In this document: in pieces, positions 1-64,000 of the stretch
Layout: every line of letters starts with the position of its first letter
Position numbering within the stretch: position 1 is the stretch's first letter
Assembly (NCBI RefSeq): GCF_011044155.1
Contig: NZ_CP049056.1
Span: 4,096,001-4,160,000, forward strand
Length of the DNA: 64,000 nt
Source: Pikeienuella piscinae
Lineage (GTDB): Bacteria > Pseudomonadota > Alphaproteobacteria > Rhodobacterales > Rhodobacteraceae
Direction of reading: 5' to 3'
Translations under genes and position numbers: made by a program
The notes under the pieces: generated by a model
What the model was told of the DNA's origin: nothing
The model's database searches: none
Seen by the model: only the letters and a program-made list of their open reading frames with translations

Positions 1-674
1 GCCTGCCGAACGTCGCCGGCGATTACGACGCCGCCCGCAAGCTGATGGAAGCGCAGAAGCCGTGGTTCGACAAGGTTTTCGGTGATGACGGCATGATGGT
101 CATCAGCTATGCGCCCTGGCCGGGGCAAGGTTTCTACACCGATTTCCCCGTCGAAGACGGCTCCAAGTTCCAGGATGTGAAACTTCGCATCTATTCCCCG
201 GCGACCCAGCGGATGGGCGAGCTTCTGGGCTTCCAGGCGACGATCCTGCCGTTCGCCGAGGTGCCGCAGGCCTTCTCTACCGGATTGATTGAGGCGCTCT
301 TCACCTCAGCGCAGACTGGCAACGACATCCAAGCCTGGGACTATGTGGATCATTTCACCTATACGGGCTCGATGCACAACAAGAACGGGTTCATCATCAA
401 CAAGCGCGCCCTCAAGGCGCTGGACCCCAAGCTGCAGGAAGCCATTCTCGCGGCGGGTGAGCGGGCCACGGAAAGAGCGTTCAAGCTGAGCAAGGAAGCT
501 TCGGACGAAACTCAGGCCAAACTGGTCGAGAACGGCATGATCGTTACCGAGGCTTCGCCGGAATTGCAGGCGAAGCTGGCCGAAATCGGCAAAGCCATGA
601 CCGAGGAATGGAGCGCGCAGGCTTCACCGGAAGAACTGGAGGTTCTGAAGGCTTATCAGGCTTCGATGCAGTAA
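1..674 (+). CDS. TRAP transporter substrate-binding protein, DctP family (5' end missing)
   Basis: This is the C-terminal two thirds of a periplasmic DctP-type binding protein. The frame is open from base 3 with no start, so the gene begins before the window; about 224 residues are present where the family has about 330. It carries the family's central segment, with the FAEVPQAFSTGLIEA stretch that forms part of the ligand cleft, followed by the long helical C-terminus. It would capture a carboxylate-type solute and hand it to the DctQ/DctM pair encoded next. The substrate cannot be read from the sequence. A GC hairpin lies directly after the stop. Confidence 0.9.
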   Translation, partial: LPNVAGDYDAARKLMEAQKPWFDKVFGDDGMMVISYAPWPGQGFYTDFPVEDGSKFQDVKLRIYSPATQRMGELLGFQATILPFAEVPQAFSTGLIEALFTSAQTGNDIQAWDYVDHFTYTGSMHNKNGFIINKRALKALDPKLQEAILAAGERATERAFKLSKEASDETQAKLVENGMIVTEASPELQAKLAEIGKAMTEEWSAQASPEELEVLKAYQASMQ

Positions 675-689
675 GATCACCCACTGGGC

Positions 690-718
690 CGGCTGCGCGT
701 CCGCACGGCGCGCAGCCG
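690..718 (+). other. GC-rich hairpin between TRAP dctP and dctQ
   Basis: This is a perfect 10-bp inverted repeat (CGGCTGCGCG / CGCGCAGCCG) with a 9-base loop, 15 bases after the dctP stop and before dctQ. There is no T-run, so it is more likely a 3'-end stabiliser or partial attenuator than a full terminator. It could keep binding-protein mRNA above permease mRNA. Confidence 0.5.
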
Positions 719-745
719 CGACCCGCCATGCGCAAAGGTGTGTGA

Positions 746-1255
746 ATGCTTCGATCCATCGTTCTGAATCTGTCTCGAATCTGCGGCGGGCTCGCCGCCT
801 GTTTCCTCGCGCTGATCGCCGTCGCGACAATCCTGCAAGTCGTCGCGCGCCAGTTCGGGCAGGCTGTCGAGACCACCGAACTGTCCGGCTTCTTTCTCGC
901 GGCCTCCACCTTTCTCGGCCTCGCCTACACATTCATCAACGGCGGGCATGTCAGAATCTCGCTCGTTTCGCAGTTCGCCTCCGAACGCGTAAGGCGGCCG
1001 ATTGAGCTTTGGGCCTGCGGAGTCGCCCTGGCGGTGACGGGCTTCGCGACCTGGCACATGATCGCCTTTACTTATGAGACCTACTCTTTCGGAGACCTGA
1101 GTCCCGGGTTGCTGGCCGTCCCGCTCTGGATTCCGCAATCGGCGCTCGCCTTCGGGCTGCTCGTCCTGATGCTCGCCATCGTCGAACAGGGCGCGCTCGT
1201 GATCGCGGGGCGCCCGGCGGGCTACGCGATCAACATCGACGGCACGGCGGAATAG
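746..1255 (+). CDS. TRAP transporter small permease, DctQ family
   Basis: This is a 169-residue membrane protein with four predicted hydrophobic helices (about residues 12-35, 48-65, 87-110 and 128-150), the usual size and layout of DctQ. It includes the conserved early E-T-T-E-L-S-G-F region. It would pair with the large permease that starts 3 bases downstream to form the Na+-driven inner-membrane transporter served by the binding protein upstream. The ATG at 746 gives an N-terminus that runs straight into helix 1. Substrate unknown. Confidence 0.88.
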   Translation: MLRSIVLNLSRICGGLAACFLALIAVATILQVVARQFGQAVETTELSGFFLAASTFLGLAYTFINGGHVRISLVSQFASERVRRPIELWACGVALAVTGFATWHMIAFTYETYSFGDLSPGLLAVPLWIPQSALAFGLLVLMLAIVEQGALVIAGRPAGYAINIDGTAE

Positions 1256-1258
1256 GGC

Positions 1259-2563
1259 GTGGAACCGGTCGCGCTCGCATCGCTCGTACTGGTCCTGGCG
1301 CTTTTCGTGCTGCTGGGCTCCGGCGTCTGGATCGCGCTTTCGCTGCTGTCGGCCGGTGTGATCGTTTTCACCTTCTTCGCGCCGTTGCCGCCGGGGTCGA
1401 TCATGGCTTCGACCATGTGGGACTCCAGCTGGAACTGGGCGCTGACCGCATTGCCGCTCTTCGTCTGGATGGGTGAGATACTCATGCGATCGGGTCTTTC
1501 ATCGAGCCTCTTTCGCGGCCTCTCACCCTGGGTGGCGCGGCTTCCGGGCGGGCTGATGCATGTGAATGTGCTCGGCTGTGGCGTGATGGCGGCGGTCGCG
1601 GGCTCCTCCGCGGTGACCTGCGCGACGGTCGGACGCATGAGCATTCCGGAGCTTTCGAGGCGCAATTACGACCCGCGGATGATGATCGGCTCACTCGCCG
1701 GCGCGGGAACGTTCGGGTTGCTGATCCCGCCCTCGATCATCATGATCGTCTACGGTGTGGTTGCGCAGCAGTCGGTGGCCCGCCTTTTCATCGCGGGCAT
1801 CCTGCCCGGTCTGATGCTGATCGGGCTGTTCTCCTCCTATATCGCGCTCTGGTCGCTGCTGAACCCGTCGAAACAGGGCGACCGACCGCCGCCGACGTCG
1901 CTGAGGGAGAAGCTGACCGCGTCGCGCGACCTGATGCCCGTCGCGGCGCTCATCGCCGCGATCATCGGCTCCATCTACGGCGGGATCGCCACGCCGACCG
2001 AGGCGGCGTCCATCGGCATCCTCGGCGCGCTGCTTCTCTGCGTCGTCAACGGCACGCTGAGCCGCAGCATGTTCGTCGAGAGCCTGCTGGCCGCGACGCG
2101 CATCTCGTGCATGATCTCGTTCATAATCGCCTGCGCCGCCTGTCTCTCGATCGCGGTCGGCTTTGCGGACATACCCCGCGTCGCGGCCGCATGGGTCAAG
2201 AGCATGGAGCTTTCTCCCGTCGGGCTCATCCTCGTGCTGACGGTCTTCTTCCTTCTCCTCGGATGTTTCCTGGAAGGGATTTCGATCCTTGTGCTTTCCA
2301 GCTCGGTCGTGTTGCCGATGATACAGGCGGCGGGAATCGATCCGATCTGGTTCGGTATCTACGCCGTGATCGTCATCGAATGCGCGCAGATCACACCGCC
2401 CGTCGGTTTCAACCTCATCGTGCTGAAGTCCCTGACGAGCCGGGGGATCGGAGAGATCGCCATTGCGACATTCCCTTTCCTCTGCGTTCTTCTCACGGCG
2501 ATCGTCCTGATCGTGCTGATGCCCGAGATCGTGACCTTCCTGCCGAATCTTATGCTTGGCTGA
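1259..2563 (+). CDS. TRAP transporter large permease, DctM family
   Basis: This is a 434-residue, highly hydrophobic protein with about 12 transmembrane segments, typical of DctM. It has the family hallmarks: a G-SSAVTCATVGR loop near residue 120, the GTFGLLIPPSI motif near residue 150, a second TPTEAASIG repeat near residue 240 and ITPPVGFN near residue 375. The GTG start lies 3 bases after the dctQ stop, implying translational coupling. It forms the transport channel and closes the P-Q-M operon; no further gene follows in the 239 bases before the ABC operon. Confidence 0.92.
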   Translation: MEPVALASLVLVLALFVLLGSGVWIALSLLSAGVIVFTFFAPLPPGSIMASTMWDSSWNWALTALPLFVWMGEILMRSGLSSSLFRGLSPWVARLPGGLMHVNVLGCGVMAAVAGSSAVTCATVGRMSIPELSRRNYDPRMMIGSLAGAGTFGLLIPPSIIMIVYGVVAQQSVARLFIAGILPGLMLIGLFSSYIALWSLLNPSKQGDRPPPTSLREKLTASRDLMPVAALIAAIIGSIYGGIATPTEAASIGILGALLLCVVNGTLSRSMFVESLLAATRISCMISFIIACAACLSIAVGFADIPRVAAAWVKSMELSPVGLILVLTVFFLLLGCFLEGISILVLSSSVVLPMIQAAGIDPIWFGIYAVIVIECAQITPPVGFNLIVLKSLTSRGIGEIAIATFPFLCVLLTAIVLIVLMPEIVTFLPNLMLG

Positions 2564-2802
2564 CGGCGATCCGGCGCGGGCCGAAAAGTCGCCCGAGGTT
2601 TCGGCGGCGCGCGTCCCTCGCGTTCTGTTCCCACGCGGCATCCCGCGGCGCGGAGTCCTGTCTTTTCCCGGTGTTTTCGCGGCTGCGGATCACGCTACTT
2701 AAGTCGTATCCGAAGGGATCGGTATCAGAGTTGCGGAGCCCAATTGCGGTTTGTTAGTGTCTGAAAAATTAGGCAGAACTCCGATGCGAGGAGAGATTGC
2801 GC

Positions 2803-3867
2803 ATGGCGACGGTCGTCTTTCGGGACGTACGCAAGGCGTTCGGCAGCGTCGAGGTGCTGCATGGAGTAAGTTTCGATATCGAAGAGGGCGAATTCGTCGT
2901 TCTTGTCGGCCCGTCGGGATGCGGAAAGTCCACGCTGCTCCGGCTGCTCGCAGGGCTTGAGCATATCACTTCAGGCGATATCATGATCGGCGAGAGGGTG
3001 GTGAACGCGCTGCCGCCCAAGGAACGCGACATCGCCATGGTGTTCCAGAACTACGCGCTCTACCCGCATCTGACGGTGGGCGAGAACATGGGCTTCTCGC
3101 TCACGCTCGCGAACCGGCCCAAGGCCGAGATCGCCGAGAAGGTCGGGCCGGCGGCGGAGATCCTCGGGCTCTCCAATCTCCTCGACCGCTATCCGCGCCA
3201 GCTTTCCGGCGGGCAGCGCCAGCGTGTCGCCATGGGGCGCGCGATCGTGCGCGACCCGCAGGTCTTTCTCTTCGACGAGCCGCTCTCAAACCTCGACGCC
3301 AAGCTGCGCGTCTCGATGCGCGCCGAGGTCAAGAACCTCCATCAGCGCCTCAGGACCACCACGGTCTACGTCACGCACGACCAGATCGAGGCGATGACCA
3401 TGGCCGACAAGATCGTCGTCATGCAGGACGGGATCGTCGAGCAGATCGGCGCGCCGCTCGAACTTTACGACAGTCCCGCCAACCTCTTCGTGGCGGGCTT
3501 CATCGGCTCGCCGGCGATGAACATGCTTCCGGGCCGGATCGACCCCGACAATTCCAGCCGCTTCATCAGCGGCGACGGCGTCGCCCTGCCGATCGGCCGG
3601 CCGCTGGCGCAGACGCCGAAGGACGGCGCGATCTACGGTCTTCGGCCGGAGGCGATGCTGCTCGGCGGGGATGTCCCGCTCAGGGTCGAGGTTGTCGAGC
3701 CGACCGGCTCGGAGACACATGTGATCGGGCGTATCGCGGGGGTCGAGGTCGTCGGCGTCTTCCGCGAACGCATTGACGCCGGGCCAGGTGACGACATCGG
3801 AATTTCCGTCGACACGACCGCGACGCATCTCTTCGACGCTGCGTCCGGAAAACGCGTTTCGGTCTGA
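2803..3867 (+). CDS. ABC transporter ATP-binding protein, MalK/UgpC type (CUT1)
   Basis: This is a 354-residue ATPase. It shows Walker [10 protein letters not shown] near residue 36, the Q-loop in [10 protein letters not shown], the signature [14 protein letters not shown] near residue 132, Walker [17 protein letters not shown] and the switch His in VTHDQ. The last 120 residues form the MOP/TOBE-like domain seen in sugar ABC ATPases. ATG 2803 is preferred over the TTG two codons earlier because AGGAG ends 9 bases before it. It energises the two permeases at 5315 and 6264. Unusually, the ATPase gene comes first in the operon, before the binding protein. Confidence 0.93.
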
Positions 3868-3947
3868 GGCGCAGCCTGCGCGAACAGCCGGGCGGCGGGA
3901 CCCCGGCTTTCGGAAGCTGAACTATCCCGCGACAAGGAGAGACGCTC

Positions 3948-5249
3948 GTGACCAACATTGATCGCAGAACCCTGATGGCCGGCGCCGCCGGTCTTGCGGC
4001 CACCACGGCCATCGGCGGCCGCGCGTTCGCGCAGTCTGCGCCCACCTTCACGCCCGAGGACGGCGCCAGCCTGCGCCTCTTGCGCTGGGTGCCCTTCGTT
4101 TCAGGCGAAGAGGAAGCCTGGAACGCGAACACCAAGGCCTTCACCGAGGCCACCGGCGTCGAGGTCCGGATCGACCAGGAAAGCTGGGAGGACGTGCGTC
4201 CCAAGGCGGCGGTGGCCGCGAATGTCGGCTCCGGCCCCGACATCGTGATGAGCTGGTTCGACGACCCGTTCCAGTACCCTGACAAGCTGGTTGATGTGAC
4301 CGATCTCGCCGTGGCTCTCGGTGAGGCGAATGGCGGCTGGTATGAGGGGCCGCGCGACTACGCCGTCAGGGACGGCCGATTCATCGCCCTGCCGCTCGCG
4401 GCGATCGGCAACGCCATCTGCTACCGCGAAAGCCATGTGAAGGCCGCTGGCTTCTCAGAATTCCCGAACGACAGCGAAGGCTTTCTCGAACTCTGCAAGG
4501 CGATGAAAGCCAACGGCACCCCTGCGGGCTTCCCGCACGGCAAGGCGGTCGGCGACGGCAACAATTACGCCCACTGGCTGCTCTGGAGCCAGGGCGGAAA
4601 GATGATCAACGAGGACGGCACGGTCGGCATCGATTCGGCCGAGACCCGCGCGGCGATCGAATACGCGAAGGCGCTCTACGAGACCTTCATTCCCGGCACC
4701 GAGAGCTGGCTGGACATCAACAACAACCGCGCTTTCCTCGCCGGGCAGGTCTCGCTGACCGCCAATGGCGTCTCGCTCTACTACGCGGCCGCCAAGGATC
4801 CGGCGATGGCCGAGATCGCCGAGGACATCCGCACGACGACCCTGCCGATCGGACCGGTCGGCAAGTCTGTCGAACTTCACCAGACCACGTCGCTCTCGAT
4901 CTTCAATCACACGAAGTATCCGGAGGCGGCCATGGCCTATCTCCAGTTCATGTACGAGGCGGATCGCATGAACGCCTGGATCGAAGGCGCCAGCGCCTAT
5001 TGCTGTCAGGCGCTGAAGGGCTTCGCAGACAATCCGGTCTGGACCTCGAATCCGATCCACGCGCCCTACGCCAAGGCGTCCGAGAGCCTGCGGCCGAACG
5101 GCTACGCCGGCCCGCTCGGCTACGCGTCGGCGGGCGTCATGGCCGACTACGTTCTGGTGGACATGTTCGCCTCGGCCGTGACCGGTCAGGCGTCCACGGA
5201 CGACGCCATTGCCAACGCGGCGCGCCGCGCGAACCGTTACTACAGCTGA
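3948..5249 (+). CDS. ABC transporter sugar-type extracellular binding protein, Tat-exported
   Basis: This is a 433-residue periplasmic protein of the bacterial extracellular solute-binding family 1. The N-terminus reads DRRTLMAGAAGLAA and ends in GGRAFAQ, a twin-arginine signal with a likely cleavage after Ala-Phe-Ala. It is therefore probably exported folded by Tat. A GTG start at 3948 follows AAGGAGAG. The mature part has the bilobal pattern of CUT1 binding proteins (QESWEDVRPKAAVAA, AAMAYLQFMY). Sitting between the ATPase and the two permeases, it should bind a carbohydrate or polyol; which one cannot be told. A strong hairpin follows. Confidence 0.92.
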   Translation: MTNIDRRTLMAGAAGLAATTAIGGRAFAQSAPTFTPEDGASLRLLRWVPFVSGEEEAWNANTKAFTEATGVEVRIDQESWEDVRPKAAVAANVGSGPDIVMSWFDDPFQYPDKLVDVTDLAVALGEANGGWYEGPRDYAVRDGRFIALPLAAIGNAICYRESHVKAAGFSEFPNDSEGFLELCKAMKANGTPAGFPHGKAVGDGNNYAHWLLWSQGGKMINEDGTVGIDSAETRAAIEYAKALYETFIPGTESWLDINNNRAFLAGQVSLTANGVSLYYAAAKDPAMAEIAEDIRTTTLPIGPVGKSVELHQTTSLSIFNHTKYPEAAMAYLQFMYEADRMNAWIEGASAYCCQALKGFADNPVWTSNPIHAPYAKASESLRPNGYAGPLGYASAGVMADYVLVDMFASAVTGQASTDDAIANAARRANRYYS

Positions 5250-5256
5250 CCAAAGC

Positions 5257-5288
5257 CGGCGGGCGGGGGTGACCAACCCCGCCCGCCG
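5257..5288 (+). other. GC-rich hairpin after the ABC binding-protein gene
   Basis: This is a perfect 12-bp inverted repeat (CGGCGGGCGGGG / CCCCGCCCGCCG) with an 8-base loop, starting 8 bases after the binding-protein stop and ending 26 bases before the first permease gene. It lacks a T-tract. A role in differential expression (more binding protein than permease) is inferred. Confidence 0.55.
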
Positions 5289-5314
5289 CGCCACGTTCGT
5301 GAAGAGGGGCCGAA

Positions 5315-6250
5315 ATGGCTAGCGCCACAACACCCGCGCGGAGCAGATCGTTCCTTGGCTGGCTGACTGAAAGCCGGAACGGCCTGGGGCTGATGTTCAT
5401 GCTGCCCGCCGCCGTGTTCCTCCTCTGCTTTCTGACCTATCCGCTCGGCCTCGGCGTCTGGCTCGGCTTCACCGACACGCGCATCGGCCGCACCGGGCAG
5501 TTCGTCGGCATCGAGAATTACATCTGGCTGTTCGACGATCCGGTCTTCCGACTCTCGGTCTTCAACACCATTCTTTACACCACCGTCGCTTCGGTCCTGA
5601 AATTCGGTCTGGGCCTGTGGCTCGCACTGCTCCTGAACGAGAAACTGCCGGCGAAGTCGTTGTTCCGGGCGATCATCCTCCTGCCGTGGGTCGTCCCCAC
5701 GGTGCTTTCAGCGCTGGCGTTCTGGTGGATTTTCGACAGCCAGTTCTCGATCATCTCCTGGGTTCTGATGGAGATGGGCTGGATCGACGCGCCGATCAAC
5801 TTCCTTGGTGATCCGACCAACGCGCGCATCTCGGTGATCGCCGCCAATGTCTGGCGCGGCATCCCGTTCGTGGCGATTTCGCTGCTCGCCGGCCTTCAGA
5901 CCATTCCCGCCTCCCTCAACGAGGCTGCGGCGCTCGACGGCGCCACGTCCTGGCAGCGGTTCCGGCGCATCACGCTGCCGCTTCTCACGCCGATCATCGC
6001 CGTGGTGATGACCTTTTCGATCCTTTTCACCTTTACCGACTTTCAGCTGATCTACGTGCTGACCCGCGGCGGCCCGGTGAACGCCACCCATCTTATGGCG
6101 ACGTTGAGCTTCCAGCGCGCCATCCCCGGCGGCCAGCTGGGCGAGGGCGCGGCGATCGCGGTCGCCATGATCCCCTTCCTTCTCGCCGCCATTCTCTTCA
6201 GCTTCTTCGGCCTGCAGCGCCGGAAATGGCAGCAGGGCGGGTCCGACTAA
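5315..6250 (+). CDS. Carbohydrate ABC transporter permease, MalF/UgpA type
   Basis: This 311-residue inner-membrane permease has six predicted helices. The cytoplasmic EAA loop reads EAAALDGATSWQRFRRITLP near residues 209-228 and contacts the MalK-type ATPase. The short hydrophilic N-terminus (ATTPARSRSFLGW) is followed at once by helix 1. It forms a heterodimeric channel with the permease encoded 13 bases downstream. ATG 5315 has GAAGAGGGG just upstream. Size and motif fit the CUT1 class well. Confidence 0.93.
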   Translation: MASATTPARSRSFLGWLTESRNGLGLMFMLPAAVFLLCFLTYPLGLGVWLGFTDTRIGRTGQFVGIENYIWLFDDPVFRLSVFNTILYTTVASVLKFGLGLWLALLLNEKLPAKSLFRAIILLPWVVPTVLSALAFWWIFDSQFSIISWVLMEMGWIDAPINFLGDPTNARISVIAANVWRGIPFVAISLLAGLQTIPASLNEAAALDGATSWQRFRRITLPLLTPIIAVVMTFSILFTFTDFQLIYVLTRGGPVNATHLMATLSFQRAIPGGQLGEGAAIAVAMIPFLLAAILFSFFGLQRRKWQQGGSD

Positions 6251-6263
6251 TGGAGAATCCGGC

Positions 6264-7151
6264 ATGAGCGGCCCGAGCGCGGCGACCAGTGACGACATCG
6301 TCGGCATGGAGCAGTTCAATTCGCTCCCGCGGCGGATTCTCGTCGTGTATCTTCCCCTCGCGGTTTTCGTATTCGTCCTGCTCTTTCCATTCTACTGGAT
6401 GACGATTACGGCGATCAAACCGAACCACCAACTCACCAATTACGAGGAATACAGCCCGTTCTGGGTGATCCAGCCGACGCTGGAGCATGTCAGGTATCTC
6501 TTTTTCGAGACCTCCTATCCGGGCTGGCTCTGGAACACGATGCTGGTGGCGACCGCATCGACCGTGATCGCGCTGGCCGCCTCGGTTTTCGCCGCTTACG
6601 CCATCGAGCGGGTGCGGTTCTCGGGTGCGCGCGTCACCGGTCTGCTGATCTTTCTCGCTTATCTCGTGCCGCCGTCGATCCTGTTCATTCCGCTCGCATT
6701 CATCGTCTTCCAGGTCGGCATCTTCGACACGCGCCTCGCGCTGATCCTGACCTATCCGACCTTTCTGATCCCGTTCTGCACCTGGCTATTGATGGGGTAT
6801 TTCCGCACGATCCCCTTCGAGCTTGAGGAAAGCGCCCTGGTGGACGGCGCGACGCGCTGGCAGATCCTTACCCGTGTGATTCTTCCACTTGCGGTTCCGG
6901 GGCTGATCTCGGCCGGTATCTTCGCTTTCACGCTGTCGTGGAACGAATTCATCTATGCGCTCACCTTCATCTCTTCGTCCGAGAACAAGACCGTCCCCGT
7001 CGGCGTGCTGACCGAACTGGTGCGCGGCGATATCTACGAATGGGGGGCGCTGATGGCCGGGGCGCTCTTCGGGTCGCTTCCCGTGGTGGTCCTCTATTCA
7101 TTCTTTGTGGACTACTATGTCTCGTCCATGACCGGCGCAGTGAAGGAATGA
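6264..7151 (+). CDS. Carbohydrate ABC transporter permease, MalG/UgpE type
   Basis: This is a 295-residue permease with six predicted helices and the second EAA-type loop, ESALVDGATRWQILTRVILP, near residues 192-211. MalG partners usually carry this variant beginning E-S/A-A. It starts 13 bases after the MalF-type gene behind a GGAGAAT ribosome site and is the last gene of the ABC operon. The end of the protein (YYVSSMTGAVKE) is the typical MalG C-terminus, which docks on the ATPase. Confidence 0.93.
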   Translation: MSGPSAATSDDIVGMEQFNSLPRRILVVYLPLAVFVFVLLFPFYWMTITAIKPNHQLTNYEEYSPFWVIQPTLEHVRYLFFETSYPGWLWNTMLVATASTVIALAASVFAAYAIERVRFSGARVTGLLIFLAYLVPPSILFIPLAFIVFQVGIFDTRLALILTYPTFLIPFCTWLLMGYFRTIPFELEESALVDGATRWQILTRVILPLAVPGLISAGIFAFTLSWNEFIYALTFISSSENKTVPVGVLTELVRGDIYEWGALMAGALFGSLPVVVLYSFFVDYYVSSMTGAVKE

Positions 7152-7298
7152 CCTGAAACCCGGCGCGGCCCGTCCCGTGCGGGCGCGGCGTCTCGGGAGT
7201 CATCAGCCGATACGCTGGGCGTCCGCCTGTCGATCCGACGCAATATAACCGGGCCTTTTCTGTTCCCGGGCGTCGCCCGCCGCCGCGGCCAAGAGACG

Positions 7299-8990
7299 CT
7301 ACGCCGGGGGCTCGTTCCCGATCGGTTTCAACGGCGTGTCATCATGCGACGGCACTGTCTCGCGCTCGATCATCCGGTGCACTCGCGGTCGCTCTGGGCC
7401 GCGGTGCAGAGCGACGAGCCGGTCGTAGGACGCCTGGTCGGCCTGCGTGCGCCGTTCATTGTGCCGCACATACTCCACCCATGTCGGGACATGATAACAC
7501 TCGGTCCAGACATCGGGATTTTCGAGATCGCGCAGCAATGTCCAATGTTGCGCGCCGTCGCGTATCCGGATGCGCCTGCGTTCGCTCATCGCGGAGAGGA
7601 AACGCGGCACGTTCGCCTGATCGATCACATAGTCGACCATGATCATGATCGGCCCGCTGCGCTGGGTCAGGTCCAGCCGAAGCGGGGGTTCGCGAAAGCG
7701 ATTCAGCGGGTCGAGATCCAGCATTCCGTACGCCGGCACCGGCAAGGCGAAACCGACGGCCGCGCCCAGGACGAGAGCGGCGGTCGCGACCAGCAGAGCG
7801 ACGTCGGAGCCGTAGTGTTCCGCGATTACGCCTGCGATCCAGCTGCCGGCGGCCATGCCGCCGAAAACGCCAGTCTGGTAGAGCGCCAGCGCCCGTCCGA
7901 CCACCCAGCGCGGCGTCGACAGTTGGATCGTCACGTTGAACATCGACAGCACGACCACCCAGCAAGCGCCGCCGAGCAGAAGGGCGCCGCCGCTGATCGC
8001 ATAGTTGGTGCTCAGCGCGAGAACGAGGCAGCTCACCCCGAATCCGATGAACGACCCGCGGGCGATGGTCTCGTTCTCGAACTGTTCGCGCAGCCGCGCG
8101 TTCGCCAGCGCGCCGAAGACCGCGCCGACGCCGAAACAGCCGAGCATGACGCCGTAAACGAGCGCGCGCCCGTTCAGGTTCTCGCGCACGACGAGTGGCA
8201 GCAAGGCGAGGAGCGCAATCGCGGAAAGCCCGAAGAGAAAGCTCCTCACGATGACCCGGATAAGGTTCGGCGACATCGCGACGTAGCGGAGCCCCGCCTT
8301 GAAGGCGGCGCCCAGCGGCTCCCTCGGCAAGTTGCGCTGAGGCGCCGCGGGATGCCAGCGAAACAGCGCCGCGATGATCGCGATATAGCTGAGCGCGTTG
8401 ACCGCGAAAGCCGCCGCCGCGCCGGCGAGCGCGACGATGGCGCCGCCAATCGCGGGGCCCACGCTGCGCATCAGATTGAACCCCATGCTGTTGAGCGCCA
8501 CCGCCGACGGCAGGTCGCTCTTCGGCACGATGTCGCCCATCGTGGCCTGCCATGATGGATTGTGGAGCGCCGTCCCGCACCCGATCAGGAAGGTGAAGCC
8601 AAGCAGCAACCACGGTGTGACGAACCCGGCATAGGCCAACAACGCGAGAGTGACCGATACAGCGAACATGAAGCACTGGGCCGTCAGCATCACGCGCCGG
8701 CGGTCGAATCCGTCGGCGAAAACCCCAGCCAGCATGGAGAAGATCACGATCGGCAGCGTGATCGAGGCCTGCACCAGCGCCACCATCCTCTCTGAATCCG
8801 ACAGGGTCGTCATCATCCATGCCGCGCCGACCGCTTGAACCAGCCCCCCGAAATTGGAGGTGAGGGCGGCGATCCAGAGCATTCGGAAAGTCTGATTTTG
8901 AAACAGCGCCAGCGGAGAAGTGCGGTAGGGCACGTCGACATCACCTTCGAACGGGCGACCAGAGCGCCTCGATAGCGGCAGTTTAGCCAT
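7299..8990 (-). CDS. MFS transporter, MFS_3 (EntS-like) family, with C-terminal soluble domain
   Basis: This is a 563-residue protein read from ATG 8990 (MAKLPLSRRSG). Residues about 30-420 contain twelve hydrophobic helices with the MFS loop G-V-F-A-D-G-F-D-R-R-R near helix 3. Residues about 430-540 are soluble and contain the IMIMVDYVIDQANVPRFL...RRRIRIRDGAQHW pattern found in MFS_3 (PF05977) members; it looks like a dimeric alpha/beta-barrel domain. Related proteins export siderophores or small metabolites. The frame stays open to 9233, but the extra 81 codons look like non-coding leader. It stands alone, convergent with the ABC operon. Confidence 0.85.
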   Translation of the reverse strand: MAKLPLSRRSGRPFEGDVDVPYRTSPLALFQNQTFRMLWIAALTSNFGGLVQAVGAAWMMTTLSDSERMVALVQASITLPIVIFSMLAGVFADGFDRRRVMLTAQCFMFAVSVTLALLAYAGFVTPWLLLGFTFLIGCGTALHNPSWQATMGDIVPKSDLPSAVALNSMGFNLMRSVGPAIGGAIVALAGAAAAFAVNALSYIAIIAALFRWHPAAPQRNLPREPLGAAFKAGLRYVAMSPNLIRVIVRSFLFGLSAIALLALLPLVVRENLNGRALVYGVMLGCFGVGAVFGALANARLREQFENETIARGSFIGFGVSCLVLALSTNYAISGGALLLGGACWVVVLSMFNVTIQLSTPRWVVGRALALYQTGVFGGMAAGSWIAGVIAEHYGSDVALLVATAALVLGAAVGFALPVPAYGMLDLDPLNRFREPPLRLDLTQRSGPIMIMVDYVIDQANVPRFLSAMSERRRIRIRDGAQHWTLLRDLENPDVWTECYHVPTWVEYVRHNERRTQADQASYDRLVALHRGPERPRVHRMIERETVPSHDDTPLKPIGNEPPA

Positions 8991-9382
8991 TCCAGCCGAC
9001 GTCAGCACGGGCGAGGGCGGATTACGGCCCGTCTGCGACGGTATACGAAAGTAGTATCGAGCAATTTCATTTGCGTAAATGAACGGTTGAGGTTTCAGAG
9101 ACGCATATCGTCCTTTCCCGCCGTAAGCTCCGAGATCGGGAACGGGAATGAAGGGATGGCTATTCCCGAGAGGAGCTTCGGCGCGCGCCCGGAAATCATC
9201 CGAATATCGGCGCGTTTTGCTGTTCATTTCCATGTCGGGAGGATGGGCGCGGGCGGCGCCGCCCGTGGTGAATGCTACGGGGCGCCGCGCGAATTATTGC
9301 AAGACATGGCGAATTCGGATACCCAGATTCCACGTCCGCTCAGGGGACAGGCGGGCCGCATCCGAAATGGGGGGACGCCGCA
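8991..9382. other. Intergenic region between divergent MFS and TRAP Q-P-M genes
   Basis: This is 392 bases without a convincing gene. It should hold the promoters of the MFS gene (leftward) and the TRAP operon (rightward). The one structure seen is an imperfect inverted repeat at 9125-9178: AAGCTCC / GGAGCTT outside and TCGGGA / TCCCGA inside. Confidence 0.5.
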
Positions 9383-9916
9383 ATGCTGTATTGGGCCGAG
9401 CGCTGCATCGGGGCGATGTCCGAACTTCTGGGCTGGATGGGTTGGATTCTCATCCTTTACTGCATGTGCTTCGGAATTTCGGACGTTTTCATGCGCTACG
9501 CGTTGAATGCGCCATCCATGTGGATCGGCACCTCGATCCAGGCCGCGCTCGTACTGATCGCCTGCGTCGGCGGCGCCTATGCGCTGAAGCATCGGGCTTT
9601 CGTGAAGTTGGACCTGTTCTACGCCGGAGCAAGCCCGCGCAGAAAAGCCATTCTGGACCTCCTGACGGCGCCCTTCACGTTTCTGTTTCTGGGCGTTCTG
9701 ATCTGGAAAGGCGCCGAAGCGGCGATGCTTTCCATCAAGCTCAATCAGATGACGCCGACGGGCGTGCCGATTCCAATCTATCCGATCAAGACAGCGATTC
9801 CGATCGCGGGAATCGCCGTTCTGCTGGTCGTATTGCAGCAATTGGCGATCGACATCCGCACGCTGGTCAGCGGACAGGATCCCGAAGACGACAACGACGA
9901 AAATGGCTTGCCTTGA
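9383..9916 (+). CDS. TRAP transporter small permease, DctQ family
   Basis: This 177-residue protein has four predicted membrane helices and a charged C-terminal tail (GQDPEDDNDENG). ATG 9383 is chosen because GGGGGA precedes it and the protein then opens with YWAERCIGAMSELLGW, the amphipathic lead-in usual for DctQ; the longer frame from 9272 would add an unlikely polar leader. It starts the second TRAP operon, whose order is Q-P-M rather than the commoner P-Q-M. Confidence 0.86.
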   Translation: MLYWAERCIGAMSELLGWMGWILILYCMCFGISDVFMRYALNAPSMWIGTSIQAALVLIACVGGAYALKHRAFVKLDLFYAGASPRRKAILDLLTAPFTFLFLGVLIWKGAEAAMLSIKLNQMTPTGVPIPIYPIKTAIPIAGIAVLLVVLQQLAIDIRTLVSGQDPEDDNDENGLP

Positions 9917-9970
9917 AACCCGGATGGGCAAGCATGCGAGAATCACGAAACCGATGGGAGGAATAATATC

Positions 9971-11029
9971 GTGAGTACACTGACTGACATTCTGAAGACG
10001 ACACTCGTGTCGGCGGGTGCGTTGGCGGTGAGCGGCGCGTTCGCGCTGGCTCAGGCCGACGGGCCGCCCGACACGGTGACGGAATGGGTTTTCCAGCCTG
10101 CGTTCGACCAAACCGACGCGGGCTGGGACAACGGGGTGATGCCCTGGGTCAAGGCGGTCGAGGAGGCTACGGAAGGGACCGTCAAGATCCGCGTCGAGCC
10201 CGCCGGCGCGCTGACCAGCGGTTCGGAGGCGTTCGGCGCGGCGATCGCCGGGCAGACCGACGGCTACGCCGGCTGGGCCACCGTCTATGGCGGCGACATG
10301 CCCGAGGGCATGCTGGCCTTCGGCATGGCGATGGGCGCCAACAGCCCCGAAGAGGCGTGGGAGGCGATGTGGGGCAACCCGGATTACCGGATCGGCGACA
10401 TCGTGCAGAAAGCGGCGCATGATCGCAATCTGCACTGGGCCGGCTGGTCCGATCAGGGCCCCAACGCCATGTTCAGCACGTTTCCCATCAACAAGCTGGA
10501 GGATCTGGCGGGAAAGAAGATGCGCGCCGGCGGGCCGCATGCGATTTTCCACGCGGCGATGGGCGGCTCGCCCGTTTCCATGAACGCCGGTGAGATCTAC
10601 ACGGCGATCAAGCTGGGCACTATCGAGGGCACCTATTGGGATACGGGCGGGATCGACGACATGTCCTTCCAGGAGGTGATACAATACGCGAGCCTGCCGG
10701 GCTGGAACCCGGCCCAGCATCAAGAGATCTACATCAATCTCGACAAGTGGAACGCCCTGACCGACTGGCAGCGGGAAAAGATCGACGGCATTTTCGAGTC
10801 GACCTATTTCGAGACCAGCAAGATGCATCTGGACGGGGTCGATCACGCCCTGCAGGTGCTGAAGGACGCCGGCGGCGAAGTTATCACCATGTCGGATGAG
10901 GAGGTCGCCCGCATGCGCGAAAAATCCGTGAGCGAGGTTTGGCCGCAGGTCGCGAAATTGTCCGAAGGAAACAAGAAGGGCGTCGAGATCTGGACCCGCT
11001 TCATGAAGGACAAGGGCTACATCAAGTAG
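9971..11029 (+). CDS. TRAP transporter substrate-binding protein, DctP family
   Basis: This is a 352-residue periplasmic protein. A signal peptide (about residues 1-28, hydrophobic ALAVSGAFALA, cleavage near A-Q-A) is followed by the DctP fold. Visible landmarks are the KMRAGGPHAIFHAAMGGSPVS segment, which places the ligand-carboxylate region near residue 180, and the NAGEIYTAIKLGTIEG cleft strand. The GTG start at 9971 follows GGGAGGA. It is encoded between the small and large permease genes and is followed by a perfect hairpin. The ligand is unknown; the divergent desaturase/isomerase cluster nearby gives no direct clue. Confidence 0.9.
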   Translation: MSTLTDILKTTLVSAGALAVSGAFALAQADGPPDTVTEWVFQPAFDQTDAGWDNGVMPWVKAVEEATEGTVKIRVEPAGALTSGSEAFGAAIAGQTDGYAGWATVYGGDMPEGMLAFGMAMGANSPEEAWEAMWGNPDYRIGDIVQKAAHDRNLHWAGWSDQGPNAMFSTFPINKLEDLAGKKMRAGGPHAIFHAAMGGSPVSMNAGEIYTAIKLGTIEGTYWDTGGIDDMSFQEVIQYASLPGWNPAQHQEIYINLDKWNALTDWQREKIDGIFESTYFETSKMHLDGVDHALQVLKDAGGEVITMSDEEVARMREKSVSEVWPQVAKLSEGNKKGVEIWTRFMKDKGYIK

Positions 11030-11045
11030 GCGCGCCAAGCGTCTT

Positions 11046-11074
11046 GCGCCCGCCCCCCGGAACGGGGCGGGCGC
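11046..11074 (+). other. GC-rich hairpin between TRAP binding-protein and large-permease genes
   Basis: This is a perfect 11-bp inverted repeat (GCGCCCGCCCC / GGGGCGGGCGC) with a 7-base loop, 16 bases after the dctP stop and 108 bases before dctM. There is no T-tract. It matches the position of the hairpins at 690 and 5257. Confidence 0.55.
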
Positions 11075-11182
11075 GCATGAATTTCGTCTGAACGCTGCAT
11101 AAATAAGTGAAGACGCCGCTATATATACGGATGTCCGCGCAATGATCGCTGTCGAATATCGACACAATTTACAGGTCCGCCC

Positions 11183-12490
11183 ATGAGCTTGGAACTCATC
11201 ACTGCGCTTTATTTCATTATTCTTTTTGTCGTTCTATTCATGGGGCTTCCGGTCGCGTTCGGTCTGGGCGGAACCGCCGTCCTCTTCGCGATGATCTTCG
11301 AGCCTCGCGCGCTCCTCGCAATTCCGAGCGCCTTTTACTACACCCCCTGGAATTCGGTGCTGGTCACGGTGCCGCTCTTTCTCTTCATGGGCAGCCTGAT
11401 CCGGTATTCGGGCATCGCCGATATGGCGTATGACGCCGTCTACAAGCTGATCGGGCATGTTTACGGCGGCCTGGCGATGGGCACCGTCGTCGTCTGCACC
11501 GTATTCGCCGCCGTGACCGGGATCACTCCGCCGGCGACGATCACGATGGGGCAGATCGCCTACCCGTCGATGATGAAATACAACTACGATCGCAAGATCG
11601 CGATCGGCGCGATCGCTTCGGGCGGCGCGCTGGGCGCCTTGATCCCGCCGAGCGTGCCGTTCATTTTCTACGGCTTGCTGGCGAAGGTTTCGATCGGCGA
11701 TCTGTTTCTCGCCGGGATCGTTCCGGGGCTGTTGCTGGCCAGCCTCTACATCATCTACATCGGCGTGCGATGCCGCCTTCAGCCGGATCTCGGGCCGGCG
11801 CTGCCGCGCGATCAACACTTCAGCCGCAGGGAGAAGGCGCAGTCGGTCATCAATATATGGCCGTTCGCCGTGCTGATCTTCATCGTCCTCGGCGTAATCT
11901 GGGGCGGCGTCGCGACGCCATCCGAGGCCGCCGCATTCGGCGCCACCGGGGCCTTCATCATCAATCTCGTCTACGGGCGCCTCACCTGGGACGTTTTTCG
12001 CGACTCCATCGCGACGACCCTCAAACTGACGGGGATGGGATTCTGGATCCTGATCGGCGCGAATATCTATCTGAATATCTTCAACACGCTCGGAAGCCAG
12101 GACCTGTTGACGGAGTTGGTTCTTTCCATGCCCGGCGGCGCAAACGGCATCATGGTGATGATGATGCTGATTATCCTGATCCTCGGGATGGTCATGGACG
12201 ACTGGGCGATCATCATGCTCTGCACGCCGCTGTTCATTCCGATCGTTGATGAGCTTGGGGTGGACAAGCTCTGGTTTGGCGCCCTCTTCATCGTGAATAT
12301 CCAGATCGCCTATCTCACGCCGCCGTTCGGGTTCGTCCTGTTCTGGCTGAAGGGTGTCCTGCCGAAGAACGTGAGTTTCGGCGACGTATACTCATCCGTC
12401 GGGCCGTTTGTGGCGCTGCAACTGGTGGGCCTGACCTTGATCTTCCTGTTCCCCCAGATCGCTATCGGACTTCCAAACTTCTTCAAATAG
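11183..12490 (+). CDS. TRAP transporter large permease, DctM family
   Basis: This is a 435-residue integral membrane protein with about 12 helices. DctM motifs are visible: VFAAVTGITPPATITMG near residue 110, GGALGALIPPSVPF near residue 150, GGVATPSEAAAFGA near residue 240 and AYLTPPFGFVLFWLKG near residue 375. It is separated from dctP by a 153-base gap holding a hairpin, so its expression may be lower than that of the binding protein. It completes the Q-P-M operon; no further gene follows before the LysR gene on the other strand. Confidence 0.91.
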   Translation: MSLELITALYFIILFVVLFMGLPVAFGLGGTAVLFAMIFEPRALLAIPSAFYYTPWNSVLVTVPLFLFMGSLIRYSGIADMAYDAVYKLIGHVYGGLAMGTVVVCTVFAAVTGITPPATITMGQIAYPSMMKYNYDRKIAIGAIASGGALGALIPPSVPFIFYGLLAKVSIGDLFLAGIVPGLLLASLYIIYIGVRCRLQPDLGPALPRDQHFSRREKAQSVINIWPFAVLIFIVLGVIWGGVATPSEAAAFGATGAFIINLVYGRLTWDVFRDSIATTLKLTGMGFWILIGANIYLNIFNTLGSQDLLTELVLSMPGGANGIMVMMMLIILILGMVMDDWAIIMLCTPLFIPIVDELGVDKLWFGALFIVNIQIAYLTPPFGFVLFWLKGVLPKNVSFGDVYSSVGPFVALQLVGLTLIFLFPQIAIGLPNFFK

Positions 12491-12661
12491 GTTCGCAGGT
12501 CGCCCGATCAGGAATGCGCGCGCGGACTGACTGTTGTCAGCGTCTCGGATGGAATGGCGCCGCCAGACCGCTCGGGCGCACGCATTGAACAGATTTCATG
12601 GTTCGGTATTCGCCGACCGGTCGCGCAATGCGCCGGCGGGAATGAATATAGTGCGTTGGCG

Positions 12662-13535
12662 TCAGGGCCCTGTCAGGGCGCGACGAAGCCAATCCGCGAA
12701 CAGCATCGCTGCGCGCCCGGCCCCTGGCTGGATCCGCAAGTGATAGCCGCGCTCCGCCGGAGCCTCCGCTGCGAGGGGGCGCGTGAGCGCGCCCGAACGC
12801 AGCGCAGCGGAAGCGGTCGCCGCATCGCCGAGCGCAACGCCGAGACCGGCGCGCGCCGCGGCCACCAGAAGCGCGACATCGCCGAAGATCATCTCCCGCC
12901 CGTCGCGTGCGGCGTCGGCGATCATGTCCGCCGGCGCGCCGCAGGCGGCGGCCCAGAGCGACCAGTCCTTCCGGTCTCCGAGATGGAGAAAGGTGAGCCC
13001 CCTAAGCGCCGAGACGCGCCGCAGACCGCCGGCGCGCTGCGCCAGAACAGGCGCCGCAACTGGAAAGAACGCCGGCTTCATCAGAAACAAGGCGTCTGCC
13101 GGCGCTTCTTCCGGAATGGCGAACAGAATCGAGACTTCCGCCGCAGCGTCCTCGCCCGCGACCAGCGTCAGGCGGATGCCCGGATGCGCGTTCCGGAAAC
13201 TCTCCAGCCGCGGGATCATCCAGGATGCGGCGAAACCCGGCGGCGCGGCGACGCGGAGCGGGCCGGCGGGCTCCGCTCCGCCAGCCCTGCGCGCGGCCGC
13301 CCTGAGCGCATCTAGCGCCGGGCGGGCTTCGTCCAGAAACCGCCGCGCCGGCCCCGTCAACGCAAGACCCCGGCCATGCGGCGCGACTGTGGGAAAGCCG
13401 AGCGCGTCGTCGAGCGTCCGCAGCCGGTGGCTGATCGCCGATGGAGTGACGGACAGCGCGGTGGCGGCGGCGGCGACCGAACCGAGCCTGTCAATCCTGT
13501 CCAGCGCTTCGATGGCGGCGAGGGGGGGGCAGCAT
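12662..13535 (-). pseudogene. LysR-family (GcvA-like) regulator with a one-base frameshift at the start
   Basis: Read leftwards, ATG 13535 gives Met-Leu-Pro-Pro and then loses frame in a run of eight G (13522-13529). Removing one base joins it to a clean LysR protein of 290 residues: LAAIEALDRIDRLGSVAAAA, then helix-turn-helix TALSVTPSAISHRLRTLDDA (residues about 25-45), then a substrate-binding domain to the stop. As written, the HTH frame has no ATG, GTG or TTG start upstream of it; an in-frame stop lies at 13559-13561. It is either a sequencing or assembly slip, a phase-variable switch, or a recent mutation. It is divergent from the desaturase gene, its likely target. Confidence 0.8.
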
Positions 13536-13546
13536 GGGCGACTTTC

Positions 13547-13563
13547 GCTGAATAAAACTCAGC
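13547..13563. promoter_or_regulatory. Candidate LysR operator (T-N11-A dyad)
   Basis: The 17-bp perfect dyad GCTGA-N7-TCAGC contains TGA-N7-TCA, the T-N11-A pattern that LysR regulators recognise. It sits 12 bases from the LysR start and 77 bases from the desaturase start, where an autoregulatory and divergent-activation site is expected. The assignment rests on position and pattern only. Confidence 0.5.
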
Positions 13564-13639
13564 AATCTTAGCACGAATTTTCAATTGTCCTGAAGAGTCG
13601 GAATCGACGATCCTGCCCCGGCCGGAAAGGAGATCGCCC

Positions 13640-14629
13640 ATGGACGCCACATTCGCCCGCCGCCGCATCCTGGAGCCCGCCCGTTTGCGCGCGCTCGCCC
13701 AGCGTTCCGACCTTCGCGGCGCAGCGCAGGCGCTTTCGCATTTCGGGGCGATCCTGTTCACCGGCTGGCTACTATGGGAGACTTGGGGAACATGGATCGC
13801 GATCCCGGTTTTCATGGTCCACGGAACGCTGTTGAACTTTCTTTACGCGGGGCAGCACGAACTTTCGCACGGCACGGTTTTCGCGACCAAATGGCTCAAC
13901 GAATGGCTTGGGCGGGCAATCGGCTTCATCCAGATCTTCCCGCGCGATTTCGATCAGATTCAGCATTTCGCCCATCATCGCCACACCTCCGACTGGGAGC
14001 GCGACGGCGAACTGGCGCGCGAACCCTATAGGTTGACCAGCTATCTCTTGTGGCTCTCCGGACTCAGCTATTGGCCGACGCGCATCGCGCGCATCCTGCG
14101 GTTCGCGCGGGGTGAGGTGATCGAGCCCTATATCCGCGTCGATGAGGAACAGCGGGTCATTCGCGAGGGGCGCTGGCATCTCGGGCTCTATCTCGCGCTG
14201 ATCGCGGTCTCGCTCGCCTTCCAGTCGTGGGCGCTGGTGATCCTCTGGATCGCGCCGATGTTCGCGATGAAATGGACTCACCAGCTCCAGAACACGATCG
14301 AGCATCTCGGGCTGGAGCATTCGAACGACATTCTTTCTAACACCCGCTCGACCCGCACCAGCGCGCTGATGCGCTGGATGTGCTGGCAGATGCAGTACCA
14401 CACCGCCCATCACATGTTTCCGTCGGTGCCGTTCTGGAAGCTGCGCGATCTCAACGCCGATATCGAGAAAGGCATTGGCGGGGCGCCGCACCGGATGGGC
14501 TATATCGAGTTTCAAATCGAGGTGATCCGGAAACTCGCCGGCGCCTGCTCGGAGGCGGATTTCCCGATGAACGAAGTCTGGATCGCTCCGCGCGCCGGCG
14601 GAGGATTCGCGCGGCTGCCGGCGATATGA
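13640..14629 (+). CDS. Fatty-acid-desaturase-fold di-iron protein
   Basis: This 329-residue membrane enzyme of the FA_desaturase family (PF00487) has the three histidine boxes: HELSH near residue 75, HFAHHRH near residue 112 and YHTAHH near residue 254, plus an extra conserved IEHLGLEH near residue 220. These bind the di-iron centre. Hydrophobic stretches near residues 30-60, 128-150 and 178-205 flank the boxes. The substrate is unknown. It is not AlkB- or CrtW-like in its box sequences. It starts 104 bases from the divergent LysR gene, and its stop overlaps the next start (ATGA), so the two products probably act in one pathway. Confidence 0.88.
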   Translation: MDATFARRRILEPARLRALAQRSDLRGAAQALSHFGAILFTGWLLWETWGTWIAIPVFMVHGTLLNFLYAGQHELSHGTVFATKWLNEWLGRAIGFIQIFPRDFDQIQHFAHHRHTSDWERDGELAREPYRLTSYLLWLSGLSYWPTRIARILRFARGEVIEPYIRVDEEQRVIREGRWHLGLYLALIAVSLAFQSWALVILWIAPMFAMKWTHQLQNTIEHLGLEHSNDILSNTRSTRTSALMRWMCWQMQYHTAHHMFPSVPFWKLRDLNADIEKGIGGAPHRMGYIEFQIEVIRKLAGACSEADFPMNEVWIAPRAGGGFARLPAI

Positions 14630-15474
14630 GCCGCGAGCTTCACTTCTACCAGTCCCTCTGGGCGATGCAGCCGCACGACCAGTCGGGCGTGAAGGCGCCG
14701 CTCGGCGTGGTTTGCGACATGGTCGCCGAAGCCGGTTATCACGGGATCGCCATCGATCTCGGCGCCGCGGATGTCGCGGTGGCGCATGAAATCCGCCCGC
14801 ATCTGGAGCGGACCGGCCTCACCCCGTTGATCGTCGCATTCCCGAAGACAGTCGAAAGCTTGCGAGAGACGCTTTCGATGGCGAAGGATTTCGGCGCGCC
14901 ATTCGTCGATGTGATCGGCCAGGTGACGCCGCTGACGGTGGAAGGGATGATCCCGGTTATCCGCCGCTGGATCGAGATGGCGGATGAGATCGGCATGCCT
15001 GTGATGTTCGAGACGCACCGCAACTGCATCACCAACGATCTCTATCCGACGCTGACTCTGCTGGACGCGATCCCGGAAATGCGGCTCTGCGCCGATCTTT
15101 CGCACTATGTCGTCGATCGCGAATTCTGGCATCCGCTCTCGACGCGCGACATGGGGTTGATTTCGCGCATCCTCGCGCGGTCCGATAGTTTTCAGGGCCG
15201 GGTCGCGAGCCGTCAGCAGATCCAGCTGCAGCTCGACTTCCCGCAGCATCGGAAATGGGTCGACCTTTTCGAAGGCTGGTGGGAGGAGGGGCTCCGGGGG
15301 TGGCGCGCGCGCAACGACGAAGGCGTCTGTGTTTTTCTCTGCGAACTCGGCCCCCCGGAATATGCGATGACCGGCCCGGACGGGCGCGAGCTGTCGAATC
15401 GATGGGAGGAAGCGCTGAAGATCAGGTCTTCGGTTGAGAGGATCTGGTCGCGGTTGGAGGCGACAGGCGCCTGA
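14626..15474 (+). CDS. Sugar phosphate isomerase/epimerase-like TIM-barrel protein
   Basis: This 282-residue protein of the AP-endonuclease-2-like TIM-barrel family has a candidate metal-ligand pattern: the Glu in MPVMFETHRN near residue 130, the Asp in MRLCADLSHY near residue 160, plus later His residues. The short frame from ATG 14626 is preferred because it overlaps the desaturase stop by 4 bases and starts directly with SRELHFYQSLWAMQ. Members act as isomerases, epimerases or dehydratases on small sugar acids; the exact reaction is not readable. Coupling to a desaturase-fold oxygenase is unusual for this family. Confidence 0.82.
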   Translation: MSRELHFYQSLWAMQPHDQSGVKAPLGVVCDMVAEAGYHGIAIDLGAADVAVAHEIRPHLERTGLTPLIVAFPKTVESLRETLSMAKDFGAPFVDVIGQVTPLTVEGMIPVIRRWIEMADEIGMPVMFETHRNCITNDLYPTLTLLDAIPEMRLCADLSHYVVDREFWHPLSTRDMGLISRILARSDSFQGRVASRQQIQLQLDFPQHRKWVDLFEGWWEEGLRGWRARNDEGVCVFLCELGPPEYAMTGPDGRELSNRWEEALKIRSSVERIWSRLEATGA

Positions 15475-15480
15475 ACCGGA

Positions 15481-15508
15481 AACGGCGCCCGGTTCGCCGG
15501 ACGCCGTT
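15481..15508. terminator. Hairpin between converging genes
   Basis: This is a 12-bp stem with a single mismatch (AACGGCGCCCGG / CCGGACGCCGTT) and a TTCG tetraloop, 6 bases after the isomerase-like stop and 38 bases before the stop of the converging VPLPA-CTERM gene. It probably ends or insulates both transcripts, although no long T-run follows. Confidence 0.6.
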
Positions 15509-15546
15509 CGCTATCTCATTCGGGGCGTCGCCGCCCCCTCGTCACG

Positions 15547-16149
15547 TCAGGCCGCAGCGGCGCTACGCCGACGGGACACGAACCCGAGGCCGCCGATGGC
15601 GCCGAGCATGAGCCAGATCGCCGCCGGCAGCGGCACCTGAACCTGCGCGAACTCGAACGCGTCGGAGTTGCCAGAGGTGAAGATCACCTGATCGAACAGC
15701 AGATCGCTGATGCGCACGTTGACGAAGCCCGCGCCCGGAGCCGGCGGATTGTCGACATCCGTTCCGGTCAGCGAGAAGACGACCGCATCGTCGAGCTTGA
15801 AGACGAGATCGTTATAGCTGTCGGGAGAGCCCCACATCAGGCCGAAATTCGTCTGATCCACGTCGAAGTCATAAGTCAGCGAGGCCCCGGCGGAGACCGA
15901 GTGATATTGGCCGGAGTTCACGAAAGCCGTGCCATCCCAGGGCGAACGAGAGTTCGGAGCCGGGTTGCTGAGGTCGTTGCCCACGAAGTTCAGTCGAACG
16001 TCGCCCGTGGTCGCCGACGGCGCGCGGACATCGCCGGCGGGCGTCGGAACGTCATAGTTGAGCGAAACGGTCGCCGCCTGCGCGACTCCCGCAGTGAAAG
16101 CCATGGCGATCGCCGCCACGCTCATGCGATACATGTTCATGTTTTTCAT
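15547..16149 (-). CDS. VPLPA-CTERM sorting-domain surface protein
   Basis: This is a secreted protein of 200 residues. It has a Sec signal (about residues 8-25, AAIAMAFTAGVAQA), a beta-rich body with many Asn, Ser and Gly, and a C-terminal sorting tail: VPLPAAIWLMLGAIGGLGF followed by SRRR. That tail is the VPLPA variant of the PEP-CTERM signal (TIGR03370), recognised by a dedicated exosortase that is not encoded in this window. The body resembles no enzyme I know. An alternative start three codons in (16140) has better ribosome-site spacing. It shares an upstream word with the two other VPLPA genes here. Confidence 0.82.
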   Translation of the reverse strand: MKNMNMYRMSVAAIAMAFTAGVAQAATVSLNYDVPTPAGDVRAPSATTGDVRLNFVGNDLSNPAPNSRSPWDGTAFVNSGQYHSVSAGASLTYDFDVDQTNFGLMWGSPDSYNDLVFKLDDAVVFSLTGTDVDNPPAPGAGFVNVRISDLLFDQVIFTSGNSDAFEFAQVQVPLPAAIWLMLGAIGGLGFVSRRRSAAAA

Positions 16150-16170
16150 CCCACAACAGAACCAGTTACA

Positions 16171-16180
16171 TCTCCACGCA
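16171..16180 (-). promoter_or_regulatory. Shared upstream word of VPLPA-CTERM genes (copy 1)
   Basis: On the minus strand this reads TGCGTGGAGA, 21 bases upstream of the 16149 start. The same 10-mer lies upstream of the gene at 60282, and a 9-of-10 match lies upstream of the gene at 20019. Function inferred, not shown. Confidence 0.35.
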
Positions 16181-16313
16181 TCCTAGTTAAACTGAGTTCG
16201 TGTTTTTGTAAAATTGAATCTTCGCGCGCATGTTCAAGCGTGGGTTGAGTGGCGATCGCGCGCCTTCTTGCCCCGACGCCAGCTTCGCGATATGCGCGTC
16301 TCTGCGCATCCGC

Positions 16314-16398
16314 GGCCCCGTGGCGGAACTGGTAGACGCGACGGATTCAAAATCCGTTTTCTTCGGAAGTGCCGGTTCGAGTCCGGCCGGGGCCACCA
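16314..16398 (+). tRNA. tRNA-Leu (anticodon CAA)
   Basis: The 85-base gene folds into a long-variable-arm tRNA. The acceptor GGCCCCG pairs with CGGGGCC. The anticodon stem ACGGA / TCCGT encloses TTCAAAA with CAA at 34-36. The T-arm is GCCGG-TTCGAGT-CCGGC and the 3' CCA is encoded. It reads UUG leucine codons. It lies 89 bases upstream of the serine dehydratase gene. Confidence 0.95.
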
Positions 16399-16487
16399 TG
16401 CCGGTCGTGTCGGTTTTCCGCGCCTATCCGCCGCGCCTCTTGAAACATGATCTGCGAATGCTCCCTATCGAATGCGTTGGAGGCGCC

Positions 16488-17882
16488 ATGTTCCTTTCAG
16501 TTTTCGACATCTTCAAGGTTGGCCTCGGCCCGTCCTCTTCGCACACGATGGGGCCGATGACCGCCGCTGGCCGATTCCTCACGACGCTTCGCGCCGGGCG
16601 CGACCGCGTGCCGGGGGCGGGGGCGCCGGCGCGGCTCTCGTGCTCGCTCCACGGCTCGCTCGCCTTCACCGGAAAGGGCCATGCGACGGATCGGGCAGTG
16701 CTTCTGGGCCTCGCCGGACAGAACCCAAGCGATGTCGACCCGGATGAAGCGGTGGGGATCGAGGCGCGGGTTCGGGCGGAGAAGGCGGTTGATGTCGAAG
16801 GGCTCGGCCGGCTCGGCTTTGATCCGGAGGCCGATATCGTCTTCGACTACGGTCCGCCGCTCGCCGGTCACGCCAACGCGCTGAAGCTCTTCGCGCATGA
16901 CGGGGCGGGCAATCTGGCGATGGAGGAGACATATTATTCTGTCGGTGGCGGGTTCGTGCTGACGGCGCGGGAACTTCGCGACGGCGCGCCCGTCGCGGCC
17001 GAAGGGCCGACGCGTCCTTTCCCGTTCGATTCGGCGGCCGCGATGCTGGAGATGGCGAAATCCTCCGGCCTTACGATCGCGGCGATGAAGCGGCGAAACG
17101 AGGAGACGGGGATGAGCCCGCGCGCGCTCGACGCTGCGCTGGACGGGATCGCCGCGGCGATGAACGCCTGTATCGAGCGCGGCCTTGCGCAGGAGGGGGA
17201 GTTGCCGGGCGGGCTGCGCGTGCGCCGCCGGGCGAAGCGGATCCATGAACAACTGGAGGCCGAGAAGGGCCTCAACATCGCCCAGCCGCATATCGCCAAT
17301 GACTGGCTTTCGGTCTACGCGATGGCGGTGAACGAGGAGAACGCCGCTGGCGGCAAGGTCGTGACCTCGCCCACCAACGGGGCCGCCGGCGTGACGCCCG
17401 CCGTCTTGCGCTATTACCGCGACCACTGCCAGGGCGCGACCAAGGCGGGGGAGCGCGAGTTCCTGCTGACCGCGGCCGCCATTGGCGGACTGATCAAGCA
17501 TCGCGCTTCGATCTCGGGGGCGGAAGTGGGTTGTCAGGGCGAGGTGGGCTCCGCCTCCGCGATGGCGGCGGCGGGGTTCTGCGCCGCGCTTGGCGGCACG
17601 CCCGAGCAGATCGAGAACGCCGCCGAGATCGCGCTGGAGCATCATCTGGGAATGACCTGCGACCCGGTCGGCGGGCTGGTTCAGGTGCCCTGCATCGAGC
17701 GCAACGGCCTTGGCGCGATCAAGGCGGTCTCCGCCGCTTCGCTCGCGCTACGGGGCGACGGGGCGCATTTCATGCCGCTCGACAACTGTATCGAGGCGAT
17801 GCGTCAGACCGGCCGGGACATGAGCGAGAAATACAAGGAGACGAGCCAGGGCGGGCTGGCCGTCAACCTGCCTGAATGCTGA
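16488..17882 (+). CDS. sdaA: L-serine ammonia-lyase (single-chain, iron-sulfur type)
   Basis: This 464-residue enzyme deaminates L-serine to pyruvate and ammonia. The N-terminal regulatory domain opens [20 protein letters not shown]. The catalytic half has [31 protein letters not shown] and the cysteines of the oxygen-sensitive 4Fe-4S cluster in [12 protein letters not shown] (near residue 350) and [15 protein letters not shown] (near residues 391-402). ATG 16488 follows TTGGAGG and matches the family N-terminus; the frame remains open further upstream through the tRNA, which is an artefact. Length and motifs are normal for the one-polypeptide SdaA. Confidence 0.96.
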
Positions 17883-17901
17883 GGGCCGCCGGGGCGCCCG
17901 C

Positions 17902-18360
17902 TCAGGGCGTGAAGCCGAGGATCATCCGGCGAAGCGCTCCCTCGCGCACCGCGTGCGCGGCCGCCGCGCGCGGGAACCAGCGCAGCGTCCGTTCACCGTG
18001 CTCCGGAAAGCGCGGCTCCATCTCCGTCACGCGGAGCGGGTAGACCTCCACGGAGAGTTTGATCCAGCCGCCGTTCTTGCGGGACTTTAGCGTCGCATAG
18101 GCGCCGAGCGCCGCGCTGGCGACCTCGCCTCTGACCCCGGCTTCCTCCCAGGCCTCGATCGCGGCGCATTCGGCGTTGGTCCGGCCCTTCATCAGCCCGC
18201 CCTTCGGCGGCGTCCAGCGACCGGATCGCCTTGTTGTAATGAGCAGAATTTCGACGCCCGCGGCGCCGTGCCGCCAGCAGAGCGCGCCCGCCTGCCGCGT
18301 AGCGACCGGCCCGAGCGCGGCGATGGCGCGCGCGAAGATCAATCTTACCCGACGGAACAT
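17902..18360 (-). CDS. Nudix hydrolase, DIPP-like with partly degenerate box
   Basis: This is a small 152-residue Nudix protein. The box reads GGLMKGRTNAECAA-IEAWEEAGV: the catalytic E-x-x-E-E-x-G core is intact, but the first Glu of the consensus is Arg and the Arg before the core is Ile. The preceding TPPKGGLMKG segment resembles diphosphoinositol-polyphosphate-phosphohydrolase-type Nudix proteins, which tolerate these changes. The likely substrate is a nucleoside or other pyrophosphate. It converges on sdaA with a 19-base gap and is divergent from mmsA. Confidence 0.82.
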   Translation of the reverse strand: MFRRVRLIFARAIAALGPVATRQAGALCWRHGAAGVEILLITTRRSGRWTPPKGGLMKGRTNAECAAIEAWEEAGVRGEVASAALGAYATLKSRKNGGWIKLSVEVYPLRVTEMEPRFPEHGERTLRWFPRAAAAHAVREGALRRMILGFTP

Positions 18361-18455
18361 CGACCGGTTCCTAGACGGCGGCGCAGGGAAAGTCGATTGC
18401 CCGGTCTCAGCCTTTCTTTTAAGCCTGTGTCGAAATTCACTCGGAGGAGACGGCC

Positions 18456-19952
18456 ATGGTCGCGGAATTGACCCATTTCATCGACGGCGCGCATGTGAAG
18501 GGGACCTCGGGCCGCTTCGCGGACGTGTACAACCCTGCAACCGGCGAGGTTCAGGCCCGCGTTCCGCTGGCCGGTCAGGACGAGATGGACGCCGCGGTGG
18601 CGAGCGCGAAAGCGGCGCAACCCGGCTGGGCGGCGACGAACCCGCAGCGCCGCGCGCGGGTCATCATGGAGTTCGTGCGCCTTCTGCATCGCGATATGGA
18701 CAAGCTCGCGACAGCGCTGTCCCGCGAACACGGCAAGACCGTGCCGGACGCCCGGGGCGATGTGGTGCGCGGGCTCGAGGTCGCGGAGTTCTGCATCGGC
18801 GCGCCGCATCTGCTGAAGGGGGAGTTCAATGAAGGCGCGGGTCCGGGGATCGACCTTTATTCCATCCGCCAGCCGGTTGGCGTGGCGGCCGGGATCACCC
18901 CGTTCAATTTCCCGGCGATGATCCCGATGTGGAAATTCTGCCCGGCGATCGCCTGCGGCAACGCCTTCATCCTGAAGCCTTCGGAGCGCGACCCCTCCGT
19001 GCCGCTGATGCTGGCGGAACTGATGATCGAGGCGGGATTGCCGAAGGGGGTGCTGAACGTCGTGAACGGGGACAAGGGCGCGGTGGACGCGATCCTCGAC
19101 CATAAGGATATCGGCGCGGTCGGCTTCGTCGGCTCGACCCCGATCGCGCAATATGTCTATGGGCGCGGAACCGCTTCAGGCAAGCGCGTGCAGTGTTTCG
19201 GCGGCGCGAAGAACCATCTGATCGTCATGCCGGACGCCGATATGGATCAGGTTGTGGACGCGCTGGCCGGCGCCGGTTACGGCGCGGCCGGGGAGCGTTG
19301 CATGGCGATTTCGGTCGCCGTTCCGGTCGGGGAGGAGACCGCCGACAGGCTGATCGAGAAACTGGCCCCGCGGGTCGAGTCGATGAAGATCGCGCCCTAT
19401 ACCGACGGCGACGACGCCGATTTTGGCCCGCTCGTCACCGCCGAGGCGAAGAAGCGGGTGCTCGGCCTGATCGACCGGGGCGTCGAAGAGGGCGCGAAGC
19501 TGGTTGTCGACGGGCGCGGCTTCAAGATGCAGGGCTACGAGAACGGGTTCTTCGTCGGCGGTTGCCTCTTCGACAACGTCACGCCGGACATGGATATCTA
19601 CAAGACCGAGATCTTCGGCCCCGTCCTCTCCACCGTCCGCGCCGACAGCTACGAGACGGCGCTGAAACTGGCGACGGATAACGAGTATGGCAATGGCGTC
19701 GCGATCTACACCCGCGATGGCGACACGGCGCGCGATTTCGTCAGCCGGGTCGAGGTCGGCATGGTCGGCGTGAACGTGCCGATCCCGGTGCCGCTCGCCT
19801 ATTACACCTTCGGCGGCTGGAAGAAATCGGCCTTTGGCGATCTCAACCAGTATGGGCCGGACGCGTTCCGCTTCTACACCCGCACCAAGACCGTGACCTC
19901 GCGCTGGCCGTCCGGCGTGAAAGAGGGCGCGGAGTTCCACTTCCCGTCATAG
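18456..19952 (+). CDS. mmsA: Methylmalonate-semialdehyde dehydrogenase (CoA-acylating)
   Basis: This 498-residue aldehyde dehydrogenase converts methylmalonate semialdehyde to propionyl-CoA at the end of valine degradation. The family start VAELTHFIDGAHVKGTSGR, the GVAAGITPFNFPAMIPMWK segment and the catalytic cysteine in GERCMAISV near residue 282 are typical of MmsA. The characteristic FFVGGCLFDNVTPDMDIYK stretch follows. ATG 18456 has GGAGGAGA upstream. The other valine genes lie 2.6 kb downstream (22541-26380), split from mmsA by a surface-protein gene and a ligase gene. Confidence 0.95.
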   Translation: MVAELTHFIDGAHVKGTSGRFADVYNPATGEVQARVPLAGQDEMDAAVASAKAAQPGWAATNPQRRARVIMEFVRLLHRDMDKLATALSREHGKTVPDARGDVVRGLEVAEFCIGAPHLLKGEFNEGAGPGIDLYSIRQPVGVAAGITPFNFPAMIPMWKFCPAIACGNAFILKPSERDPSVPLMLAELMIEAGLPKGVLNVVNGDKGAVDAILDHKDIGAVGFVGSTPIAQYVYGRGTASGKRVQCFGGAKNHLIVMPDADMDQVVDALAGAGYGAAGERCMAISVAVPVGEETADRLIEKLAPRVESMKIAPYTDGDDADFGPLVTAEAKKRVLGLIDRGVEEGAKLVVDGRGFKMQGYENGFFVGGCLFDNVTPDMDIYKTEIFGPVLSTVRADSYETALKLATDNEYGNGVAIYTRDGDTARDFVSRVEVGMVGVNVPIPVPLAYYTFGGWKKSAFGDLNQYGPDAFRFYTRTKTVTSRWPSGVKEGAEFHFPS

Positions 19953-19963
19953 GGAAAAGAGAA

Positions 19964-19995
19964 GCCCGGCCCGGAGCGGTCGCTCCGGGCCGGGC
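19964..19995. terminator. Bidirectional hairpin between mmsA and a VPLPA-CTERM gene
   Basis: This is a perfect 14-bp stem (GCCCGGCCCGGAGC / GCTCCGGGCCGGGC) with a 4-base loop in the 66-base gap between two converging genes. An A-rich flank (AAAAGAGAA) on the left gives a T-rich run for leftward transcripts. Confidence 0.7.
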
Positions 19996-20018
19996 CTCGG
20001 CGTTCGGTTGGGCGCGGC

Positions 20019-20873
20019 TCAGGCGGCCGCGGCGCGCCGGCGTCGGCTGACGAAGCCGAGCAGGCCAAGCCCGCCGAGCAGCAGCGGCAGCGCCGCCGGA
20101 ACCGGAACCGCAGAGGGCGTGACCCCGGTCGAGTCGAGGAAGACGCCCGAACTGGACGTGTAGGTGACGCCGGGGTCCGCATCGATCGCGAACGTGCCGG
20201 TGTTCATGAAGTCCATCATGATGCTGATGTCGTTCTGGTTGGTCGCAGCCGCGACCGATAGCGAGGCGAAGACGTCATACTGCTTGTTCGCCTCGACGGT
20301 GATCGAACCGGAAAGCGTCTGGTCGATATCGAAGAACGTGCTTGACGGCGTTGCGCCGGAGGACGTGCCGTAATCCTGGGCGAACGACCGGGAGATGAGC
20401 GCGCCGCCAAGCGTATTGAAGTTCTGATAGGTCGCGCCCGCGCTCGAATCGTAAACGAAGAGATTGGCGAAGACGAATGCGCTGTATCCCGTCGCCAGAG
20501 GCCCGTTCAGCAAATCGGACACCTCGATGGTTCCGTCGAAATCGAAGGAGAAGCTGACAGTCGTGCCGGCCGCGTCGGGCGAGAACGCCACGCGCTCGCC
20601 GAACGAGCCGCCAGACTGGCCGTTGCTCTGGGCGGACGGGATATTCGTCCGCGCCTTGACGGTCCCGTCATCCAGGTCGACCGTGGACTGGAAATTGGTC
20701 CCGAAGTTCTGCGAGGCGTTCGTCGCCCCGTTCTGCTGAAGGCCGTCGATAAGTCCGCCGCCACCCACCTGGATAAACGGACGCACGAAATAGGAGGCCG
20801 CTTCGGCCGTATGCGGGGCGAGCAGCCCCGCGACAGCCAGAGCCAGCCCCGTGATGGTCAGTTGCTTCGACAC
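20019..20873 (-). CDS. VPLPA-CTERM-type sorting-domain surface protein
   Basis: This secreted protein has 284 residues from GTG 20873, chosen because AAAGGGA precedes it; the frame extends to a TTG at 20909. A signal peptide (ALAVAGLLAPHTAEA, cleavage near residue 25) leads a Ser/Thr/Asn-rich beta body. The tail reads VPVPAALPLLLGGLGLLGF then SRRRR, a VPxPA sorting signal for an exosortase. No enzymatic motif is visible. It is probably a cell-surface or matrix protein. The leader upstream is 395 bases long and holds an inverted repeat and the word shared by the three VPLPA genes. Confidence 0.82.
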   Translation of the reverse strand: MSKQLTITGLALAVAGLLAPHTAEAASYFVRPFIQVGGGGLIDGLQQNGATNASQNFGTNFQSTVDLDDGTVKARTNIPSAQSNGQSGGSFGERVAFSPDAAGTTVSFSFDFDGTIEVSDLLNGPLATGYSAFVFANLFVYDSSAGATYQNFNTLGGALISRSFAQDYGTSSGATPSSTFFDIDQTLSGSITVEANKQYDVFASLSVAAATNQNDISIMMDFMNTGTFAIDADPGVTYTSSSGVFLDSTGVTPSAVPVPAALPLLLGGLGLLGFVSRRRRAAAA

Positions 20874-21268
20874 GACAATAGTCCCTTTCTCGCGGGTCTC
20901 CCCGCGCAAAGCCGAACGGCGGACCGATGCGAACTCGTCGCGGGCCGACGGTCGCAGCGAAAGCCTTGCTGCGACAGCCCGTGCGACGCCTCACATCGCC
21001 GGCGACGGCGATGTTGATCTCACACTCGATTTCGAACGAACCCACAAGCCGGCGGGCGAAAACACCCTGAAACGCCCCAGCTTCACACTTGCACAAAACC
21101 TGCACACGCTCGACGATTAGCCAGCGTCAATAATGAAGTCAAAGAAATTTCCACGCATATCGGTAGGGATATGCGTTATCTCACATCGTGTTAGCGCCGG
21201 TCTCATGCGCCCGCGCGCTGACGCGCCGCCTCTTGCGCGCGGGTGTCCGCGCGGGCCATTCTGAGGGC
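20874..21268. promoter_or_regulatory. Long divergent leader with palindrome ACGCATATC-N6-GATATGCGT
   Basis: This 395-base gap separates the leftward VPLPA-CTERM gene from the rightward carboxylate-amine ligase gene. Bases 21153-21176 form a perfect 9-bp dyad, ACGCATATC / GATATGCGT, with a 6-base spacer. On the minus strand this dyad runs into TGCGTGGAAA (21148-21157), the second copy of the word found upstream of the other VPLPA genes. AT-rich stretches around 21130-21150 could hold promoter boxes. No small gene is evident. Confidence 0.45.
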
Positions 21269-22408
21269 ATGGAAGCGCCCGCGTTCAGCATCGGGGTAGA
21301 GGAGGAGTATCTTCTCGTCGATCTTGAGACTCTGTCGCTGGCGGAGGCGCCGCCGGGGCTGATGGAGGCCTGCGCGGCCGAGCTGGAGGAGCAGGTCTCG
21401 CCCGAGTTCCTGCAATGCCAGATCGAGATCGGAACCAAGGTCTGCGCGACGGTGGACGAGGCGCGCGACGACCTGAAGCGCCTGCGCTCGACAGTCGCGC
21501 GCGAGGCGAAGCGCCACGGGCTGGCGCCGATCGCCGCATCGTGTCATCCGTTCGCCGACTGGAAGCAGCAACGTCACACCGACAGGGACCGGTATCACGA
21601 GCTCCGGCGGGCGATGGGCGGCGTCGCGCAGCGCCTTCTCATCTGTGGGATGCATGTTCATGTCGGGCTCGGGGAAGGGGCGGGGGGCGACGCGCTCCGT
21701 GTCGACCTCATGCCGCAGATGAGCTATTTCCTGCCGCATCTTCTGGCGCTGTCCTGCTCGTCACCGTTCTGGCAGGGGCGCGACACCGGGCTCTCCTCCT
21801 ACCGGCTTTCGGTGTTCGACGGCCTGCCGCGCACGGGCCTGCCGCCGAACGTGGCGAGCTGGGCGGATTACGAGCGCATGGTGGCGGTGCTGACCGATCT
21901 CTCGATCATTGAGGACAGCTCGAAGATCTGGTGGGATCTTCGCCCCTCGCATCGCTTCCCGACGCTTGAGAGCCGGATCTGCGACGTCTGCCCGCGGCTG
22001 GAGGATACGCTGACCATCGCCGCGGCGACGCAGGCGTTGATGCGAATGCTCTGGCGGCTGAAGGCCGGGAACCAGCGCTGGCGCGCCTATGACCGGTTCC
22101 TGATCGCAGAGAATCGCTGGCGCGCGCAGCGCTACGGCATGGCCGAAGGGTTGATCGATTTCGGGCGGGGGGAGATCGTTCCCTTCGACGAACTCGCCGC
22201 CGAAATAATGGCGCTTGTCGAATCGGATGCGGCGGCGCTCTCCTCGCTGAAGGAGATAGAGGGGTTGGCGCGCATCGCCTCAGATGGCAACGGCGCCGAC
22301 CGGCAGCGCCGCATCGCCGAGGCGGCGCGCGCCGGCGGGGCGGAAGGCGAGGCCGCGCTCGGCGCTGTCGTCACGCACCTGATCGAGGAATTCCACGTCG
22401 ACCTCTGA
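21269..22408 (+). CDS. YbdK-type carboxylate-amine ligase (GCS2 family)
   Basis: This 379-residue protein is related to glutamate-cysteine ligase type 2 (PF04107). It begins [17 protein letters not shown], the hallmark N-terminus with the metal-binding Glu cluster, and has [12 protein letters not shown] near residue 130. YbdK in E. coli shows weak ATP-dependent gamma-glutamylcysteine synthesis; the true substrate of this clade is unclear. ATG 21269 is chosen because homologues begin just before this motif, giving a weak GAGGG site at close spacing; the frame is open from 21188. It is co-directional with the valine operon, 132 bases ahead of it. Confidence 0.88.
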
Positions 22409-22540
22409 CCGGCTTCGCGCTGCGCGGGAAGATGCCAACGGCTCGAAATGCGGCCGGCTTTGGCAGGACAGGTTGATGCGGAGAAGCGAGGCGGCTACTC
22501 CGAACCATTCACTGCGCGCAGCGCTCTTCGGAGGATAGAA

Positions 22541-23689
22541 ATGGATTTCGCGCTTTCGGAGGAACAGCAGGCGATCTTCGACATGGCTCTTGAGTTCGGC
22601 CAGGCGGAGATCGCGCCGCACGCGCGGACCTGGGAAGCGGCGGGGACGATCCCGAAGGAATTGTGGCCCAAAGTCGCTGCGCTCGGGCTTGGCGGCATCT
22701 ATGTGTCCGAGACATACGGCGGCTCCGGGCTTTCGCGGCTCGACGCGACGCTGGTCTTCGAGGCGCTGGCGATGGCTTGTCCGGCGGTCGGGTCGTTCCT
22801 GTCGATCCACAACATGTGCGCCGGCATGATCGACCGGTTCGGATCGGCGGAGATGAAATCGGAATGGTTGCCGCGGCTTACCTCGATGGAGACGGTGATC
22901 TCCTATTGCCTTACCGAGCCGGGGTCGGGCTCCGACGCCGCCGCGCTCCGGACACGCGCGGCGCGGACCAATGAAGGCTGGGCGCTGACCGGGACCAAGT
23001 CCTTCATCTCCGGCGGCGACTATTCGGACGCCTATCTGGTCATGTGCCGCACCGGCGACGAAGGGCCGAAGGGCGTTTCGGCGATCATTGTCGAGTCAGG
23101 GACGGACGGGCTCTCCTTTGGCGCGAAGGAAGACAAGATGGGCTGGCGCGCGCAGCCGACCGCGGAGGTGCGGCTCGACGGCGCGTCCGTACCGGCGGCG
23201 AACCTGATCGGCGAGGAAGGGCGCGGCTTCGCCTACGCCATGGCCGGGCTCGATGGCGGCCGGCTCAATATCGCCGCCTCGGCGCTTGGCGGCGCGCAAG
23301 CGGCGCTCGACGCGGCGCTGCGCTATGTCGGCGAGCGCAAGGCGTTCGGCAAGACCATCGACCAGTTCCAGGGGCTCCAGTTCCGGCTGGCGGATATGGA
23401 GACCGAACTGCAGGCGGCGCGCATCTTTCTGCGGCAGGCGGCGTGGAAACTGGACAAGGATGCGCCCGATGCGACGAAGTTCTGCGCCATGGCGAAGCGC
23501 TTCGTCACCGATGCCGCCTTCCGGGTCGCCAACGATGCGCTTCAACTTCATGGCGGGTATGGTTATCTCGCCGATTATGGAATGGAGAAGATCGTCCGCG
23601 ATCTGCGGGTGCACCAGATCCTTGAAGGAACGAACGAGATCATGCGGGTGATCATCTCCCGCGCGTTGCTGGCGGAGCGGGCGGCGTGA
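22541..23689 (+). CDS. Isobutyryl-CoA dehydrogenase (ACAD8-like)
   Basis: This 382-residue flavoprotein oxidises isobutyryl-CoA to methacrylyl-CoA in valine breakdown, passing electrons to ETF. It contains SIHNMCAGMIDRFGS near residue 90, a stretch shared with mitochondrial ACAD8. It also has the FAD-binding YCLTEPGSGSDA near residue 125 and ILEGTNEIMRVII near the C-terminus, whose Glu is the catalytic base. ATG 22541 follows GGAGGATAGAA. Its GTGA overlap with the following hydrolase gene and the neighbouring mmsB support the isobutyryl rather than butyryl assignment. Confidence 0.92.
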   Translation: MDFALSEEQQAIFDMALEFGQAEIAPHARTWEAAGTIPKELWPKVAALGLGGIYVSETYGGSGLSRLDATLVFEALAMACPAVGSFLSIHNMCAGMIDRFGSAEMKSEWLPRLTSMETVISYCLTEPGSGSDAAALRTRAARTNEGWALTGTKSFISGGDYSDAYLVMCRTGDEGPKGVSAIIVESGTDGLSFGAKEDKMGWRAQPTAEVRLDGASVPAANLIGEEGRGFAYAMAGLDGGRLNIAASALGGAQAALDAALRYVGERKAFGKTIDQFQGLQFRLADMETELQAARIFLRQAAWKLDKDAPDATKFCAMAKRFVTDAAFRVANDALQLHGGYGYLADYGMEKIVRDLRVHQILEGTNEIMRVIISRALLAERAA

Positions 23690-24723
23690 GCGACATTCTG
23701 ATCCGCATCGAAGGGCGCGCCGGTCGGATCACGCTCAACCGGCCGGAAACGCTCAATTCGCTCACCTACGACATGCTGCGCGCGATCGACGCCGCGCTGG
23801 AAGAATGGCGGGACGACGATCGCGTCGCGCTGGTGCTGATCGACGCGGCGGGCGCGCGCGCCTTCGCCGCTGGCGGCGATATCCGCGATCTCTACGAGAC
23901 AGGCCGCGCCGGGGATTTCGCTTTCGGGCAGGGGTTCTGGGCGTTCGAATACCGGCTGAACGCCAAGATCGCGCGGTATCCGAAACCCTATGTCGCGATC
24001 ATGCACGGCTTCGTCATGGGCGGCGGCGTCGGCGTCTCCGCGCTCGGCTCACACCGGGTGGTGACGGACGGGACCGAGGTGGCGATGCCGGAATGCGGGA
24101 TCGGCCTGGTTCCCGACGTCGGCGGCTCATGGCTTCTCGCGAACGCGCCGGGCCGCGCGGGGGAGTATCTCGGCATGACTGGCGCGCGCATGGGGCCGGC
24201 GGACGCGATCCACGCGGGGTTCGCGGACGCCTATGTCCCTTCCGATCGGCTCGAAGCGTTGAAGACCCAGCTGGCGGAGTCCGGCGATCCGGGGGAGATC
24301 CGCGCCTTCGCCGAAAAACCTGAAGGTGGCGAGCTCGCCTATTTTCGACTGCCGATGGACGACGCTTTCGCGGCCGCCTCCACCGTCGAGCTCGAAGCGA
24401 ACCTGGAGGAGGTGGCGCGCGCCGGTTTGCCGTGGGCGACGAAGACATTGAAGGCGCTCCGTCGCGGCTGTCCGCTCTCCGTCGCCACGACGATGGAGAT
24501 GGTGCGCGCCGCGCGGTCGATGACGCTGGAGGAGGCGCTGGCCCAGGAATACAGGTTCACTGCGCGCTGCATGGAACATGGCGAGTTCCTCGAAGGCGTG
24601 CGCGCGGCGGTGATCGACAAGGATCGCGACCCGCACTGGGCGAAGCCACGCCTCGCGGACGTTCGCCGCCCCGATGTCGATGCGATGCTCGCCCCGCTCG
24701 GGGCGGACGAATTGAAACTCTGA
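23686..24723 (+). CDS. 3-hydroxyisobutyryl-CoA hydrolase (crotonase family)
   Basis: This 345-residue member of the crotonase fold releases free 3-hydroxyisobutyrate from its CoA ester, the step that makes valine degradation go through a free acid. HIBCH features are visible: the oxyanion loop MGGGVGVSALG near residue 110, VAMPECGIGLVPDVGGSWLL near residue 133 with the catalytic Glu/Asp pair, and the C-terminal EFLEGVRAAVIDKDRDPHW, which plain enoyl-CoA hydratases lack. The GTG start overlaps the dehydrogenase stop by 4 bases. Confidence 0.92.
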   Translation: MSDILIRIEGRAGRITLNRPETLNSLTYDMLRAIDAALEEWRDDDRVALVLIDAAGARAFAAGGDIRDLYETGRAGDFAFGQGFWAFEYRLNAKIARYPKPYVAIMHGFVMGGGVGVSALGSHRVVTDGTEVAMPECGIGLVPDVGGSWLLANAPGRAGEYLGMTGARMGPADAIHAGFADAYVPSDRLEALKTQLAESGDPGEIRAFAEKPEGGELAYFRLPMDDAFAAASTVELEANLEEVARAGLPWATKTLKALRRGCPLSVATTMEMVRAARSMTLEEALAQEYRFTARCMEHGEFLEGVRAAVIDKDRDPHWAKPRLADVRRPDVDAMLAPLGADELKL

Positions 24724-24737
24724 GGGAGGGAAGCGCC

Positions 24738-25607
24738 ATGAAGATCGGATTCATCGGCCTCGGCAACATGGGCGCGCCGATGGCGGCCAATCTGGCGAAG
24801 GCGGGGCATGAAGTAACGGGGTTCGACCTCGCGCCCTATGATGTCGACGGCGTGGCGAAGGCGGGATCGGCGGCGGCGGCGGCGGCGGGGCGCGAAGCGG
24901 TGCTCACCATGCTGCCGAACGGCGAAATCCTCGCCTCCGTCATGGCCGAGATCGCGCCGGCGGCCATGAAAGGCGCGGTGCTGATCGATTGCTCCACCGT
25001 GGATGTGGCCGCCGCGCGCGCGGCGCATGAGACGGCGGCGGCGGCGGGGCTGCTATCGGTCGACGCGCCGGTCTCCGGCGGCGTCGGCGGCGCGTCGGGC
25101 GGCACGCTCACCTTCATGTGCGGCGGCTCCGACGAGGCCTTCGCGGCGGCGCAGCCCCTGTTCGAGATCATGGGTCAGAAGACGGTGCACTGCGGCGGCG
25201 CGGGCGCCGGACAGTCGGCGAAAATCTGCAACAACATGATCCTCGGCGCGACGATGATCGTCACCTGCGAAGCCTTCGCCCTCGCCGACAAGCTCGGTCT
25301 TTCCCGGCAGGCGATGTTCGACGTGGTCTCCACCTCCTCCGGCTATTCCTGGTCGATGAACGCCTATTGCCCGGCGCCTGGCATCGGTCCGCAAAGCCCG
25401 TCCGATAACGACTACAAGCCCGGATTCGCCGCCAGCCTGATGCTGAAGGATCTCAATCTGAGCCAGCAGGCGGCCGAGGCCGCCGGCGCCGCCACGCCGA
25501 TTGGCGCCCACGCCGCGAGGCTCTACGCGGCGATGGTTGAAGAGGGCGGCGGGGGAAAGGATTTTTCCGCCATGCTGCCGCGGCTCGAAACGATGAAGAG
25601 GGATTGA
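24738..25607 (+). CDS. mmsB: 3-hydroxyisobutyrate dehydrogenase
   Basis: This 289-residue NAD-dependent enzyme oxidises 3-hydroxyisobutyrate to methylmalonate semialdehyde. The N-terminal Rossmann motif is [13 protein letters not shown]. The substrate signature [19 protein letters not shown] lies near residue 112, and the catalytic Lys is in [11 protein letters not shown] near residue 162. The C-terminal all-helical domain holds [14 protein letters not shown]. The gene sits 14 bases after the hydrolase gene with GAGGGAGGG upstream. Its product feeds MmsA, encoded at 18456. Confidence 0.95.
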
Positions 25608-25609
25608 AG

Positions 25610-26380
25610 ATGGCCGAGACCGTTCTTGTCGAAAGGAAGGGCCGCGTCGCGACTCTCAGGATCAATCGCCCCGAAGCGCTTAATGCGCTCAACAGCGCCG
25701 TGCTGGCGGAGATGTTGGAGAAAGCGGCGGCGCTCGACGCCGACCGCGAGATCGGGTGCCTGATCGTCACCGGTTCCGAGAAGGCCTTCGCCGCCGGCGC
25801 GGACATCAAGGAAATGAACGAAAAGTCCAATATGGACATGTTCTATGACGACTTTTTCGCCGGCTGGGACGGGTTCGCGAAACTTCGCACCCCGAAGATC
25901 GCGGCGGTCGCAGGCTATGCGCTCGGCGGTGGGTGCGAACTGGCGATGATGTGTGATTTCATCATCGCCGCCGACAGCGCGAAATTCGGTCAACCGGAGA
26001 TCAAGCTCGGGGTCATCCCCGGCATGGGCGGCTCGCAGCGCTTGGCCCGCTCGATCGGCAAGGCGAAGGCGATGGACATGGTGCTGACCGGCCGGATGAT
26101 GGACGCGGCGGAGGCCGAACGGTGCGGTCTTGTCTCTCGCATCGTGGCGGCGGATGCGCTGATGGACGAGGCGATGAAGGCGGCGGAGATCATCGCCGGT
26201 TACTCGAAACCCTCGACCATGGTCGCGAAGGAGGCCGTGGACCGCGCCTTCGAGACCTCGCTCGCCGAGGGGCTGCACTATGAACGACGCGTTTTCTTCG
26301 GGCTGTTCGCGACCCATGATCAGAAAGAGGGCATGAGCGCATTCGCTGAGAAACGCAAACCGGACTTCCGGCACGAATGA
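25610..26380 (+). CDS. Enoyl-CoA hydratase (probable methacrylyl-CoA hydratase)
   Basis: This is a 256-residue crotonase with both catalytic glutamates in place: [11 protein letters not shown] near residue 107 and [18 protein letters not shown] near residue 127. It would hydrate methacrylyl-CoA to 3-hydroxyisobutyryl-CoA between the dehydrogenase and hydrolase of this operon; a general short-chain hydratase role is also possible. ATG 25610 lies two bases after the mmsB stop; an in-frame TTG at 25604 overlaps mmsB and is less likely. It is the last gene of the valine operon. Confidence 0.92.
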
Positions 26381-26486
26381 GATTCAGCAGGCGTAATCCG
26401 CCGGCTGGTGTTCGCGGCGCCGGGCTCTTTGATCGCCGGCGCTGCTTGGGTTAGATGACTTTCGAACGACAAGGAAAGGGCGCTTT

Positions 26487-27722
26487 ATGATCGAAAACCG
26501 ACTTGCGGGGATGCTGAAGCGAGGCTTTCGCAAAGGCGCGCTGGAGGTCGTTTTTCCGTCCGGCCGGGTCGAGACCTTCGGTGACGGAAGCCCGCCGGTG
26601 GCGCGGGTCAGGCTGACGGACAAGGCGGCGGTGCGGGCGATCTGGTCCGATCCGGCGCTCCAGTTCGCCGAGCTCTACATGCACGGCCGCCTCGTGGTCG
26701 AGGAGGGCGATCTCTATGAATTTCTCGCCCTCGCCAAGCAGAACGGGACGGCCGGCTTTATCAGCGCGCCGGCGGCGTTGCGCGAGGTCTGGCGCATCGT
26801 CGACCGGATACTCCGCCGCTACGTTCTGCCGGAGAATGCGAAGCGCAATGTCGCGCATCACTACGATCTGGACGAACGGCTTTTCCGGCTCTTTCTCGAT
26901 GAGGACCTGCAGTATTCCTGCGCCTATTTCGAGACCGGCGAAGAGACGCTGGAGCAGGCGCAGCGCAAGAAGAAACGCCACATCGCGGCGAAGATGCAGC
27001 TTGGGCCGGGGCAGCGCGTGCTCGATATCGGCTGCGGCTGGGGGGGGATGGCGCTCTATCTCGCCGAAACCGGCTCCGCCGACGTGACCGGCGTCACCCT
27101 GGCGGAGGAGCAGTTGCGCGTCGCCAAGGCGCGGGCGGTCGAGACCGGCCTTGCGGAACACACGGATTTCCGGCTGGAGGACTACCGGAAGGTGGAGGGC
27201 CGTTTCGACCGGATTGTCTCCATCGGCATGTTCGAACATGTCGGCCCGCATCACTTCAAGGAGTATTTCTCCAAGATCCAGGAATTGCTGACGGACGATG
27301 GGATCGCCGTCGTTCACTCCATCGTGCGCGCCAAGCCGAACCGGTCCGACCCGCCCTTCATCGAGAAATACATCTTTCCGAACGGCCATATCCCGAGTCT
27401 CGCCGAGACGTTTGCGGCGATCGAGAAGACCAAGCTGCTGGTCAAGGATGTCGAGATCCTGACCATGCACTACGCGGATACGCTGCGCGAATGGCGGAGC
27501 CGTCTTCACGCCAACCGGGACGCGGTGGTCGCGCTTTTCGATGAGACGTTCTTCCGGATGTGGGATCTCTACCTCATGACTTCGGAGATCAGCTTCCGCT
27601 TCGGCAAGTTGGCGAATTTTCAGGTCATCCTGACCAAGCGTCATGCCGAGGCGCCGCGAAGCCGCGCCTTCATCGCCGAGGCCGAGGCGCGGCTGGCGGC
27701 GGCGGAAACGCGCGAGGGGTGA
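26487..27722 (+). CDS. cfa: Cyclopropane-fatty-acyl-phospholipid synthase
   Basis: This 411-residue SAM-dependent enzyme adds a methylene bridge across unsaturated acyl chains in membrane lipids. Visible motifs are the lipid-side YSCAYFETGEETLEQAQ near residue 149, SAM-binding VLDIGCGWGGMALYLAE near residue 179, and FEHVGPHHFKEYF near residue 250. The N-terminal 110 residues form the small domain typical of CFA synthases. ATG 26487 follows AAGGAAAGGG. It stands alone between the valine operon and gpmI. Confidence 0.94.
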   Translation: MIENRLAGMLKRGFRKGALEVVFPSGRVETFGDGSPPVARVRLTDKAAVRAIWSDPALQFAELYMHGRLVVEEGDLYEFLALAKQNGTAGFISAPAALREVWRIVDRILRRYVLPENAKRNVAHHYDLDERLFRLFLDEDLQYSCAYFETGEETLEQAQRKKKRHIAAKMQLGPGQRVLDIGCGWGGMALYLAETGSADVTGVTLAEEQLRVAKARAVETGLAEHTDFRLEDYRKVEGRFDRIVSIGMFEHVGPHHFKEYFSKIQELLTDDGIAVVHSIVRAKPNRSDPPFIEKYIFPNGHIPSLAETFAAIEKTKLLVKDVEILTMHYADTLREWRSRLHANRDAVVALFDETFFRMWDLYLMTSEISFRFGKLANFQVILTKRHAEAPRSRAFIAEAEARLAAAETREG

Positions 27723-27816
27723 GTGCGCCCGCCGCCGCGGAATCTGGCCGCCGGTCTCGACGCGGCGCGCTTCGGCGCATACTGAAGGCGGGATTGAAAC
27801 CGGAAGCCGGATCGCC

Positions 27817-29352
27817 ATGCAAGACACGCCCGAAGCCGCCATATCGCCCGTCGTGCTCTGCATTCTTGACGGCTGGGGCTGGCGGGAGGCGCGCGAGGGG
27901 AATGCGCCCGCGCTCGCGCGGACGCCGAATTACGACGCGCTCGTCGCCGCTCAAACCCCGGCGATGCTGGCCTGCGCGGGCCCGGATGTCGGGCTGCCGG
28001 AAGGGCAGATGGGAAATTCCGAAGTCGGTCACATGAATATCGGCGCCGGCCGCGTCGTGTGGATGGACCTGCCGAAGATCGACCGCGCCATCGAGGACGG
28101 ATCGTTCAGAACGAATGAGGCGCTGAAGGCGTTGTGCGCGACCCTGAAAGCGTCGGGCGGGACCGCGCATCTGATGGGCCTGATGAGCCCGGGCGGCGTC
28201 CACGCGCATCAGCGCCATATCGCCGAAGCGGCGAGGGCGGTGGCGGAAGCGGGCGTTCCGGTCGCGCTCCATCTCTTCACCGACGGGCGCGATACACCGC
28301 CGCAGGCCGCGGCTGGCTATCTGGAGGATTTCCTCGCGGATCTCGGCGGCGCGGGGCGGGTCGCCACGGTTTCCGGACGATTCTACGCCATGGACCGGGA
28401 CAAGAGATGGGAGCGGGTGGCGGCGGTCTACGCCGCCATCGTCAGGGCTGAGGGCGCGCGCGCGGATGACGCCGCCGCCGCCATCGCCGCCGCCAATGGC
28501 CGAGGCGAGACGGACGAGTTCATCACGCCGACGGTGGTCGGCGGCTATGAAGGCGCCCGGCCCGGCGACGGCGTGCTCTTCCTCAATTTCCGCGCCGACC
28601 GCGCGCGGGAGCTTCTCGCCGCGCTTGGCGACCCTGATTTCGACGGGTTCGAGGTCGGCGAGCGCCCGCATTTCGCGGCGATGGCGGGGCTTGTCGATTA
28701 TTCCGACCGCCACAAGACTTATATGAGCACGCTTTTTCCGGCCAAACCCATCGTCAATACGCTTGGCGCATGGGTGTCCGCCGCCGGAAAACGTCAACTT
28801 CGCCTCGCGGAGACCGAGAAATACCCGCATGTCACGTTCTTCCTGAATGGAGGGGAGGAGACGCCGAGCGCCGGTGAGACGCGGATCATGGCGCCGAGCC
28901 CGAAGGTCCGCACATACGACCTGGCGCCCGAGATGGCGGCCGCCGAGGTGACTGCGGCGCTGGTCGAAGGGATCAAGGCCGGCCACGATCTGATCGTGGT
29001 GAACTACGCCAACCCCGACATGGTCGGTCATACCGGGGATGTTTCCGCCGCGATCCGCGCCTGCGAAGCGGTGGACGCGGGTCTTGGCGAGGCGCTGGAA
29101 GCGCTGGCGGCGGTCAGTGGGGCGATGATCGTCACCGCCGATCACGGCAATTGCGAGATGATGATCGATCCGGAGAGCGGCGGCCCGCATACCGCCCACA
29201 CGACGACCCCGGTCGCGGCGCTCCTCGCCGGGGTTCCGGACGCGTCGCTGGCGGGGCCGGGGCGTCTCGCCGATCTAGCGCCGACCGTTCTGGACCTCAT
29301 GGGCATCGCGCCGCCGTCGGAAATGACCGGCCGGTCACTTCTGAAGCGTTGA
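27817..29352 (+). CDS. gpmI: 2,3-bisphosphoglycerate-independent phosphoglycerate mutase
   Basis: This 511-residue Mn-dependent enzyme interconverts 3- and 2-phosphoglycerate. It begins PVVLCILDGWGWREA, has the phosphoserine nucleophile in MGNSEVGHMNIGAGR near residue 67, and ends with metal ligands in VTADHGNCEMM and HTAHTTTPV. ATG 27817 gives the family N-terminus; an open frame upstream reads through the end of cfa in another frame and is ignored. The stop overlaps the envC start (TGATG), the first of several overlaps in the gpmI-envC-ctpA-rppH row. Confidence 0.96.
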   Translation: MQDTPEAAISPVVLCILDGWGWREAREGNAPALARTPNYDALVAAQTPAMLACAGPDVGLPEGQMGNSEVGHMNIGAGRVVWMDLPKIDRAIEDGSFRTNEALKALCATLKASGGTAHLMGLMSPGGVHAHQRHIAEAARAVAEAGVPVALHLFTDGRDTPPQAAAGYLEDFLADLGGAGRVATVSGRFYAMDRDKRWERVAAVYAAIVRAEGARADDAAAAIAAANGRGETDEFITPTVVGGYEGARPGDGVLFLNFRADRARELLAALGDPDFDGFEVGERPHFAAMAGLVDYSDRHKTYMSTLFPAKPIVNTLGAWVSAAGKRQLRLAETEKYPHVTFFLNGGEETPSAGETRIMAPSPKVRTYDLAPEMAAAEVTAALVEGIKAGHDLIVVNYANPDMVGHTGDVSAAIRACEAVDAGLGEALEALAAVSGAMIVTADHGNCEMMIDPESGGPHTAHTTTPVAALLAGVPDASLAGPGRLADLAPTVLDLMGIAPPSEMTGRSLLKR

Positions 29353-30482
29353 TGCGGACCGCGCTGCTTCTTCTCTCCATGATGCTGCTCGCCGGGGTCG
29401 GACCCGAGGAGCGCGCGGCGGAGATGCTGGAGCGCGCCGAGGCCTCCCTCGCCGCCGCGCGAACCCCAGGCGAGCGGCTCGCCGCGCTCGGCCGGGCGGC
29501 CCAGGCGGAGGAAGCCGCGCTGGCGGCGATTCGGGAAAATCTGCGCTCCGGCGCCAATCGGCGCGCGGAGATCGAGGCCGGACTCGAGGGGGAGAGACGT
29601 CGACTGGTCGCGGTCCTGTCGGCGCTGCAGCGGATCGAAAGCGCGCCGCGCGCCGCAGCGCTGGCGCATCCCGACGGGGTCGTCGCCGGGGCGCGGGCGG
29701 GAATGCAGCTCGCCGCGCTCGCGCCAGCGCTCGAAGCGGAGACGGCGCGGCTTTCGGCGCTGCTCGCTGAGCTTTCGGCGCTCGATGTGCGCCGCGATAT
29801 CGCTGCGTCCGATGCGCGCCGGTCGCTCGCCGCCTTGCAGCGGCTCAGGGCCGAGATCGCCGAAATCGTCGATCGCGATCGCGGCGCCGGCAATGTTTCC
29901 GCCGCGACCCGCGCGCGTCTGGTCGCAGAGGGAGAGGCGCTCGCGCAATCGGCGAAGTCCCTCAAGGCGCTCGCGGCCGCGCTGCCGTCGGCCGTGGCGG
30001 AAGAAGAAGCGCCCCGCGCTGCGAGTTTCGCCGCCGCGAGGGGCGCATTGCCGCCGCCCGTTGAAGGCGAACTCGAGCGCCGTTTCGGCGCGCCCGGGGC
30101 TGGCGGCCCCCTGGAGGGGGTGGAGATCTCTGCGCCGGCCTACGCGGCGGTCTACGCGCCCTGGCGTTCCGTGGTTCGTTTCGCCGGTCCGTTTGGCGAG
30201 GATGGCGTGGTTGTGATGCTGGAGCCCGACCCGGAAATCCTTATCGTCTTCTCCGGCCTCGCCGCCGCCCGGGTTCAACTGGGGGACGTCGTCGCCGCGG
30301 GCGAGCCACTCGGCGCGTTGGGCGGGCCGCCGCCTGCTGCTGAAGAATTTTTGATCGCGGCGACGACGCCTGTTGAATCGCTCGGCAGGGAAACGCTCTA
30401 TATGGAAGTAAGACGAGGCGGCGCGCCGGTCGACCCGGCGATCTGGTTCGCGCTCGACACAGAGGAAGGTGACAGACAATGA
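29352..30482 (+). CDS. envC: Murein hydrolase activator, EnvC-like
   Basis: This 376-residue exported protein has a hydrophobic signal (LLLLSMMLLAGVG), a long Ala/Glu/Arg-rich coiled coil (residues about 20-225) and a C-terminal LytM/M23 domain (residues about 240-375). The domain lacks the zinc-binding H-x3-D and H-x-H residues, as seen in GVVVMLEPDPEILIVFSGL and LYMEVRRGGAPVDPAIWF. That fits an activator of amidases at the division site rather than an active peptidase. It overlaps gpmI by one base and ctpA by four. Confidence 0.88.
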   Translation: MRTALLLLSMMLLAGVGPEERAAEMLERAEASLAAARTPGERLAALGRAAQAEEAALAAIRENLRSGANRRAEIEAGLEGERRRLVAVLSALQRIESAPRAAALAHPDGVVAGARAGMQLAALAPALEAETARLSALLAELSALDVRRDIAASDARRSLAALQRLRAEIAEIVDRDRGAGNVSAATRARLVAEGEALAQSAKSLKALAAALPSAVAEEEAPRAASFAAARGALPPPVEGELERRFGAPGAGGPLEGVEISAPAYAAVYAPWRSVVRFAGPFGEDGVVVMLEPDPEILIVFSGLAAARVQLGDVVAAGEPLGALGGPPPAAEEFLIAATTPVESLGRETLYMEVRRGGAPVDPAIWFALDTEEGDRQ

Positions 30483-31798
30483 AACAGGCGTTCATCGCCA
30501 TGGTCGGCGGGGTCGCGCTCGGCGTCCTCGCGACGACCCAGCTCACCCAGCCGCTCGCGGCTCAGGAGCAGAGTTCGCGAAACACCTATGAGTATCTCGA
30601 TCTGTTCGGTGAGATATTTGAACGCGTGCGTAGCCAATATGTCGAGGAGACCGACGAGGACGAACTGATCGAGAGCGCGATCAACGGCATGCTCGCTTCG
30701 CTCGATCCGCATTCAAGCTATCTGCCGCCCGACAATTTTGAGGACATGCGCGTCCAGACCAAGGGTGAATTCGGCGGCCTCGGCATCGAGGTCACGATGG
30801 AGAACGGCGTCGTGAAGGTCGTGGCGCCGATCGACGACACGCCGGCCGCCGCCGCCGGAATCGAATCGGGCGACTACATCACTCATCTCGATGGCGAAGC
30901 GGTGCTGGGTCTCTCGCTATCCGAAGCCGTCGACAAGATGCGCGGCGGGGTCGGCGAAGAAATCGTTCTGACCATCGTCCGTGAGGGTGAGGATGAGCCT
31001 TTCGACGTCACCGTCGTTCGCGACACCATCACGATCCGCGCGGTGAGGGCCCGCGTCGAAGGCGATGTCGGCGTGCTGCGGATCACGACTTTCAACGAGC
31101 AGACCTTCGAGAACCTCGAAGCGGGCATCGCCGAGGTAAAGACCGAGATCGGACCCGACAAGATCAAGGGCTACGTCATCGATCTGCGCAACAATCCGGG
31201 CGGTTTGCTCAATCAGGCGATCGAGGTCTCCGACGCCTTCCTGGAGAAGGGCGAGATCGTCTCGACCCGCGGGCGCGACCCGGCCGACAGCGAGCGTCAC
31301 AACGCGCAGCCCGGCGATCTGACCGGGGGCAAGCCGCTCGTCGTGCTGATCAACGGCGGTTCCGCCTCGGCTTCGGAAATCGTCGCGGGAGCGCTCCAGG
31401 ACCACCGCCGCGCGATCGTTCTTGGCGAGAAAAGCTTTGGCAAGGGATCGGTTCAGACCATCATGCCGCTTTCGGGCGATGGGGCGCTGCGGCTGACGAC
31501 GGCGCGCTACTATACGCCGTCGGGCCGCTCGATTCAGGCGCTGGGTATCGAGCCGGACATCCTCGTCGCGCAGAAGAAGTTCGAGGAGGAAGAGGATGAG
31601 GGCGTGAACCGCTTCAGCCGCTCCGAAGCGGATTTGCGCGGCAGTCTCAAGAACCAGCTCACCGAGGAGGAGCAGGAGCTTCTGGAGGAGGAGCGTGCGC
31701 GCCACGAAGCGACGGCGAAGCTTCGCGGCGAAGATCTGCAGCTCGCCTACGCGCTTGATCTGCTGACCGGCTTGTCAGTCTACGCGGGAGCCGAGTGA
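30479..31798 (+). CDS. ctpA: C-terminal processing peptidase, S41 family
   Basis: This 439-residue periplasmic serine protease has an N-terminal signal or anchor ([16 protein letters not shown]), a PDZ domain (about residues 90-165, beginning [13 protein letters not shown]) and the S41 catalytic core with the nucleophilic Ser in [15 protein letters not shown] near residue 293 and Lys in [12 protein letters not shown] near residue 318. A charged Glu/Lys-rich tail follows. It trims periplasmic proteins, often cell-wall hydrolases, in keeping with its overlap (ATGA) with the EnvC gene. Confidence 0.94.
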
Positions 31799-31802
31799 CC
31801 CG

Positions 31803-32312
31803 ATGGCTGATCGGATGAAACCGAGCGCGGCGAATATCGCCGCGCTCCCCTATCGCCCATGTGTCGGGCTGGTGGTGCTGAACCGGCGCGGCGAGGTCTT
31901 CGCCGGGAAACGCATCGACAATCCGGGCGACGCCTGGCAGATGCCGCAGGGCGGCGTTGAGACGGGCGAGGCGCCGCGCGACGCGGCGTTTCGCGAGCTT
32001 GGCGAAGAAACCGGGATCGCTCCGACGAGCGTCTCGTTTCTGGCCGAAACCGCCGGCTGGGTCTGCTATGATTTGCCGCCGGATCTGTTGGGAAAGCTCT
32101 GGAAGGGCCGGTATCGCGGGCAGCGGCAGAAATGGTTCCTGGCGCGGTTTCTGGGCGCCGATTCAGAAGTGTCGATCGACGGCGACCACGCCGAGTTCAG
32201 CGATTGGCGCTGGTTCGCCCCCGATGTTCTGATCGAGAAGATCGTGCCCTTCAAACGAGAGGTTTACGAGGCGGTTTTCAAGGAGTTTGCGACGAAGATC
32301 GCCCCGCTCTGA
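31803..32312 (+). CDS. rppH: RNA 5'-pyrophosphohydrolase
   Basis: This 169-residue Nudix enzyme removes pyrophosphate from the 5' end of primary transcripts to start mRNA decay. It begins [21 protein letters not shown] and has a full Nudix box: [14 protein letters not shown] followed by RELGEETGI, near residues 44-66. The KWFLARFLG strand and the SDWRWFAPD segment are typical RppH features. ATG 31803 lies four bases after the ctpA stop. Confidence 0.94.
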
Positions 32313-32420
32313 CCAGCGCCCGTCCCGCGCCCGGGCCAATCCGCGCAGCCCCTCCACATTGTCGCCGCACTCGTCTACGATTTCCATTCCGCGCTGCAGA
32401 GCAGAAAAAAAGAGGCGTGC

Positions 32421-34514
32421 GTGGCCCGAAAACCGAAGAAACCCGCCGGAAAGCCAGCGGCGAAGAAATCGCGACACGGCAAGAGGCAGCGGCGGGACGC
32501 GCGCGCGCCAGGCCGGTTCGACCGGGCGGTCGGCGGCGCGGTGAAGGCGCTCTTTCGCCTGCTTTTCTGGCTTGGGTTCAGGATCGCGCTGATCCTGTTC
32601 GTGATCCTCGCCGGGGCGGTGACCTATTATCTGGTGAAACTGCCGCCCGCCTCGGAGCTTCTGGATGCGCGGACGCACGGATCCGTCACCATGCTGGACC
32701 GCAATGGCGACGTCTTTGCGTGGCGTGGCGCGCAGTTTGGCGGAGAGATCGGCCCCGGCGATGTGTCGCCGCATCTAGTCGATGCGATCCTCGCCGCGGA
32801 AGACCGGCGCTTCTATTCGCATTTCGGCGTGGATCCGCGCGGGCTGCTCCGGGCGATGCTGGTCAATTTGCGCGCCGGAAGATTCGTGCAGGGCGGCTCC
32901 ACGATCACCCAGCAGGTTGCGAAGAACGTCTTTCTCACCTCCGAGCGCACGCTGGAGCGCAAGTTGAAGGAGGTGCCGGTCGCATTGGCGCTGGAGTTGA
33001 AATACACCAAGGATGAGATCCTCTCGATCTACATGAACCGCGTTTATCTCGGGGCAGGCGCGACCGGGTTCGAAGCGGCGTCGCAGCGGTATTTCTCCAA
33101 ATCCGCGAAATTCGTCACGATTCCAGAGGCGGCGATGCTGGCCGGGCTTCTGAAAGCGCCGACCCGGTTCGCGCCGACCTCCGACATGGGCCGGGCGGAA
33201 GGACGCGCCGCGGTCATCATCAGCGCCATGGTCGAGACAGGCGCGATCACCGAATCCGAAGCCGTGGCGGCGTTGGCGCGCCCGGCGCGGCTGTCCGAGG
33301 AGGCCGCCCGGCGCACCGGCGGTCATTTTGCAGACTGGGTGATGGACAGCGGCCCCGCGTTCTTGACCGCGACGACGACCGAAGATGTCAGGATCACAAC
33401 GACGTTTGATCCGAAGATTCAGGCCGCTGCGGAGGCCGGGCTCAAGACCGTGTTCGAGACCAAGGTGAAGGAAGGCAGCCCTGCGGAGGCGGCGGTGGTG
33501 GTGATGACGCCGTCCGGCGAGGTTCGCGCGCTGATCGGCGGGCGCGACCCGGCGGCGGGGGCTTTTAACCGCGCGGTCCAGGCGTTGCGCCAGACCGGTT
33601 CGGCGTTCAAGCCGATCGTTTACGCCGCCGCGCTCGAAGCGGGCTATTCTCCGCTTGACGTGATGGTCGATCGGCCGCTGACGATCCACATTCCCGGCTC
33701 CGGCCCCTGGAGCCCTGAGAACTATGGCGGCGGGTATGAGGGCGAAGTCACCCTGACGACGGCGCTAGCGCATTCGATCAACACGGTCGCGGTGCGGCTC
33801 TCCGAACGGGTCGGGCGCGAGAAGGTGCGCCGGCTGGCGGCTGAAATGGGCATCACGTCGCCGATCGCCGAGGGGCCGGCGGTGGCGCTGGGCGTGTCCG
33901 AGGCGACTCTCCTCGAGATGACTGGGGTCTATGCGGTGATCGCCAATGGCGGCTATCGCGCGCCGCCGCGCGGCATCACGGAAATCACCATTCGCGGCGA
34001 CGAGGCGCCGGTGATGTCGGCCGCCGATACCGGCGCCGGCGCGCAGGTGATATCGGAGGCGAGCGCGGGCCAGCTCACCGGCATGATGGAGGAAGTGGTG
34101 CGGAGCGGCACCGGGCGGCGCGCCGATCCGGGCCGACCGGCGGCGGGCAAGACTGGCACGACGCAGGGCGCCCGCGACGCCTGGTTCATCGGCTTCACAG
34201 CCGATTACGTGGTCGGCGTCTGGATGGGAAAGGACGACAACGAGCCCCTGACAGGTGTCACGGGCGGCGGCCTCCCCGCGGGGATATGGCGCGAGATCGC
34301 GATCCGGATCAACGAGGGCCTGCCCCCCCGGCCGCTCAAGACAAGCCCCCCGCGCGGCGGGGCGGTCGTCGCCGGGCGGGACGGGCGGCCGGCGCCACAG
34401 GCCGCGCGGGAGCAACGCGGCGTTGTCACTTCGGTGGTCAACGGGGTTTTCGAGCTGTTCGGCGGCGAGTCGGACGACGCGTCCCAGCCAGAGCGCGAAC
34501 GGATCGAACGCTGA
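32421..34514 (+). CDS. Class A penicillin-binding protein (PBP1A-type)
   Basis: This 697-residue bifunctional peptidoglycan synthase has a basic Lys/Arg-rich N-terminus, one transmembrane helix (about residues 47-72) and a GT51 glycosyltransferase with AAEDRRFYSHFGVDPRG near residue 124 and GGSTITQQVAKN. The transpeptidase domain has SxxK as SAFKP near residue 394, SxN in HSINTVA near residue 452 and KTGTTQ near residue 576. It is shorter than E. coli PBP1A and lacks its OB insert. A GTG start at 32421 is chosen. It converges on the SDR gene with a 3-base gap. Confidence 0.93.
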   Translation: MARKPKKPAGKPAAKKSRHGKRQRRDARAPGRFDRAVGGAVKALFRLLFWLGFRIALILFVILAGAVTYYLVKLPPASELLDARTHGSVTMLDRNGDVFAWRGAQFGGEIGPGDVSPHLVDAILAAEDRRFYSHFGVDPRGLLRAMLVNLRAGRFVQGGSTITQQVAKNVFLTSERTLERKLKEVPVALALELKYTKDEILSIYMNRVYLGAGATGFEAASQRYFSKSAKFVTIPEAAMLAGLLKAPTRFAPTSDMGRAEGRAAVIISAMVETGAITESEAVAALARPARLSEEAARRTGGHFADWVMDSGPAFLTATTTEDVRITTTFDPKIQAAAEAGLKTVFETKVKEGSPAEAAVVVMTPSGEVRALIGGRDPAAGAFNRAVQALRQTGSAFKPIVYAAALEAGYSPLDVMVDRPLTIHIPGSGPWSPENYGGGYEGEVTLTTALAHSINTVAVRLSERVGREKVRRLAAEMGITSPIAEGPAVALGVSEATLLEMTGVYAVIANGGYRAPPRGITEITIRGDEAPVMSAADTGAGAQVISEASAGQLTGMMEEVVRSGTGRRADPGRPAAGKTGTTQGARDAWFIGFTADYVVGVWMGKDDNEPLTGVTGGGLPAGIWREIAIRINEGLPPRPLKTSPPRGGAVVAGRDGRPAPQAAREQRGVVTSVVNGVFELFGGESDDASQPERERIER

Positions 34515-34517
34515 CGT

Positions 34518-35279
34518 TCAGATCAGCCCGATCCGCCTGCGGATCGTTTCATCACGCAGCGGGATATCGCGGCCGTGGAACTCCGCCCCTTCCGGCCCGG
34601 CGGCCCAGGCGATGGCGCGCGCCGCCCATTCGGCGGGGATATGGACGGAGGGATCGAGCTGCGAAACCGGATTGACCCCGGACGTCCGGATCACAACCTG
34701 CATTTCGGTCGCCACGGTGCCGGGGCTGAGCCCGACGACGCGCACCGCGCCATCTCCCAACTCGGCGTCGGCGCAACGCGTAAGCATCAGCGCCGCCGCC
34801 TTCGAAGCGCAGTAGTGGCTCCAGCCTTCGAGCGGGTTCGTCGCGGCGCCGGACGAGATGTTGACGATCACACCGGCGCCGCGCGAGCGCATCCCCGGCA
34901 GCGCGGCGCGAAGACCGTGAAAGACGCCCTTGACGTTCACGTCGATCACCTTGCCCCATTCTTCCGGGGCGAGTTCGTCGATGCGGCCGATCGGCTCGAT
35001 CAGACCGGCGTTGTTGACGAGAATGTCGAGCGGGCCAAACGCGGATTCGGCGCGCGCGATGGCGGCTTCGACATCCCCGTAGACGGCGACATCGCAGGCG
35101 ACGGCCTCGGCCCGTCCGCCTGCGGCGTTGATTTCTGCGGCGACGGCCACGGTTTCATCCGGCGTGCGCGCGGCGAGGACGACAGCGGCGCCGGCCTTCG
35201 CAAAGACCCGCGCCGTCTCCGCGCCGATGCCCCGGCTCGCGCCGGTGATGAGCGCGACCTTGTTCCTCAGATGCTCCAT
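34518..35279 (-). CDS. SDR-family oxidoreductase
   Basis: This 253-residue classical short-chain dehydrogenase has the cofactor motif TGASRGIG near residue 12, NNAG near residue 87, and the Ser plus Tyr-x3-Lys pair in NISSGAATNP and HYCASKAAAL near residue 150. The SPGTVATEMQ loop follows. Two Arg residues after the second strand (LAARTPDE) suggest NADP. The substrate is unknown. ATG 35279 is preferred over GTG 35285 because GGAGGG lies at good spacing. Confidence 0.86.
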   Translation of the reverse strand: MEHLRNKVALITGASRGIGAETARVFAKAGAAVVLAARTPDETVAVAAEINAAGGRAEAVACDVAVYGDVEAAIARAESAFGPLDILVNNAGLIEPIGRIDELAPEEWGKVIDVNVKGVFHGLRAALPGMRSRGAGVIVNISSGAATNPLEGWSHYCASKAAALMLTRCADAELGDGAVRVVGLSPGTVATEMQVVIRTSGVNPVSQLDPSVHIPAEWAARAIAWAAGPEGAEFHGRDIPLRDETIRRRIGLI

Positions 35280-35416
35280 GTTCACCCTCCCGGCTGTTCG
35301 AATCTGACGCCCCGACCCCGGATTGTCGCTTCTTTCCCCTAGTCATGTTGGAGCGCCGGTTCAACTTGCGTCGATGAAAGACTCGCCCGGCACATGTCCA
35401 ATGCGGCGCGGCTGGG

Positions 35417-36121
35417 TTACTTCGGTTCGGTGCTGAAACGGTATCGATGCAGCCCCGGCCCCTCTCGCTTCAGCCAGTCGCGCTGGCGTCTCCATTCGGG
35501 ACGCAGCCGCGTCACCAGCGCCCAGAAGCGCGGCCCGTGATTCATTTCCAGGAGATGCGCCGCCTCGTGCGCGGCGACATAATCCAGCGCCTCGGGCGGC
35601 GCCATCGCGAGCCGCCAGGAAAAGCTGAGGTCGCCCGCCGAAGTGCACGAACCCCAGCGCCCGCGCTGATCGCGCACCGATATACGGCCGTGCCTGACGC
35701 CCAGCGCGCGGGCCGCTTCGGCGGCGATCGGAAGAACCGAGGCGCGCGCGCGCTCCTTCAGCCACGCTGCGACGCGCGGGCCCGGCGCGCCCGGCCCCTC
35801 GACAACCAGCTTGCCGCCTTCTAGCCGGGGCGCCCGCCGCCGACCCGGTCTTGTTTCGAGCTCCACCATCCGGCCTGCGACCGGCAAGCGCGCGCCGCAG
35901 GCGATGGCGACCGGCGCCGGCGCGCGCGCCATCGCGGCGCGAAGCCAGTCGGACTGACGCAGGAGGAACATCCTGAGTTCGGCCTCTGCGATTCCCGGCG
36001 GCGCCGTCAAGCGCGGCGGCGCCCCGGTCTGCGGGACGGTCAGCGTCAGCCGGCGCGCGCGCGAGGACCGGCGGATCGAGACGTCGATGTCGAGATCGTC
36101 AAGCCTGAGGCGCGAGGCCAT
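35417..36121 (-). CDS. YgjP/SprT-like zinc metallopeptidase (DUF45)
   Basis: This 234-residue protein has the gluzincin-like motif HEAAHLLEMNHGPRFW near residue 195, where the two His and the third His form the zinc site. Upstream is RWGSCTSAGDLSFSWRLAM, the signature of the YgjP/DUF45 family. The N-terminal half is Arg/Ala-rich. The biological substrate of this family is not settled. ATG 36121 matches family length; the frame stays open to 36307, over the end of phaZ. It starts eight bases after phaZ and could be co-transcribed. Confidence 0.87.
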   Translation of the reverse strand: MASRLRLDDLDIDVSIRRSSRARRLTLTVPQTGAPPRLTAPPGIAEAELRMFLLRQSDWLRAAMARAPAPVAIACGARLPVAGRMVELETRPGRRRAPRLEGGKLVVEGPGAPGPRVAAWLKERARASVLPIAAEAARALGVRHGRISVRDQRGRWGSCTSAGDLSFSWRLAMAPPEALDYVAAHEAAHLLEMNHGPRFWALVTRLRPEWRRQRDWLKREGPGLHRYRFSTEPK

Positions 36122-36129
36122 GCCCGCAC

Positions 36130-37443
36130 CTAGGCGGCGGCGACGGGGGCTGCGCCCGTTTTCATCAGTTTGAGCTTGGGCGCGGCTTTCGGCTTCACTG
36201 GGGAGCCGCGATTCTCGGCGATGAAATCGGCGATTTTCGGTTGGATATTGGTGCGAAAGCGAGAGCCGTTGAACACGCCGTAATGGCCGACGCCTTTCTG
36301 CTCCCAATGAAATTTCTTCGCGCCGGGCAGATCGGGGCAGAGCGCATGCGCCGCCGCAGTCTGGCCGCGCCCGGTGATATCGTCCTTTTCGCCTTCGACC
36401 GTCATCAGCGCGATGTCAGTAATCAGTTCGGGCTTCACCAGACGCTCGTCGCGATAGGTCATCAGGCCTCGAGGAAGGCTGTGCTCCTGGAACACGGTTT
36501 CGATCGTCTCGAGGTAGAATTCGGCGGTCATGTCCATCACGGCGAGATATTCGTCGTAAAAAGCCGTGTGCGCCTCCGCGCTCTCGCCGTCGCCCACGAC
36601 CAGATGCTGGAACTGCTTCATATGCGCGTCGACGTGCCGGTCCAGATTCATTTGCATGAAGCCTGTAAGCTGCATGAATCCCGGATAAACCCGCCTGAGA
36701 AACCCGGGATTGGGAAAGGGGACGGTGACGATCACGTTCTTTTCGAACCATGAAAGCGGGTGCGTCGTCGCCAGAAGGTTCGGCTCTTGCGGGTTGCGTC
36801 TCGTGTCGATGGGGCTTCCCATCAGGATGATCGAGGCGGGCCGGTCCGGCGCATCGTCCTCCGCCATCAGCGCCGCCGCAGCGAGGACCGGAACGCCCGG
36901 CTGACAGACCGCCATGACCGCCGGGCGCTCGCCCGTGGCCGTGTGCAGCACGCCGCAGAACTCGCGCACGTAGTCGATATACTCGTCGAGTCCGAAGCGA
37001 CCATCGCTCATCGGCACGTCGCGCGCGTCAATCCAGTCGGTGATGTAGACGTCGTGACCCGGCAGCATCGCCCGAACGGTGCCGCGCAGAAGTGTGGCGA
37101 AATGCCCCGACATCGGCGCGACGATCAGAACCGCCGAATCGTTCCGTCGCTCCGCGCCCTCGCGTCGAAAACGCACCAGATTGCAGAACGGCTTCTCGAC
37201 CACCTTCTCTTCGACCACCGCGACCGGTTCGCCGTCGACCTCCACCGTGTCTATGTCAAATTCCGGCTTGCTGTATCGCTTGGTGGCGGAGATGAACATC
37301 TCCAGCATCGCCGCCGTGGTGCGCGCCGGCAGGGTGGGCGCAAACGGATTGAAGGGGTTGCGGAGCATCCGCATGGACATTTTCGCCGCGTTCCTGAGCG
37401 GCGAAACCGCCGCATGGGTATATTCATAGGCGTGATAAAGCAC
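36130..37443 (-). CDS. phaZ: Intracellular polyhydroxyalkanoate depolymerase
   Basis: This protein of about 437 residues mobilises PHB granules, cutting the polymer to 3-hydroxybutyrate units. The alpha/beta-hydrolase nucleophile is a Cys in VCQPGVPVLAAAA near residue 180, as in Ralstonia-type PhaZ1. The His lies in QKGVGHYGVFNGSRF near residue 405. Typical stretches include FNPFAPTLPARTTAAMLEMF and YITDWIDARDVP. GTG 37443 (then LYHAYEYTHAA) is preferred because GAGGGG precedes it and homologues start here; an upstream in-frame GTG at 37467 would add eight residues. Confidence 0.92.
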   Translation of the reverse strand: MLYHAYEYTHAAVSPLRNAAKMSMRMLRNPFNPFAPTLPARTTAAMLEMFISATKRYSKPEFDIDTVEVDGEPVAVVEEKVVEKPFCNLVRFRREGAERRNDSAVLIVAPMSGHFATLLRGTVRAMLPGHDVYITDWIDARDVPMSDGRFGLDEYIDYVREFCGVLHTATGERPAVMAVCQPGVPVLAAAALMAEDDAPDRPASIILMGSPIDTRRNPQEPNLLATTHPLSWFEKNVIVTVPFPNPGFLRRVYPGFMQLTGFMQMNLDRHVDAHMKQFQHLVVGDGESAEAHTAFYDEYLAVMDMTAEFYLETIETVFQEHSLPRGLMTYRDERLVKPELITDIALMTVEGEKDDITGRGQTAAAHALCPDLPGAKKFHWEQKGVGHYGVFNGSRFRTNIQPKIADFIAENRGSPVKPKAAPKLKLMKTGAAPVAAA

Positions 37444-37548
37444 GAATTCTGTCCCCTCGATGGTCACATGGACGCCATTCCAGCCCCACTGTCGGCGCCA
37501 CGGCCGCGTGAAGACTAACCAGCCTTTCGCACTGCGACAAGAAAGTTT

Positions 37549-37558
37549 CGCAATTGCG
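37549..37558. promoter_or_regulatory. Palindrome CGCAATTGCG in the phaZ / TIGR02300 divergent region
   Basis: This is a perfect 10-bp palindrome with neighbouring TGCGAC and TTGCGG words in the 226-base gap between divergent genes. PHB repressors of the PhaR type bind TGC/GCA-rich sites, so it is a candidate operator for phaZ; this is inference from pattern and place. Confidence 0.3.
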
Positions 37559-37669
37559 GCGCCAAGGTGTCATCTTCGTGCGCCGCTCACCTTTCCTTTT
37601 GACTAGCGGGACGACATATGGCACTTGGCCGCTTCTTTCGAATCGACCGATCCTGCCTTGGGGGTTCTG

Positions 37670-38125
37670 ATGCCCAAAGACGAATGGGGCGTGAAACGCC
37701 TTTGCGGCGCCTGTGGCGCGCGCTTTTATGATCTCGGCCGCGACCCGGTCGACTGCCCGATCTGCGGTGCGACCTATGTGCCGACCGTGACCGCGGCGGT
37801 GAAGAGCCGCGCGTCCAAAGCGACGGCGTCCAAGGTCGTGGCCGACGACGTCGATGATGATGACGACGACGATGACGTCATCGAGAAGGATTTGGACGAC
37901 GATGATGATGACGAGGACGACGACATCAAGGACGTGAAGGTCAAGATCATCTCCGGCGACGACGATGACGACGACGAGGACGATGATCTGGTCGTTGTGG
38001 ATGACGACGACGCCGATGATGACGATGACGTGGAGGAAGACGTGCTTCTCGCGGATGACGACGAGGAGGACGATGACGACCTGGGAGAGTTCTCCAAGAT
38101 CGATCCGAAGGACAAGGACGTCTGA
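37670..38125 (+). CDS. TIGR02300 family (FYDLN) acidic protein with zinc-ribbon head
   Basis: This 151-residue protein of unknown function is found across alphaproteobacteria. Residues 1-40 hold two CxxC pairs, CGACGARFYDLGRDP and CPICG, a probable zinc ribbon; the family motif FYDLN is FYDLG here. The rest is a very acidic tail of Asp runs interrupted by Val, Ile and Leu. ATG 37670 is used because homologues start with a short Met-x-Lys before E-W-G and GGGGG precedes it; a TTG 15 codons upstream is less likely. No enzymatic residue is visible; a role in nucleic-acid or ribosome-associated binding is only a guess. Confidence 0.87.
   Translation: MPKDEWGVKRLCGACGARFYDLGRDPVDCPICGATYVPTVTAAVKSRASKATASKVVADDVDDDDDDDDVIEKDLDDDDDDEDDDIKDVKVKIISGDDDDDDEDDDLVVVDDDDADDDDDVEEDVLLADDDEEDDDDLGEFSKIDPKDKDV
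37844..38080 (+). repeat. Low-complexity GAC/GAT tract coding for Asp runs
   Basis: About 237 bases consist mostly of GAC and GAT codons with GAG interspersed, encoding the acidic tail of the TIGR02300 protein. The codons alternate irregularly, so this is a biased-composition coding tract rather than a tandem repeat with a fixed unit. Confidence 0.8.
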
Positions 38126-38231
38126 CCGCGAACCCGGATGGCGTCGCGGGCTAATTCGGGCTTGCGCGGCGCGCCGGGCGAACCTAATGAGTGTCCGCAT
38201 CCGGGCCCCCAACCCGGATGTCGAGAATTAG

Positions 38232-38307
<76 letters not shown>

Positions 38308-38315
38308 GAACAGAG

Positions 38316-38352
38316 AAACCCTCGCGCCCCATGACAGGCGCGAGGGTTTTTC
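38316..38352 (+). terminator. Rho-independent terminator after tRNA-Ala
   Basis: This is a 13-bp perfect stem (AAACCCTCGCGCC / GGCGCGAGGGTTT) with an 8-base loop and a run of five T at its 3' end, nine bases after the tRNA. Confidence 0.9.
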
Positions 38353-38391
38353 TTGTCCGCCGCCAATGAGTTTCAACAACAGGAGCCGCCG

Positions 38392-39789
38392 ATGACCCGC
38401 GATGCCGCGATCAGCGCCGCAGAGGCGCGTTTCGACGATGGCGCATTCATTGGCGATCTCGCCAGACTCGTGGCGATTCCGACTGAAAGCCAACGCCCCG
38501 AGAGCGCGCCCGCGCTGGCGCGTTACCTGGAGGTCGAAATGCGTCCGCTGCTGGCGGCGATGGGCTTCGAATGCCGCATTCTTCCCAACCCGGCGCCTGG
38601 CGGCGGGCCGTTCCTCGTCGCCGAGCGACGAGAAGGCGACGAGTTGCCGACGGTGCTGACCTATGGCCATGGCGACGTCATTCTCGGCATGGAGGATCGC
38701 TGGCGCGATGGGCTCTCACCGTGGCGGTTGCAGGCGGAGGGTGAGCGGCTCTATGGGCGCGGCGCCGCCGACAACAAGGGCCAGCATCTGCTCAACCTCA
38801 CCGCGCTTTCGGCGGTGCTGGAGACGCGCGGGCGGTTGGGATTCAATGTTCGCGTCGTGATCGAGACCGGGGAGGAGGCGGGCTCGCCGGGGATGCACGA
38901 GCTTTTCATCGCCGAGCGCGCCGCGCTGGCGGCAGACGTGTTGATCGCTTCCGATGGGCCGCGGCTGTCGGCGGACCGGCCAACGCTCTTCATGGGCGCG
39001 CGGGGGGCGGTGACGATGGACCTGACTGTTGACCTGCGCGAGGGCGCGCATCATTCCGGCAACTGGGGCGGGCTCATCGCCGATCCGGGGCTGATCCTCG
39101 CCCATGCGCTTGCGACGATCACCGATGCGCGGGGGGCGATCCAGGTGCCGGAATGGCGGCCTTCGAGCTTGACGAACTCGGTGCGCGCGGCGCTCGCCGA
39201 CCTGGCGATCGAGGCGTCCGCGGGCGGACCATCGATCGACGAGGACTGGGGCGAGCCAGGGTTCAGCGCGGCGGAGAAGGTGTTCGGCTGGAACTCCTTC
39301 GCGGTGCTCGCTTCGGTTTGCGGCGACCCGGCGCGCCCGGTGAACGCGATCCAGCCGAAAGCTTCCGCCCGCTGCCAGCTTCGTTTCGTCGTGGGGACGG
39401 AGATGGAGGATATCGTTCCGGCGTTGCGCCGGCATCTGGACCGTGCCGGCTTTCCGATGGTTCGGGTCGAACAGTCGAGCGAGGCGGCCTTCACCGCCAC
39501 GCGGCTGGACCCGGACGCGCCCTGGGCGCGCTGGGCGGCGGCGTCGCTGGAGAAGACGACGGGGGCGCGGCCGGCGATCCTGCCGAATCTCGGCGGTTCG
39601 CTCCCGAACGAGGAGTTCGCTGAGACCCTGGGGATGCCGACGATCTGGGTGCCGCATTCCTATACCGGCTGCTCCCAGCACGCGCCGGATGAGCACGCCT
39701 TGAAGCCGATTCTGCGCGAGGGACTGGCGATCATGGCCGGGCTCTGGTGGGATCTGGGCGAGCCGGGAACGCCGCCGCGGGATGCATAA
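38392..39789 (+). CDS. M20-family dinuclear zinc peptidase/deacylase
   Basis: This 465-residue cytoplasmic hydrolase of the M20/ArgE/DapE group has metal ligands in YGHGDV near residue 91, the Asp in GRGAADNKGQH near residue 124, the Glu pair in ETGEEAGSPG near residue 160 and a C-terminal His in CSQHAPDEH near residue 430. A dimerisation (lid) domain sits between. The substrate could be a dipeptide or an N-acyl or N-carbamoyl amino acid. ATG 38392 follows AGGAGCCGCCG. It stands alone between tRNA-Ala and the anthranilate operon. Confidence 0.9.
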   Translation: MTRDAAISAAEARFDDGAFIGDLARLVAIPTESQRPESAPALARYLEVEMRPLLAAMGFECRILPNPAPGGGPFLVAERREGDELPTVLTYGHGDVILGMEDRWRDGLSPWRLQAEGERLYGRGAADNKGQHLLNLTALSAVLETRGRLGFNVRVVIETGEEAGSPGMHELFIAERAALAADVLIASDGPRLSADRPTLFMGARGAVTMDLTVDLREGAHHSGNWGGLIADPGLILAHALATITDARGAIQVPEWRPSSLTNSVRAALADLAIEASAGGPSIDEDWGEPGFSAAEKVFGWNSFAVLASVCGDPARPVNAIQPKASARCQLRFVVGTEMEDIVPALRRHLDRAGFPMVRVEQSSEAAFTATRLDPDAPWARWAAASLEKTTGARPAILPNLGGSLPNEEFAETLGMPTIWVPHSYTGCSQHAPDEHALKPILREGLAIMAGLWWDLGEPGTPPRDA

Positions 39790-39951
39790 CCATGGTTATG
39801 GGGCGCAAGCGACTGAAATATAATGTAATTCCAGAGTAAGCGTTTTTTCAGCCTCCCGGCCGGGCGGTTCCGGCGAAGTATTTTATGCTTGAAATGAATT
39901 TCGGCGCCGCTATCGTTTCCGGTGATGGAAAACCCGGCGCGGACCTCCCCG

Positions 39952-42255
39952 ATGCGAATCGCCTGCCTCGGCGGCGGGCCCGCCGGCCTCTATTTCGCGA
40001 TCTCGATGAAGCTGCGCGATCCCGCCGCCGAAGTGGTGGTGATCGAGCGCAACCGTGCGGACGACACCTTCGGCTGGGGCGTGGTGCTCTCCGACGAGAC
40101 GCTGGAGAATCTCGCCCGGAACGATTCGGAATCCGCGGCGGCGATCCGCGCGCATTTCGCCTATTGGGATGACATCGCGGTCGTTCATGACGGCCATCGC
40201 ACCGTCTCCACCGGCCACGGGTTCTGCGGCATCGGGCGCAAGACGCTGCTTCTGCTTCTGCAGGATCGCGCCCGGGCGCTCGGCGTCGACCTGCGATTCG
40301 AGACTGAGGCCGACTGCGCCGAGAGCTATGCGAAGGATCACGACGTCGTCGTCGCCTGCGACGGGCTGAATTCCAAGACCCGCGCCGCGCATGCGGATGT
40401 TTTCCAGCCGGATGTCGATCTGCGGAAGCTGAAATTCACCTGGCTCGGCACCAGGGCGAAATTCGACGACGCTTTCTCCTTCATCTTCGAGAAAACGCCG
40501 AAGGGCTGGGTCTGGGCGCACGCCTACCAGTTCGACGAAGAGACCGCGACCTTCATCGTCGAATGCGCCGGGGAGACATGGGCCGCCTATGGTTTCGGCG
40601 AGATGAGCCAGGAGGAGAGCATCGCGGTCTGCGAGACGATCTTCCGCGATCATCTCGACGGCGCCCCATTGATGAGCAACGCGAAGCATCTGCGCGGCTC
40701 GGCCTGGCTGAACTTCCCGCGCGTCCTCTGCGAGCGCTGGCATCACGGCAACATCGTGCTGATGGGCGACGCGGCGGCGACGGCGCATTTCTCCATCGGC
40801 TCCGGCACCAAGCTCGCGCTGGAGAGCGCGATCGCGCTGGCGGAGTATCTGGCCACCGAGCCGAGCCGCGAGGCGGCGTTCGAGAAATATCAGGAGGAGC
40901 GCCGCGTCGAGGTGCTGAAACTGCAATCTGCGGCGCGCAACTCGATGGAATGGTTCGAGGATGTGGAGCGTTATCTCGACCTCGAGCCGGAGCAGTTCGC
41001 CTATGCGCTGCTCACGCGATCGCAGCGCATCAGCCATGAGAACCTGAGAATGCGTGACGCGAAATGGCTGGAGGGGGCGGAGCGCTGGTTTCAGCGACGA
41101 GCCGGCGTGAGCGAAGCGATGCAAGACGGGGCGCCGGTCCGGGCGCCGATGTTCGCGCCCTTCCGGCTGCGCGGCATGGCGTTGAAGAATCGCATCGTCG
41201 TCTCGCCGATGGCGCAATACAAAGCCGTCGATGGCGCGCCGACCGACTGGCATTTCGTCCATTACGCCGAGCGCGCGAAGGGCGGCGCCGGACTGGTCTA
41301 CACCGAAATGACCTGCGTCAGCCCGGAAGGCCGGATCACGCCGGGTTGTCCGGGGCTTTACGCGCCGGAACACGAGGCGGCCTGGGCGCGGCTGGTGGAG
41401 TTCGTCCACCGCGAGACGGACGCAAAAATCTGCTGCCAGATCGGTCATTCCGGCAGGAAGGGCTCCACCCAGCTCGGCTGGGAGGAAATGGACGCGCCGC
41501 TTAAGGTGGGCAACTGGCCGCTGATCTCCGCCTCCGCGATCCCCTGGTCTGCGCGGAACGCGACGCCGAAGACCATGGACCGCGCCGATATGGACCGGGT
41601 GACGGCGGAGTTCGTCGCGTCGGTGGAAATGGCGGCGCGCTGCGGGTTCGACATGATCGAGCTCCATGCCGCGCATGGCTATCTGATCTCTTCCTTTATC
41701 TCGCCGGTCTCGAACCTGCGCGAGGACGAATATGGCGGGGCGCTCGACAACCGGATGCGCTGGCCGCTCGAAGTCTTTCGCGCCATGCGCGCGGTCTGGC
41801 CCGATGACAGGCCGATGTCGGTGCGTATCTCGGCGAATGACTGGGTCGGCGAGGCGGGAATCGGCCCGGAGGACGCGGTCGCGGTCGCGCGCATGTTCGC
41901 GGAAGCCGGGGCGGACATCATCGACGTCTCCGCCGGGCAAACCTGCGTCGAGGCGCAGCCCGTCTACGGGCGGATGTTCCAGACGCCGTTTTCCGACCGC
42001 ATCCGCAACGAAGCCGGGATCGCGACCATGGCGGTCGGCAATATCTACGAGCCGGACCACGCCAATTCGATCCTGATGGCGGGGCGGGCCGACCTCGTCT
42101 GCCTCGCGCGTCCGCACCTCGCGGATCCGTACTGGACTTTTCACGCCGCCGCGGCGCTCGGCGATGAATACGAGAAATGGCCCGATCCCTATCTGCCAGG
42201 GCGGGACCAGTTGCTGCGCCTCGCGGCCAGGACGGAAACCATGGGGAGAGTCTGA
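39952..42255 (+). CDS. abmA: 2-aminobenzoyl-CoA monooxygenase/reductase (FAD monooxygenase - old yellow enzyme fusion)
   Basis: This is a fusion of about 767 residues. The N-terminal half is a class A flavin monooxygenase: [14 protein letters not shown] at the start and [19 protein letters not shown] near residue 270. From residue 400 it is an old-yellow-enzyme reductase: [32 protein letters not shown] near residue 495 and [13 protein letters not shown] near residue 570. This architecture is that of Azoarcus AbmA, which hydroxylates and then reduces 2-aminobenzoyl-CoA, destroying aromaticity without ring cleavage. Salicylyl-CoA hydroxylase relatives share it. The start is uncertain: 39952 fits homologues, 39922 or 39925 add up to ten residues, and none has a clear ribosome site. 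It is the first gene of a 15-gene run. Confidence 0.9.
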
Positions 42256-43016
42256 TGACCGATCTTCGCGCCGATCTGACCGGCAAGCGCGCCTTGGTCA
42301 CCGGCGGCGGCGCCGGGATCGGCGCGGCCATCGCGCTCGCGCTGGCGGACGCGGGGGCGGAGGTGGTGATCACCGGGCGGCGCGAGCGGCCGTTGAAGGA
42401 GACCGCCGCGCGGTCCAGCCGCATCGCATGGCGGGTGATGGACGTGACCGACGAGGCCGCGGTCACAGAGAGCTTCGTCGCCACCGCGCCGATCGACATC
42501 ATGGTCGCGAACGCCGGCGTTGCCGAGACCCAGCCGGTGGCGAAGACCACGCTGGAGTTCTGGCGTCATGTGCAGGCGACGAATGTCGAAGGGGTCATGC
42601 TCTGTGTTCGCGAGGCGCTGAAACCGATGGTCGAGCGCGGCTGGGGCCGCGTCATTATCGTCTCTTCGGTCGCGGGGCTGCGCGGGTTGCGCTACGGGTC
42701 GGCCTATTGCGCCTCCAAGCACGCGGTCCTCGGGCTGATGAAATGCGCGGCGGAGGAAGTGCTGAAGACCGGGGTCACCGTCAACGCGATCTGCCCCGGC
42801 TATGTCGCGACCGGCATTGTCGAGCGGAATGTCGAGAATATCGTGGCGCGCACCGGCATGTCCGAAGAGAACGCGCTGGCGGCGCTCAGGGATGCGAACC
42901 CGTTCGGCCGGATGATCGAGGCCGACGAGGTGGCGGCGGCGGCGCTCTGGCTGTGTGGTCCGGGTTCGGGCGCGGTCACCGCGCAGGCGATCCCGGTCTC
43001 CGGGGGGCAGGTTTGA
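42255..43016 (+). CDS. SDR-family dehydrogenase of the aminobenzoyl-CoA pathway
   Basis: This 253-residue short-chain dehydrogenase has TGGGAGIG near residue 17, NAG near residue 85, the catalytic Ser in VSSVAGLRG, Tyr-x3-Lys in AYCASKHAVLG near residue 152 and the ICPGYVATGIV loop. It starts one base inside the monooxygenase stop. By position it would be the 3-hydroxyacyl-CoA dehydrogenase-like step acting on an alicyclic CoA ester formed by AbmA, for example oxidation or reduction of the ring oxygen at C5. The exact substrate is inferred from context only. Confidence 0.86.
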   Translation: MTDLRADLTGKRALVTGGGAGIGAAIALALADAGAEVVITGRRERPLKETAARSSRIAWRVMDVTDEAAVTESFVATAPIDIMVANAGVAETQPVAKTTLEFWRHVQATNVEGVMLCVREALKPMVERGWGRVIIVSSVAGLRGLRYGSAYCASKHAVLGLMKCAAEEVLKTGVTVNAICPGYVATGIVERNVENIVARTGMSEENALAALRDANPFGRMIEADEVAAAALWLCGPGSGAVTAQAIPVSGGQV

Positions 43017-43522
43017 GCGGGGCCGGCGTAAGCGGCGTGGGGGCGGCGGCTTCGGCGCGCGAACCGGCGTCGAAAACGCGACTCCGGCTCTGGCTGCGGC
43101 TGCTGAAGACGACGCGGGCGATCGAGGCGGAACTTCGAGAGCGGCTGCGCGCCCGCCACGAGAGCACGCTGCCGCGCTTCGATGTGCTCGCGGCGCTGGA
43201 GCGCAACCCGGAGGGGCTGCGGATGAGCGCGCTTTCCGGGGTTTTGCGGGTCTCCAACGGCAATGTCACCGGCATCGTCGACCGGCTCGCGGCCGAAGGG
43301 CTGGTGCGCCGGCAGGCGGTGGCGGACGACCGGCGGGCGATGAGGGTACGGCTGACCGAAGCGGGCGCGCGGCGTTTCGCCGCGATGGCGGTGGATCACG
43401 AAACCTGGATCGATGAGATGCTCGCCGGCCTCTCTGCGGATGAGGCGGACGCGCTGAGCCGGCGGCTCGGCGAGATGGTGCGGAACCGCAGGAATGAGAC
43501 GCATGAAGGAGGTCGGGCATGA
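43013..43522 (+). CDS. MarR-family transcriptional regulator
   Basis: This 169-residue winged-helix protein has helical dimer parts at both ends and an HTH in [20 protein letters not shown] near residue 70. The wing is in [20 protein letters not shown]. The only sensible starts are TTG 43013, which overlaps the SDR stop, or GTG 43037; no ATG exists in the right place. A weak start would keep the repressor scarce. MarR proteins in aromatic-acid operons often sense aryl-CoA thioesters, so this one probably regulates the operon it lies in; this is inference. Confidence 0.85.
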
Positions 43523-44331
43523 CCGAGATCAGGGCCAGCCGCCCCGAGCATTTCGATCTGCGGATCGAAGGCGATGTCGCCATCGTCTCTCTGAAGCGGC
43601 CGGAACGAAAGAACCCGCTGACCTTCCAGAGCTATGCGGAGCTGCGCGACTGGTTCCGCGATCTGCATTACGCGGAGGATGTCGGCGCGGTCGTCTTCGC
43701 CTCGAATGGCGGGAATTTTTCTTCGGGGGGCGATGTTCACGACATCATCGGTCCACTTCTGAAGATGGACATGAAGGGTTTGATCCGGTTCACCCGGATG
43801 ACCGGAGACCTAGTCAAGGCGATGGTGAATTGCGGGAAGCCGGTGATCGCCGCCATCGACGGGGTTTGCGTCGGGGCCGGCGCGATCATCGCCATGGCCT
43901 CCGATATCCGTTTCGCCAGCCCGGAGGCGAAGACGGCGTTTCTCTTCACCCGCGTCGGGCTTGCGGCCTGCGACATGGGGGCCTGCGCGATCCTGCCGAG
44001 AATCATCGGGCAGGGGCGGGCGGCCGATCTCCTTTATTCCGGCCGGGCGATGAGCGCGGAAGAGGGTGAGCGCTGGGGCTTTCATAACCGCGTCGTGCCG
44101 GCGGAAGCGCTGCTGGCGGAGGCGGTTTCCTACGCGCAGCGGCTCGCCGACGGACCGAATTTCGGGCACATGATGACCAAGACCATGCTGGCGCAGGAAT
44201 GGTCGATGGGGATCGAACAGGCGATCGAGGCGGAGGCGCAGGCGCAGGCCATCTGCATGCAGACCGGAGATTTCCAGCGCGCGTTCGACGCTTTCGTCGC
44301 GAAGGAGAAGCCGGTGTTCAAGGGGGATTGA
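43519..44331 (+). CDS. Crotonase-fold enzyme lacking both hydratase glutamates
   Basis: This 270-residue crotonase has the oxyanion hole intact: SSGGDVHDI near residue 74 and the [10 protein letters not shown] loop near residue 117. The two Glu of enoyl-CoA hydratases are replaced: [11 protein letters not shown] has Ala where Glu is expected, and [20 protein letters not shown] has no Glu but an Asp. Ring-cleaving beta-ketoacyl-CoA hydrolases (BadI-like) and MenB also use Asp or Tyr rather than the Glu pair. I infer a ring-opening or other non-hydratase reaction on the dearomatised CoA ester. ATGA overlap with marR. Confidence 0.8.
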
Positions 44332-45482
44332 TGGCGGATCGGAGCTTTCTCGACTGGCCGTTCTTCGAGTCGCGTCATCGCGAGCTGGCGGTGGCGCTGG
44401 ACGGCTGGTGCGCCGCGCACCTGGTCGATGTCGGTCATTCCGATGTCGACGCCGCCTGCCGCTCGCTCGTCGCGTTGCTCGGCGAGGGCGGCTGGCTCCG
44501 CCACTCCGCGGTCGACCCTGACGCGCCCGGCGCGCTCGACGTGCGTTCGCTCTGTCTCATCCGGGAAACGCTGGCGCGCCATGATGGGCTGGCGGATTTC
44601 GCCTTTGCGATGCAGGGGCTGGGGACCGGTGCGCTCTCGCTGTTCGGGACGGATGCGCAGCGCGACTGGTTGCGGCGGACGCGGGCGGGCGAGGCGGTTT
44701 CGGCTTTCGCGCTGACCGAGCCGCGTTCCGGCTCGGATGTCGCCAACATGGACCTCGCGGCGGTGCGGGAGGGCGAAAGTTACGTGCTGAACGGCGAGAA
44801 GACATGGATTTCGAACGGCGGGATCGCAGATCTCTACACCGTTTTCGCCCGCACCGGCGGGCCGGGCGCGAAAGGGGTGTCGGCGTTCCTTGTTCCCGCC
44901 GCGACGCCGGGGCTTGTCGTCGCCGAGCGGCTGGAGGCGGTGGCGCCACACCCGCTGGCGCGGCTGGCGTTCCGCGACTGCCGCATTCCCACCACGGCGC
45001 TGATCGGAGAGGAGGGACAGGGGTTTCGCATCGCGATGGCGGTGCTGGACGTCTTTCGCTCCACCGTCGCCGCCGCCGCGCTGGGGTTCGCGCGCCGCGC
45101 ACTGGACGAGACGTTGGCGCGGGTGCGCGCGCGCGAGCTTTTCGGCGCTCCGCTCTTCGATCTGCAGATGGTGCAGGGCCATGTCGCGGAGATGGCGCTG
45201 GATATCGACGCCGCCGCGCTTCTTACCTATCGCGCCGCATGGCTGAAGGATACGGGCGCTCCGCGGATCAGCCGGGAGGCGGCGATGGCGAAGCTCTACG
45301 CGACCGATCGCGCGCAGGACGTCATTGACAAGGCGGTGCAGATTCATGGGGCCGACGGGGTCCGCAAGGGCGGGATCGTGGAGAGTCTCTACCGCGAGAT
45401 CCGCGCGCTCCGGATCTACGAGGGCGCTTCGGACGTGCAGAAGGTGATTATCGCCCGTGCGACGCGGGATCTGTCATCATAA
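44331..45482 (+). CDS. Acyl-CoA dehydrogenase of the aminobenzoyl-CoA cluster
   Basis: This 383-residue FAD enzyme has the flavin loop [15 protein letters not shown] near residue 123, WISNGG, the substrate-binding [18 protein letters not shown] and the catalytic Glu in [14 protein letters not shown] near residue 367. Its N-terminus ([15 protein letters not shown]) is unlike that of general short-chain members. It starts inside the crotonase stop (TGATG). It likely introduces a double bond into an alicyclic or ring-opened acyl-CoA in the later part of the pathway, with electrons going to ETF. Confidence 0.87.
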
Positions 45483-45506
45483 ACCGAAACAGCGGGGAGC
45501 TAAGCA

Positions 45507-45959
45507 ATGACCAACGAACTGAGTGGTGGAATCACCAGGGCCGGCGAGGGATTCGACGGCGTGGAATGGTCGATTCTCGGACAGCAGTATTTCCCCAAGG
45601 CGATCTCGGACGCGAGTTTCGCGTTTGAGGCCAACAGTCTGCCGGGGCAATTCGTGCCCGTTCATATCCATCCGACGCAGGACGAATTCATCCTGGTGCA
45701 GGAGGGCGAGCTGGAGCTGAAGCTGGACGGCGTCTGGTCCCGTGCCGGCGCGGGCGATCTTGTGCGGATGCCGAAGGGCGTGCCACACGGATATTTCAAC
45801 AAGTCGGACAAGCCTGTGAAGGTGTTGTTCTGGGTGTCCCCCGCCGGGAAGCTGAGGGACCTCTTCGCGGCGCTGCATGGGCTTGACGACGTGGAGCGGG
45901 TCGTCGCGCTATCCGCCGAGCATGACGTCGATTTCCTGCCGCCTGAAGCGAACGAATGA
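45507..45959 (+). CDS. Single-domain cupin
   Basis: This 150-residue protein has one cupin barrel. Motif 1 reads PVHIHPTQDEFILVQEGELE near residue 50, with His, His and Glu ligands. Motif 2 ends in MPKGVPHGYFN near residue 95 with the third His, so a metal site is likely. Small cupins of this kind occur in many aromatic-degradation clusters as isomerases, dioxygenases or binding proteins. Here it lies between the acyl-CoA dehydrogenase and the CoA ligase, with GGGGAG before ATG 45507. Its reaction is unknown. Confidence 0.83.
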   Translation: MTNELSGGITRAGEGFDGVEWSILGQQYFPKAISDASFAFEANSLPGQFVPVHIHPTQDEFILVQEGELELKLDGVWSRAGAGDLVRMPKGVPHGYFNKSDKPVKVLFWVSPAGKLRDLFAALHGLDDVERVVALSAEHDVDFLPPEANE

Positions 45960-45963
45960 TCCG

Positions 45964-47580
45964 ATGCTCGGGCCATCCGCACATATCGACAGTTTTGCGC
46001 GCGACAACCTGCCGCCGGAAGCCGCGCAGCCGGAATTTCGGCTGGAGGGGTTCGATTATCCGCCTTATCTGAACGTCGGGGTCGAGCTGACCGACCGCAT
46101 GGTCGAGAAAGGCTTCGGCGACCACACCGCGCTGATCGGCAATGGCAGGCGGCGCACCTACAAGGAGCTGACCGACTGGACCAACCGGTTGGCGCATGCG
46201 CTGGCAGAGGATCTCCACCTGCGCGCCGGCGATCGGGTGCTGATCCGCTCCGCCAACAATCCGGCGATGGTCGCCTGCTGGCTGGCGGCGACGAAGGCTG
46301 GCGCGGTCGTCGTGAACACCATGCCGCTGCTGCGCGCGCGAGAATTGGAGCAGATCGTCGACAAGGCGCAGGTGAAGCTGGCGCTCTGCGACACGCGGCT
46401 GATGGACGAATTGGTCGCCTGCGCCAAGACCTCCCGGTATCTCGACAAGGTCATCGGCTTCGACGGAACCGCGAACCACGACGCGGAGCTTGACCGGCTG
46501 GCCCTCACGAAACCGGTGCGGTTCGAGGCGGTGCGCACCGGGCGGGACGACGTGGCGCTGCTCGGCTTCACCTCCGGCACCACCGGTTCTCCGAAGGCGA
46601 CGATGCACTTTCATCGCGATTTGCTCATCATCGCCGATGGCTACGCGAAGGAAGTCCTTGGCGTGACGCCGGAGGATGTCTTCGTCGGCTCGCCGCCCCT
46701 CGCCTTCACCTTCGGGCTCGGCGGGCTCGCGGTCTTTCCCCTGCGTTTCGGGGCGGCGGCGACGTTGCTGGAGCAGGCGACGCCGCCGAACATGATCGAG
46801 ATCATCGAGACCTACAAGGCGACGGTCTGCTTCACCGCGCCGACCGCCTATCGCGCCATGCTGGCGGCGATGGAGGCGGGGGCCGATCTGTCTTCGCTCC
46901 GGGCCGCCGTCTCCGCTGGCGAGACCCTGCCCGCGCCGGTCTATGAAGACTGGATGAGGAAGACCGGCAAGCCGATGCTGGACGGGATCGGCGCGACCGA
47001 GATGCTGCATATCTTCATCTCGAACCGTTTCGACGATCACAAGCCCGCCTGCACCGGCAAGCCGGTGACCGGTTACGTGGCGAAGGTCGTCGATCAGAAC
47101 ATGAACGAGGTGCCCGACGGCGAGATCGGCAGGCTGGCGGTGAAGGGGCCGACCGGCTGCCGCTATCTCGACGACGAGCGGCAGGCGAGTTACGTCAGGG
47201 ATGGCTGGAACATCACCGGCGACAGCTTCCGCCGCGACGCCGAGGGCTATTTCCACTTCGCCGCCCGCAATGACGACATGATCATATCGAGCGGCTACAA
47301 TATCGCCGGGCCGGAGGTGGAGGCGGCCTTGTTGGCGCATGAGGCGGTCGCCGAATGTGCGGTGATCGGCGCGCCGGATGAGACGCGGGGCATGATCGTC
47401 GAGGCGCATGTCGTGCTCGCCGCCGGGCGCGCCGCTGACGCGGATATGGCGCAGGCGTTGCAGGAGCATGTGAAGGCGACCATCGCCCCTTACAAATATC
47501 CGCGCCGCGTGCTTTTCATTGAGGCGCTGCCGAAGACCGAAACGGGAAAGGTCCAGCGTTTCAGGCTTCGCAACGGCTGA
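45964..47580 (+). CDS. abmG: 2-aminobenzoate-CoA ligase (AMP-forming)
   Basis: This 538-residue ANL-family ligase activates an aromatic acid to its CoA thioester. The P-loop LLGFTSGTTGSPKATMHFHR lies near residue 199, the aryl-binding and adenylate motif DGIGATEMLHIFIS near residue 340, the hinge YFHFAARNDDMIISSGYNI near residue 430 and the catalytic Lys in TETGKVQR near residue 529. Benzoate-CoA-ligase-type members share the GATEMLHIFISN stretch. Context with the AbmA-type fusion makes anthranilate the likely substrate. ATG 45964 is five bases after the cupin stop; the family N-terminus fits. Confidence 0.87.
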   Translation: MLGPSAHIDSFARDNLPPEAAQPEFRLEGFDYPPYLNVGVELTDRMVEKGFGDHTALIGNGRRRTYKELTDWTNRLAHALAEDLHLRAGDRVLIRSANNPAMVACWLAATKAGAVVVNTMPLLRARELEQIVDKAQVKLALCDTRLMDELVACAKTSRYLDKVIGFDGTANHDAELDRLALTKPVRFEAVRTGRDDVALLGFTSGTTGSPKATMHFHRDLLIIADGYAKEVLGVTPEDVFVGSPPLAFTFGLGGLAVFPLRFGAAATLLEQATPPNMIEIIETYKATVCFTAPTAYRAMLAAMEAGADLSSLRAAVSAGETLPAPVYEDWMRKTGKPMLDGIGATEMLHIFISNRFDDHKPACTGKPVTGYVAKVVDQNMNEVPDGEIGRLAVKGPTGCRYLDDERQASYVRDGWNITGDSFRRDAEGYFHFAARNDDMIISSGYNIAGPEVEAALLAHEAVAECAVIGAPDETRGMIVEAHVVLAAGRAADADMAQALQEHVKATIAPYKYPRRVLFIEALPKTETGKVQRFRLRNG

Positions 47581-47590
47581 GGAGGACAAG

Positions 47591-47827
47591 ATGACCTGCG
47601 TATTCGTGCAACTCCGTTGCGATCCCGGCAAGACTTATGAAGTCGCCGACGAGATCTACGACCGGGAGATTGTCTCCGAGCTCTATTCGACCTCGGGCGA
47701 TTTCGACCTGCTGATGAAGCTCTATATTCCTGACGAAGAGGATGTGGGCCGCTTCATCAATGAAAAGCTGCTGACGATACCGGGCATCGCGCGGTCGCTG
47801 ACAACGCTGACGTTCAAGGCGTTCTGA
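47591..47827 (+). CDS. Stand-alone Lrp/AsnC ligand-binding (RAM) domain protein
   Basis: This protein of only 78 residues matches the effector-binding RAM domain of Lrp/AsnC regulators (CVFVQLRCDPGKTYEVAD... YSTSGDFDLLMKLYIPD), with no HTH. RAM domains form rings that bind small ligands, usually amino acids, at subunit interfaces. Situated between the ligase and the importer genes, it may sense anthranilate or an amino-acid-like intermediate, or modulate the ligase or MarR. GAGGAGG precedes ATG 47591. Role not established. Confidence 0.83.
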   Translation: MTCVFVQLRCDPGKTYEVADEIYDREIVSELYSTSGDFDLLMKLYIPDEEDVGRFINEKLLTIPGIARSLTTLTFKAF

Positions 47828-47861
47828 CAAGACTTGAGAAACCGACAGGAAGGATAATCAG

Positions 47862-49004
47862 ATGAAATTCAACGCCAAATTCGCGGCGGCGCTTTCGGCG
47901 CTGGCGCTCGCGGCCTCGGCGGCGGCTGCCGAGCAGGTCAAGGTGGGCATGATCACCACCCTCTCGGGCGGCGGCGCCGGGCTGGGCATCGATGTGCGCG
48001 ACGGGTTCCTGCTGGCGCTGAAGCAGGCCGGCGCCTCCGATGTCGAGATGATCATCGAGGACGATCAGCGCAAGCCTGATGTCGCGGTGCAGCTTTCCGA
48101 CAAGATGATCCAATCCGATAAGGTCGACATCATGACCGGGATCATCTGGTCGAATCTCGCCATGGCGGTGGCGCCTGGCGCGGTCAAGCAGGGCAAGTTC
48201 TATCTTTCGCCGAACGCCGGGCCGTCGGCGCTGGCCGGGAAGGGCTGCGACAAGAACTATTTCAACGTCGCCTGGCAGAACGACAACCTGCATGAGGCGG
48301 CGGGCGCATACGCCAATTCCGCCGGCTACGAGAAGAGCTTCATCCTCGCGCCGAACTATCCGGCCGGAAAGGACGCGCTCACGGGCTACAAGCGGTTCTT
48401 CGAGGGCGACTACGCCGGTGAGGTCTACACCAAACTCGGCCAGACCGATTACGCCGCCGAGATCGCGCAGATTCGCGCCTCGGGGGCCGACTCGGTGTTC
48501 TTCTTCCTGCCCGGCGGCATGGGCATCGCGTTCATGAAGCAATACGCGCAGTCCGGCGTGGATATTCCGCTGATCGGGCCGGCCTTCAGTTTCGATCAGG
48601 GCATCTTGCAGGCGGTCGGCGACGCCGCGCTCGGCGTCAAGAACACTTCGCAATGGTCGAAGGATATCGACAACGAGACCAACAAGGCCTTTGTCGCCAG
48701 TTTCCAAGAGGAATACGGTCGGCTCCCCTCGCTCTATGCGAGCCAGGGGTTCGACACCGCGAACCTGATGCTCTCAGCGCTGAAGGTTGCGCAGCCTTCG
48801 GACGCGGACGCCTTCAGGGCGGCGCTGGAGACAGCGGACTTCGCCTCGACCCGGGGCGATTTCAAGTTCGGTCCGAACCACCACCCGATCCAGGACATCT
48901 ATGTCCGTGAAGTGATCAAGGAGGGCGACGTATTCACCAACAAGATCGTCGGGGTCGCGCTAGAGGATCACGGCGACGCCTACGCGGCCGAGTGCAAGAT
49001 GTAG
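47862..49004 (+). CDS. Branched-chain-type ABC transporter binding protein (aromatic substrate likely)
   Basis: This 380-residue periplasmic binding protein of the LivK/ANF type has a 23-residue Sec signal ending ASAAAA with no lipobox Cys, then VKVGMITTLSGGGAGLGIDV. Two lobes are visible, with the hinge near GVDIPLIGPAFSFDQG. Members near aromatic-acid genes bind benzoate-like ligands. With the aminobenzoate-CoA ligase just upstream, anthranilate is the expected ligand; this is inference. A hairpin-forming gap separates it from the permease genes. Confidence 0.9.
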   Translation: MKFNAKFAAALSALALAASAAAAEQVKVGMITTLSGGGAGLGIDVRDGFLLALKQAGASDVEMIIEDDQRKPDVAVQLSDKMIQSDKVDIMTGIIWSNLAMAVAPGAVKQGKFYLSPNAGPSALAGKGCDKNYFNVAWQNDNLHEAAGAYANSAGYEKSFILAPNYPAGKDALTGYKRFFEGDYAGEVYTKLGQTDYAAEIAQIRASGADSVFFFLPGGMGIAFMKQYAQSGVDIPLIGPAFSFDQGILQAVGDAALGVKNTSQWSKDIDNETNKAFVASFQEEYGRLPSLYASQGFDTANLMLSALKVAQPSDADAFRAALETADFASTRGDFKFGPNHHPIQDIYVREVIKEGDVFTNKIVGVALEDHGDAYAAECKM

Positions 49005-49037
49005 GCGGAGGCCTCCTGCGCGGTCCCGGACCCGGTC

Positions 49038-49081
49038 CGGGGCCCCGACCGGGCCGCCGCGCCTTTGAGGTCGGGGTCCCG
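49038..49081 (+). other. GC hairpin after the Liv-type binding-protein gene
   Basis: A 13-bp stem with one G-T pair (CGGGGCCCCGACC / GGTCGGGGTCCCG) and an 18-base loop lies in the 121-base gap between the binding-protein and permease genes. An overlapping alternative pairing uses CCCGGTCCGGGG with CCCCGACCGGG. It is the fourth such structure behind a binding-protein gene in the window. Confidence 0.45.
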
Positions 49082-49125
49082 GGGCAAGCCCGGTATCGCG
49101 TGGAGCTTCGAGGCGGCGAGCGCCC

Positions 49126-50046
49126 ATGTCCCTGATCCTTCTCATCGAACAGGTCCTGAACGGGCTTCAACTCGGCGTCATGCTGTTCCTGATGGCGGCC
49201 GGGCTGACGCTGGTCTTCGGGGTGATGGGGCTGATCAATCTCGCGCATGGCTCGCTCTACATGGTCGGGGCATTCGCCTGCGCGGCGGTGGCCGCGGCGA
49301 CGGGCTCTTTCTGGCTCGGCCTCGCCGCCAGCCTCGCCGCCGCGGCCGGCGCAGGGGCGTTGGTGGAGATCACCGTCATCCGTCGCCTCTACCGGCGCGA
49401 TCATCTCGACCAGGTGCTCGCGACGTTCGCGCTGATCCTGATCTTCTCGGAGTCTGTGCGCTGGCTCTTCGGCTCCTTTCCGCTTTATCTTGATACGCCG
49501 CCGCTATTGGCGGGGGCGGTGACGCTACCGGGCGGCATCGAATATCCGCTCTACCGGCTCGCCATCATTGTCGCCGGGCTCGTAGTGGCGACGGGGCTTT
49601 TCCTCCTGATCGGGCGCACGCGGCTCGGCGTCCGCATTCGCGCCGGCGAGAGCGACCGCGAGATGATCGCCGCGCTTGGCGTCGATATCGACCGGCTCTA
49701 CACGGCCGTCTTCGCGCTCGGCGCCGCGCTCGCCGGGTTCGCCGGGGCGATGGTCGGCGCGATCCAGTCGGTGCAGGTCGGGATGGGTGAGCCGGTTCTG
49801 ATCCTCGCCTTCGTGGTGATCGTTATCGGCGGCGTCGGCTCGATCAAGGGGGCGTTGATCGGTGCGATTCTGGTCGGGGTGACGGACACGCTGGGGCGGT
49901 TCTTGTTGCCGATCGCTTTCGGCGCCGTGATGGAGCCTTCGGCGGCCACCGCCATCGGCGCCTCGCTGGCCTCGATGCTGATCTACATTTTGATGGCGCT
50001 GGTGCTGGTCTTTCGGCCGACCGGACTTTTCGGGGCTGGCGCGTGA
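49126..50046 (+). CDS. Branched-chain-type ABC transporter permease (LivH family)
   Basis: This 306-residue permease has about eight hydrophobic helices. The N-terminus LIEQVLNGLQLGVMLFLMAAGL and the cytoplasmic E-S-D-R-E-M-I-A-A-L-G-V-D loop near residue 175, which docks the ATPases, are LivH features; GGVGSIKGALIGAILVG follows. It overlaps the LivM gene by four bases (GTGA). It forms the channel with LivM and takes up the aromatic acid presumed to be the operon's substrate. Confidence 0.92.
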   Translation: MSLILLIEQVLNGLQLGVMLFLMAAGLTLVFGVMGLINLAHGSLYMVGAFACAAVAAATGSFWLGLAASLAAAAGAGALVEITVIRRLYRRDHLDQVLATFALILIFSESVRWLFGSFPLYLDTPPLLAGAVTLPGGIEYPLYRLAIIVAGLVVATGLFLLIGRTRLGVRIRAGESDREMIAALGVDIDRLYTAVFALGAALAGFAGAMVGAIQSVQVGMGEPVLILAFVVIVIGGVGSIKGALIGAILVGVTDTLGRFLLPIAFGAVMEPSAATAIGASLASMLIYILMALVLVFRPTGLFGAGA

Positions 50047-51023
50047 GCCGGGAGACGGCGCTCAACGCCGCGCTTCTTCTCGGGTTGCTCGGGGTGGCGC
50101 TGGTCGCGATGGCGGCGGCGGAGCCCTTCATCGTGACCCTGGCGACGAAGGTCGCGATCCTCGCGCTCGCCGGGGTCGGGCTCAACATCGCGCTCGGGCT
50201 CGGCGGCATGGTGTCCTTCGGTCACGCGGCGTTTTTTGGTCTTGGCGGCTATGCGACCGGCGTGCTGGCCAGCCATGCGCTGAATTACGAGCCGTTGATG
50301 GAGACGCCCATCCTGATCGAGGGAACGACGCAGATGCTGGTGATCTGGCCGGTCGCGATGGCGCTTTCCGGCGTCGCCGCGCTCGCCATTGGCGCACTCT
50401 CGCTCAGGACGAGCGGCATATTCTTCATCATGATCACGCTCGCCTTCGCGCAGATGATCTATTACTTCGCCATCTCCTGGCCCGCCTATGGCGGTGAGGA
50501 CGGTCTTTCGATCTATGTGCGCTCCGAATTTCCCGGCCTGGATACCCTCGATCCGATCCAGTTCTTCGCCATCTGTTTCGCGCTGCTCTGCCTCGCGCTG
50601 CTGTTCTCCGCCATGCTCGCGCGTTCGCGCTTCGGGTTGGCGCTTAGCGGGGCGCGGCAGAACGAGGCGCGGTTGCGCGCCGTCGGGATCGGGCCATACG
50701 GCGTCAGGCTGATCGCTTTCGTGATTTCGGGGATGATCACCGGCCTCGCCGGCGCGCTTTTCGCCGATCTCAATCGCTTCGTCAGCCCGTCGATGCTGGA
50801 CTGGCACACTTCCGGGCAGATCATCGTCTTCGTCATTCTCGGTGGAGTCGGCCGGCTCTGCGGGCCGGTGGCGGGGGCGGGGCTTTATATCCTCCTCGAG
50901 CACAATCTCGGCGGACTGACCGAGTTCTGGCAGGCGCCTTTCGGTCTTTTGCTGCTGCTCGTGGTGCTGTTCGCGCCGGGCGGGATCATTGGGCTGCTGG
51001 CGCGGGGGCGGCGTCATGGCTGA
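50043..51023 (+). CDS. Branched-chain-type ABC transporter permease (LivM family)
   Basis: This 326-residue permease has about nine helices. It has the LivM pattern LNIALGLGGMVSFGHAAFFG near residue 45, the cytoplasmic ATPase-docking loop GARQNEARLRAVGIGPYGVR near residue 200, and GGVGRLCGPVAGA. A GTG start at 50043 overlaps livH; its 3' end overlaps the LivG start by eight bases. It pairs with the LivH-like subunit. Confidence 0.92.
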   Translation: MSRETALNAALLLGLLGVALVAMAAAEPFIVTLATKVAILALAGVGLNIALGLGGMVSFGHAAFFGLGGYATGVLASHALNYEPLMETPILIEGTTQMLVIWPVAMALSGVAALAIGALSLRTSGIFFIMITLAFAQMIYYFAISWPAYGGEDGLSIYVRSEFPGLDTLDPIQFFAICFALLCLALLFSAMLARSRFGLALSGARQNEARLRAVGIGPYGVRLIAFVISGMITGLAGALFADLNRFVSPSMLDWHTSGQIIVFVILGGVGRLCGPVAGAGLYILLEHNLGGLTEFWQAPFGLLLLLVVLFAPGGIIGLLARGRRHG

Positions 51024-51764
51024 GCCGGTTCTTTCCGTTCGCGGCCTATCAAAGAGCTTCGGCGCCCTGAAGGCGACCGATGATGTGACGCTGACGCTGA
51101 AGCGCGGCGAGATTCACGCGCTGATCGGGCCGAACGGGGCGGGGAAGTCGACTCTCATCAGGCAGATCACCGGCGAGATCAGGCAGGATTCCGGCGAGAT
51201 CCGGCTTGGCGAAGCGGAGATCAGCGCGCTCTCCACCCAGGCGCGGGCGCGGCGCGGGCTGGCGCGGAGCTTTCAGGTCTCGTCATTGGCGCCGGAATTC
51301 ACCGTCCTTGAGAACGTCATGCTGGCGGTGGCGGGGGCTTCCGGCCGGCGGCTTGGCCTCATCCGTCCCGCGACAGGCGACGGGGCGCTGACCACGCCGG
51401 CTCGCCGTCATATCGCCCGCGCCGGGCTGGAGGGGCGCGAAAATGCGCGCGCCGCCGATCTCAGCCACGGCGAGAGGCGAAGCCTTGAGATCGCTATGGC
51501 GCTGGCGCTGGAGCCTGTGGCGTTTCTGCTCGACGAGCCAATGGCCGGTATGGGGCCGGAGGGCTCGGAGCGCCTTACCGCGCTGCTTTCCGGGTTGCGG
51601 GCGCAGGCGCCGATTCTGCTCGTCGAACATGACATGGACGCGGTGTTCGCGCTCGCCGACCGGATCAGCGTTCTGGTCTACGGCGCGCTGATCGCGACCG
51701 GCACAGTTGAGGAGATTCGCGCCGACGCGGAGGTCCGGCGCGCCTATCTCGGCGAGGAGGGCTG

Positions 51765-51765
<1 letters not shown>
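51016..51765 (+). CDS. Branched-chain-type ABC transporter ATPase (LivG family)
   Basis: This 249-residue ATPase has Walker A GPNGAGKSTLI near residue 38, the Q-loop region ARSFQVSSLAPEFTVLEN, a signature reduced to LSHGERRSLEIAMAL near residue 154, Walker B FLLDEPMAGMGPEG and the switch His in LVEHDMD. The LSHGE variant of the signature is normal for LivG. ATG 51016 overlaps the end of the LivM gene. The stop overlaps the LivF start by one base. Confidence 0.92.
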
Positions 51766-52454
<689 letters not shown>

Positions 52455-52456
52455 GG

Positions 52457-52882
52457 ATGGCCTTCACCCATCATCTGAAAGTGCTGTTCCAGCATTGCGA
52501 CCCGGCCGGGATCGTTTTCTATCCGCGCTATTTCGAAATGGCGAACGAAGCCGTCGAGGCCTGGTTCGCCGATCGGCTCGCGACCCCGTTCGAGCGCCTG
52601 CACGGGACGATGGGCCTCGCGATTCCGACCGTCGCGCTACAGGTCGAGTTCGTCGCGCCGAGCCGGCATGGCGACCGTCTGACGTTCCGGCTCCAGCCGG
52701 ATCGGATCGGACGGAGCAGCCTCGCGCTGGGAACGCTGGCGATGGCGGAGGATGGCGAGGAGCGGATGAAGATGCGCTCCACCCTCGTCCTGACCGAGCG
52801 GGCGGGTGGCGGCGCCCGCCCCTGGCCGGACGAGCTTCGAGCGCGGCTGAACACCGAACTGAAAGAAGAGGAAACCCGATGA
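52457..52882 (+). CDS. Hot-dog-fold acyl-CoA thioesterase (4HBT/YbgC type)
   Basis: This is a 141-residue hot-dog thioesterase. The active-site region FQHCDPAGIVFYPRYFEMAN near residue 10 has the conserved Asp of 4-hydroxybenzoyl-CoA thioesterases. In a CoA-dependent aromatic pathway it probably releases CoA from dead-end or overaccumulated thioesters, a proofreading task known for related clusters. It starts two bases after LivF and overlaps the RidA gene by four. Confidence 0.88.
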   Translation: MAFTHHLKVLFQHCDPAGIVFYPRYFEMANEAVEAWFADRLATPFERLHGTMGLAIPTVALQVEFVAPSRHGDRLTFRLQPDRIGRSSLALGTLAMAEDGEERMKMRSTLVLTERAGGGARPWPDELRARLNTELKEEETR

Positions 52883-53274
52883 AGGTCATTCACCCGGAGG
52901 GCTGGGCCCCGGCCAGGGGGTACGCGAACGGCTTGCTGACGCCGGACGGCGCCCTTCATGTCGGCGGCCAGATCGGCTGGGACGCGGATCAGGTCTTTCG
53001 CAGCCATGATTTCATCGGGCAGATGGAGCAGACCTTGCGCAATGTCGTCGCGGTGGTCGAGGCGGCCGGCGGCTGCGCGGCGGATATCGCCCGGCTCACA
53101 TGGTTCGTGAAGGACAAGTCGGAATATGTCGCCCGTCAGAGAGAGATCGGCGAGGTCTATCGTCGCGTCATCGGCCGGCATTTTCCGGCCATGACCATGG
53201 TCGTGGTGAAGGACCTGATAGAGGATGAAGCGCTGATCGAGATCGAGGCGACGGCCTATATCGCGCCGCGCTGA
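52879..53274 (+). CDS. RidA-family enamine/imine deaminase
   Basis: This 131-residue RidA/YjgF protein keeps the active-site features GGQIGWDADQ near residue 35 and IEIEATAYIAPR at the end, where the conserved Glu lies; the usual Arg is replaced or shifted (DLIEDEALIEIE). RidA proteins hydrolyse enamines and imines to ketones and ammonia. The product of AbmA-type enzymes, 2-amino-5-oxocyclohex-1-ene-carboxyl-CoA, is itself an enamine, so this protein is a good candidate for nitrogen removal; this is inference. It is the last gene of the 15-gene run. Confidence 0.85.
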   Translation: MKVIHPEGWAPARGYANGLLTPDGALHVGGQIGWDADQVFRSHDFIGQMEQTLRNVVAVVEAAGGCAADIARLTWFVKDKSEYVARQREIGEVYRRVIGRHFPAMTMVVVKDLIEDEALIEIEATAYIAPR

Positions 53275-53307
53275 ACTCGCCCCCGCCTGCGGACCGGCGT
53301 CGAAGGC

Positions 53308-54033
53308 TTAACGCCGTCTGCCCGGCAGGCCGACCGGCAATCCGGTTCCAATACGCCCGGCGCCCGGCGCGCGGATGCGCGCCAGCGCCGCCGCCGGGCC
53401 GGCCATAAGAACGCGCGTGAGCGGGTTCTTCCTGGCCTGCGCCTTGGCCTTCTCGAAGCGCATCACATCCGAGATCCGACGGTCGAGAAAGGCCCATGTT
53501 CGCTCATGCCCCTCGCTCTGGTCGCCGAGCCAGTAGAGGAGGGTGGAGGAATAGACGCCCGACAGGATCGCCCGCTTCGAATACCAGTTGAAATCCTCGG
53601 AGGTGTCACCGAGCGCTGACCAGACAGCGTCTGCGGTTCCCCAGATCAGCCGGGCGCCCTCGGCGGCGTTCATCGGCAACGAAAAGAGCGTGGCGCCGCG
53701 GCGCACCGCCTCGCGGTGCATCTCCGCGACCTCCAGCCGAATGCGAATAAGTTTCGCCACGCGCTCGCTGTAGCGCAGTGCGCTGAGATCCGTCTCCGCC
53801 GCCAACCGCTTCATTTCTTCGTCGCCGGCCTTGTGAAAGGCGACGGCGAGATCGAACCCGCGCCGCGGCGCCGCGGCGCGGGCGGTCGCCTCGTCGATCC
53901 CGGTGTCAGCCAGCGCGGCGCGCCAGGTCGCATCTGTCCAGCCGTCGAAAGGCGCGTGAACCAGCGCCGCTTCAAGGAGCGCGGCGCGCGTCTGCTCCAA
54001 GCGGTCGGGCTCGGTCCGGTTCTCTTCGCTCAT
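53308..54033 (-). CDS. COQ9-family ubiquinone biosynthesis protein
   Basis: This 241-residue helical protein of the COQ9 family presents prenylated intermediates to the Coq7-type hydroxylase during ubiquinone synthesis. The N-terminal TetR-like fold (LEQTRAALLEAALVHAPFDG) and the conserved WYSKRAILSGVYSSTLLYWL segment near residue 150 are visible, followed by the amphipathic C-terminal helix DRRISDVMRFEKAK. It is divergent from rpsU, with 94 bases between starts, an arrangement seen in many alphaproteobacteria. Confidence 0.93.
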   Translation of the reverse strand: MSEENRTEPDRLEQTRAALLEAALVHAPFDGWTDATWRAALADTGIDEATARAAAPRRGFDLAVAFHKAGDEEMKRLAAETDLSALRYSERVAKLIRIRLEVAEMHREAVRRGATLFSLPMNAAEGARLIWGTADAVWSALGDTSEDFNWYSKRAILSGVYSSTLLYWLGDQSEGHERTWAFLDRRISDVMRFEKAKAQARKNPLTRVLMAGPAAALARIRAPGAGRIGTGLPVGLPGRRR

Positions 54034-54047
54034 GTCTGCTCCTGCGG

Positions 54048-54076
54048 TGGACAGGCTTCTCTTGCTTCGCTATATA
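54048..54076 (+). promoter_or_regulatory. Sigma-70-type promoter of rpsU
   Basis: The boxes TGGACA (54048-54053) and TATATA (54071-54076) are separated by exactly 17 bases. The expected transcript start, near 54083, leaves a 45-base leader before rpsU. The -10 box lies within the palindrome CGCTATATAGCG. Confidence 0.6.
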
Positions 54077-54127
54077 GCGCGCTCCTGCAAAAACCGAAAC
54101 TCGAACACTGGAAAGGTGGTGACGTAA

Positions 54128-54334
54128 GTGCAGGTTCTGGTTCGCGACAACAATGTCGATCAGGCGCTTCGCGCATTGAAGAAGAAGATGCAGCGCGAGG
54201 GTATCTTTCGCGAGATGAAGCTTCGGCAGCATTATGAAAAGCCGTCCGTGAAACGGGCGCGCGAGAAGGCCGAGGCGATTCGCCGGGCGCGCAAGCTGGC
54301 GCGCAAAAAGGCGCAACGCGAAGGCGGTCTCTGA
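54128..54334 (+). CDS. rpsU: 30S ribosomal protein S21
   Basis: This 68-residue basic protein of the small subunit has [20 protein letters not shown] at the start, [18 protein letters not shown] in the middle and an Arg/Lys-rich tail, all as in alphaproteobacterial S21. S21 helps base-pairing at the anti-Shine-Dalgarno end of 16S rRNA. GTG start at 54128. It has its own promoter and a rho-independent terminator and is probably monocistronic. Confidence 0.97.
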
Positions 54335-54388
54335 TCGCTTGATGGGGCCGCCGCTGCGGCCCGGTCGGACAGGACGCTGACGCGTCAG

Positions 54389-54420
54389 GCCTCCGGAAAC
54401 ATCGTTTCCGGGGGCTTTTT
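54389..54420 (+). terminator. Rho-independent terminator after rpsU
   Basis: This is a 12-bp stem (GCCTCCGGAAAC / GTTTCCGGGGGC, one T-G pair) with a 3-base loop and a run of five T, 55 bases after the rpsU stop. Confidence 0.9.
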
Positions 54421-54543
54421 CGCGCGCGGCCCGAGAAAATCGGGCGATTTTCGTTCGGCCATATGTCTGCTGTTTCGCCTGGCGGGCCGGTGGACTATCC
54501 ACCCGTTACCGTTCATGTTGCGCGAACGGTACGAGGAGAAACG

Positions 54544-55461
54544 ATGAAGTCTGAACGAGGACCATTGGCGAACGGCGCCATTCTCGCGGTCGCCCTGGCG
54601 CTTATCCTCGCGGCGCATGAGGTGAACCGCCAGCCGGGCTGGTCGCTGTTCGGGGTCTATATCTACTGGTTCTGCCGCGTCGGCATGGCCTATCTCATTA
54701 TCGTCGGGGCCTACGCGGCGCTCGGGCAGGCGATGACGGAGCGCTCGTCGCCCTACGCCCATGTCGGCCTCGCGGCATGCCTTTCGTTTCCGCCATTCGT
54801 GATGGCGGTCACCACGCTCGACCTCATTATCGGCGACGTTTCGCTGCTCAACACCAGCCCGGACGTGCTGGTCAGCCGGTTGGGGATCGAGGCGGCGTCG
54901 CTGATCGACAACCATCTGACCACTTCGGCGCTGCTGTTGACGCCCTATCTTCGCCAGGCGCTGCGCGAGCGTAGGGAGCAGCAAGGCCAACCCGCCGCCG
55001 CCCCGTCTCGCCCCGCGCCGGCCCCGCCGCAGGCGACGCAGCAGCCGGCGCTGCGCCCGGCTCCGGATGAGCCCGAGGTCGGCGAGAAGGTCGCCGCGCC
55101 GGGCGAGATCGAAACGCGCGCCGAGCCCGAGGTTCCTGGGCTGCTTCTCGCCTCGCAACCGCCGGTGATCGGCGATCTGCTCGCGGCCGAGGCGCAGGAG
55201 CATTATGTGAAGCTGAAGGCGACCGAGCAGGGCGGCATGGCGCTTTACAGGTTCGGCGATGCGGTGCGCGACCTCGGCCGCTATCGGGGTATGCAGGTCC
55301 ACCGCTCGCACTGGGTCGCGGACGACGCTGTCGTAGCCGTGATCGGCAAGCGCGGCGCGCTGCGGGTGGAGTTGACCAGCGGCGAAGTGGTTCCCGTCTC
55401 TCGCCGCTACGAGCTTGAGGTTGAAGCGCGTTTCGCCGACCGGGAGCGGCGGGCGGAGTAA
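54544..55461 (+). CDS. Membrane-anchored LytTR-family transcriptional regulator
   Basis: This 305-residue protein has three or four N-terminal membrane helices (about residues 10-112), a Pro/Ala/Gln-rich linker (about 145-200) and a C-terminal LytTR DNA-binding domain (about 205-295). The domain contains LLAAEAQEHYVKLKAT and VHRSHWVADDAVVAVIGKRG, typical of the family. There is no receiver domain, so the signal is probably sensed in the membrane. ATG 54544 is chosen because GAGGAG precedes it; the frame is open from 54463. No obvious target gene is adjacent. Confidence 0.85.
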   Translation: MKSERGPLANGAILAVALALILAAHEVNRQPGWSLFGVYIYWFCRVGMAYLIIVGAYAALGQAMTERSSPYAHVGLAACLSFPPFVMAVTTLDLIIGDVSLLNTSPDVLVSRLGIEAASLIDNHLTTSALLLTPYLRQALRERREQQGQPAAAPSRPAPAPPQATQQPALRPAPDEPEVGEKVAAPGEIETRAEPEVPGLLLASQPPVIGDLLAAEAQEHYVKLKATEQGGMALYRFGDAVRDLGRYRGMQVHRSHWVADDAVVAVIGKRGALRVELTSGEVVPVSRRYELEVEARFADRERRAE

Positions 55462-55506
55462 GGGCTGGTCGATCGGCGAATTCGCCTGCGGGGCGGCGTC
55501 CCGATC

Positions 55507-56298
55507 CTATCTTTCCCAGCGAGGCGGGCGTTTCGAGAGGAACGCCGCAACGCCCTCACGGAAGTTCGCGTGCGCCGCGAGCCGGCCGGCTTCCGTCGCC
55601 TCGATCGACAGGCCATCTTCGAAATCCGCGCCGCCGCCGCCGATCAGGCACCTCCGGATCGCGGCGAGCGCGTTGCCCGGCTTACGCGCCAGATCGAGCG
55701 CGAGGGCCTGAACCTCGGCGTCGACCGCCCCCGGCGCGCTGAGCGTGTCGACGAGGCCGATGGTGAGGGCTTGCGCGGCGCTGATGATTTCGCCGCTATA
55801 GAGCATTCTGAACGCCGCACTTCGGCCGATCAGCCGCACCAGCGCCTGCGTTCCTGCCACCGGCGGGATGAACGCGATGTTGATCTCCGGCTGACCCAGT
55901 TTCGCGTCGGGGTCCGCGAATCTGAGATCCGCGTGAAGACACATCTCCAGGCCGCCGCCGACCGCGACGCCCTTGATCGCCGCCAGCAAGGGCTTCTCGG
56001 AAGCGCGCATGCGCCGGGCAAGGGCGTGGGAAATGGCGATCCATTCGCGCATCTGCTCGGGCGTCGTTTCCCTGAAAACCGTGAGATCGGCGCCAGAGCT
56101 GAGATGGGAGCCAAGCGCGCTCCCCAGCACGATGATGCGCACGTCTTCCGATGCGTCCAGTGTGTCGAAACCGAGGCGGGTTTCGTTCAGCATTCTCCAG
56201 TCGAACGCGTTGACGGGCGGGCGGTTGAACCTGAGCCAGCCGACGCCCTCCCGAATCTCGAGCTGGATGCTCTCGAGGACATGCGGGTCGGATTTCAT
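55507..56298 (-). CDS. Enoyl-CoA hydratase/isomerase family protein
   Basis: This 263-residue crotonase has oxyanion-hole segments HLSSGADLTVF near residue 66 and AIKGVAVGGGLEMCLHADLR near residue 106 with the first Glu, and LGQPEINIAFIPPVAGTQ near residue 130 with the second, so hydratase chemistry is likely. ATG 56298 gives a normal length; upstream in-frame codons look non-coding. It stands alone, converging on the LytTR gene, and its substrate cannot be inferred from neighbours. Confidence 0.88.
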   Translation of the reverse strand: MKSDPHVLESIQLEIREGVGWLRFNRPPVNAFDWRMLNETRLGFDTLDASEDVRIIVLGSALGSHLSSGADLTVFRETTPEQMREWIAISHALARRMRASEKPLLAAIKGVAVGGGLEMCLHADLRFADPDAKLGQPEINIAFIPPVAGTQALVRLIGRSAAFRMLYSGEIISAAQALTIGLVDTLSAPGAVDAEVQALALDLARKPGNALAAIRRCLIGGGGADFEDGLSIEATEAGRLAAHANFREGVAAFLSKRPPRWER

Positions 56299-56397
56299 GA
56301 GATCGTCACGAGCGCAAATGGCTACCCCCGGGCGGCGCAATGACGGGCGGCGGCCGGTTCGGCGCAGGGTTCGCTCCGTCCTCCGCCGGGCATAGAA

Positions 56398-56421
56398 AGG
56401 GCCGCCCCGCCGGGCGGCCCT
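56398..56421 (-). terminator. Terminator of the pnt operon
   Basis: This is a 10-bp perfect stem (AGGGCCGCCC / GGGCGGCCCT) with a 4-base loop, 22 bases past the pntB stop. Read leftwards it is followed by TTTCT, a short T-rich tail. Confidence 0.65.
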
Positions 56422-56443
56422 CCGGTCTGGCGTCGGGCGCTGG

Positions 56444-57847
56444 TCACTCCATCGCCTTGACGACGTCTTCGCACATCTTCTTGGCGTCGCCGAGCAGCAT
56501 CATCGTCTGGTCCATGAAGAAGAGCGGGTTCTCGATCCCGGCGTAGCCGGGAGCGAGCGAGCGCTTCACGAAGAGCACGGTCTTGGCTTTCTCGACATCG
56601 AGCACCGGCATGCCGGCGATCGGCGATTGCGGATCGGTCTTCGCCGAGGGATTGGTGACGTCGTTCGCGCCGATCACGAAGACCACGTCAGTCTGGCTGA
56701 AGGCGGAGTTGATGTCGTCCAGCTCGAACACCTCGTCATAGGGCACGTTGGCTTCCGCCAGCAGGACGTTCATGTGGCCGGGCATCCGGCCCGCGACCGG
56801 GTGGATCGCGTATTTCACGTCGACGCCGCCCTCTTTCAGCTTGTCGGCCATCTCGCGGAGCGCATGCTGCGCCTGCGCCACCGCCATGCCGTAACCGGGG
56901 ACGATGATGACCGACCCGGCGTTCTGCATGATGAAGGCGGCGTCGTCGGCCGAGCCGCGCTTGACCGGCTTTTGCTCGCCGCCGTCTCCGCCGCCGCCGG
57001 CGGCAGCGTCATCGCCGCCGAAGCCGCCGAGGATGACGGATATGAAGCTCCGGTTCATGCCGTGGCACATGATGTAGCTGAGGATCGCGCCGGAGGAGCC
57101 GACAAGGGCGCCGGTGATGATCAGCGCCATGTTGCCGAGCGTGAAGCCGATGCCGGCCGCCGCCCAACCGGAATAGGAGTTCAGCATCGAGATCACGACC
57201 GGCATGTCGGCGCCGCCGATCGGGATGATGATCAGAACGCCGAGAACGAGCGCGGCGATCGCGATAGCCCAGAACCAGAAGGTCGCCTGCGTGGTGATCA
57301 GAAGGATCACCATGACGACAAGCCCGACGGCGAGCGCGAGATTGATCATATGGCGGCCGCCGATCATGATCGGCGCGCCAGACATCCGCCCATCGAGCTT
57401 GGCGAAGGCGATGATCGAACCGGAGAAGGTGATCGCGCCGATGGCGACGCCGAGGCTCATCTCGATAATCGAGCCGGTATGGATTGCGCCGACCTCGCCG
57501 ATTCCGTAGGCCTCCGGGCTGTAGAAGGCGCCGGCGGCGACGAAGACGGCCGCGAGGCCGACGAGGCTGTGAAACGCCGCGACAAGCTGCGGCATCTTGG
57601 TCATCTCGATGCGTTTCGCGATGACGGCGCCGGCCCCGCCGCCGATGACGAAGCCGAGGATGATCAGCGCCCAGCCGCCGAAGCCGCTCGGCGGAAAGAC
57701 GATCAGCGTTGTGGCGATCGCCACGGCCATGCCGGTCATGCCATAACGGTTGCCCTGCCGGGAAGTCGTCGGGTGGCTCAGCCCCCTGAGCGCGAGGATG
57801 AAGAGCACCCCAGCGACGAGATAGGCGAATGCCGCGAAATTTGCCAT
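56444..57847 (-). CDS. pntB: NAD(P) transhydrogenase subunit beta
   Basis: This 467-residue subunit of the proton-translocating transhydrogenase has about nine N-terminal membrane helices (residues 1-265) forming part of the proton path, and a C-terminal NADP(H)-binding domain III (residues about 290-467). Domain III carries SVIIVPGYGMAVAQAQHALR, VKYAIHPVAGRMPGHMNVLL and DVVFVIGANDVTNPSAK. ATG 57847 lies 11 bases after the pntAB stop. The complex makes NADPH from NADH using proton-motive force. Confidence 0.96.
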   Translation of the reverse strand: MANFAAFAYLVAGVLFILALRGLSHPTTSRQGNRYGMTGMAVAIATTLIVFPPSGFGGWALIILGFVIGGGAGAVIAKRIEMTKMPQLVAAFHSLVGLAAVFVAAGAFYSPEAYGIGEVGAIHTGSIIEMSLGVAIGAITFSGSIIAFAKLDGRMSGAPIMIGGRHMINLALAVGLVVMVILLITTQATFWFWAIAIAALVLGVLIIIPIGGADMPVVISMLNSYSGWAAAGIGFTLGNMALIITGALVGSSGAILSYIMCHGMNRSFISVILGGFGGDDAAAGGGGDGGEQKPVKRGSADDAAFIMQNAGSVIIVPGYGMAVAQAQHALREMADKLKEGGVDVKYAIHPVAGRMPGHMNVLLAEANVPYDEVFELDDINSAFSQTDVVFVIGANDVTNPSAKTDPQSPIAGMPVLDVEKAKTVLFVKRSLAPGYAGIENPLFFMDQTMMLLGDAKKMCEDVVKAME

Positions 57848-57858
57848 CTATCCGCCCC

Positions 57859-58299
57859 TCAGCCTTTTTTCTTGTACATGGCGAGCATTCGTTCGGTGAC
57901 CAGGAAGCCCCCAAAGATGTTCACCGCCGCCATGGTCAGCGCCAGAACGCCGAAGACCGGCGTCCAGGAGGAGGCGAGCGCCGTGTCGACACCGACCGCG
58001 ACCAGCGCGCCGACGACGATGACCGACGAGATCGCGTTGGTCACCGACATCAGCGGGGTGTGGAGCGCCGGCGTCACCGACCAGACCACGTAATAGCCCA
58101 CGAAACAGGCGAGGACGAAGGCGGAGAGGTAGAAGACGAAGGGCGAAATGGCGGAGCCGTGCGCCGCCGCCTCGACCGCGTCGCTCACCGCGCCTTCGGG
58201 GGCGGTCACCGCCGCCGTCGCCGCCATATCGGCGACCTTCTGGCTGGCTGTCGCCGCCGCCTCGGCCGCGTCTTTCAGGGAATTGAGAAGCTCGGACAT
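57859..58299 (-). CDS. pntAB: NAD(P) transhydrogenase subunit alpha, membrane part
   Basis: This is a 146-residue membrane subunit with an Ala-rich helical leader (about residues 1-45) and three or four hydrophobic helices. The conserved FVGYYVVWSVTPALHTPLMSVTNAISSV segment holds the characteristic W-x-V-T-P-A-L-H-T-P-L-M stretch. It corresponds to the C-terminal part of one-piece PntA. It is encoded separately from the soluble NAD-binding part, as in Rhodospirillum rubrum. Start 58299 is four bases after the pntAA stop. Confidence 0.93.
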   Translation of the reverse strand: MSELLNSLKDAAEAAATASQKVADMAATAAVTAPEGAVSDAVEAAAHGSAISPFVFYLSAFVLACFVGYYVVWSVTPALHTPLMSVTNAISSVIVVGALVAVGVDTALASSWTPVFGVLALTMAAVNIFGGFLVTERMLAMYKKKG

Positions 58300-58303
58300 C
58301 GGT

Positions 58304-59440
58304 TCAGCCCTTCTCGCCGGTCAGTTGCGGGTGGATCACGGCGCCGTCTCGCGTGAGGCGGACGCCCTTTACCAGTTCGTCCTCTTCATCGAGCGCGAAA
58401 GCGCCGTCCTTGAAGAAGGGGGAGAGGAAATTGAAATGGTTGCGCGCGTAGAGCGCCGAGGCGTCGGCGGTCAGCCGCCCGGGCAGGTTGGCGAAGCCGA
58501 GGATCGTGACGCCGTTGTCGGTCACCACCGTCTCGCCGAATTTCGCCCCTTCGACATTGCCGCCCTGTTCGACCGCCAGATCGACGAGGATCGAGCCGGG
58601 CTTCATCGACGCGACCATCTCCTTCGTCACCAGGATCGGCGCCTTGCGGCCCGGAATCAGCGCGGTGGTGATGACCATGTCCTGCTTGGCGATATGCCCC
58701 GCGACCAGCTCCGCCTGCTGCTTCTTGTAATCGTCGGACATCTCCTTGGCGTAGCCGCCAGCTGTCTGCGCCTGTTCGAACTCCTCGTTCTTCACGGCGA
58801 TGAACTTCGCGCCGAGCGAGGCGACCTGCTCTTCCGTCGCCGGCCTGACATCGGTCGCACTGACGATGGCGCCGAGCCGGCGTGCGGTGGCGATGGCCTG
58901 CAGCCCGGCGACGCCGACGCCCATGATGAAGACCTTGGCCGGGGCGATGGTGCCCGCGGCGGTCATCATCTGCGGCATGGCGCGGCCATAGGCGTTCGCC
59001 GCCTCGATCACCGCCTTGTAGCCGGCCAGATTGGCCTGGGAAGAGAGCACGTCCATCGACTGCGCGCGACTGATGCGCGGCATGAATTCCATCGCGAACG
59101 CCTCGACGCCCTTTTCCGCCAGCGCGTCGGTCAGCGCCCGGTCGCTATGCGGCGACATCGTGCAAAAGAGCATCTGGCCTTTCACGAAGCTTTTCACCTC
59201 GGCCTCGGACGGGCGCAGGATCTTCAGCACGATATCGGCGCCCTTCAGCGTCGCCGCGAAAGTCTTGGCGATGGTCGCGCCGGCGGTCTCATAGGCGGCG
59301 TCGGGAAAGGAGGCGCCGTCGCCGGCGCCGCTCTGCACCGCGACCTCGGCGCCGAGGCCGACGAACTTCTTTACCGTTTCGGGAACGGCGGCGACGCGGG
59401 TCTCGTTTTCCCGCGTCTCCCTGGGGATGGCGATTTTCAT
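58304..59440 (-). CDS. pntAA: NAD(P) transhydrogenase subunit alpha, soluble NAD-binding part
   Basis: This 378-residue domain I binds NAD(H). It begins MKIAIPRETRENETRVAAVP, shares the alanine-dehydrogenase-like fold, and has the Rossmann motif VFIMGVGVAGLQAIATARRL near residue 167 and the mobile loop region GYAKEMSDDYKKQQAELV near residue 230. No membrane helix is present, confirming the split-alpha architecture. It is the first gene of the pntAA-pntAB-pntB operon; the small oxidase-subunit gene lies 49 bases upstream on the same strand. Confidence 0.95.
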   Translation of the reverse strand: MKIAIPRETRENETRVAAVPETVKKFVGLGAEVAVQSGAGDGASFPDAAYETAGATIAKTFAATLKGADIVLKILRPSEAEVKSFVKGQMLFCTMSPHSDRALTDALAEKGVEAFAMEFMPRISRAQSMDVLSSQANLAGYKAVIEAANAYGRAMPQMMTAAGTIAPAKVFIMGVGVAGLQAIATARRLGAIVSATDVRPATEEQVASLGAKFIAVKNEEFEQAQTAGGYAKEMSDDYKKQQAELVAGHIAKQDMVITTALIPGRKAPILVTKEMVASMKPGSILVDLAVEQGGNVEGAKFGETVVTDNGVTILGFANLPGRLTADASALYARNHFNFLSPFFKDGAFALDEEDELVKGVRLTRDGAVIHPQLTGEKG

Positions 59441-59489
59441 TGATGTCCCTCTGTCGTCGCCCGATTCTCCGGGCAGTCGGCGGCGTGGC

Positions 59490-59624
59490 TCAGGTGGCGA
59501 AGATCGCCAGGAAGATCAGTGTGACCGCGGTCGCCACCGCGAGCCAGATTCCAACTCGGATGAAGCCCGCGAAAGCCCGCTTCTGCTGGCTGATGTCCAT
59601 TTCACCGGGAACGTAGTCGCTCAT
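59490..59624 (-). CDS. aa3-type cytochrome c oxidase subunit IV (44 residues)
   Basis: This very small protein reads MSDYVPGEMDISQQKRAFAG and then a single membrane helix (VGIWLAVATAVTLIFLAIFA). G-x-M-D-I-x-x-Q followed by F-x-G-F matches the COX4_pro_2 family, the fourth subunit of alphaproteobacterial aa3 oxidases, which packs against the core. The ATG at 59624 has GAAGGAGACCGTCA upstream. It lies just before the transhydrogenase operon, a common place in Rhodobacterales; co-transcription is possible. Confidence 0.85.
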   Translation of the reverse strand: MSDYVPGEMDISQQKRAFAGFIRVGIWLAVATAVTLIFLAIFAT

Positions 59625-59736
59625 TGACGGTCTCCTTCAGTATGCGTCTTCAAGCGGATACCATAGGCGTTTTCGCGCCGCATCGGGTTTCTTTTCCGAA
59701 AGGGGGTGCGAACGCTCAACCGGCCGGAGAATGGCG

Positions 59737-60225
59737 ATGGAGATCCGCGACTTCGACGCAAATGATGCGGGGGCGATCCGCACGCTGCTGCGCGCCGCCT
59801 TCCCCGGCCCGCAGGAGGCCGATCTCGTCGAGGCGATTCGCCGTGATGGGGATGCGGTGATCGAACTTGTCGCGGGGAAAGTGGACGCCATGGCGGGCGC
59901 GCTCCTGCTGTCCCGGATGCGGGCGCCCTTTCGCGCGCTTGGCCTCGGGCCGCTCGCGGTGGCGGAGGGGGCTCGCGGTCGCGGGCTCGGCGCGGCGCTG
60001 GTCAGGTCCGGGGCGGGCCGGGCGCGCGCGCAGGGGTGGGAGGCGCTCTTCGTTCTTGGCGAGCCGGACTATTATCGGCGGTTCGGCTTCGACGTCGCGG
60101 CCGCAGCGTGCTACGAATCACCCTACGCTGGCCCTTATCTCATGATGTTGACGCTGACGGAGCGGGCCTTGCCGAAGAGCGGGCCGATCGCCTACGCGCC
60201 GGCCTTCGCCGCCCTCGAAAGCTGA
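59737..60225 (+). CDS. GNAT-family N-acetyltransferase
   Basis: This 162-residue protein has the acetyl-CoA pyrophosphate loop GARGRGLGAALV near residue 80 and the GEPDYYRRFGFDVA strand-turn near residue 108, a pattern shared with YhbS-like acetyltransferases. ATG 59737 is preferred over 59731 because GGAG then lies seven bases upstream. The substrate, probably a small amine or a protein N-terminus, is unknown. It stands alone and is divergent from the oxidase-subunit gene. Confidence 0.85.
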   Translation: MEIRDFDANDAGAIRTLLRAAFPGPQEADLVEAIRRDGDAVIELVAGKVDAMAGALLLSRMRAPFRALGLGPLAVAEGARGRGLGAALVRSGAGRARAQGWEALFVLGEPDYYRRFGFDVAAAACYESPYAGPYLMMLTLTERALPKSGPIAYAPAFAALES

Positions 60226-60281
60226 ACAACCGCCCCAGGGGGCGGCTGTCAAATTCATCGAAACATGTGGTTCCTGCTGGA

Positions 60282-61007
60282 TTAGGTCGCGCGGCGGCGG
60301 CGAGACGCGAAGCCGAGACCGGCGATCGCGGTCAGGAAGAGCGGCAGCGCCGCAGGAACGGGTACCGCGCTGACCGAAATGTCGTCGATCAGACCGCCCA
60401 GCGTGTTGGCGGTTCCGGTCGCCGAGAAGCCCAGCGTGATCGGCGTGTTGTCCGAAGCCACCGTGAAACTGGCGGTGATCAGAGTCCAGAGGCCGACGCT
60501 CGTGCTGCTGTTCGCGTCAGGCCCGGTCACTTCGCCGAGAAGCAGGGAATTGCTGAGCCCGTCGATCACGGAAAAGCCGATGCCGTTGCTGCCGACATCG
60601 CCATTGCGCGGGCTGTAGTAGAATTCGAGGTTGTAGCGCCCGGAGTCGAGAACCAGATCCTGCGCCATGGTCGAATTCGAGTTCGGCGCCGGATGGCTGT
60701 CGAGTTCGACATAATGCTGGCCGGTACGCGCGTCGATCGAACCGAGCGTATTGTTGGTCTGAACCTCGATGCCGGAGCCGGCGGTCGTCGTCCAGCCGTT
60801 GAGCGATGTGAAAACATCCCAGGACCGGCTGCCGGAGCCGCTGGCGAGACTGCCGAGTGTATTCTGGTTCACGAGGCCGACGCCCGGCGTCGAGCTCGTC
60901 GTGTCCTCGAAGCCGCCATTGACGACAAGGGCCTGCGCCGGAGCGGCGGCGAAGCCGAAAAGCACGGCGAGCGCAACGGCGCCGACGGAAGATTGCACGC
61001 TATTCAT
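60282..61007 (-). CDS. VPLPA-CTERM-type surface protein with an NGGFE (DUF642-like) domain
   Basis: This 241-residue secreted protein has a Sec signal (about residues 8-25, ending APAQA) followed by LVVNGGFEDTTSS, YVELDSHPAPNSN, and GRYNLEFYYSPRNGD, a beta-sandwich pattern of the DUF642/NGxFE type often seen in carbohydrate-binding surface proteins. The tail is VPVPAALPLFLTAIAGLGF then SRRRR, a VPxPA exosortase sorting signal. ATG 61007 has GGGGAG upstream. It shares upstream words with the 15547 gene. Confidence 0.83.
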   Translation of the reverse strand: MNSVQSSVGAVALAVLFGFAAAPAQALVVNGGFEDTTSSTPGVGLVNQNTLGSLASGSGSRSWDVFTSLNGWTTTAGSGIEVQTNNTLGSIDARTGQHYVELDSHPAPNSNSTMAQDLVLDSGRYNLEFYYSPRNGDVGSNGIGFSVIDGLSNSLLLGEVTGPDANSSTSVGLWTLITASFTVASDNTPITLGFSATGTANTLGGLIDDISVSAVPVPAALPLFLTAIAGLGFASRRRRAT

Positions 61008-61080
61008 TTTGTTACTCCCCACAACATTTAACAAACACACTGGGAATATGTGGGAATCTCTCTCGAAATGATAGTGATAT

Positions 61081-61090
61081 TCTCCACGCA
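61081..61090 (-). promoter_or_regulatory. Shared upstream word of VPLPA-CTERM genes (copy 3)
   Basis: The minus strand reads TGCGTGGAGA, 73 bases upstream of the 61007 start and identical to 16171-16180. GAACATGCG (61105-61113) and TGTTGTGGG (61018-61026) flank it and also recur in the same order at the 16149 gene. Confidence 0.35.
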
Positions 61091-61183
61091 CAGCCATCGA
61101 GCATCGCATGTTCTTGGTTAATCAAGTACTTGCCGACCGTCGCGGTGCGAAATACCTTTATTCTGACACTTTCGCGCCCTGTT

Positions 61184-62074
61184 TCACCCCCGAGCGGGTA
61201 GGGTTGGAGCCCGCCAGCCCACGACCCCACCGGCTTCGGCCGGCGCGGGCGCGTCGTGCGGAAAGAAGAAATCGAGTTGAAGCTTGCCGCCAGGCGTCAC
61301 CGCGAATCGGTCGAAATCGGTCACGCCGTCCGCCGCCAGTACAAGATCGTCGAGGCAGCACCAGCCGGTGAAGTCGCGGCCCTTCGCGAGGATCGCGGTC
61401 GCCGCTTCGCCCATGATCGCGGGGGTGCGCGATTGGGACGCCATCGCCGATCCGCCGAGGAGGTTTCTGACCGCAGCAGTGTCGATTGTCGTGCGCGGCC
61501 AGAGGCAGTTGGCGGAGATCTTCCCCTCGAATTCCGCCGCCCAGGCCAGCGTCAGCATGGTCATGCCGTATTTCGCCAGCGAATAGGCCGGGTGATTGCG
61601 GAACCAGGCGGGGTTGAAGTCGAGCGGCGGCGACAGCGTCAGGATATGCGCGTGATCGGATTTCAGCAGATGCGGCAGGCAGGTCCGTGTGACGAGGAAC
61701 GTCCCGCGGCTGTTGATCCCGGTCATCAGGTCATAGCGTTTCAGATCCGTCGCCGCCGTCCCCGTAAGCTGGATCGCCGAGGCGTTGTTGACGCAGATGT
61801 CGATCCCGCCGAAATGCGTGGCCGCCTTCTCTACGGCCTCGGCGACCTGCGTTTCGTCGCGAATATCGCAGGTGAGCGCGAGACCCTTGCCGCCGGCCGC
61901 CTCCACCGCCGCGACGGCGGTGTGGATCGTGCCGGGAAGCTTGGGGTGTGGCTCGGCGGTCTTGGCGGCGATGGCGACATTCGCGCCCTGGCGCGCCGCT
62001 TCGACCGCGATCGCCTCGCCGATCCCGCGGCTGCCGCCGGAAATGAACATCGTCCGTCCCGTCAGCGCGCCCAT
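61184..62074 (-). CDS. SDR-family oxidoreductase (HSDL2/citronellol-dehydrogenase-like)
   Basis: This 296-residue short-chain dehydrogenase has SGGSRGIGEAIA near residue 12, NNAS near residue 98 and a C-terminal extension. The catalytic Tyr-x3-Lys is in AYSLAKYGMTML near residue 170; the usual Ser position reads ILTLSPPLDF. AKTAEPHPKLPGTIH after the second strand is typical of the HSDL2-like subgroup, which acts on acyl-CoA or terpenoid-like substrates. It starts 11 bases after the MBL-fold gene and is the last gene of that operon. Confidence 0.86.
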   Translation of the reverse strand: MGALTGRTMFISGGSRGIGEAIAVEAARQGANVAIAAKTAEPHPKLPGTIHTAVAAVEAAGGKGLALTCDIRDETQVAEAVEKAATHFGGIDICVNNASAIQLTGTAATDLKRYDLMTGINSRGTFLVTRTCLPHLLKSDHAHILTLSPPLDFNPAWFRNHPAYSLAKYGMTMLTLAWAAEFEGKISANCLWPRTTIDTAAVRNLLGGSAMASQSRTPAIMGEAATAILAKGRDFTGWCCLDDLVLAADGVTDFDRFAVTPGGKLQLDFFFPHDAPAPAEAGGVVGWRAPTLPARG

Positions 62075-62085
62075 CGCTTGTCCTT

Positions 62086-63165
62086 TCAGGGTTTCAGAAC
62101 GAACCGGTAGGCGCCGTTGGCGTCGAGTCGCCGTTCAGCCTCTCCCGTCGTCATCATGTGGTTGAGATGTGCGATCGCCTCGACCATGGCGAGGCCGAAC
62201 TCGCCATCCTTGATCGGGCGTTTGTAGATCGTGTCGTAGCACTCGATGGCGGTGCGCGGCTGGTGGAGGAATTTCCTGAGCCGCCTGATCACGCCATGAT
62301 GGTTGGCGATAAGCTGATCCAGCCGTTTCGGAAGGCCGGTGAAGGGCCGGTTGTGACCGGGAAGGGCGAGATGCCCCTCCCGCGCGTAAGGCTGGAACTT
62401 CTTGCAGGAGGCGAGCCATTCGCCCAGCGGGTCGGCGTCCGGTTCGGTCGAGAAGACGCCGATATTCGGCGAGATGCGCGGCAGGATCTGGTCTGCGCTC
62501 AGCACCACCTCGCCATCCGTCGACCAGAAGGTCGCCTGTTCCGGCGCGTGGCCGTCGCCGGTGAAGACCCGCCATGCGCGTCCGCCCATCTCGATCCGCT
62601 CGCCATCTCTCAGACGGCGATAGCCGGGCGGGAGCGGCGCGACGATACGGGAGAAATTCATCGGCTCGCGCGCGCGCGCCCACTCGAGCCGGGCGGCGTC
62701 CGCGCCCGCTCGTTTCATGTGGAGAAGATTCGGCGCCGAGGTCCGCTCCTGATGGTCGAGGGTCAGCATCCGCGCGAAAAGCCAGGCGGTGCGCGTGGTC
62801 CAGAGGCTGGCGCCGTGCTCGGCCTGAAACCAGCCGGCGAGGCCGATATGGTCCGGGTGGTGATGGGAGGCGATTACGCGGCGAACCGGCTTGGCCGCCA
62901 GCGGGCCGTTCATCAGGTCGGCCCAGATCGCCTTGGTCTTGTCGGTCTGGAAACCGGTGTCGACGATGGTCCAGCCGTCGCCGTCGTCGAGCGCGTAGAC
63001 GTTCACATGGTCCAGAGTCATCGGCAGCGGCAGGCGCAGCCAGAGGATGCGTTCCGCGACCTCGATCGCCCCGTTCGGCGCCGGTATCGCTTCGCCGTGC
63101 GGGTAAGCGAGCCCGGCTGGCAGGCGGCGGCTCTCATCGAGGGGCGCGTCGGTTCGTTGGTCCAT
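62086..63165 (-). CDS. Metallo-beta-lactamase-fold hydrolase
   Basis: This 359-residue MBL-fold protein has the metal motif SHHHPDHIGLAG near residue 103, further ligands in TGDGHAPEQ near residue 210, SADQILPRI near residue 235 and LPGHNRPF near residue 285, and a C-terminal winged-helix-like region. This complete two-metal set belongs to the broad glyoxalase-II/LACTB2-like group; thioester or lactone substrates are plausible in view of the acyl-CoA dehydrogenase gene three bases upstream. The chemistry is not certain. Confidence 0.86.
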   Translation of the reverse strand: MDQRTDAPLDESRRLPAGLAYPHGEAIPAPNGAIEVAERILWLRLPLPMTLDHVNVYALDDGDGWTIVDTGFQTDKTKAIWADLMNGPLAAKPVRRVIASHHHPDHIGLAGWFQAEHGASLWTTRTAWLFARMLTLDHQERTSAPNLLHMKRAGADAARLEWARAREPMNFSRIVAPLPPGYRRLRDGERIEMGGRAWRVFTGDGHAPEQATFWSTDGEVVLSADQILPRISPNIGVFSTEPDADPLGEWLASCKKFQPYAREGHLALPGHNRPFTGLPKRLDQLIANHHGVIRRLRKFLHQPRTAIECYDTIYKRPIKDGEFGLAMVEAIAHLNHMMTTGEAERRLDANGAYRFVLKP

Positions 63166-63168
63166 CCC

Positions 63169-64000
63169 TCAGCCTACCAGCGCTTCGGCGGAAAGCGCAT
63201 AGAGCGGGGCCGCGCCTTCGGTCGCAGCAACGAGGAGGCCCGGAATCTCCGCCATCGCCTGCCTGATGTGAAAGGCCGCGAGAGGCGCATGGCCGGGGTC
63301 TTCCGCAGCTTTCAGGAAATGCCAGCCGCCGAGAAGGAGCGCCCAGGCCCGGAGATAGGGCGCGGCGCCGGCGAAACGGTCGTTGATCTCCGGCGCGTTC
63401 AGCATCCAGTCGGTCGCCCGCGCAACCTCGGCGTGGGCGGCCAGCACCCGACGAGCGAGTTCCGAATCGCCGGAAGCTTTCGCCCCGGCTTCGATCTCCG
63501 CCAGCAGCGCGTGCGCGGCGGCGCCGCCATCGGAGAGCTTCCGTCCGACCAGGTCCATCGCCTGCACGCCGTTCGTTCCCTCGTAGATCGGGGTAATGCG
63601 CGCGTCGCGGGCGAATTGCGCGGCGCCGGTCTCTTCGATGAAACCCATGCCGCCATGGACCTGAATGTTCAGATTCGCCACCTCATTGCCGATATCCGTG
63701 GAGAACGCCTTGGCGATCGGGGTGAGGAAGGCGGCGCGCGCCTTCCAGCCCGCGCGCTCCGCCTCCGGCGCCGCGCGCGCCATGTCGGTGCTGAGGGCGG
63801 TGTCGAGGCAGATCGCGCGGGCGGTGAATGTCAGCGTCTTCATCCGCAGCAGCATCCGGCGGACATCGGCGTGGTCGATGATCGCGCCCGACCCTTCCAC
63901 CGGCGTCCGGCCCTGCTTGCGCTCGGCCGCGTAGGCAAGCGCCATCTGCGTCGCCGCTTCGGCGATCCCAAGCCCTTCCGCCGCCACGCCGAGGCGGGCG
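63169..64000 (-). CDS. Acyl-CoA dehydrogenase, C-terminal part (5' end outside window)
   Basis: The frame enters from the right edge without a start; about 276 C-terminal residues are present. It contains VHGGMGFIEETGAAQFARDA and the catalytic Glu in ITPIYEGTNGVQAMDL, then a helical C-terminal extension (ALLAEIEAGAKASGDSEL onwards) found in the long acyl-CoA dehydrogenases that include DmdC-type methylmercaptopropionyl-CoA dehydrogenases. It is the first of three co-directional genes with the MBL and SDR genes. Substrate specificity cannot be told from this part. Confidence 0.88.
   Translation of the reverse strand, partial: ARLGVAAEGLGIAEAATQMALAYAAERKQGRTPVEGSGAIIDHADVRRMLLRMKTLTFTARAICLDTALSTDMARAAPEAERAGWKARAAFLTPIAKAFSTDIGNEVANLNIQVHGGMGFIEETGAAQFARDARITPIYEGTNGVQAMDLVGRKLSDGGAAAHALLAEIEAGAKASGDSELARRVLAAHAEVARATDWMLNAPEINDRFAGAAPYLRAWALLLGGWHFLKAAEDPGHAPLAAFHIRQAMAEIPGLLVAATEGAAPLYALSAEALVG

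Follow-up and report, generated by a model that had tools for sequence, protein, structure and literature searches.

The window, that is the whole stretch of 64,000 nucleotides analyzed here (G000:C1:4096001-4160000), comes from a genome of 4.37 Mb assembled as a single contig and contains three genes encoding proteins with a VPLPA-type C-terminal tail. Their coordinates are given in Table 1 together with those of the short sequences in their leaders. A search of the whole genome with the TIGR03370 profile revealed 29 VPLPA-CTERM matches, 19 of them above the cut-off; gene 3 scored 26.7 bits in this genome search (above the cut-off) and 23.9 bits when it was scanned as a whole protein (under the cut-off). 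With regard to sorting, the genome possesses an XrtD exosortase (TIGR04152; G000:C1:4309811-4311286) with a score of 661 bits (cut-off 400), as well as substrates that combine a signal peptide with a VPLPA-CTERM tail above the cut-off. One of the matches (L007; G000:C1:2849922) is a VPLPA-CTERM remnant, a 93-aa open frame with stops upstream in which a signal peptide was not found, and two others (L025 and L026; G000:C1:1974430 and 3831971) represent a single VPLPA-CTERM gene with its leader in two identical blocks of 1126 bp in opposite orientation. For gene 1, a start at 16140 is likelier than one at 16149 because of the signal peptide MNMYRMSVAAIAMAF and because, with a start at 16149, TTGTGGG would abut the ATG. 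Due to the divergent tRNA gene upstream, the intergenic leader of gene 1 spans about 170 nt at most.

Table 1. Genes, ten-base words and leader sequences in the window (positions are those of the window).
Feature	Position	Strand	Description
Gene 1	15547..16140	-	197-aa exosortase-dependent surface protein, VPLPA-CTERM tail, Npun_F0296 domain; above TIGR03370 cut-off
Gene 2	20019..20873	-	284-aa secreted protein, VPVPA tail, GTG start; under TIGR03370 cut-off
Gene 3	60282..61007	-	241-aa secreted protein, VPVPA tail
tRNA gene	16314..16395	+	divergent, upstream of gene 1
TGCGTGGAGA	16171..16180	-	ten-base word upstream of gene 1
TGCGTGGAAA	21148..21157	-	ten-base word between gene 2 and the divergent gene, closer to the divergent one
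TGCGTGGAGA	61081..61090	-	ten-base word upstream of gene 3
TTGTGGG	16150..16156	-	gene 1 leader, Shine-Dalgarno place, first G 12 nt from ATG 16140
TTGTGGG	21041..21047	-	distal copy, 167 nt upstream of gene 2 GTG
TTGTGGGG	61017..61024	-	gene 3 leader, Shine-Dalgarno place, first G 13 nt from ATG 61007
TTTGT	61031..61035	-	second TTGT copy, further upstream in gene 3 leader

The initial annotation had singled out a ten-base word, here written TGCGTGGARA, as the possible target of a regulator shared by the three genes. Its three copies lie exactly where they had been reported, all on the coding strand, and the spacings of 21, 73 and 274 nt are correct for starts at 16149, 61007 and 20873, respectively; as 16140 is the likelier start of gene 1, the first spacing becomes 30 nt. 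Two further shared sequences had been mentioned, of which TGTTGTGGG (16150-16158 and 61018-61026) indeed occurs nowhere else in the window, whereas GAACATGCG is present at 16227-16235 and 61105-61113 as claimed but has a third copy at 41890-41898. The window contains three copies of the word where 0.29 are expected, and every one of them precedes a VPLPA/PEP-CTERM gene; 2 of 100 shuffles reached three. This excess over chance is weak at best, and the word had been picked after reading the sequence. In the 4.37-Mb genome there are 16 copies, and the 13 outside the window, most of which lie inside coding frames when read individually, are not near any of the other 26 VPLPA-CTERM matches of the whole-genome search. 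As a signal of VPLPA genes the word therefore fails, since 26 of the 29 matches lack an exact copy. Allowing one mismatch, it was found in 4 of 27 VPLPA leaders (the three of the window and that of L005) and in 1 of 82 control leaders, and with two mismatches it was no commoner than in controls (5/27 versus 12/82). It was not seen in the leaders of the gene 3 orthologs L113 and L157 over the stretches inspected. When triples of control leaders were drawn at random, a comparable sharing (two leaders identical, the third with at most one mismatch) arose in 324 of 20,000 cases (1.6%), and 13 of the 2925 triples of VPLPA leaders displayed it. The genome-wide copies, the VPLPA matches without the word and the control triples rule out TGCGTGGARA as a signal of the family, and the word is probably a chance similarity. 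One of its copies (L030; G000:C1:47008) lies in the loop between the arms of an extended, G+C-rich inverted repeat that resembles a terminator without a T-run.

The real signal was pointed to by TGTTGTGGG, which had been noted as a side remark, and not by the more striking word; that a regulator reads it is what we infer. When leaders were aligned, the element consisted of at least one TTGT, often in the form TTGTGG, and downstream of it three to five consecutive G's within the last 60 nt or so before the start, and the first G of the run was mostly 9-14 nt away from the ATG, in the place of a Shine-Dalgarno sequence. In the window, TTGTGGG occurs exactly three times, always on the coding strand and once upstream of each of the three genes. 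The proximal zone of gene 2 contains neither GGGG nor TTGT.

For the comparison with other genes, the VPLPA leader set comprised 27 of the 29 matches, as L007 (a broken frame of 93 aa without a start) and L026 (gene and leader identical to those of L025) were left out. Controls were drawn from 40 stretches of 20 kb plus the window, amounting to 864 kb with 653 called genes, among which 82 non-PEP-CTERM genes had a good signal peptide. All starts are predicted; leaders with a start score below 2.8 were excluded, the starts of L003, L014, L022 and L024 were set by hand, and the choice was stricter for controls (score of 3.4 plus ATG) than for VPLPA genes (2.8). The control set is unmatched for operon position or A+T content, VPLPA leaders being A+T-richer. 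Both GGGG and TTGT had been picked after viewing the leaders of this genome, and the leaders of G001, G002 and G004 had likewise been read before counting.

TTGTGGG and its relatives were among the top words of the own-genome leaders (7/27, as compared to 0.57 expected from dinucleotide shuffles). Within 200-nt leaders, TTGTGGG was present in 7 of 27 VPLPA genes and in none of the 82 controls, with 0.07 expected at the genome rate. Between positions -20 and -3, GGGG was encountered in 16 of 27 VPLPA leaders (15 without the hand-set start of L024, which brings GGGG into the zone) as compared to 6 of 82 control leaders (Fisher 7.9e-8), whereas the canonical GGAG, AGGA or GAGG prevailed in the controls (54/82 versus 8/27). 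A pronounced strand bias was observed for TTGT between -60 and -3, with 28 forward and 2 reverse occurrences in VPLPA leaders versus 5 forward and 14 reverse in controls, and this bias was absent from -120 to -60 (3 forward, 5 reverse). The TTGT and GGGG counts of this genome exceeded those of all 2000 composition-keeping shuffles of each leader. GGGG together with an upstream TTGT was found in 11 of 27 VPLPA leaders and in no control (0/82), and at least one of the two in 21 of 27 versus 11 of 82; the six VPLPA leaders with neither proximal element include that of gene 2 of the window. A de novo EM motif search on long leaders did not return the element, and in several settings low-complexity motifs scored about as in shuffles.

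Predicted pairing with the anti-Shine-Dalgarno sequence, for which the usual sequence was employed, had a median of -7.9 kcal/mol for VPLPA leaders and of -7.4 kcal/mol for controls (P 0.96), and no difference between the two sets was predicted in how unpaired the ribosome site is. A more accessible or a stronger ribosome site was rejected as the explanation on these grounds, and as the pairing equals that of controls, a need for stronger or weaker initiation does not account for the letters. A pattern for the usual 3'-end of 16S rRNA, GGCTGGATCACCTCC, had no match in G000, where the rRNA may be masked or its tail may differ; with a changed anti-Shine-Dalgarno sequence, the comparison of pairing would be less telling.

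Patterns built on the element were then used to scan genomes, the matches being assigned to genes in the own genome, G001 and G002. In the own genome, TTGTGGGGN{2,12}ATG gave 11 matches and the reversed control pattern one; four of the 11 were situated before VPLPA-type genes. One of these genes, at 2156659, is missing from the TIGR03370 list; its product is a choice-of-anchor A protein that ends in an APLPAP...RARRKAA tail. Thus, the TTGTGGGG...ATG pattern uncovered a missed gene of the exosortase type, and in two genomes of the same genus it uncovered exosortase E. All four matches in G002 belong to three VPLPA genes and exosortase E, and four of seven in G001 belong to VPLPA genes and exosortase E, with two others in frames that look non-genic; the two sets are not independent of each other, since the genomes are close. 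The pattern also has matches in G003-G006, G008 and G010. Exosortase E (TIGR04162) was scored on the G001 copy (L233; 361 bits), to which the G002 copy (L224) is identical but for one residue over the portion compared, and this exosortase E/protease gene (L233:1405-2907; L224) has the leader TTTGTGGGG. Upstream of it, in both genomes, lies a short ORF that includes a VPEID-like stretch and has its own leader with an ordinary AAGGA. In front of the ATG of the own-genome XrtD gene stands CCTTGTTGGAGCAACTGG, which resembles the element more loosely, and L198 and L201, own-genome genes of the PEP-CTERM type outside the first list, have GGGG in the Shine-Dalgarno place. A looser form of the pattern hit 8 gene starts in the 864-kb sample, two of them of VPLPA genes, and is without specificity, because its control pattern also hit 8. 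On the minus strand of the region around G000:C1:272773 (L272), TTGTGGGG and TTGGGG precede the GTG of a secreted-looking protein without a VPLPA tail in the part read, and judging from this case the element may extend beyond exosortase genes. A common control of the sortase-like surface proteins, as proposed earlier, thus finds no support in the ten-base word but does in the TTGT/GGGG element, which is enriched, strand-specific and predictive in the VPLPA set.

The TTGT...GGGG element is lineage-limited, being found in one genus and partly in a second. In G004, from another genus of the same family, GGGG was found in 7 of 15 leaders versus 0 of 18 controls, and the TTGT count remained within shuffles. 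For G001 and G002 taken together, after removal of 10 near-identical G002 leaders (33 reduced to 23), GGGG alone was not above shuffles. The element is absent from G010, where GGGG occurred in 0 of 12 leaders. Among 40 VPLPA-like genes beside XrtD, nearly all from other Rhodobacteraceae and drawn from 80 XrtD loci (the best 80 of 403), GGGG was present in 8 of 40 versus 19 of 172, and TTGT was seen 15 times forward and 12 times reverse; neither part stands out in these 40 genes, and a family-wide feature made of G-run and TTGT can be discarded. Comparison of orthologs gave a divided picture: in the diverged pairs L002/L106 and L024/L153 the element is kept while the flanks differ, whereas it is not kept in the pairs of L001, L017, L027 and L028. 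In the case of L017/L113, the G001 gene is located immediately behind a second VPLPA gene, which has TTGTGGGG in its leader, and this one case fits an element that belongs to the transcript's 5' end and not to every single cistron.

In some of the own-genome leaders another sequence recurs, namely GAACATGC, which in either orientation is present in 6 of 27 VPLPA leaders (L003, L004, L010, L011, L017 and L018, directly or as reverse complement) versus 0 of 82 controls, with 0.35 expected at the genome rate. It is absent from the leaders of the related genomes G001-G004 and G010, and an operator or chance are both possible.

Computation shows that the TTGT...GGGG element exists, where it lies, that it is biased to one strand and that it is specific to this set of genes. 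Because it occurs near-exclusively on the coding strand and only near the start, its most likely site of action is the mRNA, where ribosomes bind; the mRNA leader is also indicated by the location of the element, by its strand bias and by the sharp drop of the enrichment at about -60. We therefore favor, with a probability of roughly 0.45, a leader element in the mRNA that sits at the ribosome-binding site and marks the genes of exosortase surface proteins for joint control. The G-run would serve as the Shine-Dalgarno sequence in place of GGAG or AGGA, and since nothing about the ribosome itself would call for this sequence, a shared post-transcriptional factor is favored. Such a putative factor, an RNA-binding protein or a small RNA, would recognize UUGU...GGGG and gate the access of ribosomes to many exosortase-substrate messages; in the genomes of the same genus it might also gate the exosortase E message, and cargo and sorting enzyme could thereby be tuned together. 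A candidate small RNA was sought as CCCCACAA within 30 nt of a T-run, and the one match was itself a leader on the other strand. AbcR- or GcvB-like small RNAs and CsrA are examples of one factor that acts on many messages by binding at or near the ribosome site; the CsrA core, ANGGA, differs in sequence from the leader element. The full form of this proposal, in which messages for cargo and sorting enzyme share a UUGU...GGGG ribosome-site element that is read by a putative RNA-binding regulator, is possible and is put forward tentatively. If true, it would parallel, at the post-transcriptional level, the control that PrsR and sigma-54 exert on PEP-CTERM genes.

Alternatively, TTGT...GGGG could be a DNA operator, whose direct repeats at gene starts would be bound by a transcription factor, for example a repressor. 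Operators of the direct-repeat kind would likewise be compatible with the multiple copies of TTGT, the constant orientation and a set of genes resembling a regulon, but the G-run keeps both the spacing of a Shine-Dalgarno sequence and its predicted anti-Shine-Dalgarno strength, and the enrichment ends at about -60, so that we judge an operator rather unlikely. Similarly unlikely is a habit of the lineage without any regulator, according to which single-gene, A+T-richer leaders with a GGGG site and a GU-rich stretch were inherited as the family duplicated. The confinement to one genus and partly a second, the higher A+T content of VPLPA leaders and the gene present in two identical 1126-bp blocks agree with such a history; however, composition shuffles fall short of the counts, exosortase E carries the element and is no substrate, and the flanks of the leaders do not align. 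Control of PEP-CTERM genes by PrsK/PrsR and sigma-54 is very improbable as the source of the shared leaders, for although a perfect TGGCACN5TTGC exists in leader L025 (and its identical copy L026), such a site is found in only 1 of 27 VPLPA leaders, the others having at least three mismatches or no GG/GC frame. Least probable of all is an operator formed by TGCGTGGARA for a regulator shared by VPLPA genes, whose case consists of the three window copies and the near-copy in L005, against the genomic distribution, the two-mismatch counts and the ortholog leaders described above.

Published control of exosortase substrates, as far as the excerpts of two reports extend, is of the sigma-54 class (PMC1569441, PMC9850573). 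The excerpted text of Haft et al. (2006; PMC1569441) describes a sigma-54 promoter and an activator site that precede 99 of the 167 PEP-CTERM genes of proteobacteria, and states that further motifs are still to be discovered. Similar to our case, a shared upstream sequence there marks many exosortase-substrate genes, which form single-gene operons. In contrast, that excerpt places a promoter (-24 GG/-12 GC) together with an activator site whose end lies, on average, 71 nt ahead of the start, whereas here TTGT and GGGG are found at the ribosome site and sigma-54 fits 1 of 27 leaders. Likewise, pepA of Aquincola tertiaricarbonis, in the excerpt of its report (PMC9850573), is an exosortase substrate under regulation whose upstream signal has been mapped, but it is RpoN-dependent and its control is transcriptional through sigma-54. 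In the titles and abstract openings retrieved on VPLPA-CTERM, the regulation of PEP-CTERM and exosortase leaders, no such leader is described.

If real, a leader tag common to the substrates and, in close relatives, to the sorting enzyme would provide a handle on the timing with which the cell surface is dressed, and it would also be a bait for pulling out the regulator. The short signal shared by these genes suggests that a single bacterium uses a common tag to control many messages for its surface proteins.
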